Source: a virus
Direction: 5' to 3' (one strand)
Length of the DNA: 44,713 nt
IMG/VR virus record: IMGVR_UViG_3300044837_000010
Location: 1-44,713 of that record
Part shown: positions 1-44,713 of the stretch, one piece after another
Layout of the letters: each line of letters begins with the position of its first letter
Numbering within the stretch: the stretch's first letter is position 1
The notes under the pieces: model-generated
Database searches by the model: none
Told to the model about the DNA's origin: nothing
What the model saw: only the letters and a program-made list of their open reading frames with translations
Program-made: the position numbers and the translations under genes

Positions 1-878
1 GTGAAATAACTTGCAATTGCAAAGATGAGGGTGGTGATTCATCGTATGAAACCGTAGCGCCAGAACCAGAGTCGGGAAAAACTATCATTATAGTGCGCGG
101 CAATGATTTCGATGCTGTATTCGCAAAACGCCATGAGTTTATTCTTGAGGATGAGCCTGACCTTGTTATTGGAAGTATGCAGATTCGTATGCGCCCGAGT
201 TTTGCGTACTACTATCGCGGCATCCGAGTTGCAAAAACTGATGCGCCTGCACTTTTCACTTATAACGACATGGAAGAAATCGTACTGACAGAAGATCGTA
301 CGATGAAGCATGAAAGCTATATGCGGATTCATGTGGCTGCTGCGGTTTTGGAATCGTCAGATAAAGGCTTCATTAAGTCTTGCGTTTTGGCTAAAGATTG
401 CTTTGAGGAGCATCTTGACTTCGATTCATGGCGCTTGCCATCGGCTGAGTTTCTTACAACTGTTGGCGATTTAGTTGGCGATAAGATGTGCCAGATTAAC
501 CAAACAGCTTACAAGGCATGGAAGAAACATTCTCGCAAGAATATCAATCCCACGGAGATTGTTTTGACTAAGGTTCAGGCAATCATGTTTGAAAACGCGC
601 TTAATTTTGTTGACGGAATTGGGTTCAAGGTTCGTGGAGCTTACCCGGTTAAGTTCGTTGAAAGCCTTGGTGAAGGAGTTTTTGGATTAGCTAAGGATGA
701 CACGATATATATCGTTGAGCGAGTTCTTCATCAAGGCACAAAGGCTCTGGCATCTACATTGATTGAGGAATATATCCATTTGAAACACGGATACAAAGAC
801 AATACATATGAAATGCAAACTTATTTATTCGATAAGATAATCAGCCTTGGCGAAGAATTGAAAGGTGAGCCGCTGTGA
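1..878 (+). CDS. C-terminal part of GHKL-like ATP-binding protein (wraps from window end)
   Basis: This is the C-terminal two-thirds of a 395-residue protein whose start is at 44404. The frame runs through the window join without a stop (last base t plus first two bases gt make a Cys codon). An internal GTG at 93 would give a shorter 261-residue product, but the upstream codons are open and match the other end. The N-terminal part carries a GHKL-type nucleotide-binding signature. This part has no motif I can assign firmly; near the end lies EEYIH (residues 359-363), which resembles a degenerate zinc-protease helix. Related proteins are frequent in phages as uncharacterised ATP-binding proteins. 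Function unknown. The stop codon overlaps the GTG start of the next gene. Confidence 0.85.
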   Translation, partial: EITCNCKDEGGDSSYETVAPEPESGKTIIIVRGNDFDAVFAKRHEFILEDEPDLVIGSMQIRMRPSFAYYYRGIRVAKTDAPALFTYNDMEEIVLTEDRTMKHESYMRIHVAAAVLESSDKGFIKSCVLAKDCFEEHLDFDSWRLPSAEFLTTVGDLVGDKMCQINQTAYKAWKKHSRKNINPTEIVLTKVQAIMFENALNFVDGIGFKVRGAYPVKFVESLGEGVFGLAKDDTIYIVERVLHQGTKALASTLIEEYIHLKHGYKDNTYEMQTYLFDKIISLGEELKGEPL

Positions 879-1015
879 TCGACCACTACGATGATTGGCT
901 ATCCCGAGCCATTGAGCGCGAGAAGCAATATCGTCGCGGCATGGTGCGATTTGCTTGCGTGTGGGCGGGGATTGTTGGTGCGGTGGTTGGCGGTTGTTAT
1001 TTTTATTTTATTTAG
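875..1015 (+). CDS. Small single-span membrane protein (46 aa)
   Basis: The GTG start overlaps the previous stop (GTGA), with an AAAGGTGAG ribosome-binding site just upstream, so translation is probably coupled. A charged N-terminal half (about residues 1-25, many Arg, Glu and Tyr) is followed by one hydrophobic segment (about 26-46, rich in Val, Gly, Ala and Phe). Predicted inner-membrane protein with the N-terminus in the cytoplasm. No family recognised. The overlap and membrane-segment composition support a real gene. Confidence 0.55.
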   Translation: MIDHYDDWLSRAIEREKQYRRGMVRFACVWAGIVGAVVGGCYFYFI

Positions 1016-1024
1016 GAGAATGAT

Positions 1025-1288
1025 ATGACGCAATTATCTGATTTGGCGAATCACTTACAAAAAAGCCCGATAACGCAACTTATCGCGGTATATGAGCATG
1101 GTATTTTGAATTTGTGGAAACGAGCTTCAGAACTTGAGGACTTGGGATTCAAGCTAAACCGCCGATGGGTAACGCATGTAAATCGTCATGATAATGCGAC
1201 ACGCTACATGGTTTATTCAATGCCACTTACGCGCCACAATATGAAGCTGGCAAAGCGGCTTTATGGAGCTAAGGAGAAATGCAAGTGA
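1025..1288 (+). CDS. Small basic protein, possible winged-helix DNA-binding domain
   Basis: 87 residues preceded by a strong AGGAG site. The middle (about residues 28-48) reads as two helices around RASELEDLGFKLNRRW, a pattern seen in small phage winged-helix proteins where an RASEL helix is followed by a short wing. The C-terminus is rich in Lys and Arg. A DNA-binding or regulatory role is an inference from this pattern only. It overlaps the next gene by a few bases and lies in the run of small accessory genes downstream of the ATP-binding protein. Confidence 0.6.
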   Translation: MTQLSDLANHLQKSPITQLIAVYEHGILNLWKRASELEDLGFKLNRRWVTHVNRHDNATRYMVYSMPLTRHNMKLAKRLYGAKEKCK

Positions 1289-1503
1289 GCAACCACGATG
1301 CGGTCAATCATCCTAAACATTACACGAATCACCCAAGCGGGATCGAGTGCATACAGATAACGGAACACATGGGGTTCAATTTAGGTAACGCAGTGAAATA
1401 TATTTGGCGTTCTGATTTGAAAAATGATGTTATCGAGGATTTAGAAAAGGCCGCTTGGTACATAAAGCGAGAGATTGAAAAACGTAAATCGGAAAAGAAA
1501 TGA
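1279..1503 (+). CDS. DUF3310 family protein
   Basis: 74 residues with the family signature: an N-terminal HPKHYT motif, a GIECI strand, then NAVKYIWR and a helix ending in lysines. The DUF3310 domain also occurs in phage T7 gp1.7, a nucleotide kinase acting on dTMP and dGMP; this short stand-alone form may or may not be catalytic. The AAGGAG site at about 1272 fits the ATG at 1279; a GTG two codons later is an alternative start. The stop overlaps the next small frame. Confidence 0.85.
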   Translation: MQVSNHDAVNHPKHYTNHPSGIECIQITEHMGFNLGNAVKYIWRSDLKNDVIEDLEKAAWYIKREIEKRKSEKK

Positions 1504-1598
1504 CCAATAAATTCGTTAAAGTTGATGGCGTATGGGTTGGTCTTGTGTTGTTTGGTAATGCTAGGGTGATGAGCGTCGGATTAAAACAACAGTCATAG
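1500..1598 (+). CDS. Possible 32-aa peptide, ATGA-coupled
   Basis: The ATG overlaps the stop of the DUF3310 gene (ATGA), a typical translational-coupling arrangement in this genome. The peptide is hydrophobic in the middle (VWVGLVLFG). No family recognised. It is short enough to be chance; the overlap is the only support. Confidence 0.35.
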   Translation: MTNKFVKVDGVWVGLVLFGNARVMSVGLKQQS

Positions 1599-1606
1599 AT
1601 TAGAGC

Positions 1607-1635
1607 TTGCCTAATAACCGTCCGCATAATATATT
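1607..1635 (+). promoter_or_regulatory. Candidate sigma-70 promoter
   Basis: TTGCCT at 1607-1612 and TATATT at 1630-1635 are separated by 17 bases in the gap ahead of the DUF6948 gene. The -10 matches 5 of 6 consensus bases and the -35 matches 4 of 6. It would drive the gene starting at 1666 and the small genes beyond it. Confidence 0.5.
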
Positions 1636-1665
1636 TAGTCAATACCAACTTAGAGAAAGAAACAA

Positions 1666-2067
1666 ATGAACAATTTTAATATTAATGATTTGACAGTCGG
1701 CCAAGCTAAAGAACTGGCCGCATTGTTTTCTAATGTAGCCACCATTGAAACCATTCAAGGTGAATTTATTAAATCAGCACCGCATCCATTTGTTGGCAAG
1801 TATGTTATTGCACGATGCTATGCTGCTGGTGTACATGCTGGCGAAGTGGTGAGTGTTGAAGGTGAAAATGTAATTTTGAAGAATTCTCGACGGTTGTGGT
1901 CGTGGAAAGCAAAAGATGGAGTTGCGCTTTCAGGTGTTGCCCAAGCTGGATTGAAAGATGGCTCATCAAAACTTGATATCTTGAATCCTGAAATTTACTT
2001 GTCTGGCGTATGTGAGCTTATTCCTTGCGCGGCAGGCGTGAAGGAGTCTATCAATGCCTACAAATAA
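1666..2067 (+). CDS. DUF6948-like phage protein
   Basis: 133 residues. The central part (about 42-120) has the pattern of the DUF6948 phage family: VGKYVIARCYAAGVHAG, then a strand pair, NSRRLWSWK, and a C-terminal ELIPC stretch. These proteins are typically small beta-rich phage proteins of unknown function. A GAGAAAG site precedes the ATG. Its last codons overlap the Gly-X repeat gene, whose ribosome-binding site (AAGGAG, about 2040) lies inside this gene. Confidence 0.75.
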   Translation: MNNFNINDLTVGQAKELAALFSNVATIETIQGEFIKSAPHPFVGKYVIARCYAAGVHAGEVVSVEGENVILKNSRRLWSWKAKDGVALSGVAQAGLKDGSSKLDILNPEIYLSGVCELIPCAAGVKESINAYK

Positions 2068-2344
2068 AAAGTTTATTGATGGCTATGGCTCTGGCTCTGG
2101 CGATGGCTATGGCTCTGGCGATGGCTATGGCTCTGGCGATGGCTATGGCTCTGGCGATGGCTATGGCTCTGGCTCTGGCGATGGCTATGGCTCTGGCTAT
2201 GGCTCTGGCTCTGGCTCTGGCGATGGCTCTGGCTCTGGCGATGGCTATGGCTCTGGCTATGGCTCTGGCTCTGGCGATGGCTCTGGCTATGGCTCTGGCT
2301 CTGGCTATGGCTCTGGCTCTGGCTATGGCGATGGCAAAGATTAA
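2054..2344 (+). CDS. Gly-Tyr/Ser/Asp dipeptide repeat protein
   Basis: 96 residues: a nine-residue lead (MPTNKKFID), then 42 consecutive Gly-X dipeptides where X is Tyr, Ser or Asp (residues 10-93), ending GKD. The codons are almost invariant (GGC TAT, GGC TCT, GGC GAT), so the DNA is a hexanucleotide-like repeat. The frame is chosen because it has an AAGGAG site and a sensible start, and because the other two plus frames would encode Ala-Met/Ala-Leu strings. Such a protein is expected to be disordered, possibly adhesive or phase-separating. Function unknown. Replication slippage should make its length variable. Confidence 0.7.
   Translation: MPTNKKFIDGYGSGSGDGYGSGDGYGSGDGYGSGDGYGSGSGDGYGSGYGSGSGSGDGSGSGDGYGSGYGSGSGDGSGYGSGSGYGSGSGYGDGKD
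2081..2332 (+). repeat. Imperfect 6-bp tandem repeat (GGC-NNT units)
   Basis: 42 units of GGCTAT, GGCTCT or GGCGAT follow one another without interruption. All three plus-strand frames and at least two minus frames stay open across it, which is a consequence of the repeat and not evidence for extra genes. Confidence 0.9.
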
Positions 2345-2362
2345 AAACAACTGAAAGAGAAT

Positions 2363-2548
2363 ATGAAAACACTTGCGGAGATTGAAGCTGAAGACCCTTC
2401 TGCATTTATGAATCCAATTATTTCGGATGCTGAATATGAAGCTAACCGCGCTTTTTGCAATAAAAAGCGCATTGAAGAAGATTCAAACCCTAAACGGATT
2501 CAACAAGAGCCAGATGAAGAAGGTGACGAGGAAGATGAAGATGAATGA
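2363..2548 (+). CDS. Small acidic protein (61 aa)
   Basis: A GAAAGAGAAT site precedes the ATG. The first half has a few hydrophobic positions, and the C-terminal 20 residues are almost entirely Glu, Asp and Gly (after QQEP). Acidic tails of this sort occur in DNA-mimic and protein-binding phage factors, but nothing specific can be claimed. The stop lies inside the start of the next gene. Confidence 0.55.
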   Translation: MKTLAEIEAEDPSAFMNPIISDAEYEANRAFCNKKRIEEDSNPKRIQQEPDEEGDEEDEDE

Positions 2549-2762
2549 TGCAAATACATTGCTGGACGCACTAAAAGAAAAGATGGGCTTTCGCTTCGAT
2601 GCGGAGCTATCAAAAGCAGTTGGATTTGACCGTCCATCAATCTCAAATATGCGAAAACTACGCTTGACAGTAGGCGCTACATTCATCCTTCGCGCTCACA
2701 AGGCTAGTGGTATTTCTGTTGCTGAGTTGGAGGAATTGGCTGGATTAGTGAAGGAGCTATAG
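2541..2762 (+). CDS. Small Cro/C1-like helix-turn-helix protein
   Basis: 73 residues starting at the ATG that overlaps the end of the acidic protein gene. Residues about 19-45 fit a helix-turn-helix: a helix ending AVGFD, then RPSISNMRKLRLTVGAT, where R-P-S-I-S-N would be the start of the recognition helix. The C-terminal helix carries GISVAELEELAG. This resembles small phage DNA-binding regulators. The frame is open further upstream, but the ATG at 2541 has a GAGGAAGATG site and matches the size of the family. Possible early-to-late regulator; the target is unknown. Confidence 0.65.
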   Translation: MNDANTLLDALKEKMGFRFDAELSKAVGFDRPSISNMRKLRLTVGATFILRAHKASGISVAELEELAGLVKEL

Positions 2763-2992
2763 TGAAAGCATCATTTTACGGAGAACTTTACGAAATAACT
2801 GATAAAGCGATTGTTGATGAGCGCGCGCTTGGAGTTGTTGATATAAAGGTTCCATCTTGTCATGTAGAAGAAGTTTCTGATCTTGCAGTGAATAATATTC
2901 CAATCATTTATCAGGTTAATGTTTCTGCATTAAATGATGAAGAAATGAGAAACACTGAAAATATAATTATCAAAGAATTCGGAACATTATGA
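2762..2992 (+). CDS. Hypothetical protein (76 aa)
   Basis: The GTG start shares one base with the previous stop, and AAGGAG lies upstream, so the two are coupled. The protein is a mixed alpha/beta small protein with no Cys cluster other than a single SCH, no membrane segment and no motif I recognise. Its stop overlaps the next tiny gene (ATGA). A loosely similar pattern (NNIPIIYQVNVSALNDEE against IPGLNDAEIAIEE) occurs in the gene at 4341, hinting that the two may be distant paralogues. Confidence 0.5.
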   Translation: MKASFYGELYEITDKAIVDERALGVVDIKVPSCHVEEVSDLAVNNIPIIYQVNVSALNDEEMRNTENIIIKEFGTL

Positions 2993-3066
2993 CCACCAAA
3001 CAATTCTGCATTGGATACTTTGCGCTTAATTTGATGCTGGTGGCTGGCTATGCATTGGCTACTTAA
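2989..3066 (+). CDS. Tiny membrane peptide (25 aa)
   Basis: The ATGA overlap with the upstream gene couples its translation. Residues about 6-24 form one hydrophobic span (FCIGYFALNLMLVAGYALA). It is one of several tiny membrane peptides in this block. No family recognised. Confidence 0.45.
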   Translation: MTTKQFCIGYFALNLMLVAGYALAT

Positions 3067-3077
3067 AGGAAAATATC

Positions 3078-3464
3078 ATGTCATGGAATAACGAAGTAGG
3101 AATTGAGTCATTCAAAGATAAAGTTTTCGTTCGCGTGGAATTGATCGGAGACGATGAAATCCATTTCGAGGATTCAGACGGCGGAAAATTTAAGATGTAT
3201 CACGATCAGGATTGTTGCGAACATGTTTATGTTGAATCAATAGTCGGAGAGCTGACGGATTTGATCGGCAATCCTATTTTGCTTGCAGATTTGGCATCAA
3301 GTAACGAGCGACCAAAGGAATTGCCAGTTCCTGAATATGAGGACGATTCACAAACATGGACTTTCTACAGGCTGGCAACGATCAAGGGCTATGTTGATAT
3401 CCGCTGGTACGGTTCGTCAAATGGCTATTACAGCGAGTCGGTAACTATCGAGAAAATGGAATGA
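3078..3464 (+). CDS. DUF7448-like phage protein
   Basis: 128 residues after an AAAGGA site. The family pattern is clear: a beta-rich N-terminus with F.DSDGGKFKMYHDQDCCE, then VGELTDLIGNPIL, and a C-terminal WTFYRLATIKGYVDIRWYG with SNGYYSES. The paired Cys in DQDCCE and the WYGSSNGYYSE stretch are the most conserved parts as I know the family. It occurs in many phages with unknown function. The stop overlaps the next small membrane gene (ATGA). Confidence 0.8.
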   Translation: MSWNNEVGIESFKDKVFVRVELIGDDEIHFEDSDGGKFKMYHDQDCCEHVYVESIVGELTDLIGNPILLADLASSNERPKELPVPEYEDDSQTWTFYRLATIKGYVDIRWYGSSNGYYSESVTIEKME

Positions 3465-3619
3465 ATTGGCTACTTGACCCGCAAATATTCCTAAAGGTAA
3501 CGACTGCACTATTCATATTTGGCGCGGTTGCTCATCTGTTTAAGATGAACTGGCCGGAATTCACATATCACGCCGCTGCTGCGGTGTTGCAAATTTCTGT
3601 TTTATACATGGGTAAATAA
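3461..3619 (+). CDS. Small membrane protein (52 aa)
   Basis: Starts in an ATGA overlap with the DUF7448-like gene. Two hydrophobic stretches (about residues 12-26 and 38-50) are separated by a short loop with FKMNWPEF, suggesting a two-span membrane protein. No family recognised. Confidence 0.5.
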   Translation: MNWLLDPQIFLKVTTALFIFGAVAHLFKMNWPEFTYHAAAAVLQISVLYMGK

Positions 3620-3696
3620 TGACACTTAATCAATTGAAAGCCTGCGCAATAATCTCAAGTGTTGTTTTTTGGTTGTGGGTACTGAAAGTAATTTGA
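3619..3696 (+). CDS. Tiny membrane peptide (25 aa)
   Basis: The ATG shares a base with the upstream stop (TAATG). One hydrophobic span (about residues 8-24, Ile, Val, Trp and Phe). Chance is possible at this length; the overlap and composition favour a real peptide. Confidence 0.4.
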   Translation: MTLNQLKACAIISSVVFWLWVLKVI

Positions 3697-3704
3697 GGAA
3701 ACCT

Positions 3705-3758
3705 ATGTACGCTATACAATGGCTTATCGAGAAGATTTTTAAAGATTTGAAGTGGTGA
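3705..3758 (+). CDS. Possible 17-aa peptide just upstream of tmRNA
   Basis: A GAGGAAACCT ribosome site precedes an ATG that opens a 17-codon amphipathic peptide ending at the first hairpin of the tmRNA region. It may be a real peptide or merely a spacer. Low support. Confidence 0.25.
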   Translation: MYAIQWLIEKIFKDLKW

Positions 3759-3769
3759 AAATCGCTTTC

Positions 3770-3910
3770 ACACTGTAACGAAGCGCAGTTAAAAGACAGT
3801 GTTGGCCAGCCGGAAAAGTAGCGGCAAGAATTGATGTAGAAAAGAATTGTCGTAATTCCTTTTAAGTAAAGGCATTCTGGACGCGGGTTCGATTCCCGCC
3901 GCCTCCACCA
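3770..3910 (+). ncRNA. tmRNA acceptor piece (3' half)
   Basis: It begins near a 7-bp helix (ACACTGT 3770-3776 with ACAGTGT 3796-3802) that could be part of a pseudoknot. A CCTTT/AAAGG hairpin, the P2 strand, the T arm and the CCA end follow. A separate GTGAAA/TTTCAC hairpin at 3755-3771 partly overlaps and may mark the processing site. The 5' end of the mature piece cannot be fixed from sequence alone. Confidence 0.75.
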
Positions 3911-3936
3911 TAAGAGTTTCGCAGGGCTTTTATGAT
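3911..3936 (+). other. Intervening linker of permuted tmRNA precursor
   Basis: 26 bases between the CCA end and the GGGGGCG end. Together with flanking bases, CATAAGAG (3909-3916) and CTTTTATG (3927-3934) pair over 8 bp with one G-U. This stacks the linker as a hairpin on top of the acceptor stem. Such a linker is expected to be removed by tRNA-processing nucleases (RNase P at the 5' acceptor end; 3' nucleases at the CCA). Confidence 0.8.
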
Positions 3937-4310
3937 GGGGGCGACAAGGTTTCGACAGAGTGAGATAGCAGCGAAGGCGGCACGGTAGGCGATGACCGAA
4001 AATCAAGCAAGCATAATAAATGCAAACGATGCAAACTTCAAAGTAGCGGCTAACGCCTAAACGCTTTGTGAGGAATGGCCGGAGCCTTATAATCGAAAGA
4101 CCGGCTACAGAATAACTTGCAGTTATGCCGAACACGGAAGGCCGTGTAAGCCGGAACGGAAACCGGCAGATATTTCCCCGCCTCTAACTCACGATCTACG
4201 TGTGAGCCACTACCGGGTAAAGTAGTGGGATAGAAGACAGTGAAGCGCATAACTGAACGTAGAGATGCGAAGAGGTCACAACGCAAATTGTGATCGCAGC
4301 CGGTGAAAGC
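3937..4310 (+). ncRNA. tmRNA coding piece (5' half) with structured tail
   Basis: GGGGGCGACAAGGTTTCGACAG opens the piece with acceptor strand and D-like arm. A pseudoknot-like segment (about 3975-4005, with CGGT/ACCG) and an A-rich stretch lead to the resume codon. After the tag, a run of hairpins continues: ATAACT/AGTTAT (4112-4126), CACGG/CCGTG (4133-4146), GCCGG/CCGGC (4150-4167), CTCAC/GTGAG (4188-4206), CCACTAC/GTAGTGG (4207-4228) and TCACAA/TTGTGA near 4276-4293. Whether all of this belongs to the mature coding piece is unclear. Confidence 0.65.
4022..4060 (+). other. tmRNA tag reading frame, ANDANFKVAANA-stop
   Basis: GCA AAC GAT begins the frame, matching the common AND- start of proteobacterial tags. 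The frame continues to a TAA at 4058-4060 and encodes 12 residues. A second in-frame GCA AAC at 4031 could also serve as resume site. The C-terminus is VAANA, where known tags mostly end in LAA or VAA. Inserting one T after GCGGCT would restore a -VAA stop, so the extension may come from a one-base change. Confidence 0.8.
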
Positions 4311-4340
4311 CCCGCAAGAATTCTAGTGAGAGAGGAAATT

Positions 4341-4550
4341 ATGAATGATAATGGAAAAGGCTATGAAATAGCCAATGTGCAAAGCGATATTGAAAATAGA
4401 AAAATCAGTTTTGATGTAATAATACCCGGATTAAATGATGCAGAGATAGCTATTGAAGAGCGCTCTGAAATAAGAAAATTTCACGAGGATATTGCAAAAG
4501 CTTTGCTGGAAAAGTTTCTAACTATCAATAAAGTTCCATGTAATGATTGA
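4341..4550 (+). CDS. Hypothetical protein (69 aa)
   Basis: Starts at the ATG with AGAGAGGAAAT upstream; the frame is open further back into the tmRNA tail but without a better start. The sequence is alternating strands and a C-terminal amphipathic helix (FHEDIAKALLEKFLT). It may be distantly similar to the protein encoded at 2762. No family recognised. It overlaps the next gene by 8 bases. Confidence 0.55.
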   Translation: MNDNGKGYEIANVQSDIENRKISFDVIIPGLNDAEIAIEERSEIRKFHEDIAKALLEKFLTINKVPCND

Positions 4551-4752
4551 TTTAAGCGATTGCATATTCGGCACAAAGGTAAGAATAAACAAGCCCATGA
4601 AATATGGCGATAGCGCATATCACATAAATCAAGGCGACAAGGGAATAGTAGAGCGCGCAGTAGAAGGCAGATACCGAGACACGGTGATTGTAAAGTTTTC
4701 GCGGGTCGTGATGCATATTGACCCGGATGATTTGGATTTAATCGAAGAGTAA
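4543..4752 (+). CDS. Small beta-rich protein (69 aa)
   Basis: Overlaps the previous gene. The sequence FGTKVRINKP..YG...H.NQGDKGIVERAVEGRYRDTVIVKFSR...HIDPDDLDLIEE looks like a small SH3-like or KOW-like barrel (a G-D-K-G-I-V turn, then strands, then an acidic end). Possible protein- or nucleic-acid-binding role; this is a fold guess, not a family match. Confidence 0.55.
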   Translation: MIDLSDCIFGTKVRINKPMKYGDSAYHINQGDKGIVERAVEGRYRDTVIVKFSRVVMHIDPDDLDLIEE

Positions 4753-4774
4753 TTTCTAACTTAGAGGATAGAAA

Positions 4775-5005
4775 ATGAAAAACATAGCAACGGCAATGAG
4801 TTTCCGTAAGAAAACAAATCACTGGCTTCACTTCTTTATTGTGATGGTCTGCGCAGCATTCGGACTATATTCAAAAGAACTGCTCCCATTGCTTTTCTAC
4901 ATGTTTGTATGGTGCATGCTTGCAGTGAGCGAATCAATGGCGAATGAGAAGGTGTTTCGCAATATTGAATTGGCTCTGGCTGGAAGTGAAAAAGACCCGC
5001 AATAA
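4775..5005 (+). CDS. Two-span membrane protein (76 aa)
   Basis: AGAGGATAG precedes the ATG. Two hydrophobic segments (about residues 19-35 and 39-54) are separated by YSKEL, and the C-terminus is charged. A small inner-membrane protein with no recognised family. A 6-bp inverted repeat (ATAACG/CGTTAT, 5015-5035) follows in the short gap before the next gene. Confidence 0.55.
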   Translation: MKNIATAMSFRKKTNHWLHFFIVMVCAAFGLYSKELLPLLFYMFVWCMLAVSESMANEKVFRNIELALAGSEKDPQ

Positions 5006-5047
5006 GCTGATAAAATAACGCTAAGAAAACGTTATAAGGAAATTGCA

Positions 5048-5299
5048 ATGAGTGGGATTATTGATAGCTCTGGCGTTTATGTAATTGGCGGTTTGCGCGC
5101 TCCATATAGAGGCACTGTATCGTTGACTTCGGTTGCAGCAGGAAGAAAGATTGAGTTATCGATTAATGGCGGCGCTGATTACTTTGTCCCACAATATGAC
5201 GTTGAAGAAACTGGCGTTATCGGATTGGTCATTAAAGCCCCTATTACAGATATTCGTTTTACTGGCGCAGAGGGTGATATTTGGAGGTCGCTGGTATGA
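5048..5299 (+). CDS. Small beta-rich protein, possible virion decoration
   Basis: 83 residues after AAGGAAATTGCA. It is Gly- and Ser-rich with alternating hydrophobic positions, predicted all-beta and without Cys. It immediately precedes and overlaps the C1q-like gene. The pair lies just upstream of the packaging genes, so a structural or decoration role is plausible. No family recognised. Confidence 0.5.
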   Translation: MSGIIDSSGVYVIGGLRAPYRGTVSLTSVAAGRKIELSINGGADYFVPQYDVEETGVIGLVIKAPITDIRFTGAEGDIWRSLV

Positions 5300-5763
5300 G
5301 CTTCCCACCAAAGGAAAACGGCGGGGGAGGCATTGGGCCGGATGGTTCTGCTTTATCTATTGGGCTGTACCTAACTGCCGATGTCATTGCTGATAGCGCA
5401 GAAATATCGAAAGTCCCATTTGACGGCATTAGATTTAATAATGGCATAACGTATAACCAAGCAGCTTCTGAAATTATAACTCCTGCTGATGGTGTTATTC
5501 TTATAACAGCTTCTTTAGGCTCCGTGCCTCCTGATCCTGCGTTTTCCCTTAGCATCTTTATCTTCAAGAATGATCTTCCAATAAGGCAACATGCAAGCGG
5601 AGGTAGTGGCGCACCTTATACCTCTGCAAACGTTTCAGTAATTGATAATTGTGTTGCTGGTGATAGATACGTTATTTATTCTGGCGCTGCTGGAATATCA
5701 GGAGGCCCATATACACTACAGGCAACAGAGTGGTTATGCGGTGTTGAAATGGCTTATTTGTAA
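5296..5763 (+). CDS. C1q/TNF-like jelly-roll protein
   Basis: 155 residues from the ATG at 5296 (GGAGG upstream). After a Gly-rich lead (ENGGGGIGPDG), residues about 36-155 follow the C1q/TNF-like layout. VPFDGIRFNNGITYN is followed by ADGVILITASLG, a paired-strand middle with FIFKNDLPIRQ, a DRYVIYSG turn and a C-terminal CGVEMAYL strand. In phages this trimeric fold usually occurs in tail or head fibres and receptor-binding heads. Here it is a stand-alone gene far from the tail fibre, so it may be a capsid or accessory fibre. Fold assignment is by pattern only. Confidence 0.6.
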   Translation: MSFPPKENGGGGIGPDGSALSIGLYLTADVIADSAEISKVPFDGIRFNNGITYNQAASEIITPADGVILITASLGSVPPDPAFSLSIFIFKNDLPIRQHASGGSGAPYTSANVSVIDNCVAGDRYVIYSGAAGISGGPYTLQATEWLCGVEMAYL

Positions 5764-5777
5764 GCGAATGGAATAAT

Positions 5778-5963
5778 ATGGATCGCGTTAAAGAATTCAC
5801 GGATGACGAACTAAAACGAGAGTTCGCAGAATGTCAGGAGCAACTAGAGATTGAGTCCGCGCAGAACCCAAACTCAGAGAATCATCAGAATTGTTTTGCA
5901 GCTTGGTATGTAATGGCTGGCGAGATGATGGCCCGCAAGCTTTCTACTGTTCAATTGCATTGA
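5778..5963 (+). CDS. Hypothetical helical protein (61 aa)
   Basis: Mostly helical, acidic in the first half (FTDDELKREFAECQEQLEIE), with two Trp/Met-rich turns later (AAWYVMAGEMMARK). The upstream AATGGAATAAT is a weak ribosome site. No family recognised. Confidence 0.5.
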   Translation: MDRVKEFTDDELKREFAECQEQLEIESAQNPNSENHQNCFAAWYVMAGEMMARKLSTVQLH

Positions 5964-5970
5964 GGGTGAT

Positions 5971-6120
5971 ATGTACGAAATCCAGTGGCTACAGGTTTTA
6001 AATAAATTCCTTGATGGCTTTATCATAGGAAGTGGGTTTTTTGTAGCTTTGTCAATATTTGCTTATTGTGTTGATCGAGTAAATAAAAAGAAAGCCATAG
6101 AGAAATATTCAGAGGAATGA
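5971..6120 (+). CDS. Small membrane protein (49 aa)
   Basis: GAGGGTGAT precedes the ATG. One hydrophobic segment (about residues 14-34, GFIIGSGFFVALSIFAYC) is followed by a Lys-rich tail. Single-span membrane protein of unknown role, just upstream of the terminase genes. Confidence 0.55.
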   Translation: MYEIQWLQVLNKFLDGFIIGSGFFVALSIFAYCVDRVNKKKAIEKYSEE

Positions 6121-6162
6121 CATGGAAGAAGTAAGCCAAAGCCGGGAAGGGTGGGACGATTA

Positions 6163-6654
6163 ATGTCAGCCCCGCTAGGTAATTCGTTCTGGAAAATGGC
6201 CGCGCAACCCGGCAGGCCGCGTAAGTTCGAATCTCCAGAGGAACTTTGGGAGTTGTGTTCTGAATACTTCCAATGGGTAGAAGACAACCCACTATATGAA
6301 ATGAAAGCGTTTGCATTTCAAGGAGTGGTGACTCAAGAGCCTGTTGCAAAAATGAGAGCAATGACGCTGAATGCCTTGACTTTGTATCTTGGCATCAGTG
6401 ATGAAACTTGGCGCTTATACAAGACAAGAGAAGAGTTTATTGGTGTCATCTCACAATGTGAAAAATGCATATACGATCAGAAGTTCTCAGGCGCTGCCGC
6501 CGATCTTTTGAATGCAAATATTATCTCGCGTGACCTTGGTTTGATGGATAAATCGCAGCTAGACATTAGCAATCCAGACGGAAGCCTTACTCGCCCACTA
6601 ATCATCCAACTTACTGCTCCTGATGACAAAAGCGGTGCCGACAGCGAAGATTGA
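6163..6654 (+). CDS. terS: Terminase small subunit (GP3-package type)
   Basis: 163 residues. The sequence has the pattern of the gp3-like DNA-packaging family. [23 protein letters not shown] is followed by a [16 protein letters not shown] helix-turn-helix segment, KTREEF, an [25 protein letters not shown] helix and a flexible tail. It recognises the packaging site and regulates the motor subunit. The start at 6163 is preferred because GGGAAGGG lies about 8-15 bases upstream; a GTG at 6151 is possible. It overlaps the large-subunit gene by 32 bases, an unusually long overlap. Confidence 0.88.
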
Positions 6655-7894
6655 GCTTCCGCCTAAGCTAATCCCTATATTCACGGGAGAGGCTAGGTAT
6701 CGTGGTGCTTATGGCGGTCGAGGTAGCGCGAAGACTCGCTCTTTTGCATTGATGACTGCCATACGAGCATACATGCTTGCAGAGGGCGGCTCATCCGGCG
6801 TTATTCTATGTGCGCGTGAATTTATGAATAGTTTGTCTGATTCTTCTATGGAGGAAATCAAGCAGGCTATTCGCTCTATTCCGTGGCTAGACGCTTATTT
6901 CGAGATAGGCGAACAATTCGTCCGCACCAAGAACAGACGAATCTCATACGTGTTCTGCGGCCTACGCACGAACCTTGACAGCATCAAGTCTAAGGCGCGC
7001 ATTCTCATCGCGTGGATTGATGAAGCAGAATCTGTCTCGGAGGTTGCTTGGCAAAAGCTTTTGCCGACTGTACGTGAAGAAGATTCCGAGTGCTGGATAA
7101 CGTGGAACCCTGAACTAGACGGAAGCCCTACGGATAACCGTTTCCGAAAGCAAATTCCAGATAACGCCAAGATTGCCGAATTGAACTATGAGGATAACCC
7201 TTGGTTTCCTGATGTTTTGGAGCAAGAGCGCTTAAACGATTTTGATCGCCTTGACCCGCAAACCTATGCATGGATATGGGAAGGCGCATATCGAGAGAAT
7301 TCTGACGCGCAAGTATTCTCTGGGAAATATCGCATTGCGGAATTTGAGCCGAAAGAGAATTGGCATGGGCCATATTATGGGCTTGACTTCGGATTCGCGC
7401 AAGACCCTACCGCTGGCGTTAAGTGCTGGATTGATGAGACTAGAGAGCGCCTTTACATCGAATACGAAGCCGGAAAGATTGGCTTGGAGCTTGATGATAC
7501 TGGTGCATTCATAACTGAACGAATCCCCGGAATAGAAAGAAATGTAGTGCGCGCTGATAATGCTAGACCGGAATCAATTAGCTATCTTGCTCGTCATGGC
7601 GTTCCATTGATTCAGGCGGTGACAAAATGGCCGGGATCGGTTGAGGATGGCATTAGTCACATGCGCAGCTATAAAGAGATAGTCATTCACTTCCGTTGCA
7701 AAGAGATAATCAAAGAGTTCCGCATGTACAGCTATAAGGTTGATCGTCTGACTGGTGATATTAAAACTGATGTAGTCGACAAGTGGAATCACTATATTGA
7801 TGCAATCCGCTACGCTCTGAACCAAATGATCCAAGGTAAAGGCCCTCTACGCATAAATAAAACTGCATTAGCAAATGCAGCAAGAAGGCGCTAA
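6623..7894 (+). CDS. terL: Terminase large subunit (Terminase_3/PBSX type)
   Basis: 423 residues: the ATP-driven DNA-packaging motor with a headful nuclease. Walker A GGRGSAKT is at 31-38. Walker [11 protein letters not shown] is at 127-136 with catalytic D133/E134, and the coupling segment WITWNPE follows. The C-terminal RNase H-like nuclease has Asp at 255 (GLDFG), 312 (ADNARPES) and 393 (DAIRYAL), which form the expected metal-binding triad. All key residues are intact. The start is inside the end of the small-subunit gene. Which packaging mode is used (headful or not) cannot be read directly; the circular closure of the window fits headful. Confidence 0.95.
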
Positions 7895-7936
7895 AATAAG
7901 CATCATGTAAGTAAATGTGAGCAATTTGGAGTATTT

Positions 7937-9580
7937 ATGGCTGATGCAGAAAAAGAAGTAACGGGGCGCGCTAAGGGCGGCAAGGCTACGGCTAGTAAGT
8001 TATCGTCTGAACAGAAGACAGATCGAGCAAAGAAAGCGGCGGCGGCTCGTTGGGCTAAGAAGCCTGAAGTAGAGGTTCAGCCAAAACGCGGAACATCTAA
8101 GGGCATGATTGCAGCGCGTGATAAGGCAAGAGAAAGTACGGCAAAGCTTCCAAAGTTCGCCCCTCCTCTCATCATGAATGGTGTCGTACCTAAAGGTAAA
8201 GCATCAGCCATCGCAATGGATTACGCTCCCGGCGTGTATGACTTCGCCAATAGCGCATGGGGTATGAATTCATACTTCCAGCCATTCCCCGGCTATCCAT
8301 ATCTTGCAGGATTGACCACTCGACCAGAGTATCGAGCTTTCGCAGACTGTATGTCTTCTGAGCTTACCCGTGAATGGGTTAAGTTTAAAGGTTCAAACGC
8401 CGTTGATGGCGATGGCGAATCCGAACAAGACCAAACGCGCATCCCTGAATTGGAAGACGCGGTTAAGCGTTTCAATCTGAAGGGCATATTCAAAGAGGCG
8501 GCAATGCATGACTGCTTCTTTGGCCGCGCTCAGATCATGCCAAAAATTCGTGGTGCGGATGAAGAATTGCCGCTGATTTTGTCTAATAAGACCGTCAAGA
8601 AAGGTACGCTGGAGCGCTTCACAACCATTGAGGCCATGTGGACAACGCCTAATGCATACAACGCAAATGACCCGACAGCGCCCGACTTCTATACGCCTCG
8701 CGGCTGGTTCGTGCTTGGCAATCAAGTTCATGCTTCGCGCATCTTGACCGTTATCACTCGCCCATTACCTGACATGCTGAAGCCTGCCTATAACTTCTCA
8801 GGCATGAGCATATCTCAGCTTGCAGAGCCTTATGTTAATAACTGGCTGCGCACTCGTCAGAGTGTGTCCGACCTGATTAACAACTTTTCTATTACTGCAC
8901 TCAAGACCAACATGGCGCAAGTGCTGCAAGGTTGTGACGATGCATCCGACTTGTACGCACGTGCTGACATGTTCACTCTTACCCGTTCTAACCGTGGCTT
9001 GATGCTACTGGACAAGGACAGCGAGGAACTGGATCAGGTCAACACGCCATTGTCCGGCCTGCATGAGCTTCAAGCTCAAAGCCAAGAGCAGATGTGTTCA
9101 GTGAGTCGAATGCCTGCAATCATCCTAACCGGCATATCTCCGGGTGGATTAAACGCATCCAGTGATAGCGAGATTCGCGTGTTCTACGATTGGATAGCAT
9201 CGCAGCAGGAAGCATTCTGGCGGCATCCGCTCGATACCTGCATCAAGCTCATCATGCTTGACCTATGGGGAGAGATTGACGACACGATTACTTTCGAGTT
9301 CAATCCTTTGTGGCAGATCAGTGCTAAAGAAGAGTCGGAGATTCGCAGCAATAACGCGACAGCGGCGGCAACTTATGTTGATCGAGGTGTATTGTCAGCA
9401 GAAGAAATACGCGAGAATCTTGCGGCTGATCCTAATAGCGGGTTCTCGGGCATTGACATATCTGACTTGCCAAAGGTTGAGCAAGACGACAAGGACTTGT
9501 CTAATTTTGGCAATCCATTTGGCGGCGGACAAAGCGAAGAAAAAGCAAATGAGTCTGACCCAAAGGATAAGGAGATTTGA
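7937..9580 (+). CDS. Portal protein (DUF1073 type) with extra N-terminal motif
   Basis: 547 residues. Residues about 85-520 fit the DUF1073 portal family: RPEYRAFADCMSSELTREW, the GIFKEAAMHDCFFGRAQI stem region, PLSGLHELQAQSQEQMCSVSRMP and the LTGISPGGLNAS turn. The portal forms the dodecameric DNA channel at the capsid vertex. Residues 11-42 form a separate basic segment ending KAAAARW, a motif common as a small stand-alone domain in plasmid and phage proteins and unusual on a portal. DUF1073 proteins are sometimes labelled Acb1-like; here length, synteny and sequence all fit a portal. GGAGTATTT precedes the ATG. Confidence 0.9.
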   Translation: MADAEKEVTGRAKGGKATASKLSSEQKTDRAKKAAAARWAKKPEVEVQPKRGTSKGMIAARDKARESTAKLPKFAPPLIMNGVVPKGKASAIAMDYAPGVYDFANSAWGMNSYFQPFPGYPYLAGLTTRPEYRAFADCMSSELTREWVKFKGSNAVDGDGESEQDQTRIPELEDAVKRFNLKGIFKEAAMHDCFFGRAQIMPKIRGADEELPLILSNKTVKKGTLERFTTIEAMWTTPNAYNANDPTAPDFYTPRGWFVLGNQVHASRILTVITRPLPDMLKPAYNFSGMSISQLAEPYVNNWLRTRQSVSDLINNFSITALKTNMAQVLQGCDDASDLYARADMFTLTRSNRGLMLLDKDSEELDQVNTPLSGLHELQAQSQEQMCSVSRMPAIILTGISPGGLNASSDSEIRVFYDWIASQQEAFWRHPLDTCIKLIMLDLWGEIDDTITFEFNPLWQISAKEESEIRSNNATAAATYVDRGVLSAEEIRENLAADPNSGFSGIDISDLPKVEQDDKDLSNFGNPFGGGQSEEKANESDPKDKEI

Positions 9581-9581
9581 A

Positions 9582-9785
9582 ATGTCTGAATCAAAACTAA
9601 TTAAGCCTGATGTATTGCATGCTTTGCTTTTTTCGTCAGATGAAAGCGTATGCGCTATTCCGGTTAAGCATATCAATGGCGAAGTTACCCACGGCGTATA
9701 TCTTGTACCAAAAGAACATTTTGAGAAATTCGACTTGGCTATGAATTCTGAGCCTATCCACTTAGATTATTCTGATTTTGAATAA
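9582..9785 (+). CDS. Small hypothetical protein between portal and MuF genes
   Basis: 67 residues from an ATG with AAGGAGATTTGAA upstream. Mixed alpha/beta, with HGVYLVPKEHFEKFDLAM as a recognisable strand-helix. It shares one base with the MuF-like gene. Its position suggests a head-completion or accessory role, but no family is recognised. Confidence 0.6.
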   Translation: MSESKLIKPDVLHALLFSSDESVCAIPVKHINGEVTHGVYLVPKEHFEKFDLAMNSEPIHLDYSDFE

Positions 9786-10573
9786 TGGCAAAGAAGCCTA
9801 AAACTGCCCGCGCAGTCCACGCCAACAAAGGGGTCGAGGTCGCTTATCGCAAGCGACTCGATAAACTTATTTCCGAAATGTCCAATAGCGTGGAATATTG
9901 GCTGGAAGCTGCATATAAAGCATATCCTCCGCGCATGGAGGTTGCTATGGATGCGTTGCCATCGTCTGAGCTGTCGAAGCGAATCAAAGAATTGTCAAAG
10001 CGATGGATAAGCCGATTCGATGAAATGTCCGAGAAAATAGCCGACGACTTCACAAGACAAGGCGCAAAACATACAGATTCAGCATTCAAGCAATCTCTTA
10101 AAGACGCTGGCTGGACTATTGAGTTCAAAGTTACGCCGGTCATGCGCGATGCTATCAATGCGACAATTCAAGAAAATGTTGCGCTTATCAAGTCGATTCC
10201 ACAGCAATACATGCTTGAAGTCGAGGGGATCGTGATGCGTGGGTTCACTGCCGGACGTGATTTGTCATATATCAGTAGTGAGCTGCAAGCGCGTTATGGC
10301 ATAACAAAGCGGCGCGCTGCCCTTATTTCTAGAGATCAGGCAAACAAGCTCACCGCCACGGTCACGCAAGCACGTCGTATTGAGTTGGGGATTACAAAGG
10401 CTGTATGGGTTCACTCTGGAGCCAGTAAGCATCCCCGCGCATCTCACCTTAAGGCTGGAAAAGATAAGCAGGTCTTCGATGTTGATAAAGGATTGTTTCT
10501 TGATGGGGAATGGGTTCTGCCCGGTCAGGCCATAAATTGCCGATGCTCAAGTAAAAGTGTTCTACCGTTTTGA
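9785..10573 (+). CDS. MuF-like minor head protein
   Basis: 262 residues. The N-terminal half is helical and charged. The C-terminal domain has the Mu gpF/SPP1 gp7 pattern: ISRDQANKLTATVTQARR, the HPRASH segment (216-221), a GLFLDGEWVLPGQAINCRC motif with Cys at 252 and 254, and an invariant-looking His/Cys set. These proteins act in head morphogenesis and some are ejected with DNA. It directly follows the portal block, as usual. One-base overlap with the upstream gene. Confidence 0.88.
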   Translation: MAKKPKTARAVHANKGVEVAYRKRLDKLISEMSNSVEYWLEAAYKAYPPRMEVAMDALPSSELSKRIKELSKRWISRFDEMSEKIADDFTRQGAKHTDSAFKQSLKDAGWTIEFKVTPVMRDAINATIQENVALIKSIPQQYMLEVEGIVMRGFTAGRDLSYISSELQARYGITKRRAALISRDQANKLTATVTQARRIELGITKAVWVHSGASKHPRASHLKAGKDKQVFDVDKGLFLDGEWVLPGQAINCRCSSKSVLPF

Positions 10574-10594
10574 TAAAAATCAAGAAGAAAAACA

Positions 10595-10623
10595 TTTATA
10601 TTTATTTTCTGTGGTTTTATAGT
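10595..10623 (+). promoter_or_regulatory. Candidate promoter of the capsid operon
   Basis: TTTATA (10595-10600) and TATAGT (10618-10623) are 17 bases apart, in an AT-rich gap between the MuF-like gene and the protease/scaffold gene. The -10 matches 5 of 6 consensus bases. It is the only sizeable gap in the head cluster before the capsid terminator. Confidence 0.45.
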
Positions 10624-10655
10624 AACATGCGAACAAATCAACACATAATGGCGAC

Positions 10656-11984
10656 ATGAAACCTACCGGCATAGCATTTGATAAAGCCTCCGCGCGCACT
10701 TTTGATGCTGATGGACGCATGCATGTCACTAAGACAAACATATCAAAATCTAATGTGTGCCCCTACCTTGGACGTGAAATCCCCGGCTATGTAGAGCTAG
10801 GACTAGACGCAACAAAGACTTATCGACTGTACCGTGACCCAAAAGAATTAGAAAAAGGTGCGGCATCATTCAATAACATTCAATTACTGCATCGCCATAT
10901 TCAGGTGAGCGCAGATGAACCTCAAAAAGATTCCGTGTGCGGTTGCCTCAGCAATGTTTATTACGAGCATCCGTATCTAAAAGCCGATTTATCAGTTTGG
11001 ACTTCGGAAGCTATTGCGCTTATCGAAGCTGAAGAACTAGATGAACTTTCGTCCGCATACCATTACGCCGCTGTAATGACTCCCGGTGTTTCCCCTGAAG
11101 GTGATGCATACGATGGCGTGATGACTGGAATAGACGGCAACCATCTTGCATTGGTTGAGTATGGCCGTGCTGGCTCCGATGTAGTGGTGGCTGATAGCGC
11201 AATAAATGTTATGAAAGATTTACCTAGAAACGGAATCGGCATGGGTAAAGAGAAAAGTATTATTGCCGACTCAAACCCTTTTGAAAAGGAAGTACCTGCT
11301 ATGAAAAAAACCGCATTGGGCAATGCGTTGCTCGTTGCGCTTTCCGCAGCCTCCCCAAAGATTGCGCAGGATTCAGCCCTGCCTAAGCTAGTGGGCGGCG
11401 CTGTTAAGCGCAATTTTAATAAAAAGGAAGTAGTCGCACAGATTTGCGCTATGGATGAAGATTTCGCTCCTGAAAAGGTTGATGAGATCGTTGACGCGGT
11501 TCTTGGCGTTGAGCAAAATCCTGAGGCAATCGAGCCTAAAGCATTGGCTAAAGATGCTGGCGGTGCGTTGGCTGAGTTCTTGAAGTCAAAAGGCTTGAGC
11601 GATGAAGATATCGCCGCAGCCTGCGCCATTGAAGCTCCTGCCGCTGCTGTCGCAGATTCTGACCTGATGAGGCCAGAAGACGTGCAAGAAAAAGTGGATA
11701 CAGCTATGGACTCGATGCGTAAAGAATTCCGCGCATTGGAATCGGCTAAAACCGCTGTTCGTGGCGTTGTTGGCGACGTAATCGGCATGGATTCCGCAGA
11801 GCAAGTTTATCGCTTTGCATTGGATCACATGAAAGTCGCGCACAAAGACACGCCTGCTGTCGGCCTTGGCAATCTGTTCGCAGTTGCGTCGGATCGTTCG
11901 ACAGATAAGCGTCCTGCAATTATCGCTAACGATTCTGCCTCAGTCGCTAAGATTGCTGGCCTTGATCGTTTCCGCAGCATTTAA
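10656..11984 (+). CDS. DUF2213 head protease fused to scaffold
   Basis: 442 residues. Residues about 1-185 carry the DUF2213 pattern: YLGREIPGYVELGL, NIQLLHRHI, VYYEHPYLKADLSVW, LSSAYHYAAVMTPG and NHLALVEYGRAG. DUF2213 proteins are regarded as capsid maturation proteases; His in LLHRH and Ser in ELSSAYHY are candidate catalytic residues. Residues about 215-440 are Ala-, Asp- and Lys-rich, helical and of low complexity, as in scaffolding proteins. A second ribosome site and ATG at 11301 could make the scaffold alone. AATGGCGACATG is a weak start context. Confidence 0.85.
   Translation: MKPTGIAFDKASARTFDADGRMHVTKTNISKSNVCPYLGREIPGYVELGLDATKTYRLYRDPKELEKGAASFNNIQLLHRHIQVSADEPQKDSVCGCLSNVYYEHPYLKADLSVWTSEAIALIEAEELDELSSAYHYAAVMTPGVSPEGDAYDGVMTGIDGNHLALVEYGRAGSDVVVADSAINVMKDLPRNGIGMGKEKSIIADSNPFEKEVPAMKKTALGNALLVALSAASPKIAQDSALPKLVGGAVKRNFNKKEVVAQICAMDEDFAPEKVDEIVDAVLGVEQNPEAIEPKALAKDAGGALAEFLKSKGLSDEDIAAACAIEAPAAAVADSDLMRPEDVQEKVDTAMDSMRKEFRALESAKTAVRGVVGDVIGMDSAEQVYRFALDHMKVAHKDTPAVGLGNLFAVASDRSTDKRPAIIANDSASVAKIAGLDRFRSI
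11301..11984 (+). CDS. Probable internally started scaffold protein
   Basis: An in-frame ATG at codon 216 of the protease/scaffold gene follows GAAAAGGAAGTACCTGCT, a good ribosome site with proper spacing, and falls exactly at the boundary between protease and scaffold regions. This matches the C/Nu3 arrangement of lambda, where the scaffold is made from an internal start. The product would be 227 residues, rich in Ala and coiled-coil-like helices. Inferred, not proven. Confidence 0.55.
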   Translation: MKKTALGNALLVALSAASPKIAQDSALPKLVGGAVKRNFNKKEVVAQICAMDEDFAPEKVDEIVDAVLGVEQNPEAIEPKALAKDAGGALAEFLKSKGLSDEDIAAACAIEAPAAAVADSDLMRPEDVQEKVDTAMDSMRKEFRALESAKTAVRGVVGDVIGMDSAEQVYRFALDHMKVAHKDTPAVGLGNLFAVASDRSTDKRPAIIANDSASVAKIAGLDRFRSI

Positions 11985-11996
11985 GGAGAAAACATT

Positions 11997-12503
11997 ATGA
12001 CTCTTGGCTTTCAACAAACAGTCAACTTGCAACAAGCTGCGGCTGTTGCTGGTGACTTCGCTTCGGCTAACCCTCGCGCTTCTGTTGTGTCGCATGAAGG
12101 TACGCTTGTAGCTGGCGCAACTGGCGTAACTGTCGCATTGTTCGCATGGGCAACTGCTGCGGGTCTGGTATCGAATGCCGGTGCAGGTGTTCCTACCGGC
12201 TTCGTGCATCGTCGTCAAGGCGCGGCGCTAATCACTACTTATCTCGGTGAAGTTTCAAACTTGATTCCTCAAGGCTTTGAAGTGACATTGATGGCAACTG
12301 GTGATTACTGGGTTACTGCTACTGTCGCACCAGCAGCAATCGGCAATAAAGCTTTTGCTTCGCTTACCACTGGTCAAATCCAGCCGGGTGCAGCAGGCGC
12401 AACAATCGCCGGTTACATCGAAACTGACTTTTTCATTACTGGCTTTCCTGTTGGCGGCACTGGTGCTGTTGGCGAGTTGGTTGTAATGTCTCGCGTTCAA
12501 TAA
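11997..12503 (+). CDS. Head decoration/cement protein
   Basis: 168 residues, Gly-, Ala- and Val-rich, all-beta, after AAGGAGAAAACATT. The core has LVAGATGVTVALFAWAT, VPTGFVHRRQGAALIT and a C-terminal ETDFFITGFPVGGTGAVGELVVMS, typical of DUF2190-like or gp24-like structural cement proteins. It sits between protease/scaffold and capsid, the standard place for a decoration protein that stabilises the shell. Confidence 0.8.
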   Translation: MTLGFQQTVNLQQAAAVAGDFASANPRASVVSHEGTLVAGATGVTVALFAWATAAGLVSNAGAGVPTGFVHRRQGAALITTYLGEVSNLIPQGFEVTLMATGDYWVTATVAPAAIGNKAFASLTTGQIQPGAAGATIAGYIETDFFITGFPVGGTGAVGELVVMSRVQ

Positions 12504-12517
12504 GGAGGGCGCTTACT

Positions 12518-13597
12518 ATGGATCAACTGCTGCACACACTTATGGAACGCGCTGGTATTGCCTTTGATGGCTTCGATGCGCGTTTGTTGCCTGAAGGTAA
12601 AGGCTATCGTGATTTGGTAGGTATTGCTCAAGATGGCGGATTGATGGCTATGGATGCAGCTTATCCATTGGTCACAACTGCTAACTCGGGCATCCCTGCG
12701 ATGCTGTCAACCTACATCGATCCTAAAATGATTGATGTGTTGGTCGCTCCGATGAAAGCTGCTGAAGCTGCTGGCGGCGAAGTCAAAAAAGGCGATTGGA
12801 CTACTCGCACAGCAATGTTCCCTGTGATTGAATCGACTGGCGAAGTAACAAGCTATGGCGATTACAATAACAGCGGTTCGGCTGGCGCTAACTTCCAGTT
12901 CCCTAATCGTCAATCGTATCACTTCCAAACCGTTACACAATGGGGCGAACGTGAATTAGCTGATGCTGGTCTGGCTAAGGTTGATTGGGCGGCTCGTCTG
13001 AACATCGCTTCTGCTTTGGCACTGAACAAGTACCAAAACAAAACCTACTTGTTCGGCGTATCAGGTCTGCAAAACTATGGCATGTTGAATGACCCTAGTT
13101 TGCCTGCTGACTTGACTCCAAACACGAAAACCGCTGGCGGTACAGCATGGATTTTGCCTACCGGCCAAGTCAATGCGACAAACTTGGAAATTTTGCAAGA
13201 CGTTCAAAAAATGTTCTTCAATTTGCAAGCAGCAGCACAAGGTCTGGTTGACGTAGACGCTAAGCTGACACTCATCATGTCGCCTCAGTCAAGCGTTGCA
13301 ATGACCGTTGCTAACGGCACAGTAACAACCGTTACCGCTTGGGACTTGATTCACAAAGCATTCCCTAATCTGGAAATTCGCACTGTTCCAGAATATGCGA
13401 CTGCTGGCGGTCAAAAAGTCCAATTGGTTCTGGATGAATACGAAGGTCAACGCACTTGGGATTGCGCATTCACTGAAAAGATGCGCGCTCATCCGATTAT
13501 TCTGGAAATGTCAGCATTCAAACAGAAGAAGTCGGCTGGCACATGGGGAACAATCGTTTTCCGTCCAGTGTTCATTCGCGGCATGATCGGCGTTTGA
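12518..13597 (+). CDS. Major capsid protein (DUF2184, HK97 fold)
   Basis: 359 residues after AAGGAGGGCG. The DUF2184 pattern is visible throughout: IAQDGGLMAMDAAYPLVTTANSGIPA, STYIDPKMIDVLVAP, YHFQTVTQWGERELADAG, NKTYLFGVSGLQNYGMLNDP, LIMSPQSSVAMT and the C-terminal IVFRPVFIRGMIGV. It builds the icosahedral head. A strong terminator follows immediately. No long N-terminal delta domain is present, in agreement with a separate scaffold. Confidence 0.92.
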   Translation: MDQLLHTLMERAGIAFDGFDARLLPEGKGYRDLVGIAQDGGLMAMDAAYPLVTTANSGIPAMLSTYIDPKMIDVLVAPMKAAEAAGGEVKKGDWTTRTAMFPVIESTGEVTSYGDYNNSGSAGANFQFPNRQSYHFQTVTQWGERELADAGLAKVDWAARLNIASALALNKYQNKTYLFGVSGLQNYGMLNDPSLPADLTPNTKTAGGTAWILPTGQVNATNLEILQDVQKMFFNLQAAAQGLVDVDAKLTLIMSPQSSVAMTVANGTVTTVTAWDLIHKAFPNLEIRTVPEYATAGGQKVQLVLDEYEGQRTWDCAFTEKMRAHPIILEMSAFKQKKSAGTWGTIVFRPVFIRGMIGV

Positions 13598-13606
13598 TGT
13601 AGAATT

Positions 13607-13638
13607 AAGTCCTCTGGCAATCGCTGGAGGACTTTTTT
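13607..13638 (+). terminator. Rho-independent terminator after capsid gene
   Basis: AAGTCCTC (13607-13614) and GAGGACTT (13627-13634) form an 8-bp perfect stem with a 12-base loop, followed directly by a T run. It separates the highly expressed capsid operon from the connector and tail genes, so tail genes may need read-through or another promoter. Confidence 0.9.
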
Positions 13639-13655
13639 AATAACTGGAGAACTGA

Positions 13656-13997
13656 ATGTCCACAATTTCTATTGGTTGCCGCCTGCCGAATGGTTTGATT
13701 ATCGATCTTGGCGATGCAACAAAACCATCTATTGAATTGGCCGGTCAACGCCAAGCGCAAGAAAATAGCCCAATCGTCCTTTTGAATGAAAGCCATTATG
13801 GTGTGACAGAAGTTGATGAATCATATTGGGAAGCATGGAAGAAACACGTAGGGCCAGAATTCGCGCCTTTGAAGTCGCAAGCGATCTTTGAAGCAAAGAA
13901 CGAAAAAGAAGCAAAAGCTAAGGCTAAAGACTTGAAAGAAGTTAAAACAGGTCATGAGCCACTGAAGCAAGAAGTCGGCGACATTAAGAAAGCCTAA
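13656..13997 (+). CDS. Hypothetical head/tail-region protein
   Basis: 113 residues after AACTGGAGAACTGA. The first half has a beta-like lead and SPIVLLNESHYGVTEVDESYWEAWKKHVG, a pattern common in a small phage protein encoded just after the major capsid gene. The second half is a Lys/Glu/Ala-rich helix. Role unknown; probably head completion or assembly. Confidence 0.65.
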   Translation: MSTISIGCRLPNGLIIDLGDATKPSIELAGQRQAQENSPIVLLNESHYGVTEVDESYWEAWKKHVGPEFAPLKSQAIFEAKNEKEAKAKAKDLKEVKTGHEPLKQEVGDIKKA

Positions 13998-14000
13998 GAG

Positions 14001-14408
14001 ATGGCCGTTGTAATATTCGATCCCGCTGCATTTAAGCTCCGTTACCCGGAGTTTGCATCGGTGTCGGACGCTGTTTTGCAAGGCTCGTTTGATGATGCCA
14101 CGCTGTATCTTTCAAATAAAGATTGCAGCATTGTTCAGGATGTAGATCGTCGTCGTCAATTGCTTTGGATGCTTACAGCGCACATTGCATATCTCGGAGG
14201 CGCGTTGAATCCTAGTGGCACATCTGGCGGCCCTGTTCCAGTTGGTCGCATGTCTTCAGCTACTGAAGGAAGCGTGTCGATCAGCACGGAATATAACGTG
14301 CCGGGTTCGGCTGCATGGTTCTCTCAAACCGCTTGGGGTGCTGCGTTCTGGCAAGCTACATTGTCACTTCGCTCATTCCGCTATCGTTGCAGACCTACTC
14401 TTTACTAA
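14001..14408 (+). CDS. Head-tail connector protein (DUF4054 type)
   Basis: 135 residues beginning FDPAAFKLRYPEFASVSDAVLQGSFDDATLYL, the typical DUF4054 start, with HIAYLGGA and a C-terminal YNVPGSAAWFSQTAWGAAFW. These are gp6/gp15-like adaptor proteins that bind under the portal. The order after capsid and before the HK97 gp10-like gene fits. Confidence 0.85.
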   Translation: MAVVIFDPAAFKLRYPEFASVSDAVLQGSFDDATLYLSNKDCSIVQDVDRRRQLLWMLTAHIAYLGGALNPSGTSGGPVPVGRMSSATEGSVSISTEYNVPGSAAWFSQTAWGAAFWQATLSLRSFRYRCRPTLY

Positions 14409-14409
14409 T

Positions 14410-14844
14410 ATGGAAATCTCAGGCGGCGACAAATTAGAAGCGGCACTCAAAGCCATCTCTGAAAAGATGAGTGGCGGCTCTTTGAGTGTTGGCTTTCTTG
14501 AGGGTGCTACATATCCAGATGGTGAGTCTGTTGCGCAGGTCGCCTTCTGGAATGAATTTGGCACGTCACGCGCCCCTGCCCGCCCGTTTATGCGATCAAC
14601 CATTGAAGATAAGCAAGGGGAATGGGCTACTCGTATTGCCGGTGCTGCTGTACATTACGATTATGACTCCGCAAAGGTTCTTGGCTTGATGGGCGAGACG
14701 ATGAAAGAGGATTTTCAGTCTTCGATAAATGGCTGGACAAATCCACGCAATGCTGACTCTACGATTGCCACAAAAGGTTTTGATAAGCCTTTGATTGATA
14801 CCGGCGTAATGCTTCAAGCGGTAGATTATCGGGTGGATGAATGA
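14410..14844 (+). CDS. Neck/tail-completion protein (HK97 gp10-like)
   Basis: 144 residues. GGSLSVGFLEGATYPDGESVAQVAFWNEFGTSRAPARPFMRSTI is the characteristic gp10-like stretch, in which a G-T-x-x-x-P-x-R-P-F/P motif is shared by this family. The C-terminus has WTNPRNADSTIATKGFDKPLIDTG. It joins head and tail or caps the tube. The ATG at 14410 follows the previous stop by one base; the end overlaps the next gene (ATGA). Confidence 0.82.
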   Translation: MEISGGDKLEAALKAISEKMSGGSLSVGFLEGATYPDGESVAQVAFWNEFGTSRAPARPFMRSTIEDKQGEWATRIAGAAVHYDYDSAKVLGLMGETMKEDFQSSINGWTNPRNADSTIATKGFDKPLIDTGVMLQAVDYRVDE

Positions 14845-15239
14845 ACATACGCGGCCTAGCCAATAACATGACTCGCTCAGTCAATCCTAACATTCCGGTG
14901 GCTGTAAGCGTAAGCAATGGCTATGGGATTGACCCTTTAACGTTGCGTCAAGTTCCGGTCTTTACTACATATGATGCAGAAGGCCAAGTTCAGGCTCTGG
15001 ATGGCGACGACTTAGGTCAAGTTAATTATCTAAACATTCAAGGCACGATCCGCGCCGTTTATATTTATGGCAACGTATCAGGCGTTATTCGCCCTGACTC
15101 TATTTCATCGGCCAAGTTATCTTTCGCGTCGAATGAATCCGGAGTTATCAAGATTCGTGAATGGAATGTGTTTAAAGTATTAGAAGCATGGCCTGATTGG
15201 TGCAAAGTTGCGGTTGTTTATGTGGAGCCAGCGGCATGA
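14841..15239 (+). CDS. Head-closure/neck protein
   Basis: 132 residues, beta-rich (NPNIPVAVSVSNGYGIDPLTLRQVP, IQGTIRAVYIYGNVSGVIRPD, a final WCKVAVVYVEP). Similar proteins in contractile-tailed phages with DUF3383 sheaths occupy this place and form part of the neck. ATGA overlaps on both sides indicate coupling. I cannot name a family with certainty. Confidence 0.6.
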   Translation: MNIRGLANNMTRSVNPNIPVAVSVSNGYGIDPLTLRQVPVFTTYDAEGQVQALDGDDLGQVNYLNIQGTIRAVYIYGNVSGVIRPDSISSAKLSFASNESGVIKIREWNVFKVLEAWPDWCKVAVVYVEPAA

Positions 15240-15742
15240 GTATTGATAGCGCAATTGTTGCCGTTGCCGGATTCCTTCAGCCGCTTATGCCAACCGGCGT
15301 TCAGATCGTGCGAGGCATGGCAAATAATGTGCCGCCTCCTAAAAATGGATTCATTGTTATAACTGAAGTCGGACAGCCTCAGTACACGACAACAAGAACG
15401 AAATTAGATGGTATTGCGGGTACAATGGCATACGTTATGCCGCGCATGCTGAACTTGCAATTAGACTTTTACGGCCTTAGTGCTGGTGAAATGTCCGGTA
15501 TTGCTGTAACGATGTTGCGCAGTAATTATGCGACAGAGAGGTTCCCCGATGGCGTGGAGCCTTTGTATTGTAGTAATGCCATGCAAGCGCCTTTAATTAC
15601 TGGCGAAAAACAATTTGAAACAAGGTGGCTTTGTACCCTTTCTATACAGTACAATTCTGCCATAACCGTAGAGCAAGAATCGTTCATTGAAGTTGGCGAT
15701 ATCTTGATCGATCCAGTAGATGTAACAATTCCTGCGGAGTAA
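15236..15742 (+). CDS. Neck/tail terminator protein
   Basis: 168 residues. The pattern PTGVQIVRGMANNVPPPKNGFIVIT...TTTRTKLDG...NLQLDFYGLSAGEMSGIAVTMLRS matches phage neck-terminator proteins (LIC_12616-type domain), which cap the sheath and tube at the neck. It sits directly upstream of the sheath gene. ATGA overlap with the previous gene. Confidence 0.75.
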   Translation: MSIDSAIVAVAGFLQPLMPTGVQIVRGMANNVPPPKNGFIVITEVGQPQYTTTRTKLDGIAGTMAYVMPRMLNLQLDFYGLSAGEMSGIAVTMLRSNYATERFPDGVEPLYCSNAMQAPLITGEKQFETRWLCTLSIQYNSAITVEQESFIEVGDILIDPVDVTIPAE

Positions 15743-15745
15743 AGC

Positions 15746-17224
15746 ATGTCAACAATACCAGTCTCACAGATCGTAACGATCAATCCTGCGGTAGTCAGTG
15801 CTGGCGGCAATCCGCTTTCACTGAATTCTGTATTCCTTGTTCAAAGTACGCTTGTGCCTACTTCGTCATTGCAATCATTCCCAAGTTTGGATGAAGTGGT
15901 TGATTACTTCGGATCAAACTCAAATGAGGCCGCTGTCGCTGCCAATTATTTTAATGGTTTCGACAACAGCACTAAAAAGCCGGGGACATTGTTCTTTGCT
16001 GGCTATGCTGACGTAGATCGTGCCGCGTTTATTCGTGGTCAATCGCTAGCAGGTATGACGCTGACTCAATTGAATGCAATCAGCGGAACATTGACTTTCA
16101 CAATTGATGGCGTACTCGAAACTGGATCGGTCAATCTCGCAACAGCTACCAGCTTCACAGATGCTGCCACGTTGATTACCACTGCATTGGCAATGACTCC
16201 TGCTGCCGTGACATGGGACGCCACACAATCTCGCTTTGTATGTAAATCTGGCACAACTGGTGACACTTCGACAATGACGTTTGGTTCCGGTACTGCTGCT
16301 GCGGCTCTCGGCTTTACGGCTGGCGTATTGTCGCAGGGTTCTGATGCAGATACCCCTGCCTCGGCAATGGATCGTATTAAGCAACAAGGTCAAAACTGGG
16401 CTCCATTTATGACCTTGTTTGAGCCTGATCTTGACGATAAAGAAGCGTTTGCGCTTTGGGGTAACAACCAAAACAACCGTTATGCATATATTGCATGGGA
16501 TTCTGACGCAGGCTATACCGTCGCAAACAATGCAGCAGTGTTCGGCTCTATCGTTGATACGCTGAACTATGAAGGTACGTTCGTTGTGTATAACACGGCG
16601 GCTCTTGCGGCTTTCACTTGCGGATATATCGGCTCGATTGACTTTCAAGCATTTAATGGCCGCGCAACTCCTGCGTTTAAATCGCAATCAGGATTGCCGA
16701 CTACTGTTGACAATCTTTCGGATGCAACTGCTGTGTTGAGCAATAACGCAAGCTACTATGGTTTGTATGAAGCTCCGGGACAAGGAAACTTGTATAGCAT
16801 CTTGTACGATGGTCGCATGAATGGCTCTAAGTTCCGCTGGTTGGATACATACGTCAATCAAGTTTATCTGAATGCGCAATTGCAATTGGCAATGTTCGTT
16901 GGATTGACGCAGGTAAATTCCGCGCCATACAATGGCGAAGGCTATGCTCAGATTCGCTCATGGTGCGCAGACCCGATCAATGAAGCTCTGAACAATGGCT
17001 CTATCCGTGTTGGCGTTCCGTTGAGCGCAAGCCAAAAAGCTACTATTTTGTCGCAAGCTGGCTTAGATATTTCTACGCCATTGGAGACACAAGGCTTTTA
17101 CCTGCAAATCTTGCCAGCTACTGCGCAGATTCGTCAGCAACGTCAATCGCCTCCAATTAAATTGTGGTACATGGATGGCGGCGCTATTCAGCAAATCACA
17201 TTGGCATCCATCGCAGTTCTGTAA
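15746..17224 (+). CDS. Tail sheath protein (DUF3383)
   Basis: 492 residues. The family start (IPVSQIVTINPAVVSAGGNPLSLNSVFLVQ) is followed by FFAGYADVDRAAFIRG, TLTQLNAISGTLTFTIDG, PAFKSQSGLPTTVDNLSDATAVL, NGEGYAQIRSWCADPINEALNNGSIRVGVPLS and a C-terminal LWYMDGGAIQQITLASIAVL. DUF3383 proteins are contractile sheaths, so this gene identifies the virion as a myovirus. The subunit should polymerise around the tube encoded next. Confidence 0.92.
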   Translation: MSTIPVSQIVTINPAVVSAGGNPLSLNSVFLVQSTLVPTSSLQSFPSLDEVVDYFGSNSNEAAVAANYFNGFDNSTKKPGTLFFAGYADVDRAAFIRGQSLAGMTLTQLNAISGTLTFTIDGVLETGSVNLATATSFTDAATLITTALAMTPAAVTWDATQSRFVCKSGTTGDTSTMTFGSGTAAAALGFTAGVLSQGSDADTPASAMDRIKQQGQNWAPFMTLFEPDLDDKEAFALWGNNQNNRYAYIAWDSDAGYTVANNAAVFGSIVDTLNYEGTFVVYNTAALAAFTCGYIGSIDFQAFNGRATPAFKSQSGLPTTVDNLSDATAVLSNNASYYGLYEAPGQGNLYSILYDGRMNGSKFRWLDTYVNQVYLNAQLQLAMFVGLTQVNSAPYNGEGYAQIRSWCADPINEALNNGSIRVGVPLSASQKATILSQAGLDISTPLETQGFYLQILPATAQIRQQRQSPPIKLWYMDGGAIQQITLASIAVL

Positions 17225-17236
17225 GGGAGTATTTAA

Positions 17237-17677
17237 ATGGCAGATCGTACAATCACTTCAGCCGACGCAACATTCGTCATTTCTTCGGCTGACTTCGCCC
17301 TTGCCGCAACTATCTTGCAAGGTTATGCGGCTGATGCTGCATTCGCTACCGATAACGCAGATACGGCGGAAACGTCTTTGGGCGTTGATGGCAAGCTATC
17401 GGCTGGCTGGATTCCGCGCAGCTATAATCAAACGATTACGCTGCAACCGGATAGCCCATCGCGCCAATTGTTTGACGCATTGGTTGGCGCTCAAGATGCA
17501 GCGCGTACAGTGTTTCGCCTGAATGGTGTTATTAATCTACCGGGCAACCAGTACAGCTACAACATGAGTCGCGGTGTTTTGAAGAATTATTCTTCGATCC
17601 CTAACGCTCAGCGCGTCTTGCAGCCAATGACATTTGTTATTGAATGGGAAAAGGTTTTACCTGTGCCAGTAGGGTAA
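17237..17677 (+). CDS. Tail tube protein (DUF3277)
   Basis: 146 residues. ITSADATFVISSADFALAATILQGYAADAAFATD is the DUF3277 beginning, followed by DGKLSAGWIPRSYNQTITLQPDSPSRQLFDAL and a C-terminal WEKVLPVP. It forms the inner tube of the contractile tail. Position directly after the sheath is the rule. Confidence 0.9.
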   Translation: MADRTITSADATFVISSADFALAATILQGYAADAAFATDNADTAETSLGVDGKLSAGWIPRSYNQTITLQPDSPSRQLFDALVGAQDAARTVFRLNGVINLPGNQYSYNMSRGVLKNYSSIPNAQRVLQPMTFVIEWEKVLPVPVG

Positions 17678-17710
17678 AATACACTTTTCATTTAATGCGG
17701 AGATTAAATC

Positions 17711-18103
17711 ATGGCACGTCGCACAAAAGTTTTCAGGGTTGATGATTCAAAAAGCCGCGATCATGGTCGTGAATATTTATTGACAGAGATGGCGGCTGAT
17801 GAGGCGGAATGGTGGGCTTTTCAGGTTCTGCAAGCATTGTTAGGATCGGAATCTGAAATTGACTTCAACGCCCCGCTTGCTCAAATGGCGCGCCAAGGTC
17901 TTGCCGCCTTGGGTAAGTTGCCGCCTGATAAAGCAAAGCCATTACTTGAACAGATGATGACTTGCGTTAAGGTTAAGCTTCCGGGGACTAATGAATCGCG
18001 TGAAATGCTTGTTGGCGATATTGAGGAAGTTAAGACCCGTGTGCTGATTCGCAAAGAAGTGTTTGAGCTACATATAAGTTTTTTAGAACTTGGCGGCGCG
18101 TAG
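17711..18103 (+). CDS. Tail assembly chaperone, short form
   Basis: 130 residues: RRTKVFRVDD, DHGREYLLTEMAADEAEWWAFQVLQALL, then a helical, acidic body. It is placed between tube and tape measure, the position of the gpG-like chaperone that binds the tape measure. A slippery heptamer close to its end allows a longer product. GCGGAGATTAAATC precedes the ATG. Confidence 0.85.
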   Translation: MARRTKVFRVDDSKSRDHGREYLLTEMAADEAEWWAFQVLQALLGSESEIDFNAPLAQMARQGLAALGKLPPDKAKPLLEQMMTCVKVKLPGTNESREMLVGDIEEVKTRVLIRKEVFELHISFLELGGA

Positions 18104-18312
18104 ATTTTGGTCTGCGTCCGCCCAGTGCTGCGGCTTCTAAGCTTATTTCGTATAAAAATACGATAGGAATTATCGCCACGCTTGTATCGGCAAGGCTGGC
18201 ATCATTACACGAACTGCAAACAGTTCTTGGCCCCTATGATGCCTACCAGCTTTTAGAAATTCACTTGATAGACCAATATAACAGAGGGGTTCTCAATGGC
18301 AACGGTAATTGA
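17711..18312 (+). CDS. Tail assembly chaperone, -1 frameshift long form
   Basis: If ribosomes slip -1 at 18079-18085, 125 residues of the short form are followed by 75 residues read in the -1 frame to a TGA at 18310-18312. The extension has DFGLRPPSAAA, a helical segment, and LHELQTVLGPYDAYQLLEIHLIDQYN, which is typical of the T domain of G-T chaperones. The frame has no stop over the whole gap between the two annotated genes and overlaps the tape-measure start by 17 bases. Total about 200 residues. Confidence 0.85.
18079..18085 (+). promoter_or_regulatory. -1 ribosomal frameshift heptamer T-TTT-TTA
   Basis: In the zero frame the codons are AGT TTT TTA GAA, giving the canonical X-XXY-YYZ slip site. 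It is followed by GC-rich sequence before the zero-frame TAG at 18101-18103, which could provide the stimulatory context. Confidence 0.85.
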
Positions 18313-19990
18313 TAGCCTCGTTGTTAAGCTTGGTTTAGATAATTCAGAATTTAAAGCTGGCGCAAAAGAAACAAATTCAGATTTCGACAGAGTTCGTGCA
18401 AACGCGAAACGAACCGGGAAATCAATTGAGCAAGACGGACAAAAAGGCGCTGAGTTTTTCCATCAGCTTCGCAAATCCGCTCTCCAATTCTTCGCCGTCC
18501 TAACAGTTGGTCGTGGTCTATCAGCATTTACCAGTAGCGTAATCAATAGCGGTGCGCAGCTTGACCGAATGTCAAAGAACCTTGGCACAACGGCGGATAG
18601 ATTGTCACGCTGGCAAGGCGCAGTCCGTCAATCAGGTGGCACAGCAGAAGGCGCTCTAGGATCATTCCAAAGCCTAAACGCCTCTCTAACCGAGTTAAAA
18701 CTAACCGGCAATACCGGAATACTTCCATACCTTCAAGCTCTTGGCGTATCTCTGTCTGATGCGTCTGGAAAGGCGCGTCCGCTTGAAGATATCCTGATGG
18801 ACGTTGGAGATAGTCTCAAGAGAATACCTAATCGAGAAGATGCTTATAACATCGGTCGCAATTTAGGTATTGATGAAGGTACGGTAAATCTTTTGATGCG
18901 TTCGCGCTCAGAGATTAAAAAACTTCTCGATGAGCAAAAAGGATACTCAAACGCTGATGCTGAAGCTGCAAGAAAAGCGCAAGAAAACTGGGAAAAAACA
19001 AAGATCAAGATTGAGCAAACGACGCAAAAAATCGTCATTGCTTTAATCCCCGCGCTTGAGCAAATTGCTGAATCAATGTTTGATATTGCAGAGGTCGCAA
19101 CACCTCTCATTAAAAATACTGTTGACGGATTCAATAGCATAAACAAAGCCACTGATGGTTGGCTTCTTACTCTCGGTCTTGTTTTAGTCGCGTTAAAGGG
19201 TGCAACTGGATTAATAGGCGGTGTTGCGGCTGGTGCGGCTGGTCTTGCTAAGTTTGGTGTTATTGGCGCTGCTGGTGCTGGAGGATATGCTGTTGGTGGT
19301 TTAATCAGCAAAGAGCTTGAAGGCACGGAAATGGGGAATTCCATTGGCCGAGCTACTGCTCAAGTTTTGGCATTCTTCGGAAACAAAGAAGCTCAAGCTG
19401 CATTAGATGCTGAAGCCGGGGTATCGTCGATAAAACCATCGTCATCAGCGCCATCAAAATCAGGCGGTAAGCTATCCCGCGCAGAGAGAAATAACAATCC
19501 GGGCAATCTAAACTTTGCAGGACAAAGAGGTGCGACTCTAGAATCAGGCTCTGGCGCTCGTTTTGCTAAATTTGGATCGATGCAGGAAGGCGTTGCTGGC
19601 TTAGTTAGACAATTGAAGCTGTACGGATCACGTGGACTGGACACGATTCAAAAGATAATCAGCAAGTATGCTCCATCATCCGAGAACGATACCGGCGCTT
19701 ATATTTCAAAGCTTGCCAAAGATATGGGGATTGGTGCGACAGATAAATTAAATCTGGATGACCCTAATGTAATGGCTGGATTGGTTCGCGGTATCAGCAC
19801 GCACGAGGCAGGTAAAAATTTCCTGAGCGATCAGCACATTATGAGCGGTTTGCAAATGGCAGGAATGAGTGGAGGTAATACCGTTTCTATTGGCGAAGTG
19901 AAAGTATATACTCAGGCCACGGATGCAAGCGGGATTGCTAGAGATTTGAATAACGAACTGATACGACAAGCTGACGCAGGGCTAAGATAA
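18296..19990 (+). CDS. Tape measure protein with lysozyme-like domain
   Basis: 564 residues. The beginning (VIDSLVVKLGLDNSEFKAGAKE) is the common tape-measure start. The body is helical with coiled-coil regions (about 20-110 and 210-290), and a Gly/Ala/Leu-rich hydrophobic stretch (about 290-350) is likely membrane-active. Residues about 395-560 contain RNNNPGNL (398-405), the signature of virion-associated peptidoglycan-degrading domains, followed by FAKFGSMQEGVAGLVRQL. It sets tail length (short, roughly 80 nm if 0.15 nm per residue) and probably locally cuts the wall during ejection. The start overlaps the chaperone extension. Confidence 0.9.
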   Translation: MATVIDSLVVKLGLDNSEFKAGAKETNSDFDRVRANAKRTGKSIEQDGQKGAEFFHQLRKSALQFFAVLTVGRGLSAFTSSVINSGAQLDRMSKNLGTTADRLSRWQGAVRQSGGTAEGALGSFQSLNASLTELKLTGNTGILPYLQALGVSLSDASGKARPLEDILMDVGDSLKRIPNREDAYNIGRNLGIDEGTVNLLMRSRSEIKKLLDEQKGYSNADAEAARKAQENWEKTKIKIEQTTQKIVIALIPALEQIAESMFDIAEVATPLIKNTVDGFNSINKATDGWLLTLGLVLVALKGATGLIGGVAAGAAGLAKFGVIGAAGAGGYAVGGLISKELEGTEMGNSIGRATAQVLAFFGNKEAQAALDAEAGVSSIKPSSSAPSKSGGKLSRAERNNNPGNLNFAGQRGATLESGSGARFAKFGSMQEGVAGLVRQLKLYGSRGLDTIQKIISKYAPSSENDTGAYISKLAKDMGIGATDKLNLDDPNVMAGLVRGISTHEAGKNFLSDQHIMSGLQMAGMSGGNTVSIGEVKVYTQATDASGIARDLNNELIRQADAGLR

Positions 19991-20574
19991 TGAACGGTAT
20001 TCCTAACTTGTTGCGCAATGCACCTAGAGCAATTGGCTTAACGTTGCTCGGGAATGCTGCTCAGGCAATTGTTGACTTTTTATTCCCTACTCCGACATGG
20101 GGTGTATATGAACCCGGAACCACTGTAAAAGCATTCGATGTTAGCAGCGTTGCGGAACTTGGCATTGGAGGTGAGTCAGCCGTTTCAGATTATCCAATTG
20201 AAGATGGTTCATTCACGACTTACAACAAAATAATCATGCCGAATGGATTTTCAATTCGTATGACGCGTGACGGATCAGAATCTTTGCGCGCTGCGTTCTT
20301 AAAATGGCTTGAGTTTTCCAAAAACAATCCCGTTGTTTATGACATTCTTTGCCCTGAAAATGTCTATACAAATGCAACGATGCGGTCATATCGTATAAAT
20401 AGAACGGCATCATCGGGTGCGGGGATGATCGTAGCTGACTGCATATTTCAAGAGATTAGAGAGCTCCCAGCGCAATACAGTGCAACTAGGATAAGCAACC
20501 CAGAGAATCAGCCGGTAACGCCGACAACTCGCGTGAACCCTGTTGAATCAAATGTAACGGCGAACGTCCAATAA
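19990..20574 (+). CDS. Baseplate/tail-hub protein
   Basis: 194 residues. WGVYEPGTTVKAFDVSSVAELGIGGESAVSDYPIEDGSFTTYNKI is typical of the protein encoded after the tape measure in DUF3383-type myoviruses, which binds the tube tip (LysM-hub adaptor or Dit-like). The C-terminal 30 residues are disordered and Pro/Asn/Thr-rich. One-base overlap with the tape measure gene. Confidence 0.7.
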   Translation: MNGIPNLLRNAPRAIGLTLLGNAAQAIVDFLFPTPTWGVYEPGTTVKAFDVSSVAELGIGGESAVSDYPIEDGSFTTYNKIIMPNGFSIRMTRDGSESLRAAFLKWLEFSKNNPVVYDILCPENVYTNATMRSYRINRTASSGAGMIVADCIFQEIRELPAQYSATRISNPENQPVTPTTRVNPVESNVTANVQ

Positions 20575-20575
20575 T

Positions 20576-20890
20576 ATGGCAAAATTTCTAGTTCCTTTAA
20601 AGGCCATTCCTTCTCAGTCGATAAGTATCGTTCTGAATGGTCAGCCATGCGTGATCGATGTTCGCCTACTAGGTGCGCGGCAATACTTTAGTCTTAGCGT
20701 GAACGGCGTTGTTATTTGTCGTAACGTCTTAATGGTTAATTTATCCCGCATCGTTCGCGCTGAATATACAGGTTTTATTGGGGATTTTGCCGTTGTTGAC
20801 ACGCAAGGAGACGAAGCTCCTGATTATTCAGGATGGGGTACGCGTTGGCTTCTCTTGTATTTTGAGCCTATTGAATACACGGCGGCGTAA
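20576..20890 (+). CDS. Baseplate plug protein (DUF6983-like)
   Basis: 104 residues. Beta-rich sequence with QSISIVLNGQPCVIDVRLLGARQYFSLSVNG near the start and W-rich C-terminal strands (SGWGTRWLLLYFEP), a pattern of small phage baseplate plug proteins. It shares its stop with the hub gene start. Confidence 0.75.
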   Translation: MAKFLVPLKAIPSQSISIVLNGQPCVIDVRLLGARQYFSLSVNGVVICRNVLMVNLSRIVRAEYTGFIGDFAVVDTQGDEAPDYSGWGTRWLLLYFEPIEYTAA

Positions 20891-21780
20891 TGGCGTCTTC
20901 ATTTCAATCTCGAAAGATAAGAATAACCTTCCAGCTTGCCGCTGGCACATTCAACAAAGACGGAAACCCTGATACTGTAGTTTTTGAAGATTATAGAACC
21001 CGCGCAGAAATACATGCTCCGGGAGGTTATGAGTTTTCGGCGTGCCGCTTGCGTATATACGGCATAGCAAAAGAGACAATGGATCGTCTAACAGTTATTA
21101 ATTACACGAATCTTGACTTTCTGCGAAACGTTGTGACAGTAGAGGCAACTGACAACAATGGACAGTTTGCAAAAATATTTGTTGGCGAGGTGTATCAAGC
21201 AACTCCTGATTATCTTGGCGCTCCTGAAGTTGCCTTTATGGTAGAAGCTAGAGCCGGTCTAATCGGTTCGCTTGCGCCATCTGTAGCCTCATCCTATCCG
21301 GGTGCGCGCAAGGTTAGTGAAATCATGGCTATCATTGCACAAGAGCTTAATCTTACTCTTGAAAATAATGGCGTTGAAGCTACTTTGACAGACCAGTATT
21401 TAAGCGGTACGCCGATACAGAAGCTACAAAGAGTAGCAGCGGCGGCGCGCATTCAATACTGGTACTTGCCGGAGGAAGGCGTAATTGCAATCGCCCCAAT
21501 GGGCGCTCCACGCGATACTTACCCGCCTGTCACGTACAGCATAAAAACCGGATTAGTTAGCTGGCCTATGAAACGGCATGTCGGGATTGCATTTACCGCC
21601 CTATTCAACCCAAATACTTATCACGGCTGCAAGATACTCATGGAGTCAACAATTCCATCATGCAGTGGCAACTGGTATATCGTGAGCATGACGCATCGAT
21701 TAGACGGAAATGTTCCGGGCGGCGCATGGTTCTCTGATTTTGTCGCAACACCTGAAAACGCATTTATACTTACGCGATGA
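20890..21780 (+). CDS. Baseplate hub protein (gp27/gp44-like)
   Basis: 296 residues. FQSRKIRITFQLAAGTF opens the protein; internal features include CRLRIYGIAKETMDRLT, VTVEATDNNGQ..KIFVGEVYQATPDYLGAPEVAF and YWYLPEEGVIAIAP, as in phage hub proteins related to Mu gp44/T4 gp27. It would connect tube and spike. ATGA-type overlap with the spike gene. Confidence 0.8.
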   Translation: MASSFQSRKIRITFQLAAGTFNKDGNPDTVVFEDYRTRAEIHAPGGYEFSACRLRIYGIAKETMDRLTVINYTNLDFLRNVVTVEATDNNGQFAKIFVGEVYQATPDYLGAPEVAFMVEARAGLIGSLAPSVASSYPGARKVSEIMAIIAQELNLTLENNGVEATLTDQYLSGTPIQKLQRVAAAARIQYWYLPEEGVIAIAPMGAPRDTYPPVTYSIKTGLVSWPMKRHVGIAFTALFNPNTYHGCKILMESTIPSCSGNWYIVSMTHRLDGNVPGGAWFSDFVATPENAFILTR

Positions 21781-22502
21781 CTACAGATAACACTCTTTAT
21801 TATGGGCAGACTGATCCATCTACCGGACAAGGTAATTGGAATCAACAAAGATTCGTAATTGAACAGCAGATGCTTCAATTGAATACCAGCCTACCCGTTC
21901 GTATAATGTCGGTGCAAGCATCTGGCGTTTCGCCGGTTGGGTTTGTGAGCATACAAGTATTAGTAGATCAAGTAACCGGAAATGACAAGACTGTGCCACA
22001 TGGAGAAATACCTAATGTCCCATATTTCAGACTTCAAGGCGGAACAAATGCAGTGATTATTGATCCTGTTGCTGGAGATATTGGAATGGCTTGCTTTTCA
22101 AGTCGTGACATTACAGCGGTAAAGAGTGCGAGACAAGCTGCGCCTCCGGGAAGCCGTCGATCCCATGATTTTTCTGATGCTATGTATATAGGCGGATTTT
22201 TAAACGGCACGCCCACGCAGTACATTCAATTCACAGAAGGCGGGATCATTGTTCATAGCCCGACAAAAGTAACAATAGAAGCGCCAGAGGCAGATGTTGT
22301 AGCGGACAATGTAAATGTCACAGCGACAACAACAAATATTGATTCTCTTGTGAATATGGGCGATCTTGGGGATACATTACGCGCATTGATAGATGAGAGA
22401 TTTGTCGCTATTTATAACGCACATTCTCACCCATCAAACGGCGCGCCTCCTAGTGTATTGATTGGCGCTGGCGTTCTAACATCGAATACAAAGGTTAATT
22501 GA
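21777..22502 (+). CDS. Baseplate spike, gp138 N-terminal (OB-fold) type
   Basis: 241 residues. The LPVRIMSVQASGVSPVGFVSIQVLVDQV start, NVPYFRLQGGTNAVIIDPVAGDIGMACFSSRDI and the GSRRSHDFSDAMYIGGFLN segment follow the gp138 OB domain. A repeat-like beta-helix region (VTIEAPEADVVADNVNVTA) and a C-terminal HSHPSNGAPP stretch form the tip; such His motifs bind a metal ion in membrane-piercing spikes. Confidence 0.85.
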   Translation: MTTDNTLYYGQTDPSTGQGNWNQQRFVIEQQMLQLNTSLPVRIMSVQASGVSPVGFVSIQVLVDQVTGNDKTVPHGEIPNVPYFRLQGGTNAVIIDPVAGDIGMACFSSRDITAVKSARQAAPPGSRRSHDFSDAMYIGGFLNGTPTQYIQFTEGGIIVHSPTKVTIEAPEADVVADNVNVTATTTNIDSLVNMGDLGDTLRALIDERFVAIYNAHSHPSNGAPPSVLIGAGVLTSNTKVN

Positions 22503-22852
22503 TGACTACGACACTATATTTGCGGCCTGATACATGGGACTTAACGGTTGACGCTTCGCATAATATTGCCCTTGCATCCCTTCCTTATGCTGCGGCTCAA
22601 TCTGTTGCTAATGCCTGCCGATTGTGGAGTGGCGAAGCGCCCTACAATAGCGATAGGGGTATGCCGTATGAAACTGAGATTTTAGGAAAGCAACCTCCGC
22701 CTCAAATGCTTGCAACTTGGTACGAAATAGAAGCATCGACAGTTCCAGATGTTCAATCTGTTGTTGTGGTGGTACAATCCGACCGAAATGCACGACAGCT
22801 TACCGGGCAAATTCAATGCACATTAACTGACGGAACTATCATCAATGTCTAA
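22502..22852 (+). CDS. Baseplate wedge protein, gp25-like
   Basis: 116 residues from the ATG at 22502. LYLRPDTWDLTVDASHNIALASLPYAAAQSVANACRLWSGEAPYNSDRGMPYETEILG is the typical phage wedge/gp25-like layout, with the conserved E-x-x-Y-x-x-x-x-G-x-P-Y part. It initiates sheath polymerisation. Overlaps the J-like gene by 8 bases. Confidence 0.82.
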   Translation: MTTTLYLRPDTWDLTVDASHNIALASLPYAAAQSVANACRLWSGEAPYNSDRGMPYETEILGKQPPPQMLATWYEIEASTVPDVQSVVVVVQSDRNARQLTGQIQCTLTDGTIINV

Positions 22853-24056
22853 CGTACCAGCCCTGCAAATTACACCTGAAGGCGTTATAGCTCCGCAGGC
22901 TGTTGATATTCGCACTGGTGTATTGCTTGACGAAAATGTTGCGTTCGGCGGCGATCTTGATATCGTCACGCCATCCACTCCGCAGGCATATCTTGCCGAT
23001 GATTTAACATCAAACATTCTTGACTCAAACGCAGAAGTAGCATATACGCTTGCGATGATTGATCCTGCAACGTCTCAAGGTCGCTGGCAGGATGGTATCG
23101 GTAGGATTTACTTCTTATCGCGTAATGGTGCAACGGCAAGCGTAGTTATCGCTGAATGCACGGGTCAAGTCGGCACAACCACACCAGCGGGAGCATTGGC
23201 TGAAGATGACGCGGGCAACTTGTGGGCTTCTACCGGGCCCGTTTCATATCCTATCGGCGGCACTGCATCAGTTCAATTCGCTTGCTTGACGCTTGGCCCC
23301 ATTCAATTGGGGATAGGTGAACTAACTAGAATTGCACAAACATCTCCGGGATGGGATGCTATTACGAATCTTTCGGCGGCTACGGTCGGGTCGGCATTAG
23401 AACCTCGCACAGCATTTGAGATTCGCAGACAGGAAAGCGTTGCGGCAAATGGCCGAGGCACACCTCCTGCTATTCGCTCCGCTGTTTGGGGTGTTGATGG
23501 CGTTCTTGATGTTTTTGTGTATGACAACTTTACAAACGCAACCATAAACTACGGATCAACAAACTATCCTATTATTGAGCATAGCGTTTATGTTGGAGTG
23601 GTCGGTGGAAATGACGCAGAAGTTGCGCAAGCCATATGGACTAAAAAAGATTTGGGATGCGACATGAACGGCAACACAACGGTTGTTGCTCAAGATACTG
23701 AAGATCAAGAATTCCCATATCCTTCATATAATATTAAGTTTAATCGCCCCGCCGGTTTAGCCATTAAATTCGCCGTTTCTATAGCAAACAATACATCTCT
23801 TCCGTCTGATATTGTTGCGCTTACAAAAGCTGCAATTATTGCGACATTTACCGGAGCTAATGGCGCTCAACGTGCGCGCATGGGCGGCATTATATTTGCA
23901 TCAAATTATTATGCAGCAGTTGCATCTTTGGGCGCATCAGTATCAATTATTCAAATTAAAATAGGAACAGTAACAGCAACATTGGATAGTATTTCGGTAG
24001 GTATAGATCAATCGCCTACAATAACAGAATCTGACATTGTGGTAACTCTTGTATGA
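22845..24056 (+). CDS. Baseplate J-like wedge protein
   Basis: 403 residues. It has the family pattern: VDIRTGVLLDENVAFGGDLDIVTPSTPQAYLADDLTSNI, RWQDGIGRIYFLSRNGATAS, ALEPRTAFEIRRQESVAANGRGTPPAIRSAVWGVDGVLDVFVYDN and HSVYVGVVGGNDAEVAQAIW. It forms the baseplate wedge ring together with the gp25-like and DUF2612 proteins. ATGA overlap with the next gene. Confidence 0.9.
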   Translation: MSNVPALQITPEGVIAPQAVDIRTGVLLDENVAFGGDLDIVTPSTPQAYLADDLTSNILDSNAEVAYTLAMIDPATSQGRWQDGIGRIYFLSRNGATASVVIAECTGQVGTTTPAGALAEDDAGNLWASTGPVSYPIGGTASVQFACLTLGPIQLGIGELTRIAQTSPGWDAITNLSAATVGSALEPRTAFEIRRQESVAANGRGTPPAIRSAVWGVDGVLDVFVYDNFTNATINYGSTNYPIIEHSVYVGVVGGNDAEVAQAIWTKKDLGCDMNGNTTVVAQDTEDQEFPYPSYNIKFNRPAGLAIKFAVSIANNTSLPSDIVALTKAAIIATFTGANGAQRARMGGIIFASNYYAAVASLGASVSIIQIKIGTVTATLDSISVGIDQSPTITESDIVVTLV

Positions 24057-24682
24057 AGCAGTACGCAGCATCTACAACACTTCAAAGGTTGAGAGATGAC
24101 CGTTATGGTTACTTTCATACCGGGTGGCAAGATCAGGCTTATAATATTGTCTGGAATGTTGATACTGCACAAGGATTTGGGCTTGATATTTGGGGACGGA
24201 TTGTAGTTGTTGGTCGGCAATTACAAATACCTCAAACAGAATATTTTGGATTTAATTCAACAGGGCAAACTTGGAATCCATTTAATCAGGAATCTTTTTA
24301 TACTGGGGAAGGCGCAACACAGAATTATACGTTAGCTGATCCAGCATATCGTGTTCTGATTCTTGCAAAAGCAGCAGCAAATATATCTGCAACTGATGCC
24401 AGATCGCTAAATAGAGTTTTAGGACAATTGTTTCCGGGTCGTGGCCGAGCATGGGTAAATGATCTTGGAAGCATGTCAATGCGATATGTTTTTGAGTTTG
24501 CATTGGAAGCATGGGAAAAAGCAGTAATTACAAATGGTGGCGTTATGCCTCGCCCCGCTGGTGTAAGGGCATATTTATTTGAAGCCCCAGCGGAAACATT
24601 TGGATTTGCAGAGGCAGGAGATGGACTGCCTTTTAATCAAGGAACATTTTTAAGTCAGGGAGCAATCTCAAATGTCAGTTAA
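24053..24682 (+). CDS. Baseplate wedge/fibre-attachment protein (DUF2612)
   Basis: 209 residues. The DUF2612 start (LQRLRDDRYGYFHTGWQDQAYNIVWNVDTAQGFGLDIWGRIVVVGR) is clear, with ADPAYRVLILAKAAANISATDARSLNRVLGQLFPGRGRAWV following. The C-terminus ends with a repeat of the FGFAEAGDGLPFNQGTF kind that usually contacts the fibre. Overlaps the fibre gene by 11 bases. Confidence 0.85.
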   Translation: MKQYAASTTLQRLRDDRYGYFHTGWQDQAYNIVWNVDTAQGFGLDIWGRIVVVGRQLQIPQTEYFGFNSTGQTWNPFNQESFYTGEGATQNYTLADPAYRVLILAKAAANISATDARSLNRVLGQLFPGRGRAWVNDLGSMSMRYVFEFALEAWEKAVITNGGVMPRPAGVRAYLFEAPAETFGFAEAGDGLPFNQGTFLSQGAISNVS

Positions 24683-26075
24683 CGTACCAGATAAAATGCC
24701 CGTTCCGTTTGCGGATGTTGGGCTAAAAAATACAATCCCTGATTCTTCGGATAATATAAATGGATTGGCCGGATATAACCAAGGATTCCCGCCTATCAAT
24801 ATGACCCCTAAAACGGCGGGTGGTATTCCTCCGTTTGGTCAAGATATGAATGGAATATTGTTTGCTATAACTGAATGTCTACGTTATTTTCAAGCTGGCT
24901 CTATTTATGCCTATGATTCGACCTTTTCTACCACGGTAGGCGGTTATCGTGCCGGGGCAAGCGTATTGCGCGCAGATGGAGCGGGTAGATGGTTAAATAT
25001 AACAGACGGCAATGTATCTGACCCGGAATCTGCCGGGGCTGCTGCTGCTGGATGGGTTCCTGATTTTACATACGGCATCGGCGCAGTAACAATGACGAAT
25101 GCAAATGTCACTTTAACTCCAGCCCAATATGGCAAACCGTTAATTGTGATAACAGGACTTCTAACAGGGAATCTTAATTTGATTTTCCCTGAGATTGTCG
25201 GTGATTGGGTTGTTGTAAATAATACAACCGGATCATTTACGATCACATGTAAAACCGCATCAGGAACAGGCGGACTTGTTACGCAAGGCGGATCACCTCA
25301 GCAATTTTATGGAGATGGTGAAAATTTAATGCCATTTAATGTATCAATTGCGACATCTGGCATTGTTGGATCATCAAGAAATGTACGCATGTCTTGTGTA
25401 TCCGCTAGTCCAACAGCTAACCTAACAGCAGATGAAGTAACTGTTCAATCAGCATTAGGGGGGGGTGTTGCCACATTGGCATCAATAAATAAAACGATAA
25501 ATTTAGCTAGCACAGGAGCTGGCGGCATGGACACAGGCGTTGCGCCTGCAAATGGTTTTATTGGTATATATTTAATATATAACCCATCCATCTCGGCAAG
25601 TAATTTGCTCGGCGTAAATGCTTCTTCACTTTTGCCTGAGATTTATGGTGGCGCAAATATACCATCTGGTTACACAATGTCTGCTTTGCTAGCGGTTATT
25701 CCTGTGCATACTGTAAATAATCAGTTTGCTACATCTCTTACGGTAGGAAGAAAAACGCTACGATCAAACATACTAGTCGCATCTGGCCTATCAGTAGGAA
25801 CATACACAACTATCAATGCTACGTCTGTAGTGCCTCGTAACGGGAAGAAAGTTTTTGGCTCAATATATTGGATTCAAAATGCCTCAGCCGCTGGCGGTGT
25901 TTCTGTTGCTTCTGACTCACTAGGAACAGGTGCAGTAACCGGTCTTTCATCAGGCGGGACAGGTTTTGGTGGAGGTTGCGCATTTTTAATTGAAACCACT
26001 GTTGGCAGCACTTTTTATGCTTCAGCAAGCAACACTACCGCAAGTGAAGTTTTGGTTTCTGCTTACGAAATTTAA
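24672..26075 (+). CDS. Tail fibre protein
   Basis: 467 residues. The N-terminal baseplate-attachment region is typical (PVPFADVGLKNTIPDSS, GYNQGFPPINMTPKTAGGIPPFGQDMNGIL, YRAGASVLRADGAGRWLN). The remainder is Gly/Ser/Thr-rich beta structure, likely trimeric and receptor-binding. A G8 tract lies inside the frame at 25458-25465. The product probably recognises the host surface and depends on the small protein encoded next for folding. Confidence 0.85.
   Translation: MSVNVPDKMPVPFADVGLKNTIPDSSDNINGLAGYNQGFPPINMTPKTAGGIPPFGQDMNGILFAITECLRYFQAGSIYAYDSTFSTTVGGYRAGASVLRADGAGRWLNITDGNVSDPESAGAAAAGWVPDFTYGIGAVTMTNANVTLTPAQYGKPLIVITGLLTGNLNLIFPEIVGDWVVVNNTTGSFTITCKTASGTGGLVTQGGSPQQFYGDGENLMPFNVSIATSGIVGSSRNVRMSCVSASPTANLTADEVTVQSALGGGVATLASINKTINLASTGAGGMDTGVAPANGFIGIYLIYNPSISASNLLGVNASSLLPEIYGGANIPSGYTMSALLAVIPVHTVNNQFATSLTVGRKTLRSNILVASGLSVGTYTTINATSVVPRNGKKVFGSIYWIQNASAAGGVSVASDSLGTGAVTGLSSGGTGFGGGCAFLIETTVGSTFYASASNTTASEVLVSAYEI
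25458..25465 (+). repeat. G8 homopolymer in tail fibre gene
   Basis: Eight consecutive G bases encode part of LGGGV at about residue 263 of the fibre. It is the longest G run I find in the window. Slippage by one base would truncate the fibre soon after the attachment region. Confidence 0.85.
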
Positions 26076-26083
26076 GGAAAATA

Positions 26084-26386
26084 ATGGGATACGCCGTCAA
26101 AGGAAATAAAAGCTGGCGCATGGTTGGGAGCGCTGTTGAGTGTCTTCCAGAAGAGAGCTATAGTGAAATTCAGCCTCCCCCTTATAAGCCATCTAGGATT
26201 GAAAGAATTTCTTTCCTTCAAGATCAATATGAAATTGATAGAGATAAATTAAATCGTGCTTGGCTTTCTGCAATTATTGCAGATGGTGCAGAAGAAATAG
26301 CCAGAAAATCTGTTATATCTGCGCAGATGACAGCATTACATGACAAACTTCAAGCCGACATTTCGTCTATTATCGCGGAGATATAA
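26084..26386 (+). CDS. Tail fibre assembly-type chaperone
   Basis: 100 residues following AAGGAAAATA. The first 40 residues are GNKSWRMVG..VECLPEESYSEIQPP, then a long charged helix pair to the end. The shape (short beta lead, then coiled coil) and position after the fibre match phage fibre-assembly proteins. No exact family named. Confidence 0.65.
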   Translation: MGYAVKGNKSWRMVGSAVECLPEESYSEIQPPPYKPSRIERISFLQDQYEIDRDKLNRAWLSAIIADGAEEIARKSVISAQMTALHDKLQADISSIIAEI

Positions 26387-26551
26387 ATGGCAACCAACCA
26401 AGACCAACAAGCACCTGATTCAGAAGAACAGCAAGCACTATCTATCCCTCTATTTTGTCCGAACGATGGGACAATGCTTGAGGATGGTGAGCGCTTTAGC
26501 TACCCCGCATGGGTTTGTCCTGATTGCACATATTGGAAAATTAAACTGTAA
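26387..26551 (+). CDS. Small zinc-ribbon protein (54 aa)
   Basis: Begins directly after the chaperone stop. After a Gln/Glu-rich lead, it has CPNDGTMLEDGE and VCPDCTYW: three Cys (23, 46 and 49) plus neighbouring Asp suggest a zinc-ribbon-like fold, although one Cys of the usual four is missing. Role unknown. Confidence 0.55.
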   Translation: MATNQDQQAPDSEEQQALSIPLFCPNDGTMLEDGERFSYPAWVCPDCTYWKIKL

Positions 26552-26557
26552 TTTAAT

Positions 26558-26623
26558 ATGCCAGATCACATCGATATGATTCCAGAGACCAGCAGCGGAT
26601 TTATTTTTTACAAAAATGGGTAA
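26558..26623 (+). CDS. Possible 21-aa peptide
   Basis: Opens six bases after the zinc-ribbon stop and runs to a TAA that overlaps the possible upstream start of the next gene. It has no clear ribosome site and may be chance. Confidence 0.25.
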   Translation: MPDHIDMIPETSSGFIFYKNG

Positions 26624-26627
26624 CACT

Positions 26628-26900
26628 ATGTCTGATAGAAGAGAAACAATTACCCTTGATAAAAAGATAGGATTTGGGTTTCTTCTTTCTCTTTTGCTGG
26701 CTATTTGTACTGCTGTTGGCGCTGTATTTTCCGTATATGTATCTTTCGGCTCTCGTTTAAGCAGTGTTGAGAGCGCAATGACTTATCAACGAGGCGCAAG
26801 CGAAACATTAAAGGCTGATACCAATATTGCAATGGGAAAGATGGACGCAAAAATTGATAGAGTTGATGCAAAGTTAGACCGGTTACTGGAAAGACGATGA
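26628..26900 (+). CDS. Membrane protein with C-terminal coiled coil
   Basis: 90 residues from the ATG at 26628; an ATG four codons earlier (26616) is possible. One hydrophobic segment (about 15-38, FGFLLSLLLAICTAVGAVFSVYV) and a periplasmic or cytoplasmic coiled coil with heptad-like MDAKIDRVDAKLDRLLE at the end. Position at the start of the lysis cluster suggests a role in lysis timing, such as antiholin or pinholin partner; unproven. Confidence 0.6.
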   Translation: MSDRRETITLDKKIGFGFLLSLLLAICTAVGAVFSVYVSFGSRLSSVESAMTYQRGASETLKADTNIAMGKMDAKIDRVDAKLDRLLERR

Positions 26901-27089
26901 ATGAAATACATAGTCATAGCGATTATGCTTATCGCATCTTCTGTGGCTTGTTTTGTTATCTACGGAACATTTAGCCAAGGAGGCGGTATTAGAGCAATCT
27001 GTAGAGATGGAACTATCAGTAAAAGCAAAACTAATAAGGGAACTTGCTCCAAACATGGGGGCGTTCATCAATGGACAATTGGAGATTAG
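26901..27089 (+). CDS. Small exported DUF3761-like protein
   Basis: 62 residues. The N-terminal 20 residues are a signal or anchor (YIVIAIMLIASSVACFVIYG). The rest is CRDGTISKSKTNKGTCSKHGGVHQW, the pattern of the DUF3761 domain, with two Cys and a conserved S-K-H-G-G-V. DUF3761 proteins are small exported proteins of unknown function. It lies directly upstream of the holin candidate. Confidence 0.65.
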   Translation: MKYIVIAIMLIASSVACFVIYGTFSQGGGIRAICRDGTISKSKTNKGTCSKHGGVHQWTIGD

Positions 27090-27092
27090 GAA

Positions 27093-27308
27093 ATGAAATT
27101 GATTGATAACTGGAAAGATTGTCGCAAGATGTTTAGCCAATGGGCTAGCGGTGCTGGCATTGCTGGCATTGCTGCTTATGCTATGTTGCCTGAAAAGCTG
27201 CAAGATGCTTTTCCTCCTACCGTTGCATTGTCTATTGCATTCGTCCTATTCGCTCTCGGATTCATTGGCCGCATGATTAAGCAAGAATCGGTGTCAGGCG
27301 AAAAATGA
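27093..27308 (+). CDS. Holin candidate (two-span)
   Basis: 71 residues with hydrophobic segments at about 18-31 (ASGAGIAGIAAYAML) and 43-60 (TVALSIAFVLFALGFIG), a short Pro-rich loop and a charged C-terminus. Immediately followed by, and overlapping, the endolysin gene (ATGA). Position and topology fit a class II holin that forms the lysis pore. Confidence 0.75.
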   Translation: MKLIDNWKDCRKMFSQWASGAGIAGIAAYAMLPEKLQDAFPPTVALSIAFVLFALGFIGRMIKQESVSGEK

Positions 27309-27790
27309 TTACATCGGAAGAAGGTCAGCGATTCATGCATCACTATGAAGGATTGCGACTTGAGGCGTATCCTGACCCTGCTACTGGTGGCGCGCCGTGG
27401 ACTATAGGCTATGGAGATACTGGCCCTGATGTTGTTCTGGGGTTAGTTATAACAAAGCAAAATGCCGATGAAAGATTCGCACGTCGATTAGCTAAAGAGT
27501 TTGAGCCGGGTGTAAATAAGGTATTAACAGTAATAGTAGATCAAAGCCAGTTTGACGCAATGATTTCACTTGCTTACAACATAGGTCTAGCTAACTTCAA
27601 AAGCTCTACCTTGCTAAAACTTGTAAATCAGAAAAAGAAAGTTGAAGCCGCCGAGCAATTCCTAAGATGGGATAAGGGCGATGGAAAACGCATGTTAGGG
27701 CTAGCGCGTCGTCGTGCCTCTGAAATGTCGCTTTTTCTTGGCAATGATGTTGATAGCGCGATTGCATGGGGCGAGAGGATAAAAGCATGA
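27305..27790 (+). CDS. Endolysin, GH24 lysozyme
   Basis: 161 residues. The catalytic set is E15 (YEGLRLEAYPD), D24 and T33 (PWTIGYGDT), with the family ATGGAPWTIGYG insertion. Conserved helices SQFDAMISLAYNIGLANFKSSTLL and GLARRRASEMSLFLG follow. It cleaves the peptidoglycan glycan strand. There is no signal peptide or SAR anchor, so export depends on the holin pore. ATGA overlap with both neighbours. Confidence 0.92.
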   Translation: MITSEEGQRFMHHYEGLRLEAYPDPATGGAPWTIGYGDTGPDVVLGLVITKQNADERFARRLAKEFEPGVNKVLTVIVDQSQFDAMISLAYNIGLANFKSSTLLKLVNQKKKVEAAEQFLRWDKGDGKRMLGLARRRASEMSLFLGNDVDSAIAWGERIKA

Positions 27791-28323
27791 CCGCCATCAA
27801 GCTATTCCTAGAAAACTACCTATACTGGATAATCGGCATCGCATTTGCCGCATTGCTGGCGGTTGCAGGGATTCAGACGGTGCGATTATCTAAGGCCGAC
27901 ACCGAACTAGCGCAAGAGAAGCAGAGCCGCGCTGAAGTAGAAGCAGATAGGTTTGATATGGCACTTACTCATGCCAACTTACTGGCAGCAAAAGAATCCA
28001 CCCATGCCGCCGAAACAATTGCAAAGGATGCTGAATATGAGTCTGAACTCAAAAAACGTGAAAGTCGTAATGCTGTTCTCGTTTCTGACAATAGCAGGAT
28101 GCGCAAAGATATCAAAGCCTACGCCGCCATTGATAAGCAGATCGGCGAATCTGACTCCGATTACACCAAGCGTTGCGAATATAGACTTGAAGCCGTCGCA
28201 GGATTACTTGGCGAAGGACTCAGCTTATCGCTTGAAGGTCGGCAAATCATTGAGCGCAGAGATGCAGAAGTAGTTAGATTGCGAGATCAGATTGATGCTG
28301 ATCGTAAGGCTTGCTCACAATAA
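27787..28323 (+). CDS. Rz: Inner-membrane spanin Rz
   Basis: 178 residues from the ATG at 27787, overlapping the endolysin stop. One N-terminal transmembrane segment (about 13-33) is followed by long periplasmic coiled coil rich in Glu, Lys and Ala, then paired Cys (about 141 and 176) near the end. With Rz1 it fuses inner and outer membranes at the end of infection, indicating a Gram-negative host. Confidence 0.85.
   Translation: MTAIKLFLENYLYWIIGIAFAALLAVAGIQTVRLSKADTELAQEKQSRAEVEADRFDMALTHANLLAAKESTHAAETIAKDAEYESELKKRESRNAVLVSDNSRMRKDIKAYAAIDKQIGESDSDYTKRCEYRLEAVAGLLGEGLSLSLEGRQIIERRDAEVVRLRDQIDADRKACSQ
28037..28273 (+). CDS. Rz1: Outer-membrane spanin lipoprotein Rz1, nested in Rz
   Basis: 78 residues in another frame of the Rz gene. 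Signal peptide about 1-21 with lipobox I-A-G-C22, followed by a Pro-rich mature part (PTPPLI...LTPITP). Full embedding within Rz is a known spanin layout. The start ATG at 28037 gives a normal lipoprotein signal; the frame is open further upstream. Confidence 0.8.
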   Translation: MSLNSKNVKVVMLFSFLTIAGCAKISKPTPPLISRSANLTPITPSVANIDLKPSQDYLAKDSAYRLKVGKSLSAEMQK

Positions 28324-28344
28324 AAAATAGCCGCTAACGGCGGC
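28323..28344 (-). terminator. Terminator of the leftward transcript
   Basis: On the minus strand GCCGC-CGTTA-GCGGC is followed by TATTTTTT. It ends the minus-strand transcript carrying the SPFH lipoprotein, right at the convergent junction with the lysis genes. A second possible hairpin (GCGGCA/TGCCGC) lies just to its right. Confidence 0.75.
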
Positions 28345-28375
28345 AAGTCGTTTTGCAATGCGATGCCGCTTAAAA

Positions 28376-29212
28376 TTATTTAATTTGGACTAAAGGGTTT
28401 GTGCCGTAAGGAACCATAATTGTGGTGTTTCCAGCTTTGGACGCTATAGACTCTTGCGCTGCAATTTCACGCATACGGATTAGCTTATCGGTAATCGAAG
28501 CATTGATTGCGTTGTTAGCTGCTGCTTGCCCTTGCGCTTCAATCAGCAAACGATTAGCTTCAGCTTTGGCTAGTTCGCCTTGCTTAATTTTTGCTTCAAT
28601 TTGCTGGTCAACTTGAGCGCGCTCACGGATTGACTTTTCCAAAGCGGGATCAGTTACTAATGATCGTACATTTACATTTGTTACTTCAAATGCTTGTGGG
28701 TCTGTGCCGTTCAATTCTTTCTGTAATATGGTACGAATCGCGTTTGCAATCTCGTCACGTTTTAGGTGCATTGTAGTTGCATCAAACTGAGCAACGGCAC
28801 GGAAAACAGACTCACGCGCCTCGCGCAATACTCGACCCATGCCAACAATCTCGTCACCAGTTTTCTCTAGCTTCCCATCATTTCCCGGCTTCATGACGTT
28901 AGAAACATCGCCTTGATACTTGGTGTAGAGCATCGCCATTTTCGAAGGATTAATTTTAAAGTACACATCCACGTCTACGTCCGTCATGGTCAGATTGTCG
29001 CGTGACTTCGGCTTCAGATCGGATATTTGCAGCGGAACTTCTTTAGCGGTGAATTCGTCAACAGTTTTAAAAATTGTCATGTACACACCCGGCGGGAGTG
29101 TTTCTTGTTTTACGTTGCCGAGCGTGCGCTCAACCCCGACATTGCCAGTATCAACCTGAGTGCAACCTGATAACGCAACGAGAAGCGCGATTGCGTAGAA
29201 TATGTTTTTCAT
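28376..29212 (-). CDS. SPFH/band-7 domain lipoprotein
   Basis: 278 residues from the ATG with AGGAAATC upstream. A signal peptide ends in the lipobox L-S-G-C17. Residues about 25-200 form the SPFH/prohibitin domain (VGVERTLGNVKQETLPPGVYM, VDVDVYFKINP, AVAQFDATTMHLKRDEIANAIRTIL). A coiled-coil region follows with EAKIKQGELAKAEANRLLIEAQGQAAANNAI, typical of flotillin/HflK-type oligomers. A lipid anchor replaces the usual membrane helix. In phages such proteins are uncommon; membrane protection, superinfection exclusion or protease control are possible roles. Confidence 0.85.
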   Translation of the reverse strand: MKNIFYAIALLVALSGCTQVDTGNVGVERTLGNVKQETLPPGVYMTIFKTVDEFTAKEVPLQISDLKPKSRDNLTMTDVDVDVYFKINPSKMAMLYTKYQGDVSNVMKPGNDGKLEKTGDEIVGMGRVLREARESVFRAVAQFDATTMHLKRDEIANAIRTILQKELNGTDPQAFEVTNVNVRSLVTDPALEKSIRERAQVDQQIEAKIKQGELAKAEANRLLIEAQGQAAANNAINASITDKLIRMREIAAQESIASKAGNTTIMVPYGTNPLVQIK

Positions 29213-29219
29213 GATTTCC

Positions 29220-29411
29220 TTAAAGTAAATTAGTAGATGGTATGTAATAAGCGGCAGCAAGCAAAGCCACTAGGATTGCGATTATTGCGCCAAGACGAAC
29301 GCCGTGCTTGGTAACGAATTTACGAGCGAAAGCCAACTCTTTTTTATCCGCCATGTTCCAAGCGAAATAAATCACAACGGCCAAAATTATTAAAATCAAA
29401 AGATGTTTCAT
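29220..29411 (-). CDS. Two-span small membrane protein
   Basis: 63 residues. Hydrophobic spans at about 3-19 and 40-57 flank a charged loop (MADKKELAFARKFVTKHGVR). Seven bases upstream of the SPFH gene and in the same direction, so probably a functional partner. Confidence 0.65.
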   Translation of the reverse strand: MKHLLILIILAVVIYFAWNMADKKELAFARKFVTKHGVRLGAIIAILVALLAAAYYIPSTNLL

Positions 29412-29423
29412 TTATAATCCTTT

Positions 29424-29450
29424 AAAAATGCCGACACTTACGCGGTCGGC
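29424..29450 (-). terminator. Rho-independent terminator (minus strand)
   Basis: Minus strand GCCGAC-9 bases-GTCGGC followed by ATTTTT. It lies downstream of the 29563 gene and separates the unknown operon from the SPFH pair, which then needs its own start; the remainder of the 150-base gap up to 29562 may hold it, but I see no convincing promoter. Confidence 0.75.
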
Positions 29451-29562
29451 TTACGGTCTTACAGTTTCTCAGTACCTGTTATCCCATGTGCTTTCGCAGG
29501 GGTTAATCTCATGTTTCAGTGATGAGGGGCTGCTGACAAAAGAACTATATTCCGATAATTAT

Positions 29563-29937
29563 TCAAATTGGTTGTAAGCGCGCAACAGATGAAAAGAATT
29601 CTCTCGGCAATGCCAATTGATCTACAAATGGCTTGATATGTGGCGCATGACGAAGTGGCATATCTTTGTCAACTATCTCGCGGCGTGGCTTGACTTCAGG
29701 CACGACCATAAAGAATGTTTTAGTTGATAGATAAGCATTGCCTTTCCCGCCTCCGTTATCCAGCCTATCGCAAGTCAAATATCCTTCATTCTCCATAAAT
29801 ATCAAATATGCTTGCGTATTGGATTTGCCAATATTTATGTGGTCTGCAATTTCTCTGGTGCGCTTATGTGAGTCACGGCAAAAGTCATCGATAGCGTTCA
29901 TGCGTAATTGGTGCATGTGACCTGAATATTTTTTCAT
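29563..29937 (-). CDS. Winged-helix-like DNA-binding protein
   Basis: 124 residues. Residues about 20-65 read as a winged helix: MNAIDDFCRDSHKRTREIADHINIGKSNTQAYLIFMENEGYLTCDRL, with the GKSNTQAYL helix as recognition helix and GGGKGNAYLS as wing. The ATGA overlap with the upstream gene fixes the start at 29937. The last gene of the operon; a regulator of it or of host genes is plausible. Confidence 0.6.
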   Translation of the reverse strand: MKKYSGHMHQLRMNAIDDFCRDSHKRTREIADHINIGKSNTQAYLIFMENEGYLTCDRLDNGGGKGNAYLSTKTFFMVVPEVKPRREIVDKDMPLRHAPHIKPFVDQLALPREFFSSVARLQPI

Positions 29938-30128
29938 AGTGGAGGTGTGCATGTATGTATAGAATTTGGATAATTACGCTTTCCGCAGCGTGGGCAGAAG
30001 TTTCTATCCTTCTGATTAGCCGCAACACTGGCTTCCAGAGTGGCTATATGGTCGGCTGCTTCTTTGCAGATTTGTGGATTGACGGCAAACGAATCGAATG
30101 CGCGTAACCGTTCTTTAATATCGATCAT
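29934..30128 (-). CDS. Small Cys-rich protein
   Basis: 64 residues. Helical N-terminus (IDIKERLRAFDS..PQICKEAADHIATLEASVA), then CPRCGKRNYPNSIHTC, a probable zinc-binding knuckle. ATGA overlaps on both sides. The N-terminal layout (heptad helix then C-x-x-C) is common in phage Ea22/NinX-like accessory proteins. Function unknown. Confidence 0.6.
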   Translation of the reverse strand: MIDIKERLRAFDSFAVNPQICKEAADHIATLEASVAANQKDRNFCPRCGKRNYPNSIHTCTPPL

Positions 30129-30454
30129 GGCTGAAAATCCGATACTTTCTGATGTTTTTCCCATTCGTCAATCTGCTCATGTGTCATTTCATCAGGGCAG
30201 TATTCCAGCATCAGCGCGTCAATCTTTTCTTGTTGCGCATCGATCTGATCCAGCATGGCTTTTACCTTGGCAGGGTTGAAGGTGGCGCAGAAACGCGCAT
30301 CGTTATTCTCCTGTTCGCCACTAGGCAGAATTGCCTCAACCCATCCATGTTCATGGGCGACAGCGGCAGCATGGTCTTCCTCATCCTTACGATAAAACCA
30401 AGGGCCGGGAGTAGCAGCTTCGACAATAGGGCGTAGTTCTTCGTTTGATTTCAT
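30125..30454 (-). CDS. Ead/Ea22-like accessory protein
   Basis: 109 residues. The N-terminal ATPGPWFYRKDEEDHAA and AVAHEHGWVEAILPSGEQENNDARFCATFNPAKVKAMLDQID fits the Ead/Ea22-like phage family start (A-T-P-G-P-W, then N-D-A-x-F), followed by a helical acidic tail. Function unknown in the family. ATGA-coupled to neighbours. Confidence 0.7.
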   Translation of the reverse strand: MKSNEELRPIVEAATPGPWFYRKDEEDHAAAVAHEHGWVEAILPSGEQENNDARFCATFNPAKVKAMLDQIDAQQEKIDALMLEYCPDEMTHEQIDEWEKHQKVSDFQP

Positions 30455-31023
30455 GATTGATCCTTTGTAGTACCTACGGAAATAGCCCCACGTAATTCAC
30501 TTAACAACCTGTCGTATTTTTCAGGAGTTATCCATCCATTAATGGAATACTTTGGTGATGCTTGACACATAGCCCGATAAACAGCGCCATAAGGACGTGG
30601 AATCGCGACATCTTCAGCGGCATGCAACATCAACTCAGTCGGCTCAACCGGCACAAGCACATAACCCTCTGGCGGCATTGCTGCTACTGGCGATGATTTC
30701 AAGGCGCGCATTGCTTCAATGTCTTGGGCGCGAGAATGCATAATGTCTATCTCGTAATCCAGCATTTCGCGGTTCTCGTATGAAGCTTTGTCGCCTGCTT
30801 TATCGTTGAATGACTCAATCAAATCAGCGCACTCGTCAATCGCATCATTACGCACCTGCACTGCATCGACTTTGGCGACTGTAGCAAGCGCGGCCTGTAA
30901 TTCATCGACGGCAAGAAGGCATTGCGAAGCTGTATGGCGCATCCCGTTTTCGTTGAATGTATCGGACATTGTTTTAAGATCATCGCAGTGAGCGTTGATT
31001 ACTGCGTGTAATGTATCGCGCAT
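30451..31023 (-). CDS. Hypothetical protein of accessory operon
   Basis: 190 residues from the ATG in the ATGA overlap at 31023. The first half is helical (HAVINAHCDDLKTMSDTFNE..). The second half contains MPPEGYVLVPVEPTELMLHAAEDVAIPRPYGAVYRAMCQASP, a stretch widespread in phage accessory proteins (the P-E-G-Y-V-L-V-P-V-E-P-T motif). Probably modular. Function unknown. Confidence 0.65.
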   Translation of the reverse strand: MRDTLHAVINAHCDDLKTMSDTFNENGMRHTASQCLLAVDELQAALATVAKVDAVQVRNDAIDECADLIESFNDKAGDKASYENREMLDYEIDIMHSRAQDIEAMRALKSSPVAAMPPEGYVLVPVEPTELMLHAAEDVAIPRPYGAVYRAMCQASPKYSINGWITPEKYDRLLSELRGAISVGTTKDQS

Positions 31024-31322
31024 CACTGCTCCTTTATAGTGGCTACCGGCGTTGATGGGGTGGCACTACGTTTTGTGCCTGCTTCGTCATGAGTCCCACG
31101 GTCAAATTCATGAGGCATGAATTCTGCATCGCGCTCAATGATGAAAAATTCTTTTGCCGCCACTAAGCACTCTGGATGCCATTTGTGATCTTGCATCTGT
31201 CCGTCATACACTGAACGCTCATCCTGATACTGTTCGCCAGCATTGATTTTTTCAGGACACCAGATACAGCGATGCTCTTTGCGCGCCTTGCGCAGTGTTT
31301 CGGATAAAAGTGTGTAGCTCAT
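31023..31322 (-). CDS. Zinc-binding accessory protein
   Basis: 99 residues. ARKEHRCIWCPEKINAGEQYQDERSVYDGQMQDHKWHPECLVAA gives C-x-x-C and H-x-x-C, a probable treble-clef or LIM-like zinc site (residues about 18-55). The tail is low complexity. ATGA-coupled. Confidence 0.65.
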   Translation of the reverse strand: MSYTLLSETLRKARKEHRCIWCPEKINAGEQYQDERSVYDGQMQDHKWHPECLVAAKEFFIIERDAEFMPHEFDRGTHDEAGTKRSATPSTPVATIKEQ

Positions 31323-31804
31323 GCTGTCTTATCCCCATCACCAGCCGATTGCAGGGCGGCACGTATCTGTTCGATTGTGAACAGTGGAACGCTTCGCTCT
31401 TCCGGGCAACCGACCGCTATTGAATACGCTACGCCGTGGCATTCATTTTCTTTGAACCGATCTAACTCACTCGGATAGATGTGCGCTGCCGCCTCATCGG
31501 AATTCAGAAATGCCAGCACCGCATCTGCATCCTTCTCTGCTAGTGCAGACAGTACGGCGGCTTCGATGGCGCGGGCGAATGACAATGTTCGATTGTCTAT
31601 TTCTCCGAAAAACATATCTTCGATTTGCTCATCGGTCAGCACGCGGCGCTCTCCGGTTCCTTGGCACGCGGGGCAATTGATTGGCACTTCGTAAGCATCA
31701 GGGCCGCCACCTTCAAGCCCCACGCCTTCGCCTGACCCGTTACACGATTTGCAGTAACCGCCTATTGGGCCTGTCAGCACTGTCTTGATGTCAGGATTAC
31801 TCAT
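31319..31804 (-). CDS. Protein with DnaJ-type zinc finger
   Basis: 161 residues. CKSCNGSGEG and CPACQGTGER (about residues 18-52) are two CxxCxGxG-type repeats of the DnaJ central zinc domain. A helical C-terminal part follows, with VLTDEQIEDMF and FARAIEAAVLSAL as found in phage accessory proteins. It may bind a chaperone client or nucleic acid. ATGA-coupled. Confidence 0.7.
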   Translation of the reverse strand: MSNPDIKTVLTGPIGGYCKSCNGSGEGVGLEGGGPDAYEVPINCPACQGTGERRVLTDEQIEDMFFGEIDNRTLSFARAIEAAVLSALAEKDADAVLAFLNSDEAAAHIYPSELDRFKENECHGVAYSIAVGCPEERSVPLFTIEQIRAALQSAGDGDKTA

Positions 31805-32004
31805 GACGCTACTTTCGCGGCACTGAACATCGGAACGCAGCGCATCTTGTCTTCTAAATCACGCACGGCGACACCTTTGTTGCCTGCGCAAAAATAACTA
31901 AATACCCGCTCTTCTTTAGCCCGCGTATGCGATTCCCATACTGGCACTGCGATAGCCGCGACCATTACAGCAACGCAGACTACAATTGCTTTATTCGGGT
32001 TCAT
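31801..32004 (-). CDS. Small membrane-anchored protein
   Basis: 67 residues with one N-terminal hydrophobic segment (about 5-22, KAIVVCVAVMVAAIAVPVW) and a short periplasmic part with two Cys (39, 56). Overlaps both neighbours. No family recognised. Confidence 0.6.
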   Translation of the reverse strand: MNPNKAIVVCVAVMVAAIAVPVWESHTRAKEERVFSYFCAGNKGVAVRDLEDKMRCVPMFSAAKVAS

Positions 32005-32623
32005 TTTTCACCTCATCTTGCATGACGGTTGTTGATGCGGATGGCTGCGATTGCACGGCCTTCATAAATGCCACTCTTTCCATTTTGTCGGCGAAGCCAA
32101 GCGTCACGTACGCAGGATTCGGATGCGAGGCATCGACAATCAAAGGCTGTGGCATCGGCTCAATGGCGGCTACTGGCTGTTGAGGGGCGGCGTAAAGCTC
32201 AGTTCCGACAGGAAGCAACTCATCGATACAGTTGTTTTTCAGGTAGCCAAGTTCAGCGCCAGTGATGCGCGCTACCGGCTCTTGCGCTACCGCTGCGGGA
32301 GTGGATTGAGCGATGATGGCGCGAGCAAATTTCAGCATCCGTTTTTGTGCTTCGGAATAGCCAATCGGAAATTCAAGTTTCAGTTGTTCGTCATGCAGGA
32401 AGAAGCCCGCATCCTTCGCCATCTGATAAATGACATCATCCGTCATCGCTGTGGCGCATTCCTTCGGGGCGGCAGCACGCAGTTTGATTCGCTCGTTCAA
32501 ATCGATGTATGCGATAGCGTCACGTAAGGTATCGGCATCGCCCTCAAACATTGTCCCTGCATATGAGTCGTTGCAAAGGCGCGACAAGAATGATTTCAGA
32601 TCGTTTTTAAGTGGTGTATTCAT
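31991..32623 (-). CDS. Hypothetical protein of accessory operon
   Basis: 210 residues. The N-terminal part is helical; residues about 60-105 contain AMTDDVIYQMAKDAGFFLHDEQLKLEFPIGYSEAQKRMLKFARAII, a module that recurs in phage accessory proteins. ITGAELGYLKNNCIDELLPVGTELYAAPQQP follows. The C-terminal 40 residues are disordered. Function unknown. Confidence 0.6.
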   Translation of the reverse strand: MNTPLKNDLKSFLSRLCNDSYAGTMFEGDADTLRDAIAYIDLNERIKLRAAAPKECATAMTDDVIYQMAKDAGFFLHDEQLKLEFPIGYSEAQKRMLKFARAIIAQSTPAAVAQEPVARITGAELGYLKNNCIDELLPVGTELYAAPQQPVAAIEPMPQPLIVDASHPNPAYVTLGFADKMERVAFMKAVQSQPSASTTVMQDEVKNEPE

Positions 32624-33165
32624 TGTTTATCCTTGTTCGCCGCATCGCTTGCTGGCATATCGGCAGGGGCGGACGGATTCTTTCTGGACTCTGTCCACGC
32701 TTTTTGATCTGCAGGGAAAATTGGATCTACTCGATACGTTTCACCCTCAGCGATTTGGGTCGATACTTTGCTGATCGGATATTCTAACGGTACAAGGCTG
32801 CCATTAATGAAGAAAGCAATTTGCCCTATCGCTTCAATATCAACGTTCAAAGTAGCGCCAGTAGTATTCGTGTATGTAATACCCATTTCACGAACTACCT
32901 GCATCGCGTTTGGATTGGCAGGGGCGGATGGCTGGGCTTGCAATGCTGCTTGCCATGCCCAAAACATTGCATCCGAAGTATTCCAGAACAAAATATCCTT
33001 GCCCTTTTTAAGCAAAGCATTCTCGAATCGTGCGCGCTCATCCGCACCGGATTGTTTATCTAGGCTCACAATTCCGTCGTCTTGCATGGCGCGCAATAAA
33101 GGATCGGCCTTCAGATCATGCTCGTAATGCGCGGCTGCGAAACACGGGTCAATTTCATTCGTCAT
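32620..33165 (-). CDS. First gene of accessory operon, hypothetical
   Basis: 181 residues after AGAGGAAATGAA. Residues 1-75 are a helical module (ERARFENALLKKGKDILFWNTSDAMFWAWQAALQAQ) of the kind shared among phage accessory proteins. Residues about 90-150 look like a small beta sandwich (GATLNVDIEAIGQIAFFINGSLVPLE). The C-terminal Pro/Ala-rich tail resembles those of its operon neighbours. Role unknown. Confidence 0.6.
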   Translation of the reverse strand: MTNEIDPCFAAAHYEHDLKADPLLRAMQDDGIVSLDKQSGADERARFENALLKKGKDILFWNTSDAMFWAWQAALQAQPSAPANPNAMQVVREMGITYTNTTGATLNVDIEAIGQIAFFINGSLVPLEYPISKVSTQIAEGETYRVDPIFPADQKAWTESRKNPSAPADMPASDAANKDKQ

Positions 33166-33247
33166 TTCATTTCCTCTATAAAATTAGCTGACGCCTAATA
33201 ATCAAACATCTAAAACATGGCTGCAAGCGTTATTTGTCGATTCACTT

Positions 33248-33286
33248 AAATACAACACTTAGCTAAATATTCTGTATTTATTTCGC
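33248..33286 (+). promoter_or_regulatory. Shared intergenic element, copy 1
   Basis: AAATACAACAC at 33248-33258 is followed after 5 bases by TAAATATT. It lies in the 156-base gap between the accessory operon and the HNH-like gene. Three other intergenic regions carry the same order of motifs. Confidence 0.55.
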
Positions 33287-33321
33287 TACACTTTACTTTC
33301 AGGCATAGGCAGAGACGAATT

Positions 33322-33882
33322 TTATAAAAATGTTTTACGTGAATTTCCTCTTAATATTGGAGTTGATAACGCGATTTCCACTGATAGACCCATTTTATTG
33401 ATTCGATAGTGCAATGCTGCTGGGCTTGTATTAAGTTCTTTTGCCCAACCATAAAGGTTCATATATTTGCCATCGAATTCATAAATTTTTGTATTTGATC
33501 TATTTTCGTTTTGCTCTTTTACTGACGACCATCTACAATTTTCTGGGCAATAATCCATGTTGTTTTTTCTTCTATCTAAGGTTTTTCCTGCTGGACGCTC
33601 TCCCATATCCGCAAGAAAATTGATAAATGAATCTCTCCATCTATCACAAATCTTTATCCCTTTTGCTCCATAGTGCTTGTAGCTAATAGAGCTTGGCCTT
33701 GTGCATCTTGCTATCATTGCCTGCCAACTCATCCATGTTGGAGAGCCTGTCATTCCATGTGTTATGCAGGAATTGACAGACCCATCTGGAAATCCTTTTC
33801 GTCGCATTTGTGCGTAATGGGTATTACAAAACCCTCTTGCTATATGATTTTTGTCGCATCCAGTTATTTTGCATTTCTTCAT
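33322..33882 (-). CDS. HNH-like protein with N-terminal zinc motif
   Basis: 186 residues. N-terminus CKITGCDKNHIARGFCNTHYAQMRRKG looks like a zinc-binding element. Residues about 50-130 have the pattern common in phage mobile-type endonuclease-like proteins: WMSWQAMIARCT, YKHYGAKGIKICDRW, FINFLADMGERPAGKTLDRRKNNMDYCPENCRWSSVKEQNENR. A C-terminal helix-turn-helix-like part (GWAKELNTSPAALHYRINKMG) may bind DNA. This architecture resembles free-standing homing endonucleases. ATGA-coupled to the Gp157-like gene. Confidence 0.7.
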   Translation of the reverse strand: MKKCKITGCDKNHIARGFCNTHYAQMRRKGFPDGSVNSCITHGMTGSPTWMSWQAMIARCTRPSSISYKHYGAKGIKICDRWRDSFINFLADMGERPAGKTLDRRKNNMDYCPENCRWSSVKEQNENRSNTKIYEFDGKYMNLYGWAKELNTSPAALHYRINKMGLSVEIALSTPILRGNSRKTFL

Positions 33883-34382
33883 AGTATTGTTAGCCTATCC
33901 GATTTCATAATCCGCGCTCCCGGAACATCTTTCCCCAGCTTTATATCTGCTGCGATCAGTTTTTTATCCGGCGATGAAACAACTGGCTTGGGATCAGGCG
34001 TTTTCATATATGCAATGGGAATCTGTTTCTCATCAAGAATTTCAACTTTTGAATCTCGTTCTAAATACAATTTAACGGAGAATTCAGGTGAATTTATTTC
34101 AGTAATACCAGTGCGCTTCATATTCTCGCGTAGATACGTCTTTAGCGACTCTGCACGCTTCTCAAATTTACCTGCCCGCACATCCATATCCATAGCCGCT
34201 TGATGGATCATTTCGGCTTGCTTAGAGCAATTTAAGATATATGCGGCGACGGATAAGCCTTTACCTTCAAACGCTGCTAATGCTTGTGCAAGATCATCTG
34301 GGATGCATCCATCCTCGTCAATTGATTCGAGTAATGGCAATAAATCGTTTGCTACTTTGTATAGTTGGATTGCTTGTGTCAT
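33879..34382 (-). CDS. Gp157-like protein
   Basis: 167 residues. The Siphovirus Gp157 layout is clear: an N-terminal helical half (LYKVANDLLPLLESIDEDG, KGLSVAAYILNCSKQAEMI), a coiled segment with FEKRAESLKTYLRENMKRTGITEINSPEFSVKL and a C-terminal PDPKPVVSSPDKKLIAADIKLGKDVPGARI. It is commonly encoded next to recombination genes. Function not established; linked to DNA metabolism and phage resistance in streptococcal phages. Confidence 0.85.
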   Translation of the reverse strand: MTQAIQLYKVANDLLPLLESIDEDGCIPDDLAQALAAFEGKGLSVAAYILNCSKQAEMIHQAAMDMDVRAGKFEKRAESLKTYLRENMKRTGITEINSPEFSVKLYLERDSKVEILDEKQIPIAYMKTPDPKPVVSSPDKKLIAADIKLGKDVPGARIMKSDRLTIL

Positions 34383-34414
34383 GTGAGTAAGCGGGTTATT
34401 AGCCCGCCCCTTGT

Positions 34415-35086
34415 TTAGATTGAAGTCAATGCTTTACGTGGGATAGGAGCAAAGGGGATATCGTCGTCAAACGCATTACCAGCACTTGACGCGCCTCCGC
34501 CTGACGCTGGACGCGCTACGCCGCCTTTGCGAGAATCACGAACTGGTCTAGCCATCAATGATTCAACCATTTTTGCCAGCTTTTCAGGCTTAGTTTTTCG
34601 ATCAAGAATTTCAGATGCAGTCAATTCTGTTCCAGCTTGAAACACACCTGCAATATTCATGCGTTCGCGCTCTTCGCCTTGCTGGTCGTTGTAAATTTCC
34701 TTTTGCAGAAGCAAGCCGATTTCCTTGCCCATCAAATCAGGATAGCCAGAACCTTCAAACAATTGACGCGACTTTGATTCCTTGTCCCACTTCTCAAATT
34801 CAATCTCGCCTAAATCGGCTTTTCGCAAACCAAGGCAAGCCATGATTGCATTGATCGTTTTCAGAGATGGCAAAGCATCCCCATCTGCGTTAATTGTGTA
34901 CTGGTCAAGATAGTCTGCTGTTTGACCATCTGATGATTTAAACGACAATCCCACGCCCTGCGTTCCCTTTTGAGAAAGCAATTGCTCGGCGCGAGTAAAT
35001 CGGCCAACATATTTTCCGCTTTCGCGGATGCCTGAATTGATATTGTCGGCAGATTTTGCAGATTCAGCATTAAAAGTCAGTGACAT
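34415..35086 (-). CDS. Single-stranded DNA-binding protein candidate
   Basis: 223 residues. The N-terminal body (ESGKYVGRFTRAEQLLSQKGTQGVGLSFKSSDGQTADYLDQYTINADG) matches phage proteins thought to bind ssDNA and partner with Sak4-like ATPases. The C-terminus is low complexity (GGVARPASGGGASSAGNAF) followed by DDDIPF, the acidic tip typical of SSB tails, here followed by a further 13 residues. Operon with the ATPase upstream. Confidence 0.75.
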   Translation of the reverse strand: MSLTFNAESAKSADNINSGIRESGKYVGRFTRAEQLLSQKGTQGVGLSFKSSDGQTADYLDQYTINADGDALPSLKTINAIMACLGLRKADLGEIEFEKWDKESKSRQLFEGSGYPDLMGKEIGLLLQKEIYNDQQGEERERMNIAGVFQAGTELTASEILDRKTKPEKLAKMVESLMARPVRDSRKGGVARPASGGGASSAGNAFDDDIPFAPIPRKALTSI

Positions 35087-35096
35087 TTTGTATTCC

Positions 35097-35753
35097 TTAG
35101 TTCAAGTTAAAGTATTCAACGATTACCGCATCTACTGCTGCAAGATCATTGTCAATGTGATCCTCTTGAAACATATCGAGAGGGGTTTTAACGGTATCGC
35201 TACCGCTATTCTTTGTGCTGAAAACATAGTTGCCGTTAATGCGATGGGTGCGCATTACGATAGTAACCAAGCCTTCAATCGTGATTTTTTCATCAAGCAA
35301 CTTGCCAATAGTTTTAATTTTGGTGTGGCCTGATTCGTCCGTCTGCGTGTGCGACAAGATATAAACGCGCTTGTTATCAGGCAAGTTTGATGCAGCATTC
35401 AAGATATCCCATGCGAAACGGGCTATTTCGTTATATTTAGCAAATGCGGCGTTGCCCGTTTCTTTATCCAATACACGACGCATGAACTCATTGCTCATGG
35501 TGTACTGGAAGTCATCCAGAACGATAACGTCTTTTGTCGTGCGCTGCATAGCTGCAATGATCTTGTCGCTGTTGTCAGTGACAAATACAGAGCCTGTAGG
35601 CGTTTCTTTTGTGGCTGGCAGCCAGTTCTTTGACTTGAATGGCAGCGGCTTCTTTACGGCCTGAATAAGCAGCGTATTATCAGGATTAAGGTTGCGTAGT
35701 GCGGTTGATTTCCCTGTGCCAGATTCGCCAAGGATGAGGGTTGCTATAGACAT
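35097..35753 (-). CDS. Sak4-like RecA-fold ATPase
   Basis: 218 residues. Walker A GESGTGKST at about 9-17. Walker B VIVLDDFQY at about 75-83. YILSHTQTD corresponds to the sensor strand, and later strands fit a RecA-like core. Such phage ATPases (Sak4 group) promote single-strand annealing or exchange with a phage SSB, which is encoded right downstream. CCTAAGGAG-like sites between genes support coupled expression. Confidence 0.88.
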   Translation of the reverse strand: MSIATLILGESGTGKSTALRNLNPDNTLLIQAVKKPLPFKSKNWLPATKETPTGSVFVTDNSDKIIAAMQRTTKDVIVLDDFQYTMSNEFMRRVLDKETGNAAFAKYNEIARFAWDILNAASNLPDNKRVYILSHTQTDESGHTKIKTIGKLLDEKITIEGLVTIVMRTHRINGNYVFSTKNSGSDTVKTPLDMFQEDHIDNDLAAVDAVIVEYFNLN

Positions 35754-35811
35754 GCTTAAATCTCCTAAGTCTGTAAATCAATAAATCAAAAAGTCGAATA
35801 TTCAGGATAAA

Positions 35812-36015
35812 TCAGAACGGTAAACCAAGCAAATCATTTTCTTGTGTCTGTTGTTTATTATCCAAACTTGCAAATATCTCACGCTTCCGTGATACATCAT
35901 CATTCGTCTGCGCTAGCAAGTGTGCATCACGCTTTTCCAATGTCCACGGATCATCCTTGCGTTTCGCCTTGGCTTCAGGCGATGTAATTCTAGCCATCGA
36001 TTCTTTGCTCATCAT
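35812..36015 (-). CDS. Hypothetical charged protein (67 aa)
   Basis: Lys-, Glu- and Asp-rich, helical, no Cys. ATG at 36015 or 36012. Overlaps the upstream small membrane gene by 26 bases. The end LLGLPF is reminiscent of short hydrophobic tips used to dock SSB-binding proteins. No family recognised. Confidence 0.5.
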   Translation of the reverse strand: MMSKESMARITSPEAKAKRKDDPWTLEKRDAHLLAQTNDDVSRKREIFASLDNKQQTQENDLLGLPF

Positions 36016-36106
36016 CTTTCCATTTCTTTAAAATTCCCGTGCCTCGCGTAACAAACAACACGCAGACGACAGCGTAAAGTATTAGTGCATAGTGGAGCAA
36101 TGTCAT
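35990..36106 (-). CDS. Small membrane protein (38 aa)
   Basis: Begins in an ATGA overlap with the 36103 gene. One hydrophobic span (about 4-21, LHYALILYAVVCVLFVTR), then a Lys/Asp tail. The overlap on both ends supports reality despite the small size. Confidence 0.5.
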   Translation of the reverse strand: MTLLHYALILYAVVCVLFVTRGTGILKKWKDDEQRIDG

Positions 36107-36432
36107 TTTTGTGAAGTGTTGTTTTGTTGCGAAAGAAAATCAGAAAAAACCGCTCTATCGACTTCTTTTACTCTCTCGATGTCATTCTCTAAATCTGAAA
36201 ATGGAATGCCCATGCGAGAGCGCTGCAAAGTCCAACCGCGTTTTGCCATGAACCACAAGAAAACATCTATAACGTAAATGTGAGCGTCAATCCAATTAAC
36301 TTTATTTGTTGATTCATGGTTTCTTACAAGAATATGAATAGTTTTAAATACATCCTTTTGATCGTGGAAGTCACGCAATATGCTAGGCAGATATTTGCCA
36401 GACTCAAGCCATTTGTTCATTGAGATGGTCAT
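36103..36432 (-). CDS. Hypothetical protein (109 aa)
   Basis: Helical, with WLESGKYLPSILRDFHDQKDVFKTIH and IDAHIYVIDVFLWFMAKRGWTLQ, a stretch often seen in phage proteins of unknown function near recombination genes. ATGA-coupled at both ends. No membrane segment. Confidence 0.6.
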   Translation of the reverse strand: MTISMNKWLESGKYLPSILRDFHDQKDVFKTIHILVRNHESTNKVNWIDAHIYVIDVFLWFMAKRGWTLQRSRMGIPFSDLENDIERVKEVDRAVFSDFLSQQNNTSQK

Positions 36433-36665
36433 TTTCCTATTCCCGGATGCGCTGTCAATGTATTAGCCTGCGCATTCAACTCATCCCACTTAGCATCACG
36501 TTTCTGACGCTCGGATTGCGCCTTCATATCAAGTCGCGTCTCTTCTGCGTAGGATTGATCTATTGCTGCATGATTAGCATCATCAGCTTGCATCCACCCG
36601 AGCAGCAGAAAGAACGCCGCCATGAGTGCTACGCCGATGATTAGTTCAACTGGCTTGATTCGCAT
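36429..36665 (-). CDS. Single-span membrane protein with charged tail
   Basis: 78 residues. Hydrophobic segment at about 8-25 (LIIGVALMAAFFLLLGW) and a helical, charged C-terminal domain. GCGGAGG lies just upstream of the ATG. Topology resembles small spanin- or Rz-like proteins, but it is outside the lysis cluster. Role unknown. Confidence 0.6.
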   Translation of the reverse strand: MRIKPVELIIGVALMAAFFLLLGWMQADDANHAAIDQSYAEETRLDMKAQSERQKRDAKWDELNAQANTLTAHPGIGK

Positions 36666-36816
36666 TTATAACCTCCGCAAGTTCGTTAGCCAAATTTATG
36701 GCAATGTCATTTTCATTTGAGAGTCGTTCGATTAAATCTGCTGCTTCGCGTTTAAGCGCATCATTCTTTGAGTTGCGCAGATAGTGCAATGTTGCTTTGT
36801 CTTCGTCGGTTAGCAT
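36646..36816 (-). CDS. Small helical protein (56 aa)
   Basis: The ATG overlaps the stop of the Cys-repeat gene (TAATG) after GGGAGAATA. All-helical with alternating Glu/Lys and Leu/Ile (LTDEDKATLHYLRNSKNDALKREAADLIERL). Overlaps the next gene by 20 bases. No family recognised. Confidence 0.5.
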   Translation of the reverse strand: MLTDEDKATLHYLRNSKNDALKREAADLIERLSNENDIAINLANELAEVINANQAS

Positions 36817-37610
36817 TATTCTCCCTCGCTAAGTTTGGATTCTTCTTCAGCTAAACGCTTCATGTCATTCATTGCCGCAATATTGTCTTCATAGAATCGC
36901 GTAGGGCTAACAAGCAAATCGGGAGAGCTTGCGTGATAAATCAACAATGCTGCAAGAGGCGTATCGTGGAATTTCTCAAGCGCTTTTCCTGCTTCACCGG
37001 CAAGATGAACAACCCATCCAGCGCGACAATGCGTTGTTTCGCAAACATGCCATTTACCCATATCCAGTGCGTCGGGTTTATTGACTGCATTGAACACTGT
37101 TTGGTGAATATTTTGAATAACTGGCGTTGGAGGAGCGCCAAGCGATGCGACGGATTCGCTCGGAATGGCTGCAATCCCTTCTTTGTCGCACAAGAATGCG
37201 ATATGTGAGCAGCCTGAGCAGCCTGAGCAGCGTGAGCAGTCTGAGCAGTCTGAGCAGTCTGAGCAGTCTGAGCAGCGTGAGCAGCCTGAGCAGCCTGAGC
37301 AGCGTGAGCAGTCTGAGCAGTCTGAGCAGTCTGAGCAGCCTGAGCAGCCTGAGCAGCGTGAGCAGTCTGAGCAGTCTGAGCAGCCTGAGCAGCGTGAGCA
37401 GTCTGAGCAGCGTGAGCAGTCTGAGCAGTCTGAGCAGCGTGAGCAGTCTGAGCAGCCTGAGCAGCCTGAGCAGCCTGAGCAGCCTGAGCAGTCTGTGCAA
37501 TTCCAATTATTATTGTCTTCCATGTCCTTTGCTTGAGCATCAGCCAACTCTTGCGATACATAGGAAACGCCAATATTGCCATGCGGTGTTTTTGCGCTTT
37601 CAAATCTCAT
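36816..37610 (-). CDS. Cys-Ser-X repeat protein
   Basis: 264 residues from the ATG after GGAGAATGAA. Residues 1-37 are a short lead with ELADAQAKDMED. Residues 38-134 are a run with Cys every third position: C-T-D-C, then 31 S-x-C triplets, x being Gly, Asp or Arg. Residues about 165-264 form a separate domain (QTVFNAVNKPDALDMGKWHVCETTHCRAGWVVHLAGEAG) that occurs widely in phages without a known function. The repeat could fold as a tight triplet beta-helix or bind metal with its many thiols. Start choices further upstream have no ribosome site. Confidence 0.75.
   Translation of the reverse strand: MRFESAKTPHGNIGVSYVSQELADAQAKDMEDNNNWNCTDCSGCSGCSGCSGCSDCSRCSDCSDCSRCSDCSRCSGCSDCSDCSRCSGCSGCSDCSDCSDCSRCSGCSGCSRCSDCSDCSDCSDCSRCSGCSGCSHIAFLCDKEGIAAIPSESVASLGAPPTPVIQNIHQTVFNAVNKPDALDMGKWHVCETTHCRAGWVVHLAGEAGKALEKFHDTPLAALLIYHASSPDLLVSPTRFYEDNIAAMNDMKRLAEEESKLSEGE
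37209..37487 (-). repeat. 31 x 9-bp tandem repeat
   Basis: Units of GAGCAG plus CCT, TCT or CGT on the plus strand, 31 in a row, encode the S-x-C triplets of the minus-strand gene. Only the third codon base pair of each unit varies, so every unit gives Ser-(Gly/Asp/Arg)-Cys. Several other frames stay open and should not be taken as genes. Confidence 0.9.
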
Positions 37611-37611
37611 T

Positions 37612-37839
37612 TCATTCTCCTTTAACTTGAACCATATAAAAATCAACCATCGCTTCGATACTCTTTATAACTTGCGGGTCAAGCATGTGTATTACATCGG
37701 CGTCTAATCCTTTGAATGCTATCTGTTCAACCTCGGCCAACTCGCCATATGGCACTTCTCCGTAACAATTCATTTCGTGACCGTCATAATCTACTTCGCA
37801 GATGAATGGGGCTGTTATGCGGTTATGTTCTGCTGTCAT
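37612..37839 (-). CDS. Hypothetical protein, first gene of leftward operon
   Basis: 75 residues from the ATG with AGGAGAAAG upstream. ITAPFICEVDYDGHEMNCYGEVPYGELAEVEQIAFKGLDADVIHML is mixed alpha/beta. Two Cys and several acidic residues. No family recognised. Lies directly behind the minus-strand promoter. Confidence 0.55.
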   Translation of the reverse strand: MTAEHNRITAPFICEVDYDGHEMNCYGEVPYGELAEVEQIAFKGLDADVIHMLDPQVIKSIEAMVDFYMVQVKGE

Positions 37840-37870
37840 TTCTTTCTCCTGTTTGCTGATTCGATACATA

Positions 37871-37899
37871 ATTATGGAGGCAATGAAATCCGATAGCAA
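37871..37899 (-). promoter_or_regulatory. Leftward promoter
   Basis: Read on the minus strand: TTGCTA, 17 bases, CATAAT. The -10 matches 5 of 6 and the -35 matches 4 of 6. It faces the leftward operon starting at 37839 and sits back to back with a plus-strand candidate. Confidence 0.6.
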
Positions 37900-37916
37900 G
37901 AAAAGAATGCATGAAC

Positions 37917-37953
37917 TTGTGCGCAAATACAACACACATAAATAAATATTTGT
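37917..37953 (+). promoter_or_regulatory. Rightward promoter candidate with shared element, copy 2
   Basis: TTGTGC (37917-37922), 16 bases, TAAATA (37939-37944). The spacer contains AAATACAACAC (37925-37935), and TAAATAAATATTTGT follows. The overlap of promoter and element suggests the element is a binding site that controls this divergent region. Confidence 0.5.
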
Positions 37954-37981
37954 GCCATGATTCGATATCACCTAAGGAGAC

Positions 37982-38173
37982 ATGATGGAGCGATCAGAGA
38001 TGCACATATACGTAGTTGAGCGATTGCAAGACACGAATATTAGTTTTGCAAAAATTGAAGTAGCAACAGGAATAACAGTTCGCGCTTTGTACATTATTAA
38101 GAAGGGCGAAAATAAACCGCACGAAGCAACATTGAAAGTGCTTTATCGATTTTTTAAGAGGAATCCGAAATGA
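37982..38173 (+). CDS. XRE-like helix-turn-helix protein
   Basis: 63 residues after AAGGAGAC. FAKIEVATGITVRALYIIKKGENKPHEATLKVLYRFF has the Cro/C1 helix-turn-helix order (IEVATGIT-turn-VRALYIIKKGENKP, then a third helix). First gene of the rightward unit and next to the divergent promoters, so likely the regulator of this switch. A second ATG three bases downstream is possible. ATGA overlap with the next gene. Confidence 0.75.
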   Translation: MMERSEMHIYVVERLQDTNISFAKIEVATGITVRALYIIKKGENKPHEATLKVLYRFFKRNPK

Positions 38174-38517
38174 ATCCAGAAATTAAAGCTAAATGGGTAG
38201 CCGCTTTGCGAAGTGGAAATTACGATCAGTCAACAGAATACTTGCAAACAGCGAATGGCTATTGCTGTCTAGGTGTTTTATGTGAAATTTATAGAAATGA
38301 AAAAGGAGGGGATTGGAAGCAAGAGGAAAAATGTATTTCATTTAATGAAAGCTCACAAGTTCCTCCTAACTATGTTTCTGAATGGGCTGGCATATATTTG
38401 AGCGAACAAAGAATAATTGAAGTAACCATAGGAGAAGAAAGAGAATCAGTTGCAGCACATAATGACAGCGGAAAAACATTTGCAGAAATTGCAGACGCTA
38501 TTGAGGAGCAATTATGA
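38170..38517 (+). CDS. Conserved phage protein, unknown function
   Basis: 115 residues. NPEIKAKWVAALRSGNYDQSTEYLQTANGYCCLGVLCEIYRNE is characteristic of a widespread phage protein; the WV.ALRSG.Y and YCCLGVLC parts are its most constant features. The C-terminus (AAHNDSGKTFAEIADAIEE) is also shared. Function unknown. ATGA overlaps on both sides. Confidence 0.75.
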   Translation: MNPEIKAKWVAALRSGNYDQSTEYLQTANGYCCLGVLCEIYRNEKGGDWKQEEKCISFNESSQVPPNYVSEWAGIYLSEQRIIEVTIGEERESVAAHNDSGKTFAEIADAIEEQL

Positions 38518-38864
38518 CGCTCCCTATCAAAGCCACGAATGCCCGACGAATCCTCGACCTCCTACGAGGTACAACTCGCCGCACCTATGGATCAATCGTC
38601 ACAGCATGTTCAGACATAGCCAAGCCTTACATCGAGAGAATATTGCAGGAGCAGATCGAAGCCGGTCATATTGCACAGAAAGTTTCTGGTTACAGAATAA
38701 CTCAGCTAGCTATAGATAAATACCAAGCCGAGGAATCCGCAGCAAAGGAAGTCTATCGTGACAATTTTAAACCGCTGGATCGTTCGCGGTTTATTAATGT
38801 TCGCGGAAATCGAGTTGGATCGAACGATCTATCGCGTGATGTTGTTAAATCGCGACAAAATTAA
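38514..38864 (+). CDS. Winged-helix-like protein
   Basis: 116 residues. ATNARRILDLLRGTTRRTYGSIVTACSDIAKPYIERILQEQIEAGHIAQKVSGYRIT (about 7-65) fits a winged helix with a wing around residues 58-66. The C-terminal 50 residues are basic. A role in DNA binding during replication or regulation is likely but not specific. Confidence 0.6.
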   Translation: MTLPIKATNARRILDLLRGTTRRTYGSIVTACSDIAKPYIERILQEQIEAGHIAQKVSGYRITQLAIDKYQAEESAAKEVYRDNFKPLDRSRFINVRGNRVGSNDLSRDVVKSRQN

Positions 38865-38874
38865 AAGGAATGAT

Positions 38875-39084
38875 ATGAAAGTTACTCAATGGTTTGACGG
38901 AAAAGAAAATCCTATTAATGAAGGCTTGTATGAATTTTACGCGACATGGAATGAGGATAAGTTAATTTTCAATGCGACGTGGGCAAATGGAAAATGGTCT
39001 GTAAAGCACATCCATCCTTTTAGTTTTGGCTGCTGGCTAAATGAAGAAACCTGCTTTAAATGGCGTGGAGTTGCAAAGCCATGA
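38875..39084 (+). CDS. Hypothetical protein (69 aa), Trp-rich
   Basis: Starts at the ATG with AAAAGGAATGAT upstream. QWFDGKENPINEGLYEFYATWNEDKLIFNATWANGKWSVKHIHPFSF is beta-rich with four Trp, and has the P-x-x-E-G-x-Y-E pattern of small phage proteins; FKWRGVAKP ends it. Overlaps the next gene by four bases. Confidence 0.6.
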   Translation: MKVTQWFDGKENPINEGLYEFYATWNEDKLIFNATWANGKWSVKHIHPFSFGCWLNEETCFKWRGVAKP

Positions 39085-39287
39085 AACTCAAACGTCCAGA
39101 CTATCAGCTATTGCAAGCCGCATTAAAAAGCAATGGAGGAGGCGTACCGACTTATCTATATTCTGATGCATCAGTTCGCCGGTTAATGTCATACGATTTA
39201 ATCCAATGGAAGCACAATCAAGGAGGAGAATTCGTTTCATTGACCAAGGAAGGCAAGCGGTTTATTGTGGAGTATTTGGATGGCTGA
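39081..39287 (+). CDS. Hypothetical protein (68 aa), winged-helix-like
   Basis: ATGA-coupled to the previous gene. RPDYQLLQAALKSNGGGVPTYLYSDASVRRLMSYDLIQWKHNQGGEFVSLTKEGKRFI has the order helix, helix, GEFVSLTKEGK wing strand typical of small winged-helix proteins. Function unknown. Confidence 0.55.
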   Translation: MKLKRPDYQLLQAALKSNGGGVPTYLYSDASVRRLMSYDLIQWKHNQGGEFVSLTKEGKRFIVEYLDG

Positions 39288-39720
39288 GCCATTAATAATA
39301 AACTCGGCAGAATCCCTATCCAAAGCCATAGGAATCATTCGCGAGGAATGGCACTCTGCTAGATTCTTGCGGGTGACGATTAAGAAAGGGAAGGCGCGCA
39401 GCTTGGATCAAAATGCAATTTCACATTGCTGGTATGAGCAATTAGGCAGAGAACTACGCGAGAATGATACGCTTGGCTGGCGCTGCTTTTGCAAGTTCAC
39501 GTTTGGCGTTCCATTGCTTCATTCTGAAGACGCAGAATTCCGCGCCTTTTGGGACAACGCAGTGCGTACAGTTTTCAGCTATGAGCAAAAAATTGAGATG
39601 ATGAAATTCGTACCAGTAACAAGCCTCATGTCAAAGCCTGTTATATCGAAGTACCTAGAAGCCATGCAAGCGCACTTTCTAAAGCTTGGCGTTATGTTGG
39701 AATTTCCAAAGGATGATTAA
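39280..39720 (+). CDS. ninB: NinB-like recombination protein
   Basis: 146 residues. LRVTIKKGKARSLDQNAISHCWYEQLGRELRENDTLGWRCFCKFTFGVPLL and KIEMMKFVPVTSLMSKPVISKYLEAMQAHF match the NinB (Orf) layout: an R-S-L-x-Q-N-x motif near the start and a C-terminal helix. NinB binds ssDNA and helps recombination in lambda-type phages. ATG overlaps the previous gene; the NinG-like gene follows with overlap. Confidence 0.85.
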   Translation: MAEPLIINSAESLSKAIGIIREEWHSARFLRVTIKKGKARSLDQNAISHCWYEQLGRELRENDTLGWRCFCKFTFGVPLLHSEDAEFRAFWDNAVRTVFSYEQKIEMMKFVPVTSLMSKPVISKYLEAMQAHFLKLGVMLEFPKDD

Positions 39721-40288
39721 ATTAAACGGGAAATGTAAGATATGTAGGAACCCAGCCACGCGCCGCCGTGGTCTAGCATCCCTTTGCAAATCCATTGATT
39801 GCGAAGTCGCTCTCGGGCTAAAGCTACTCTCTGCAAAAAAGAAGTCTGCAAAGATTATCGAGAATCGTCAGGATAAGGTGCGTAAGGAAAAATTGAAGTC
39901 TCGCGCTGATTATACCCGTGAGGCTCAAACAGAATTCAATAAATTTATCAGGATGAGGGATAAGTTAGCCGGTCATCCCTGCATATCCAGCGGTAAGCCT
40001 CTTGACTGGAATGGTAACGCCGTGGATAGCGGGCATTACAGGTCTCGTGGTTCAGCACCTCATCTGGCCTTCAATGAAAACAATTGCCATGCGCAATCAA
40101 AGCACGATAACCGATATTTGAGCGGGAACGCAGTTGAATATAGGATAGGATTAATCGCTAGAATAGGCCTACAAGCTGTCGAAACACTTGAGTCTGATAA
40201 CACACCTAGGAAATACTCGATAAGTGATCTGGTGGCGATTAAGGGGCTATACCGGCAGAAGCTGAAAGACATACAGAAAGACGATTAA
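39713..40288 (+). CDS. ninG: NinG-like recombination protein
   Basis: 191 residues. CKICRNPATRRRGLASLCKSIDCEVAL forms an N-terminal zinc site. A basic coiled helix follows, then LAGHPCISSGKPLDWNGNAVDSGHYRSRGSAPHLAFNENNCHAQSKHDNRYLSGN, the HNH-like core of NinG (Rap), a Holliday-junction or branched-DNA nuclease. The start is the ATG overlapping the NinB-like stop region. A terminator follows. Confidence 0.87.
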   Translation: MIKLNGKCKICRNPATRRRGLASLCKSIDCEVALGLKLLSAKKKSAKIIENRQDKVRKEKLKSRADYTREAQTEFNKFIRMRDKLAGHPCISSGKPLDWNGNAVDSGHYRSRGSAPHLAFNENNCHAQSKHDNRYLSGNAVEYRIGLIARIGLQAVETLESDNTPRKYSISDLVAIKGLYRQKLKDIQKDD

Positions 40289-40306
40289 GCCCCTAGCGGG
40301 CTTTTT
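40287..40306 (+). terminator. Rho-independent terminator after ninG
   Basis: AAGCCC-5 bases-GGGCTT then TTT. The stem overlaps the stop codon of the NinG-like gene. It ends the 37982-40288 unit. Confidence 0.8.
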
Positions 40307-40314
40307 CTTCGCCA

Positions 40315-40340
40315 AAATACAACACTCCGAAATAAATTCG
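40315..40340 (+). promoter_or_regulatory. Shared intergenic element, copy 3
   Basis: AAATACAACAC at 40315-40325, then AAATAAATTCG. Lies right after the ninG terminator and ahead of a promoter candidate. Same order of motifs as near 33248, 37925 and 44319. Confidence 0.55.
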
Positions 40341-40359
40341 CAAATAGCTAATTTAGTGC

Positions 40360-40388
40360 TTGCGGTTTAGTTGGCATCGACCTATCAT
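40360..40388 (+). promoter_or_regulatory. Candidate promoter for 40422 gene
   Basis: TTGCGG (40360-40365), 17 bases, TATCAT (40383-40388). The -10 matches 5 of 6. It lies between the terminator and the gene, as required for a new transcript. Confidence 0.5.
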
Positions 40389-40421
40389 ACATATATCGGA
40401 TCAACGCAGCGGAGAAAGAAA

Positions 40422-40670
40422 ATGAATAACTGGCACGATGTATGTATTACTGACAAATCAGGAAAACAGCATTTCAAAGTATCTGCTAGCCCAATGTCAA
40501 CATATTCAGAAATCAAGAATTTAAAGCAGCATCTGGAAGCAGCAAAGAAAAATCCAGCGCATTACAAATTTCTCGATGTTGCAACAGCCGTAATAATGCT
40601 TGACGGCACAGAATACGAATCAGGCGCTACCGTTGATTATGATGAATTTCTGGCTGAATTAGGCTTATAA
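40422..40670 (+). CDS. Hypothetical protein (82 aa)
   Basis: GGAGAAAGAAA precedes the ATG. Mixed alpha/beta: WHDVCITDKSGKQHFKVSASPMSTYSEIKNLKQHLEAAKKN and VIMLDGTEYESGATVDYDEFLAEL. No family recognised. A C-C-C-G-C/UUCG hairpin follows the stop. Confidence 0.55.
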   Translation: MNNWHDVCITDKSGKQHFKVSASPMSTYSEIKNLKQHLEAAKKNPAHYKFLDVATAVIMLDGTEYESGATVDYDEFLAELGL

Positions 40671-40675
40671 CCCTC

Positions 40676-40690
40676 CCCGCTTCGGCGGGA
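40676..40690 (+). other. UUCG hairpin between small genes
   Basis: CCCGC-TTCG-GCGGG with a stable tetraloop. No T run follows, so it may be an mRNA stabiliser or processing element and not a terminator. Confidence 0.55.
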
Positions 40691-40708
40691 ATCACTAGGA
40701 GATGAGAG

Positions 40709-40915
40709 ATGAATTCGATAATTTTTGTTTTGGTTTTGGCATCTGGTGACGGCGGCATAAATACTGACTTAAAGTTCCGTGATGAAGCAGATTGCAAGGC
40801 AGCAGCATCCGCCATAAATAACAGATTAGATGATCGCTCTCCAGAAGGATTTCGAACTGGATTTAGATATATGGGAGCAAAATGCATAAAGACTAATAGA
40901 GTTATATTAAATTAA
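40709..40915 (+). CDS. Small secreted-like protein (68 aa)
   Basis: AGGAGATGAGAG precedes the ATG. A short hydrophobic N-terminus (IIFVLVLASG) leads into a domain with LKFRDEADCKAAASAINNRL and YMGAKCIKTN, resembling small phage DUF1482-type proteins with two Cys that may form a disulfide. Function unknown. Confidence 0.55.
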   Translation: MNSIIFVLVLASGDGGINTDLKFRDEADCKAAASAINNRLDDRSPEGFRTGFRYMGAKCIKTNRVILN

Positions 40916-40938
40916 ACCCCCTCGCATCATCAAAGCGG

Positions 40939-40967
40939 TTGACTTGTAGTAGAAGTTGATCTAAAGT
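40939..40967 (+). promoter_or_regulatory. Candidate promoter in 376-base gap
   Basis: TTGACT (40939-40944; 5 of 6), 17 bases, TAAAGT (40962-40967; 4 of 6). There is no protein gene close behind it; two terminator-like hairpins follow within 65 bases, suggesting a short RNA. Confidence 0.5.
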
Positions 40968-40975
40968 AGCAAATA

Positions 40976-41030
40976 AGTCCTTGGCGGGACTATGTTTTTA
41001 ACGTGCAAGCCCTTAAAAGCTTGGGTTTTT
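40976..41030 (+). ncRNA. Tandem terminator-like hairpins, possible small RNA
   Basis: Hairpin 1: AGTCC (40976-40980)/GGACT (40987-40991), then ATG and TTTTT. Hairpin 2: CAAGC (41006-41010)/GCTTG (41019-41023), then GG and TTTTT. A third, longer inverted repeat, ATCCAGA/TCTGGAT, lies at 41084-41117. The gap between 40916 and 41291 otherwise holds no convincing gene apart from a 19-codon frame at 41142. It ends in G6-TT-G6 (41226-41239). Confidence 0.45.
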
Positions 41031-41141
41031 ATCTGTATATGCTTTGGTGATCACGTTAGCCAGAGCACCGCCAACAGATAAGAATCCAGACTTTTGAGGG
41101 CTTTTTGCATTCTGGATGCAGTAGCAAGAGGGAAAGAAAAT

Positions 41142-41201
41142 ATGTTGCGAGTCAATTTATCTTCTTTCTCTTTTGGAGTTTTTTTGACCTTCCTGAATTA
41201 A
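41142..41201 (+). CDS. Possible 19-aa leader peptide
   Basis: AGAGGGAAAGAAAAT is a good ribosome site before an ATG that opens a short Phe/Leu/Ser-rich peptide. It may be a leader or chance; support is only the ribosome site. Confidence 0.3.
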   Translation: MLRVNLSSFSFGVFLTFLN

Positions 41202-41291
41202 CAGGGGAATCCTTCATAAATATATGGGGGGTTGGGGGGATTCGCCTTTAGTTTCCCCGTTTTCTCTTTCACAGTCTTAATTAAAACAACC

Positions 41292-41903
41292 ATGACAGCA
41301 TACGAATACATAGAAGCAAAGTACGCAAAGAGTCGATACAAAGTGATTATTCTTAATGCTTTGGAAGCAAGAATATTTGGTATCGCATATCCACTTAAAA
41401 AAGGATGGATACAAAAGGCAAAAACATTGCAATTGACGCAATCAATGCTTGATGAAGTTGCTGCAAAGCTGCCTAATTACGAATTGAATCAGAAGATGAA
41501 ATATGGAGTTAAGAAACAGAAAAAATCAAAAGGCAAAAAAGCCACTTTTGCACAGCCAAAAGTAATGCCGATTTATAGTAAATCAAATATAGACCCTAAT
41601 TCCCCTGAATTCTTGCAGTCCTACGCATGGAAAATACTTCGTATGAAGGTGCTGAAAAAGTACGGCGCTACGTGTATGTGTTGCGGAGATAGTCCAGAAA
41701 ATGGTGCGATTATGAATATTGATCACATTAAGACTAGAAAATACTATCCAGAATTGGCGCTTGATGAATCAAACCTGCAAGTTTTGTGTGGAATGTGTAA
41801 CGGCGGGAAGCTTAATTGGGATATGACTGACTGGCGACCGAAAGAGCAAGAAAATGAATTTGATCCATTGCAAGACTGCTTGGATCGTATGAGGCTAGGA
41901 TAA
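41292..41903 (+). CDS. HNH endonuclease
   Basis: 203 residues from the ATG at 41292; upstream codons in the frame lack a ribosome site. A Lys-rich N-terminal half is followed by WKILRMKVLKKYGATCMCCGDSP and IMNIDHIKTRKYYPELALDESNLQVLCGMCNGGK. The zinc Cys pairs (CMCC, CGMC), D-H and N of the HNH fold are all present. It could be a free-standing homing nuclease or a host-DNA-cutting enzyme. Located between the noncoding gap and rtcB. Confidence 0.87.
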   Translation: MTAYEYIEAKYAKSRYKVIILNALEARIFGIAYPLKKGWIQKAKTLQLTQSMLDEVAAKLPNYELNQKMKYGVKKQKKSKGKKATFAQPKVMPIYSKSNIDPNSPEFLQSYAWKILRMKVLKKYGATCMCCGDSPENGAIMNIDHIKTRKYYPELALDESNLQVLCGMCNGGKLNWDMTDWRPKEQENEFDPLQDCLDRMRLG

Positions 41904-41958
41904 TTCCTAGTCATAGATAGTGTTACGTTTAAATTAACCATGCAACCACGGAGATAGC

Positions 41959-43182
41959 ATGTCATATCAAGCGATTCAGGGAAGTAAAGGCGGCCTCATT
42001 AAAGCATGGGTCAATGGGGTGCAATTAGAAGATTCCGCACGAACTCAACTCGATAACATGGCTCAAATGCCATTCATTCATAAGCATGTGGCGATTATGC
42101 CTGATGTGCATTGGGGTATGGGTGCGACTATTGGCTCAGTGATTGCGACTAAGGGTGCAATTATTCCAGCCGCGGTAGGTGTTGATATTGGCTGCGGCAT
42201 GATTGCGCAACGCACTAGCCTGACCGCTTCAGACTTGCCAGATAACCTTTTTGGCTTGCGCTCAATGCTAGAAGCTGCAATTCCTCACGGACGAACCAAT
42301 AACGGCATGGCTGGAGATCGTGGCGCATGGGGTGTTGTTCCAGATGAGCAATTGCGAGAATTCTCTAAAATGTATGATGGAATCCGTCCGATTCTGAATA
42401 AGCATCAATCCATAGAAGCCGCGGCAAATCGCGCTGCTAATCATCTGGGAACTTTGGGAGGCGGTAATCATTTTGTTGAAGTATGCCTAGATGAAGAAGA
42501 TCGCGTGTGGGTAATGCTTCATTCAGGATCACGCGGAGTTGGCAATAAGATCGGTTCGCACTTTATCGAGTTGGCGAAGAAAGATATGCAGAAGTGGTTT
42601 ATCTCGCTTCCTGATGCTGATCTTGCATACTTGCCTGAAGGATCGGAAAATTTCAACGATTATTTGAAGGCAGTTCATTGGGCGCAAGATTTTGCCCGTA
42701 CTAATCGAGATTTTATGATGAAAGCCGCTTTGGGTGCATTGTCAAAAGCAGTTCCTAAACCGTTTGTTTGCGATTGTGGCGCGGTGAACTGCCATCATAA
42801 TTACGTTTCACATGAGAATCATTTTGGTGAAAATGTCCTTGTTACTCGAAAAGGAGCAGTAAGAGCGCGGCCTGATGATCTTGGGATTATTCCCGGCTCG
42901 ATGGGCGCAAAATCATTTATTGTCCGAGGCAAGGGAAATCCAGATTCGTTCTGCTCATGTTCTCACGGTGCTGGACGGTCAATGTCTCGCGCTGAAGCAC
43001 GTAAGCGCTTTACTTTGGAAGATCACGCTGCTGCTACTGCTTCGGTTGAATGTCGCAAAGATGCAGATGTGATTGACGAAACTCCAGCTGCTTACAAAGA
43101 TATTGACGCTGTTATGGCTGCGCAATCTGATCTAGTCAGCATTGAGCATACTTTGCGCCAAGTTGTTTGCGTGAAGGGTTGA
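41959..43182 (+). CDS. rtcB: RNA ligase of the RtcB family
   Basis: 407 residues, full family length. Joins 2',3'-cyclic phosphate or 3'-phosphate ends to 5'-OH ends using GTP and Mn. Metal ligands are in place: D76 and C79 (VGVDIGCGM), H171 (GGGNHFVEV), H188 (HSGSRG) and H288 (HENHFG). The guanylylated His is H336 (CSHGAGRSMSR). Also typical: MPDVHWGMGATIGSV near the start. In bacteria RtcB repairs tRNA and rRNA cut by toxins. In phages it may counter tRNA-cutting defences. The genome also carries a two-piece tmRNA, a possible substrate. Confidence 0.95.
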   Translation: MSYQAIQGSKGGLIKAWVNGVQLEDSARTQLDNMAQMPFIHKHVAIMPDVHWGMGATIGSVIATKGAIIPAAVGVDIGCGMIAQRTSLTASDLPDNLFGLRSMLEAAIPHGRTNNGMAGDRGAWGVVPDEQLREFSKMYDGIRPILNKHQSIEAAANRAANHLGTLGGGNHFVEVCLDEEDRVWVMLHSGSRGVGNKIGSHFIELAKKDMQKWFISLPDADLAYLPEGSENFNDYLKAVHWAQDFARTNRDFMMKAALGALSKAVPKPFVCDCGAVNCHHNYVSHENHFGENVLVTRKGAVRARPDDLGIIPGSMGAKSFIVRGKGNPDSFCSCSHGAGRSMSRAEARKRFTLEDHAAATASVECRKDADVIDETPAAYKDIDAVMAAQSDLVSIEHTLRQVVCVKG

Positions 43183-43184
43183 AC

Positions 43185-43487
43185 ATGATTCCTTCATGGA
43201 TTCCAGAAGATGCTTGGGCGGGTTACGCTGAAATGCGCAAGAAGATAAAAAAACCTATGACCGAACGAGCCATAAGGCTAGTAATCAATTCTCTGCAACG
43301 AATGAAAGACGCAGGGCAAGACGTAGGCGCTGTTCTCGATCAATCAACCATGAATAGCTGGCAAGGAGTGTTTGAGGTCCGCGTAGATCGTGCGCAGCAG
43401 CAGAGTTCACGCCCTGCAATCGCGCAACTAGGCAAGCATGGTCAATTGACGGCTAATAACGCACAAGACTGGCTGGAGGGGCAATGA
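43185..43487 (+). CDS. Replication-protein C-terminal-domain-like protein
   Basis: 100 residues. IPEDAWAGYAEMRKKIKKPMTERAIRLVINSLQRMKDAGQDVGAVLDQSTMNSWQGVF is the pattern found at the C-terminus of phage replication initiators (DnaT/O-like proteins). Here it stands alone without the winged-helix initiator part, so it is either a truncated or a specialised form. ATGA overlap with the helicase-loader candidate. Confidence 0.7.
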   Translation: MIPSWIPEDAWAGYAEMRKKIKKPMTERAIRLVINSLQRMKDAGQDVGAVLDQSTMNSWQGVFEVRVDRAQQQSSRPAIAQLGKHGQLTANNAQDWLEGQ

Positions 43488-44116
43488 TTGACCACATAGA
43501 CGAAAAGCGCCGATTCGCCGCGCTGATGACCGGCCTGTCCGATTACTACCGGCAGGAAATCAGCAAAGCCGTTCTAAGCCTCTATTGGGAAGGCTTGCGA
43601 CAATACGACTACGAAGCCATAGAAAAGGCAGCATGGGCGCACACGCAAAGCCCTGATGAGGCTGGCCGCTGGATGCCAAAGATAAGCGACTTGTCAAAGG
43701 TATTGCAGGGTAGGACGGTCGATCAAGCATCTATAGCTTGGGCTAAGGTAGATCGCACCGTGCGAACGGTCGGCACATGGCAGGACGTGGCTTTCGATGA
43801 CCCGCTGATTCATCGCGTCATTCAGGACATAGGCGGCTGGATTAAATTAGGATTGCAGGATGAGAAAGAATGGCCGTTCGTTGAGAAGAGATTTGTAACG
43901 GCATATCAAGGCTACAGGATGAAAGCAGATGCGCCTGACTACCCGAATGTATTGATAGGCACATTCAACGCTCAGAACGGCGCAGAAGGACAGAATAAGC
44001 AAGGCATCGTATTGATCGGCAACAAGGAAAAGGCGAAGCAGGTTTATTTGACCGGCATAGGATCGTCGGAGTCCATGAACCAAATTAGCAATTCAATCAA
44101 ACAACTGGAGGGATGA
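43484..44116 (+). CDS. Helicase-loader-like replication protein (DUF6475)
   Basis: 210 residues. IDEKRRFAALMTGLSDYYRQEISKAVLSLYWEGLRQYDYEAIEKAAWAHTQSPDEAGRWMPKISDL is a typical lambda P/phage loader start. DDPLIHRVIQDIGGWIKLG and WPFVEKRFVTAYQGYR are the DUF6475 portion. It probably brings host DnaB to the phage origin, because no phage helicase or polymerase gene is visible. Confidence 0.8.
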   Translation: MIDHIDEKRRFAALMTGLSDYYRQEISKAVLSLYWEGLRQYDYEAIEKAAWAHTQSPDEAGRWMPKISDLSKVLQGRTVDQASIAWAKVDRTVRTVGTWQDVAFDDPLIHRVIQDIGGWIKLGLQDEKEWPFVEKRFVTAYQGYRMKADAPDYPNVLIGTFNAQNGAEGQNKQGIVLIGNKEKAKQVYLTGIGSSESMNQISNSIKQLEG

Positions 44117-44117
44117 T

Positions 44118-44336
44118 ATGGAATGGATTAGTGTTGATGATCGTCTGCCAGAAGCCTACACCGACGTTCTAGTTTGCGGAAGTAAGCGACTTAAATTTGC
44201 TGTAGCCAATCGCCAAGAAAATGACCAATGGGGTAAGCCTTGCTGGTACGGGAGTAGTTGCAGCGAAGAATTCACAATTTATCCGCCTAAATATTGGATG
44301 CCACTTCCATCAGCACCAAAAAACAACACAAAATAA
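44118..44336 (+). CDS. DUF551 family protein
   Basis: 72 residues. WISVDDRLPEAYTDVLVCG at the start and PKYWMPLPSAP at the end are the DUF551 signature. A small phage or prophage protein of unknown function. GGAGGGATGAT precedes the ATG. Confidence 0.85.
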   Translation: MEWISVDDRLPEAYTDVLVCGSKRLKFAVANRQENDQWGKPCWYGSSCSEEFTIYPPKYWMPLPSAPKNNTK

Positions 44337-44379
44337 ATATTTGTATTCGCCTATCGGTATATTGTGTATATTGATAGGC
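44319..44379 (+). promoter_or_regulatory. Shared element copy 4 and operator-like inverted repeat
   Basis: AAAAACAACAC (44319-44329), then AAAATAAATATTTGT (44330-44344). A 7-bp inverted repeat follows, GCCTATC (44349-44355) and GATAGGC (44373-44379), around an AT-rich centre with two TATATT boxes. It lies ahead of the ATP-binding protein gene and looks like a regulated promoter. Confidence 0.5.
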
Positions 44380-44403
44380 ATCTACTAATTTTAAGGAATG
44401 GAA

Positions 44404-44713
44404 ATGATTGTTTTTAAAAATAAAGGTGAGATTGATATTCGGTCAATTACGACTTTTGGCGTAAGTGTTAAGGAGGGCGATAATCCAATCGGTTTTTTCG
44501 GAACCGGCCTTAAATATGCAATCGCGGTATTGCTTCGTACTGGAAATGAGGTTGAAATTTATTCTGGATTGAATCGGTATAAATTCTCGGTTGCGTCAAC
44601 TGAGGTGCGCGGACAAGACTTTGATCTTGTAACCGTTTCTACGAATGGCGGCAATCCTGTAGAGCTTGGTTTTACTACGCAGCTTGGCAAGCAGTGGGAA
44701 TTATGGGCTGCTT
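44404..44713 (+). CDS. N-terminal part of GHKL-like ATP-binding protein (continues at base 1)
   Basis: 103 full codons plus one base before the window ends; the frame continues at base 1 to the stop at 876-878, for 395 residues. NPIGFFGTGLKYA (27-39) contains the G-x-x-G-x-G-L-K type loop of Hsp90/gyrase/histidine-kinase (GHKL) nucleotide-binding folds. AAGGAATGGAA precedes the ATG. Such phage ATP-binding proteins are uncharacterised. The regulated-looking upstream region suggests early expression. Confidence 0.85.
   Translation, partial: MIVFKNKGEIDIRSITTFGVSVKEGDNPIGFFGTGLKYAIAVLLRTGNEVEIYSGLNRYKFSVASTEVRGQDFDLVTVSTNGGNPVELGFTTQLGKQWELWAA

Follow-up and report, generated by a model that had tools for sequence, protein, structure and literature searches.

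The window analyzed here, an IMG/VR virus record of 44,713 bases taken at full length, carries a circularly permuted ssrA gene that almost certainly encodes a two-piece, beta-type, phage-borne tmRNA, judging from its sequence. ARAGORN places the gene at positions 3818–4151, the sole permuted tmRNA it reports in the window, and two Rfam families match the locus: beta_tmRNA (RF01850; 147 bits, E = 3.1e-45, cut-off 84) and tmRNA_permuted (RF04321; 141.3 bits, E = 6.9e-28, cut-off 47). The original prediction had the 3′ half preceding the 5′ half and expected a high-scoring beta_tmRNA match, and both hold. It had also assigned the whole of 3755–4310 to the tmRNA; this span does contain the gene, but the core is narrower (about 3818 to 4134 or 4151) and the remainder is non-coding flank.

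Structure of the tmRNA

The locus consists of a tRNA-like 3′ half with an encoded CCA, a linker and a 5′ half that carries a tag reading frame with a resume codon and a stop, alignable to its homologues (Table 1). The two halves are joined by an acceptor stem, in which all seven predicted pairs are present, including the G3-U pair (G3939–T3904), and by the predicted P2, with seven pairs of which one is G-U (read from the sequence and in agreement with the Rfam model). The linker had been proposed to form an 8-bp hairpin on top of the acceptor stem. Its pairs begin within the CCA (C3909–G3934 ... G3916–C3927 and on), amounting to 8 bp or more, with as many as 11 on folding, and they covary.

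Table 1. Features of the tmRNA locus and selected phage genes in the window.
Feature	Position	Strand	Basis or remark
5′ non-coding flank, beginning beyond the stop codon of the final small ORF upstream	3758–3817	+	read by eye
Hairpin GCCGGAAAAGTAGCGGCAA	3809–3827	+	5′ side
Acceptor piece (tmRNA 3′ half)	3818–3910	+	ARAGORN, Rfam, covariation; 5′ end of mature piece approximate
P2 3′ strand CATTCTG	3873–3879	+	read from sequence, in Rfam match
T arm	3883–3899	+	read from sequence, covariation
Acceptor 3′ strand CGCCTCC	3900–3906	+	read from sequence, covariation
Encoded CCA, after A at 3907	3908–3910	+	read from sequence
Intervening linker, hairpin stacked on acceptor stem	3911–3936	+	folding, covarying pairs
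Coding piece (tmRNA 5′ half: D-like region, tag frame, downstream stems)	3937–4151	+	ARAGORN (3′ end 4151), Rfam (3′ end 4134); mature end approximate
Acceptor 5′ strand GGGGGCG	3937–3943	+	read from sequence, covariation
P2 5′ strand CAGAGTG	3956–3962	+	read from sequence, in Rfam match
Tag reading frame ANDANFKVAANA + TAA	4022–4060	+	ARAGORN, alignment to homologues
3′ non-coding flank, series of predicted hairpins	4152–4330	+	structure mildly above background
Second hairpin-like copy GCCGGTGAAAGCCCCGCAA	4299–4317	+	3′ side
Terminase small and large subunits, downstream of tmRNA	6151–7894	+	phage gene match
RtcB-type RNA ligase	41959–43182	+	gene match

Across 24 distinct permuted tmRNAs, 96.4% of the cells in the T stem, acceptor stem and linker hairpin are paired, against 53–61% when the pairing is slid. 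Two-sided changes occur in 15 of the 20 pairs (in at least one sequence each), none of 500 shuffles did as well, and the acceptor G-U pair is identical in all 24 sequences. The predicted fold of the linker on the acceptor stem thus has direct comparative support. Together with the Rfam E values, covariation over these relatives excludes a chance origin. A standard one-piece tmRNA (RF00023) was rejected, since both ARAGORN and Rfam find the halves in reversed order. The GOLLD RNA family (RF02032) gave no match in the window at its gathering threshold, nor at E ≤ 5 over 3600–4400.

Peptide tag

Homology puts the resume codon, GCA, at 4022. The resulting tag of 12 amino acids ends in -VAANA and does not have the C-terminal Ala-Ala, an ending that is usual for permuted tmRNA tags, if not strictly defining. 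Among 76 permuted tmRNAs compared (with L380 being a duplicate of contig L128), 73 tags end in -AA; the three exceptions are the window, contig L128 (VAAFA; full tag ANAFTQAQIAIAKAAASAKAEVAAFA) and the Burkholderiales locus L276. A single-base deletion or assembly error behind the odd ending is less likely given the VAAFA of L128 and the alignment of GCCTAAACGCT with L298 and L299, which suggests ordinary variation in tag length.

ClpX recognises C-terminal residues of the ssrA tag, and proteins carrying the -VAANA tag may be poorer ClpXP substrates; among the publications searched, none addressed the degradation of such tag ends. This unusual feature is the most useful new lead from the window tmRNA, posing the question of whether phages rescue ribosomes while changing the fate of the tagged proteins.

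Genomic context and distribution

Genes for terminase, portal, head maturation protease, major head protein, sheath, tape measure, baseplate and recombination were found in the record, and the tmRNA is regarded as phage-borne because it lies among head, tail and packaging genes. Phage genes flank it on both sides, so host contamination was rejected. A fragment left at an integration site is disfavoured, as the gene is full-length and none of the 40 ORFs scanned against PHROGs is an integrase. An RtcB-type RNA ligase, with a possible role in RNA repair, is encoded near the other end of the window.

By terminase, the nearest named phage is Pseudomonas phage Amjad_SA (75%), in which a search with the permuted model revealed no permuted tmRNA, and the best relative in reference genomes comes from Alcaligenes pakistanensis (71%). 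Four hosts of terminase relatives (Alcaligenes, two Acinetobacter and Mixta) possess a standard one-piece tmRNA, with no permuted tmRNA above cut-off.

L128, a contig with a terminase 75% identical to that of the window, has a permuted tmRNA in the same place as the window, some 2.9 kb before the terminase gene. The L128 copy (1200–1480) lies in roughly 800 nt of non-coding sequence. Ten phage records were searched with the model, comprising eight IMG/VR relatives (L128's own included) and two named phages; only L128's was positive, which points to a sporadic, dispensable gene. The upstream gene (3078–3464) as a query retrieved 80 relatives, none of them with a tmRNA.

Permuted tmRNAs are common in viral contigs: a linker-pattern search of IMG/VR yielded at least 120 loci, and ARAGORN reports a permuted tmRNA in 44 of the 120 listed. 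The model and ARAGORN also identify them in four named phages, Acinetobacter phages BUCT628 (tag ANDNVFGAKTLAA) and vB_AbaM_3098 (ANDSTFGTRALAA), Xanthomonas phage XacN1 (ANANTFDYALAA) and Alcaligenes phage QDWS595 (ANDNVYAAAA). None of these four records annotates the gene as a tmRNA, so several phage records contain tmRNAs that go unlabeled as such. In XacN1 (L205 2990–4772), a GOLLD RNA lies about 1 kb downstream of the permuted tmRNA, within 2.5 kb that contain no annotated genes.

The closest sequences to the window tmRNA belong to phage-like contigs (L226 and L227; 81% over 190 nt). In the tree it pairs with XacN1 (support 95/86) and is not placed in the supported Burkholderiales groups. 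The permuted cut-off was exceeded in 21 of 399 genomes from the order Burkholderiales. Of the 16 with strong hits, three (L273, L274 and L276) also possess a standard tmRNA, and the genes scanned near their permuted copies are not phage-like. A plasmid search produced two short matches only; a short similarity to the window tmRNA is located at 52352–52415 of Pandoraea oxalativorans plasmid NZ_CP011518.2.

Flanking non-coding block

The tmRNA gene lies within about 570 nt devoid of ORFs of annotated size. A 26-nt direct repeat (73% identity) is found on both sides of it. Across the plus strand of the window, the motif GCC-n-AAAG-n-(C/G)GCAA is confined to two sites, 3809 and 4299, each of them at the tmRNA. 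It occurs in 0.3% and 0.2% of dinucleotide shuffles of the flanks, figures that overstate the case, as the motif was defined after viewing the window and BUCT628 sequences. BUCT628 has the same motif on both sides of its tmRNA, an arrangement seen in no other permuted tmRNA locus compared. The flanks fold slightly more stably than their shuffled versions (z of about −2 to −2.7), and z is as low as −3.8 in some parts of the window elsewhere. No Rfam family matches the flanks, and scans for promoters and terminators found no more than in shuffles.

The BUCT628 tmRNA is situated inside a mosaic non-coding region common to 74 Acinetobacter phage records. In Acinetobacter phages (L203 39150–40100; L217–L224), an unannotated modular non-coding region has constant stems (TTGATCG/CGATCAA and TTAGAGAAGTGAA/TTCACTTCATCTAA) enclosing highly variable arms, and the tmRNA is the only Rfam match in the loci scanned. 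In BP10, the parts that flank the BUCT628 tmRNA are joined directly.

Putative function and alternative explanations

Most probably, the window carries a functional phage-encoded permuted ssrA of the beta type, whose two-piece tmRNA would use host SmpB. This reading draws on the Rfam and ARAGORN matches, the covariation, the intact resume codon region and stop, the L128 copy in the same place, the phage tmRNAs that are its nearest sequences and the published two-piece phage tmRNAs; a role in trans-translation is likely on these sequence features. Against it stand the sporadic presence, the tag end unlike nearly all others and the lack of an SmpB gene in the record, because of which host SmpB would be needed.

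Read along the sequence, a single gene encodes first the acceptor piece, which includes the CCA, then the linker hairpin and lastly the coding piece, bearing the acceptor 5′ strand and the tag frame. By analogy with established work on permuted tmRNAs, host tRNA-processing enzymes would cut the precursor, with RNase P acting at about 3937 and 3′ trimming reaching about 3910, leaving two RNAs held together by the acceptor stem and P2. The G3-U pair would allow charging of the product with alanine, and the product would act with host SmpB in trans-translation during infection. It could plausibly compete with host tmRNA, or add to or replace it at times when phage mRNAs or the decay of host mRNA cause many ribosomes to stall.

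The endings VAANA and VAAFA, set against the prevailing -AA, allow another role, in which a modified tmRNA frees ribosomes but adds a stabilising or rerouting tag, or interferes with host tmRNA, so that its main function is protein fate in infection and not quality control. The tag-less tmRNA of phage DS6A inhibits endogenous tmRNA in E. coli, as cited in PMC11915505, which is in line with such interference; with only two related cases, and a tRNA-like part and tag frame otherwise normal, we consider this role unlikely. Alternatively, the tmRNA may be one part of a bigger non-coding phage RNA (about 570 nt here), with a role that depends on the whole, comparable to tRNAs in GOLLD linkers. The paired motifs, exclusive to the window and BUCT628 among the loci compared, the mosaic region around the BUCT628 gene and the GOLLD RNA of XacN1 are consistent with it, but the post hoc motif, the mild folding signal and the flanks free of Rfam families make it quite improbable. 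A more novel reading joins both ideas for this phage group, with a tag end changed to -VAAxA that lets rescued proteins escape or be rerouted from ClpXP and a tmRNA exchangeable between matched hairpins of a longer phage non-coding RNA, a combination we regard as unlikely. A captured ssrA relic or passenger, for example from imprecise excision, that has lost expression or processing would account for the sporadic occurrence; a full-length gene whose halves and linker still pair, an open tag frame and the second copy in L128 render it very improbable indeed.

Comparison with known systems

The functional tmRNA favoured here is a real, intact-looking further case of the phage two-piece tmRNAs already reported. 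What may set it apart is the tag end, the one-piece tmRNA in those hosts of related phages that were checked, and a long non-coding block in which, as in BUCT628, two similar small hairpins bracket the gene. Here the original prediction, right about a permuted beta-type phage tmRNA (as ARAGORN, Rfam, covariation and the phage genes indicate), erred on novelty: it knew of no well-described phage example, yet such tmRNAs are published (PMC9004378, PMC11915505). In PMC9004378, tmRNAs came from 402 of the 18,146 phage genomes and made up 133 unique structures, 53 of them two-piece; the work where RF04321 was built (PMC11915505) lists 79 unique phage sequences, counting every tmRNA form. The window confirms the beta type in phages whose lineage is related to those infecting Pseudomonas, Alcaligenes and Acinetobacter.

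Methylophage Melnitz and other aquatic phages (PMC9004378) share with the window a phage-borne permuted ssrA with two pieces and a tag frame. However, the Melnitz copy belongs to the alphaproteobacterial type and comes with a glutamine riboswitch, whereas the window copy is of the beta type with no Rfam riboswitch match. The tmRNA-like RNA of mycobacteriophage DS6A, as cited in PMC11915505, likewise deviates from the normal tag, but is described there as having no tag frame, while that of the window is open. GOLLD RNAs, found near phage tRNA islands, may carry tRNAs in their linkers (PMC12286853); the family is present in XacN1 and unmatched in the window. XacN1, BUCT628, vB_AbaM_3098 and QDWS595 possess phage-borne beta-type permuted tmRNAs as well, but their tags end in -AA, unlike that of the window, and their flanks differ too. 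With the betaproteobacterial permuted tmRNAs, the window copy has in common the half order, G3-U acceptor, T arm, P2, linker hairpin and tag position; it differs in being phage-borne, in its -VAANA ending and in its divergence from the Burkholderiales copies.
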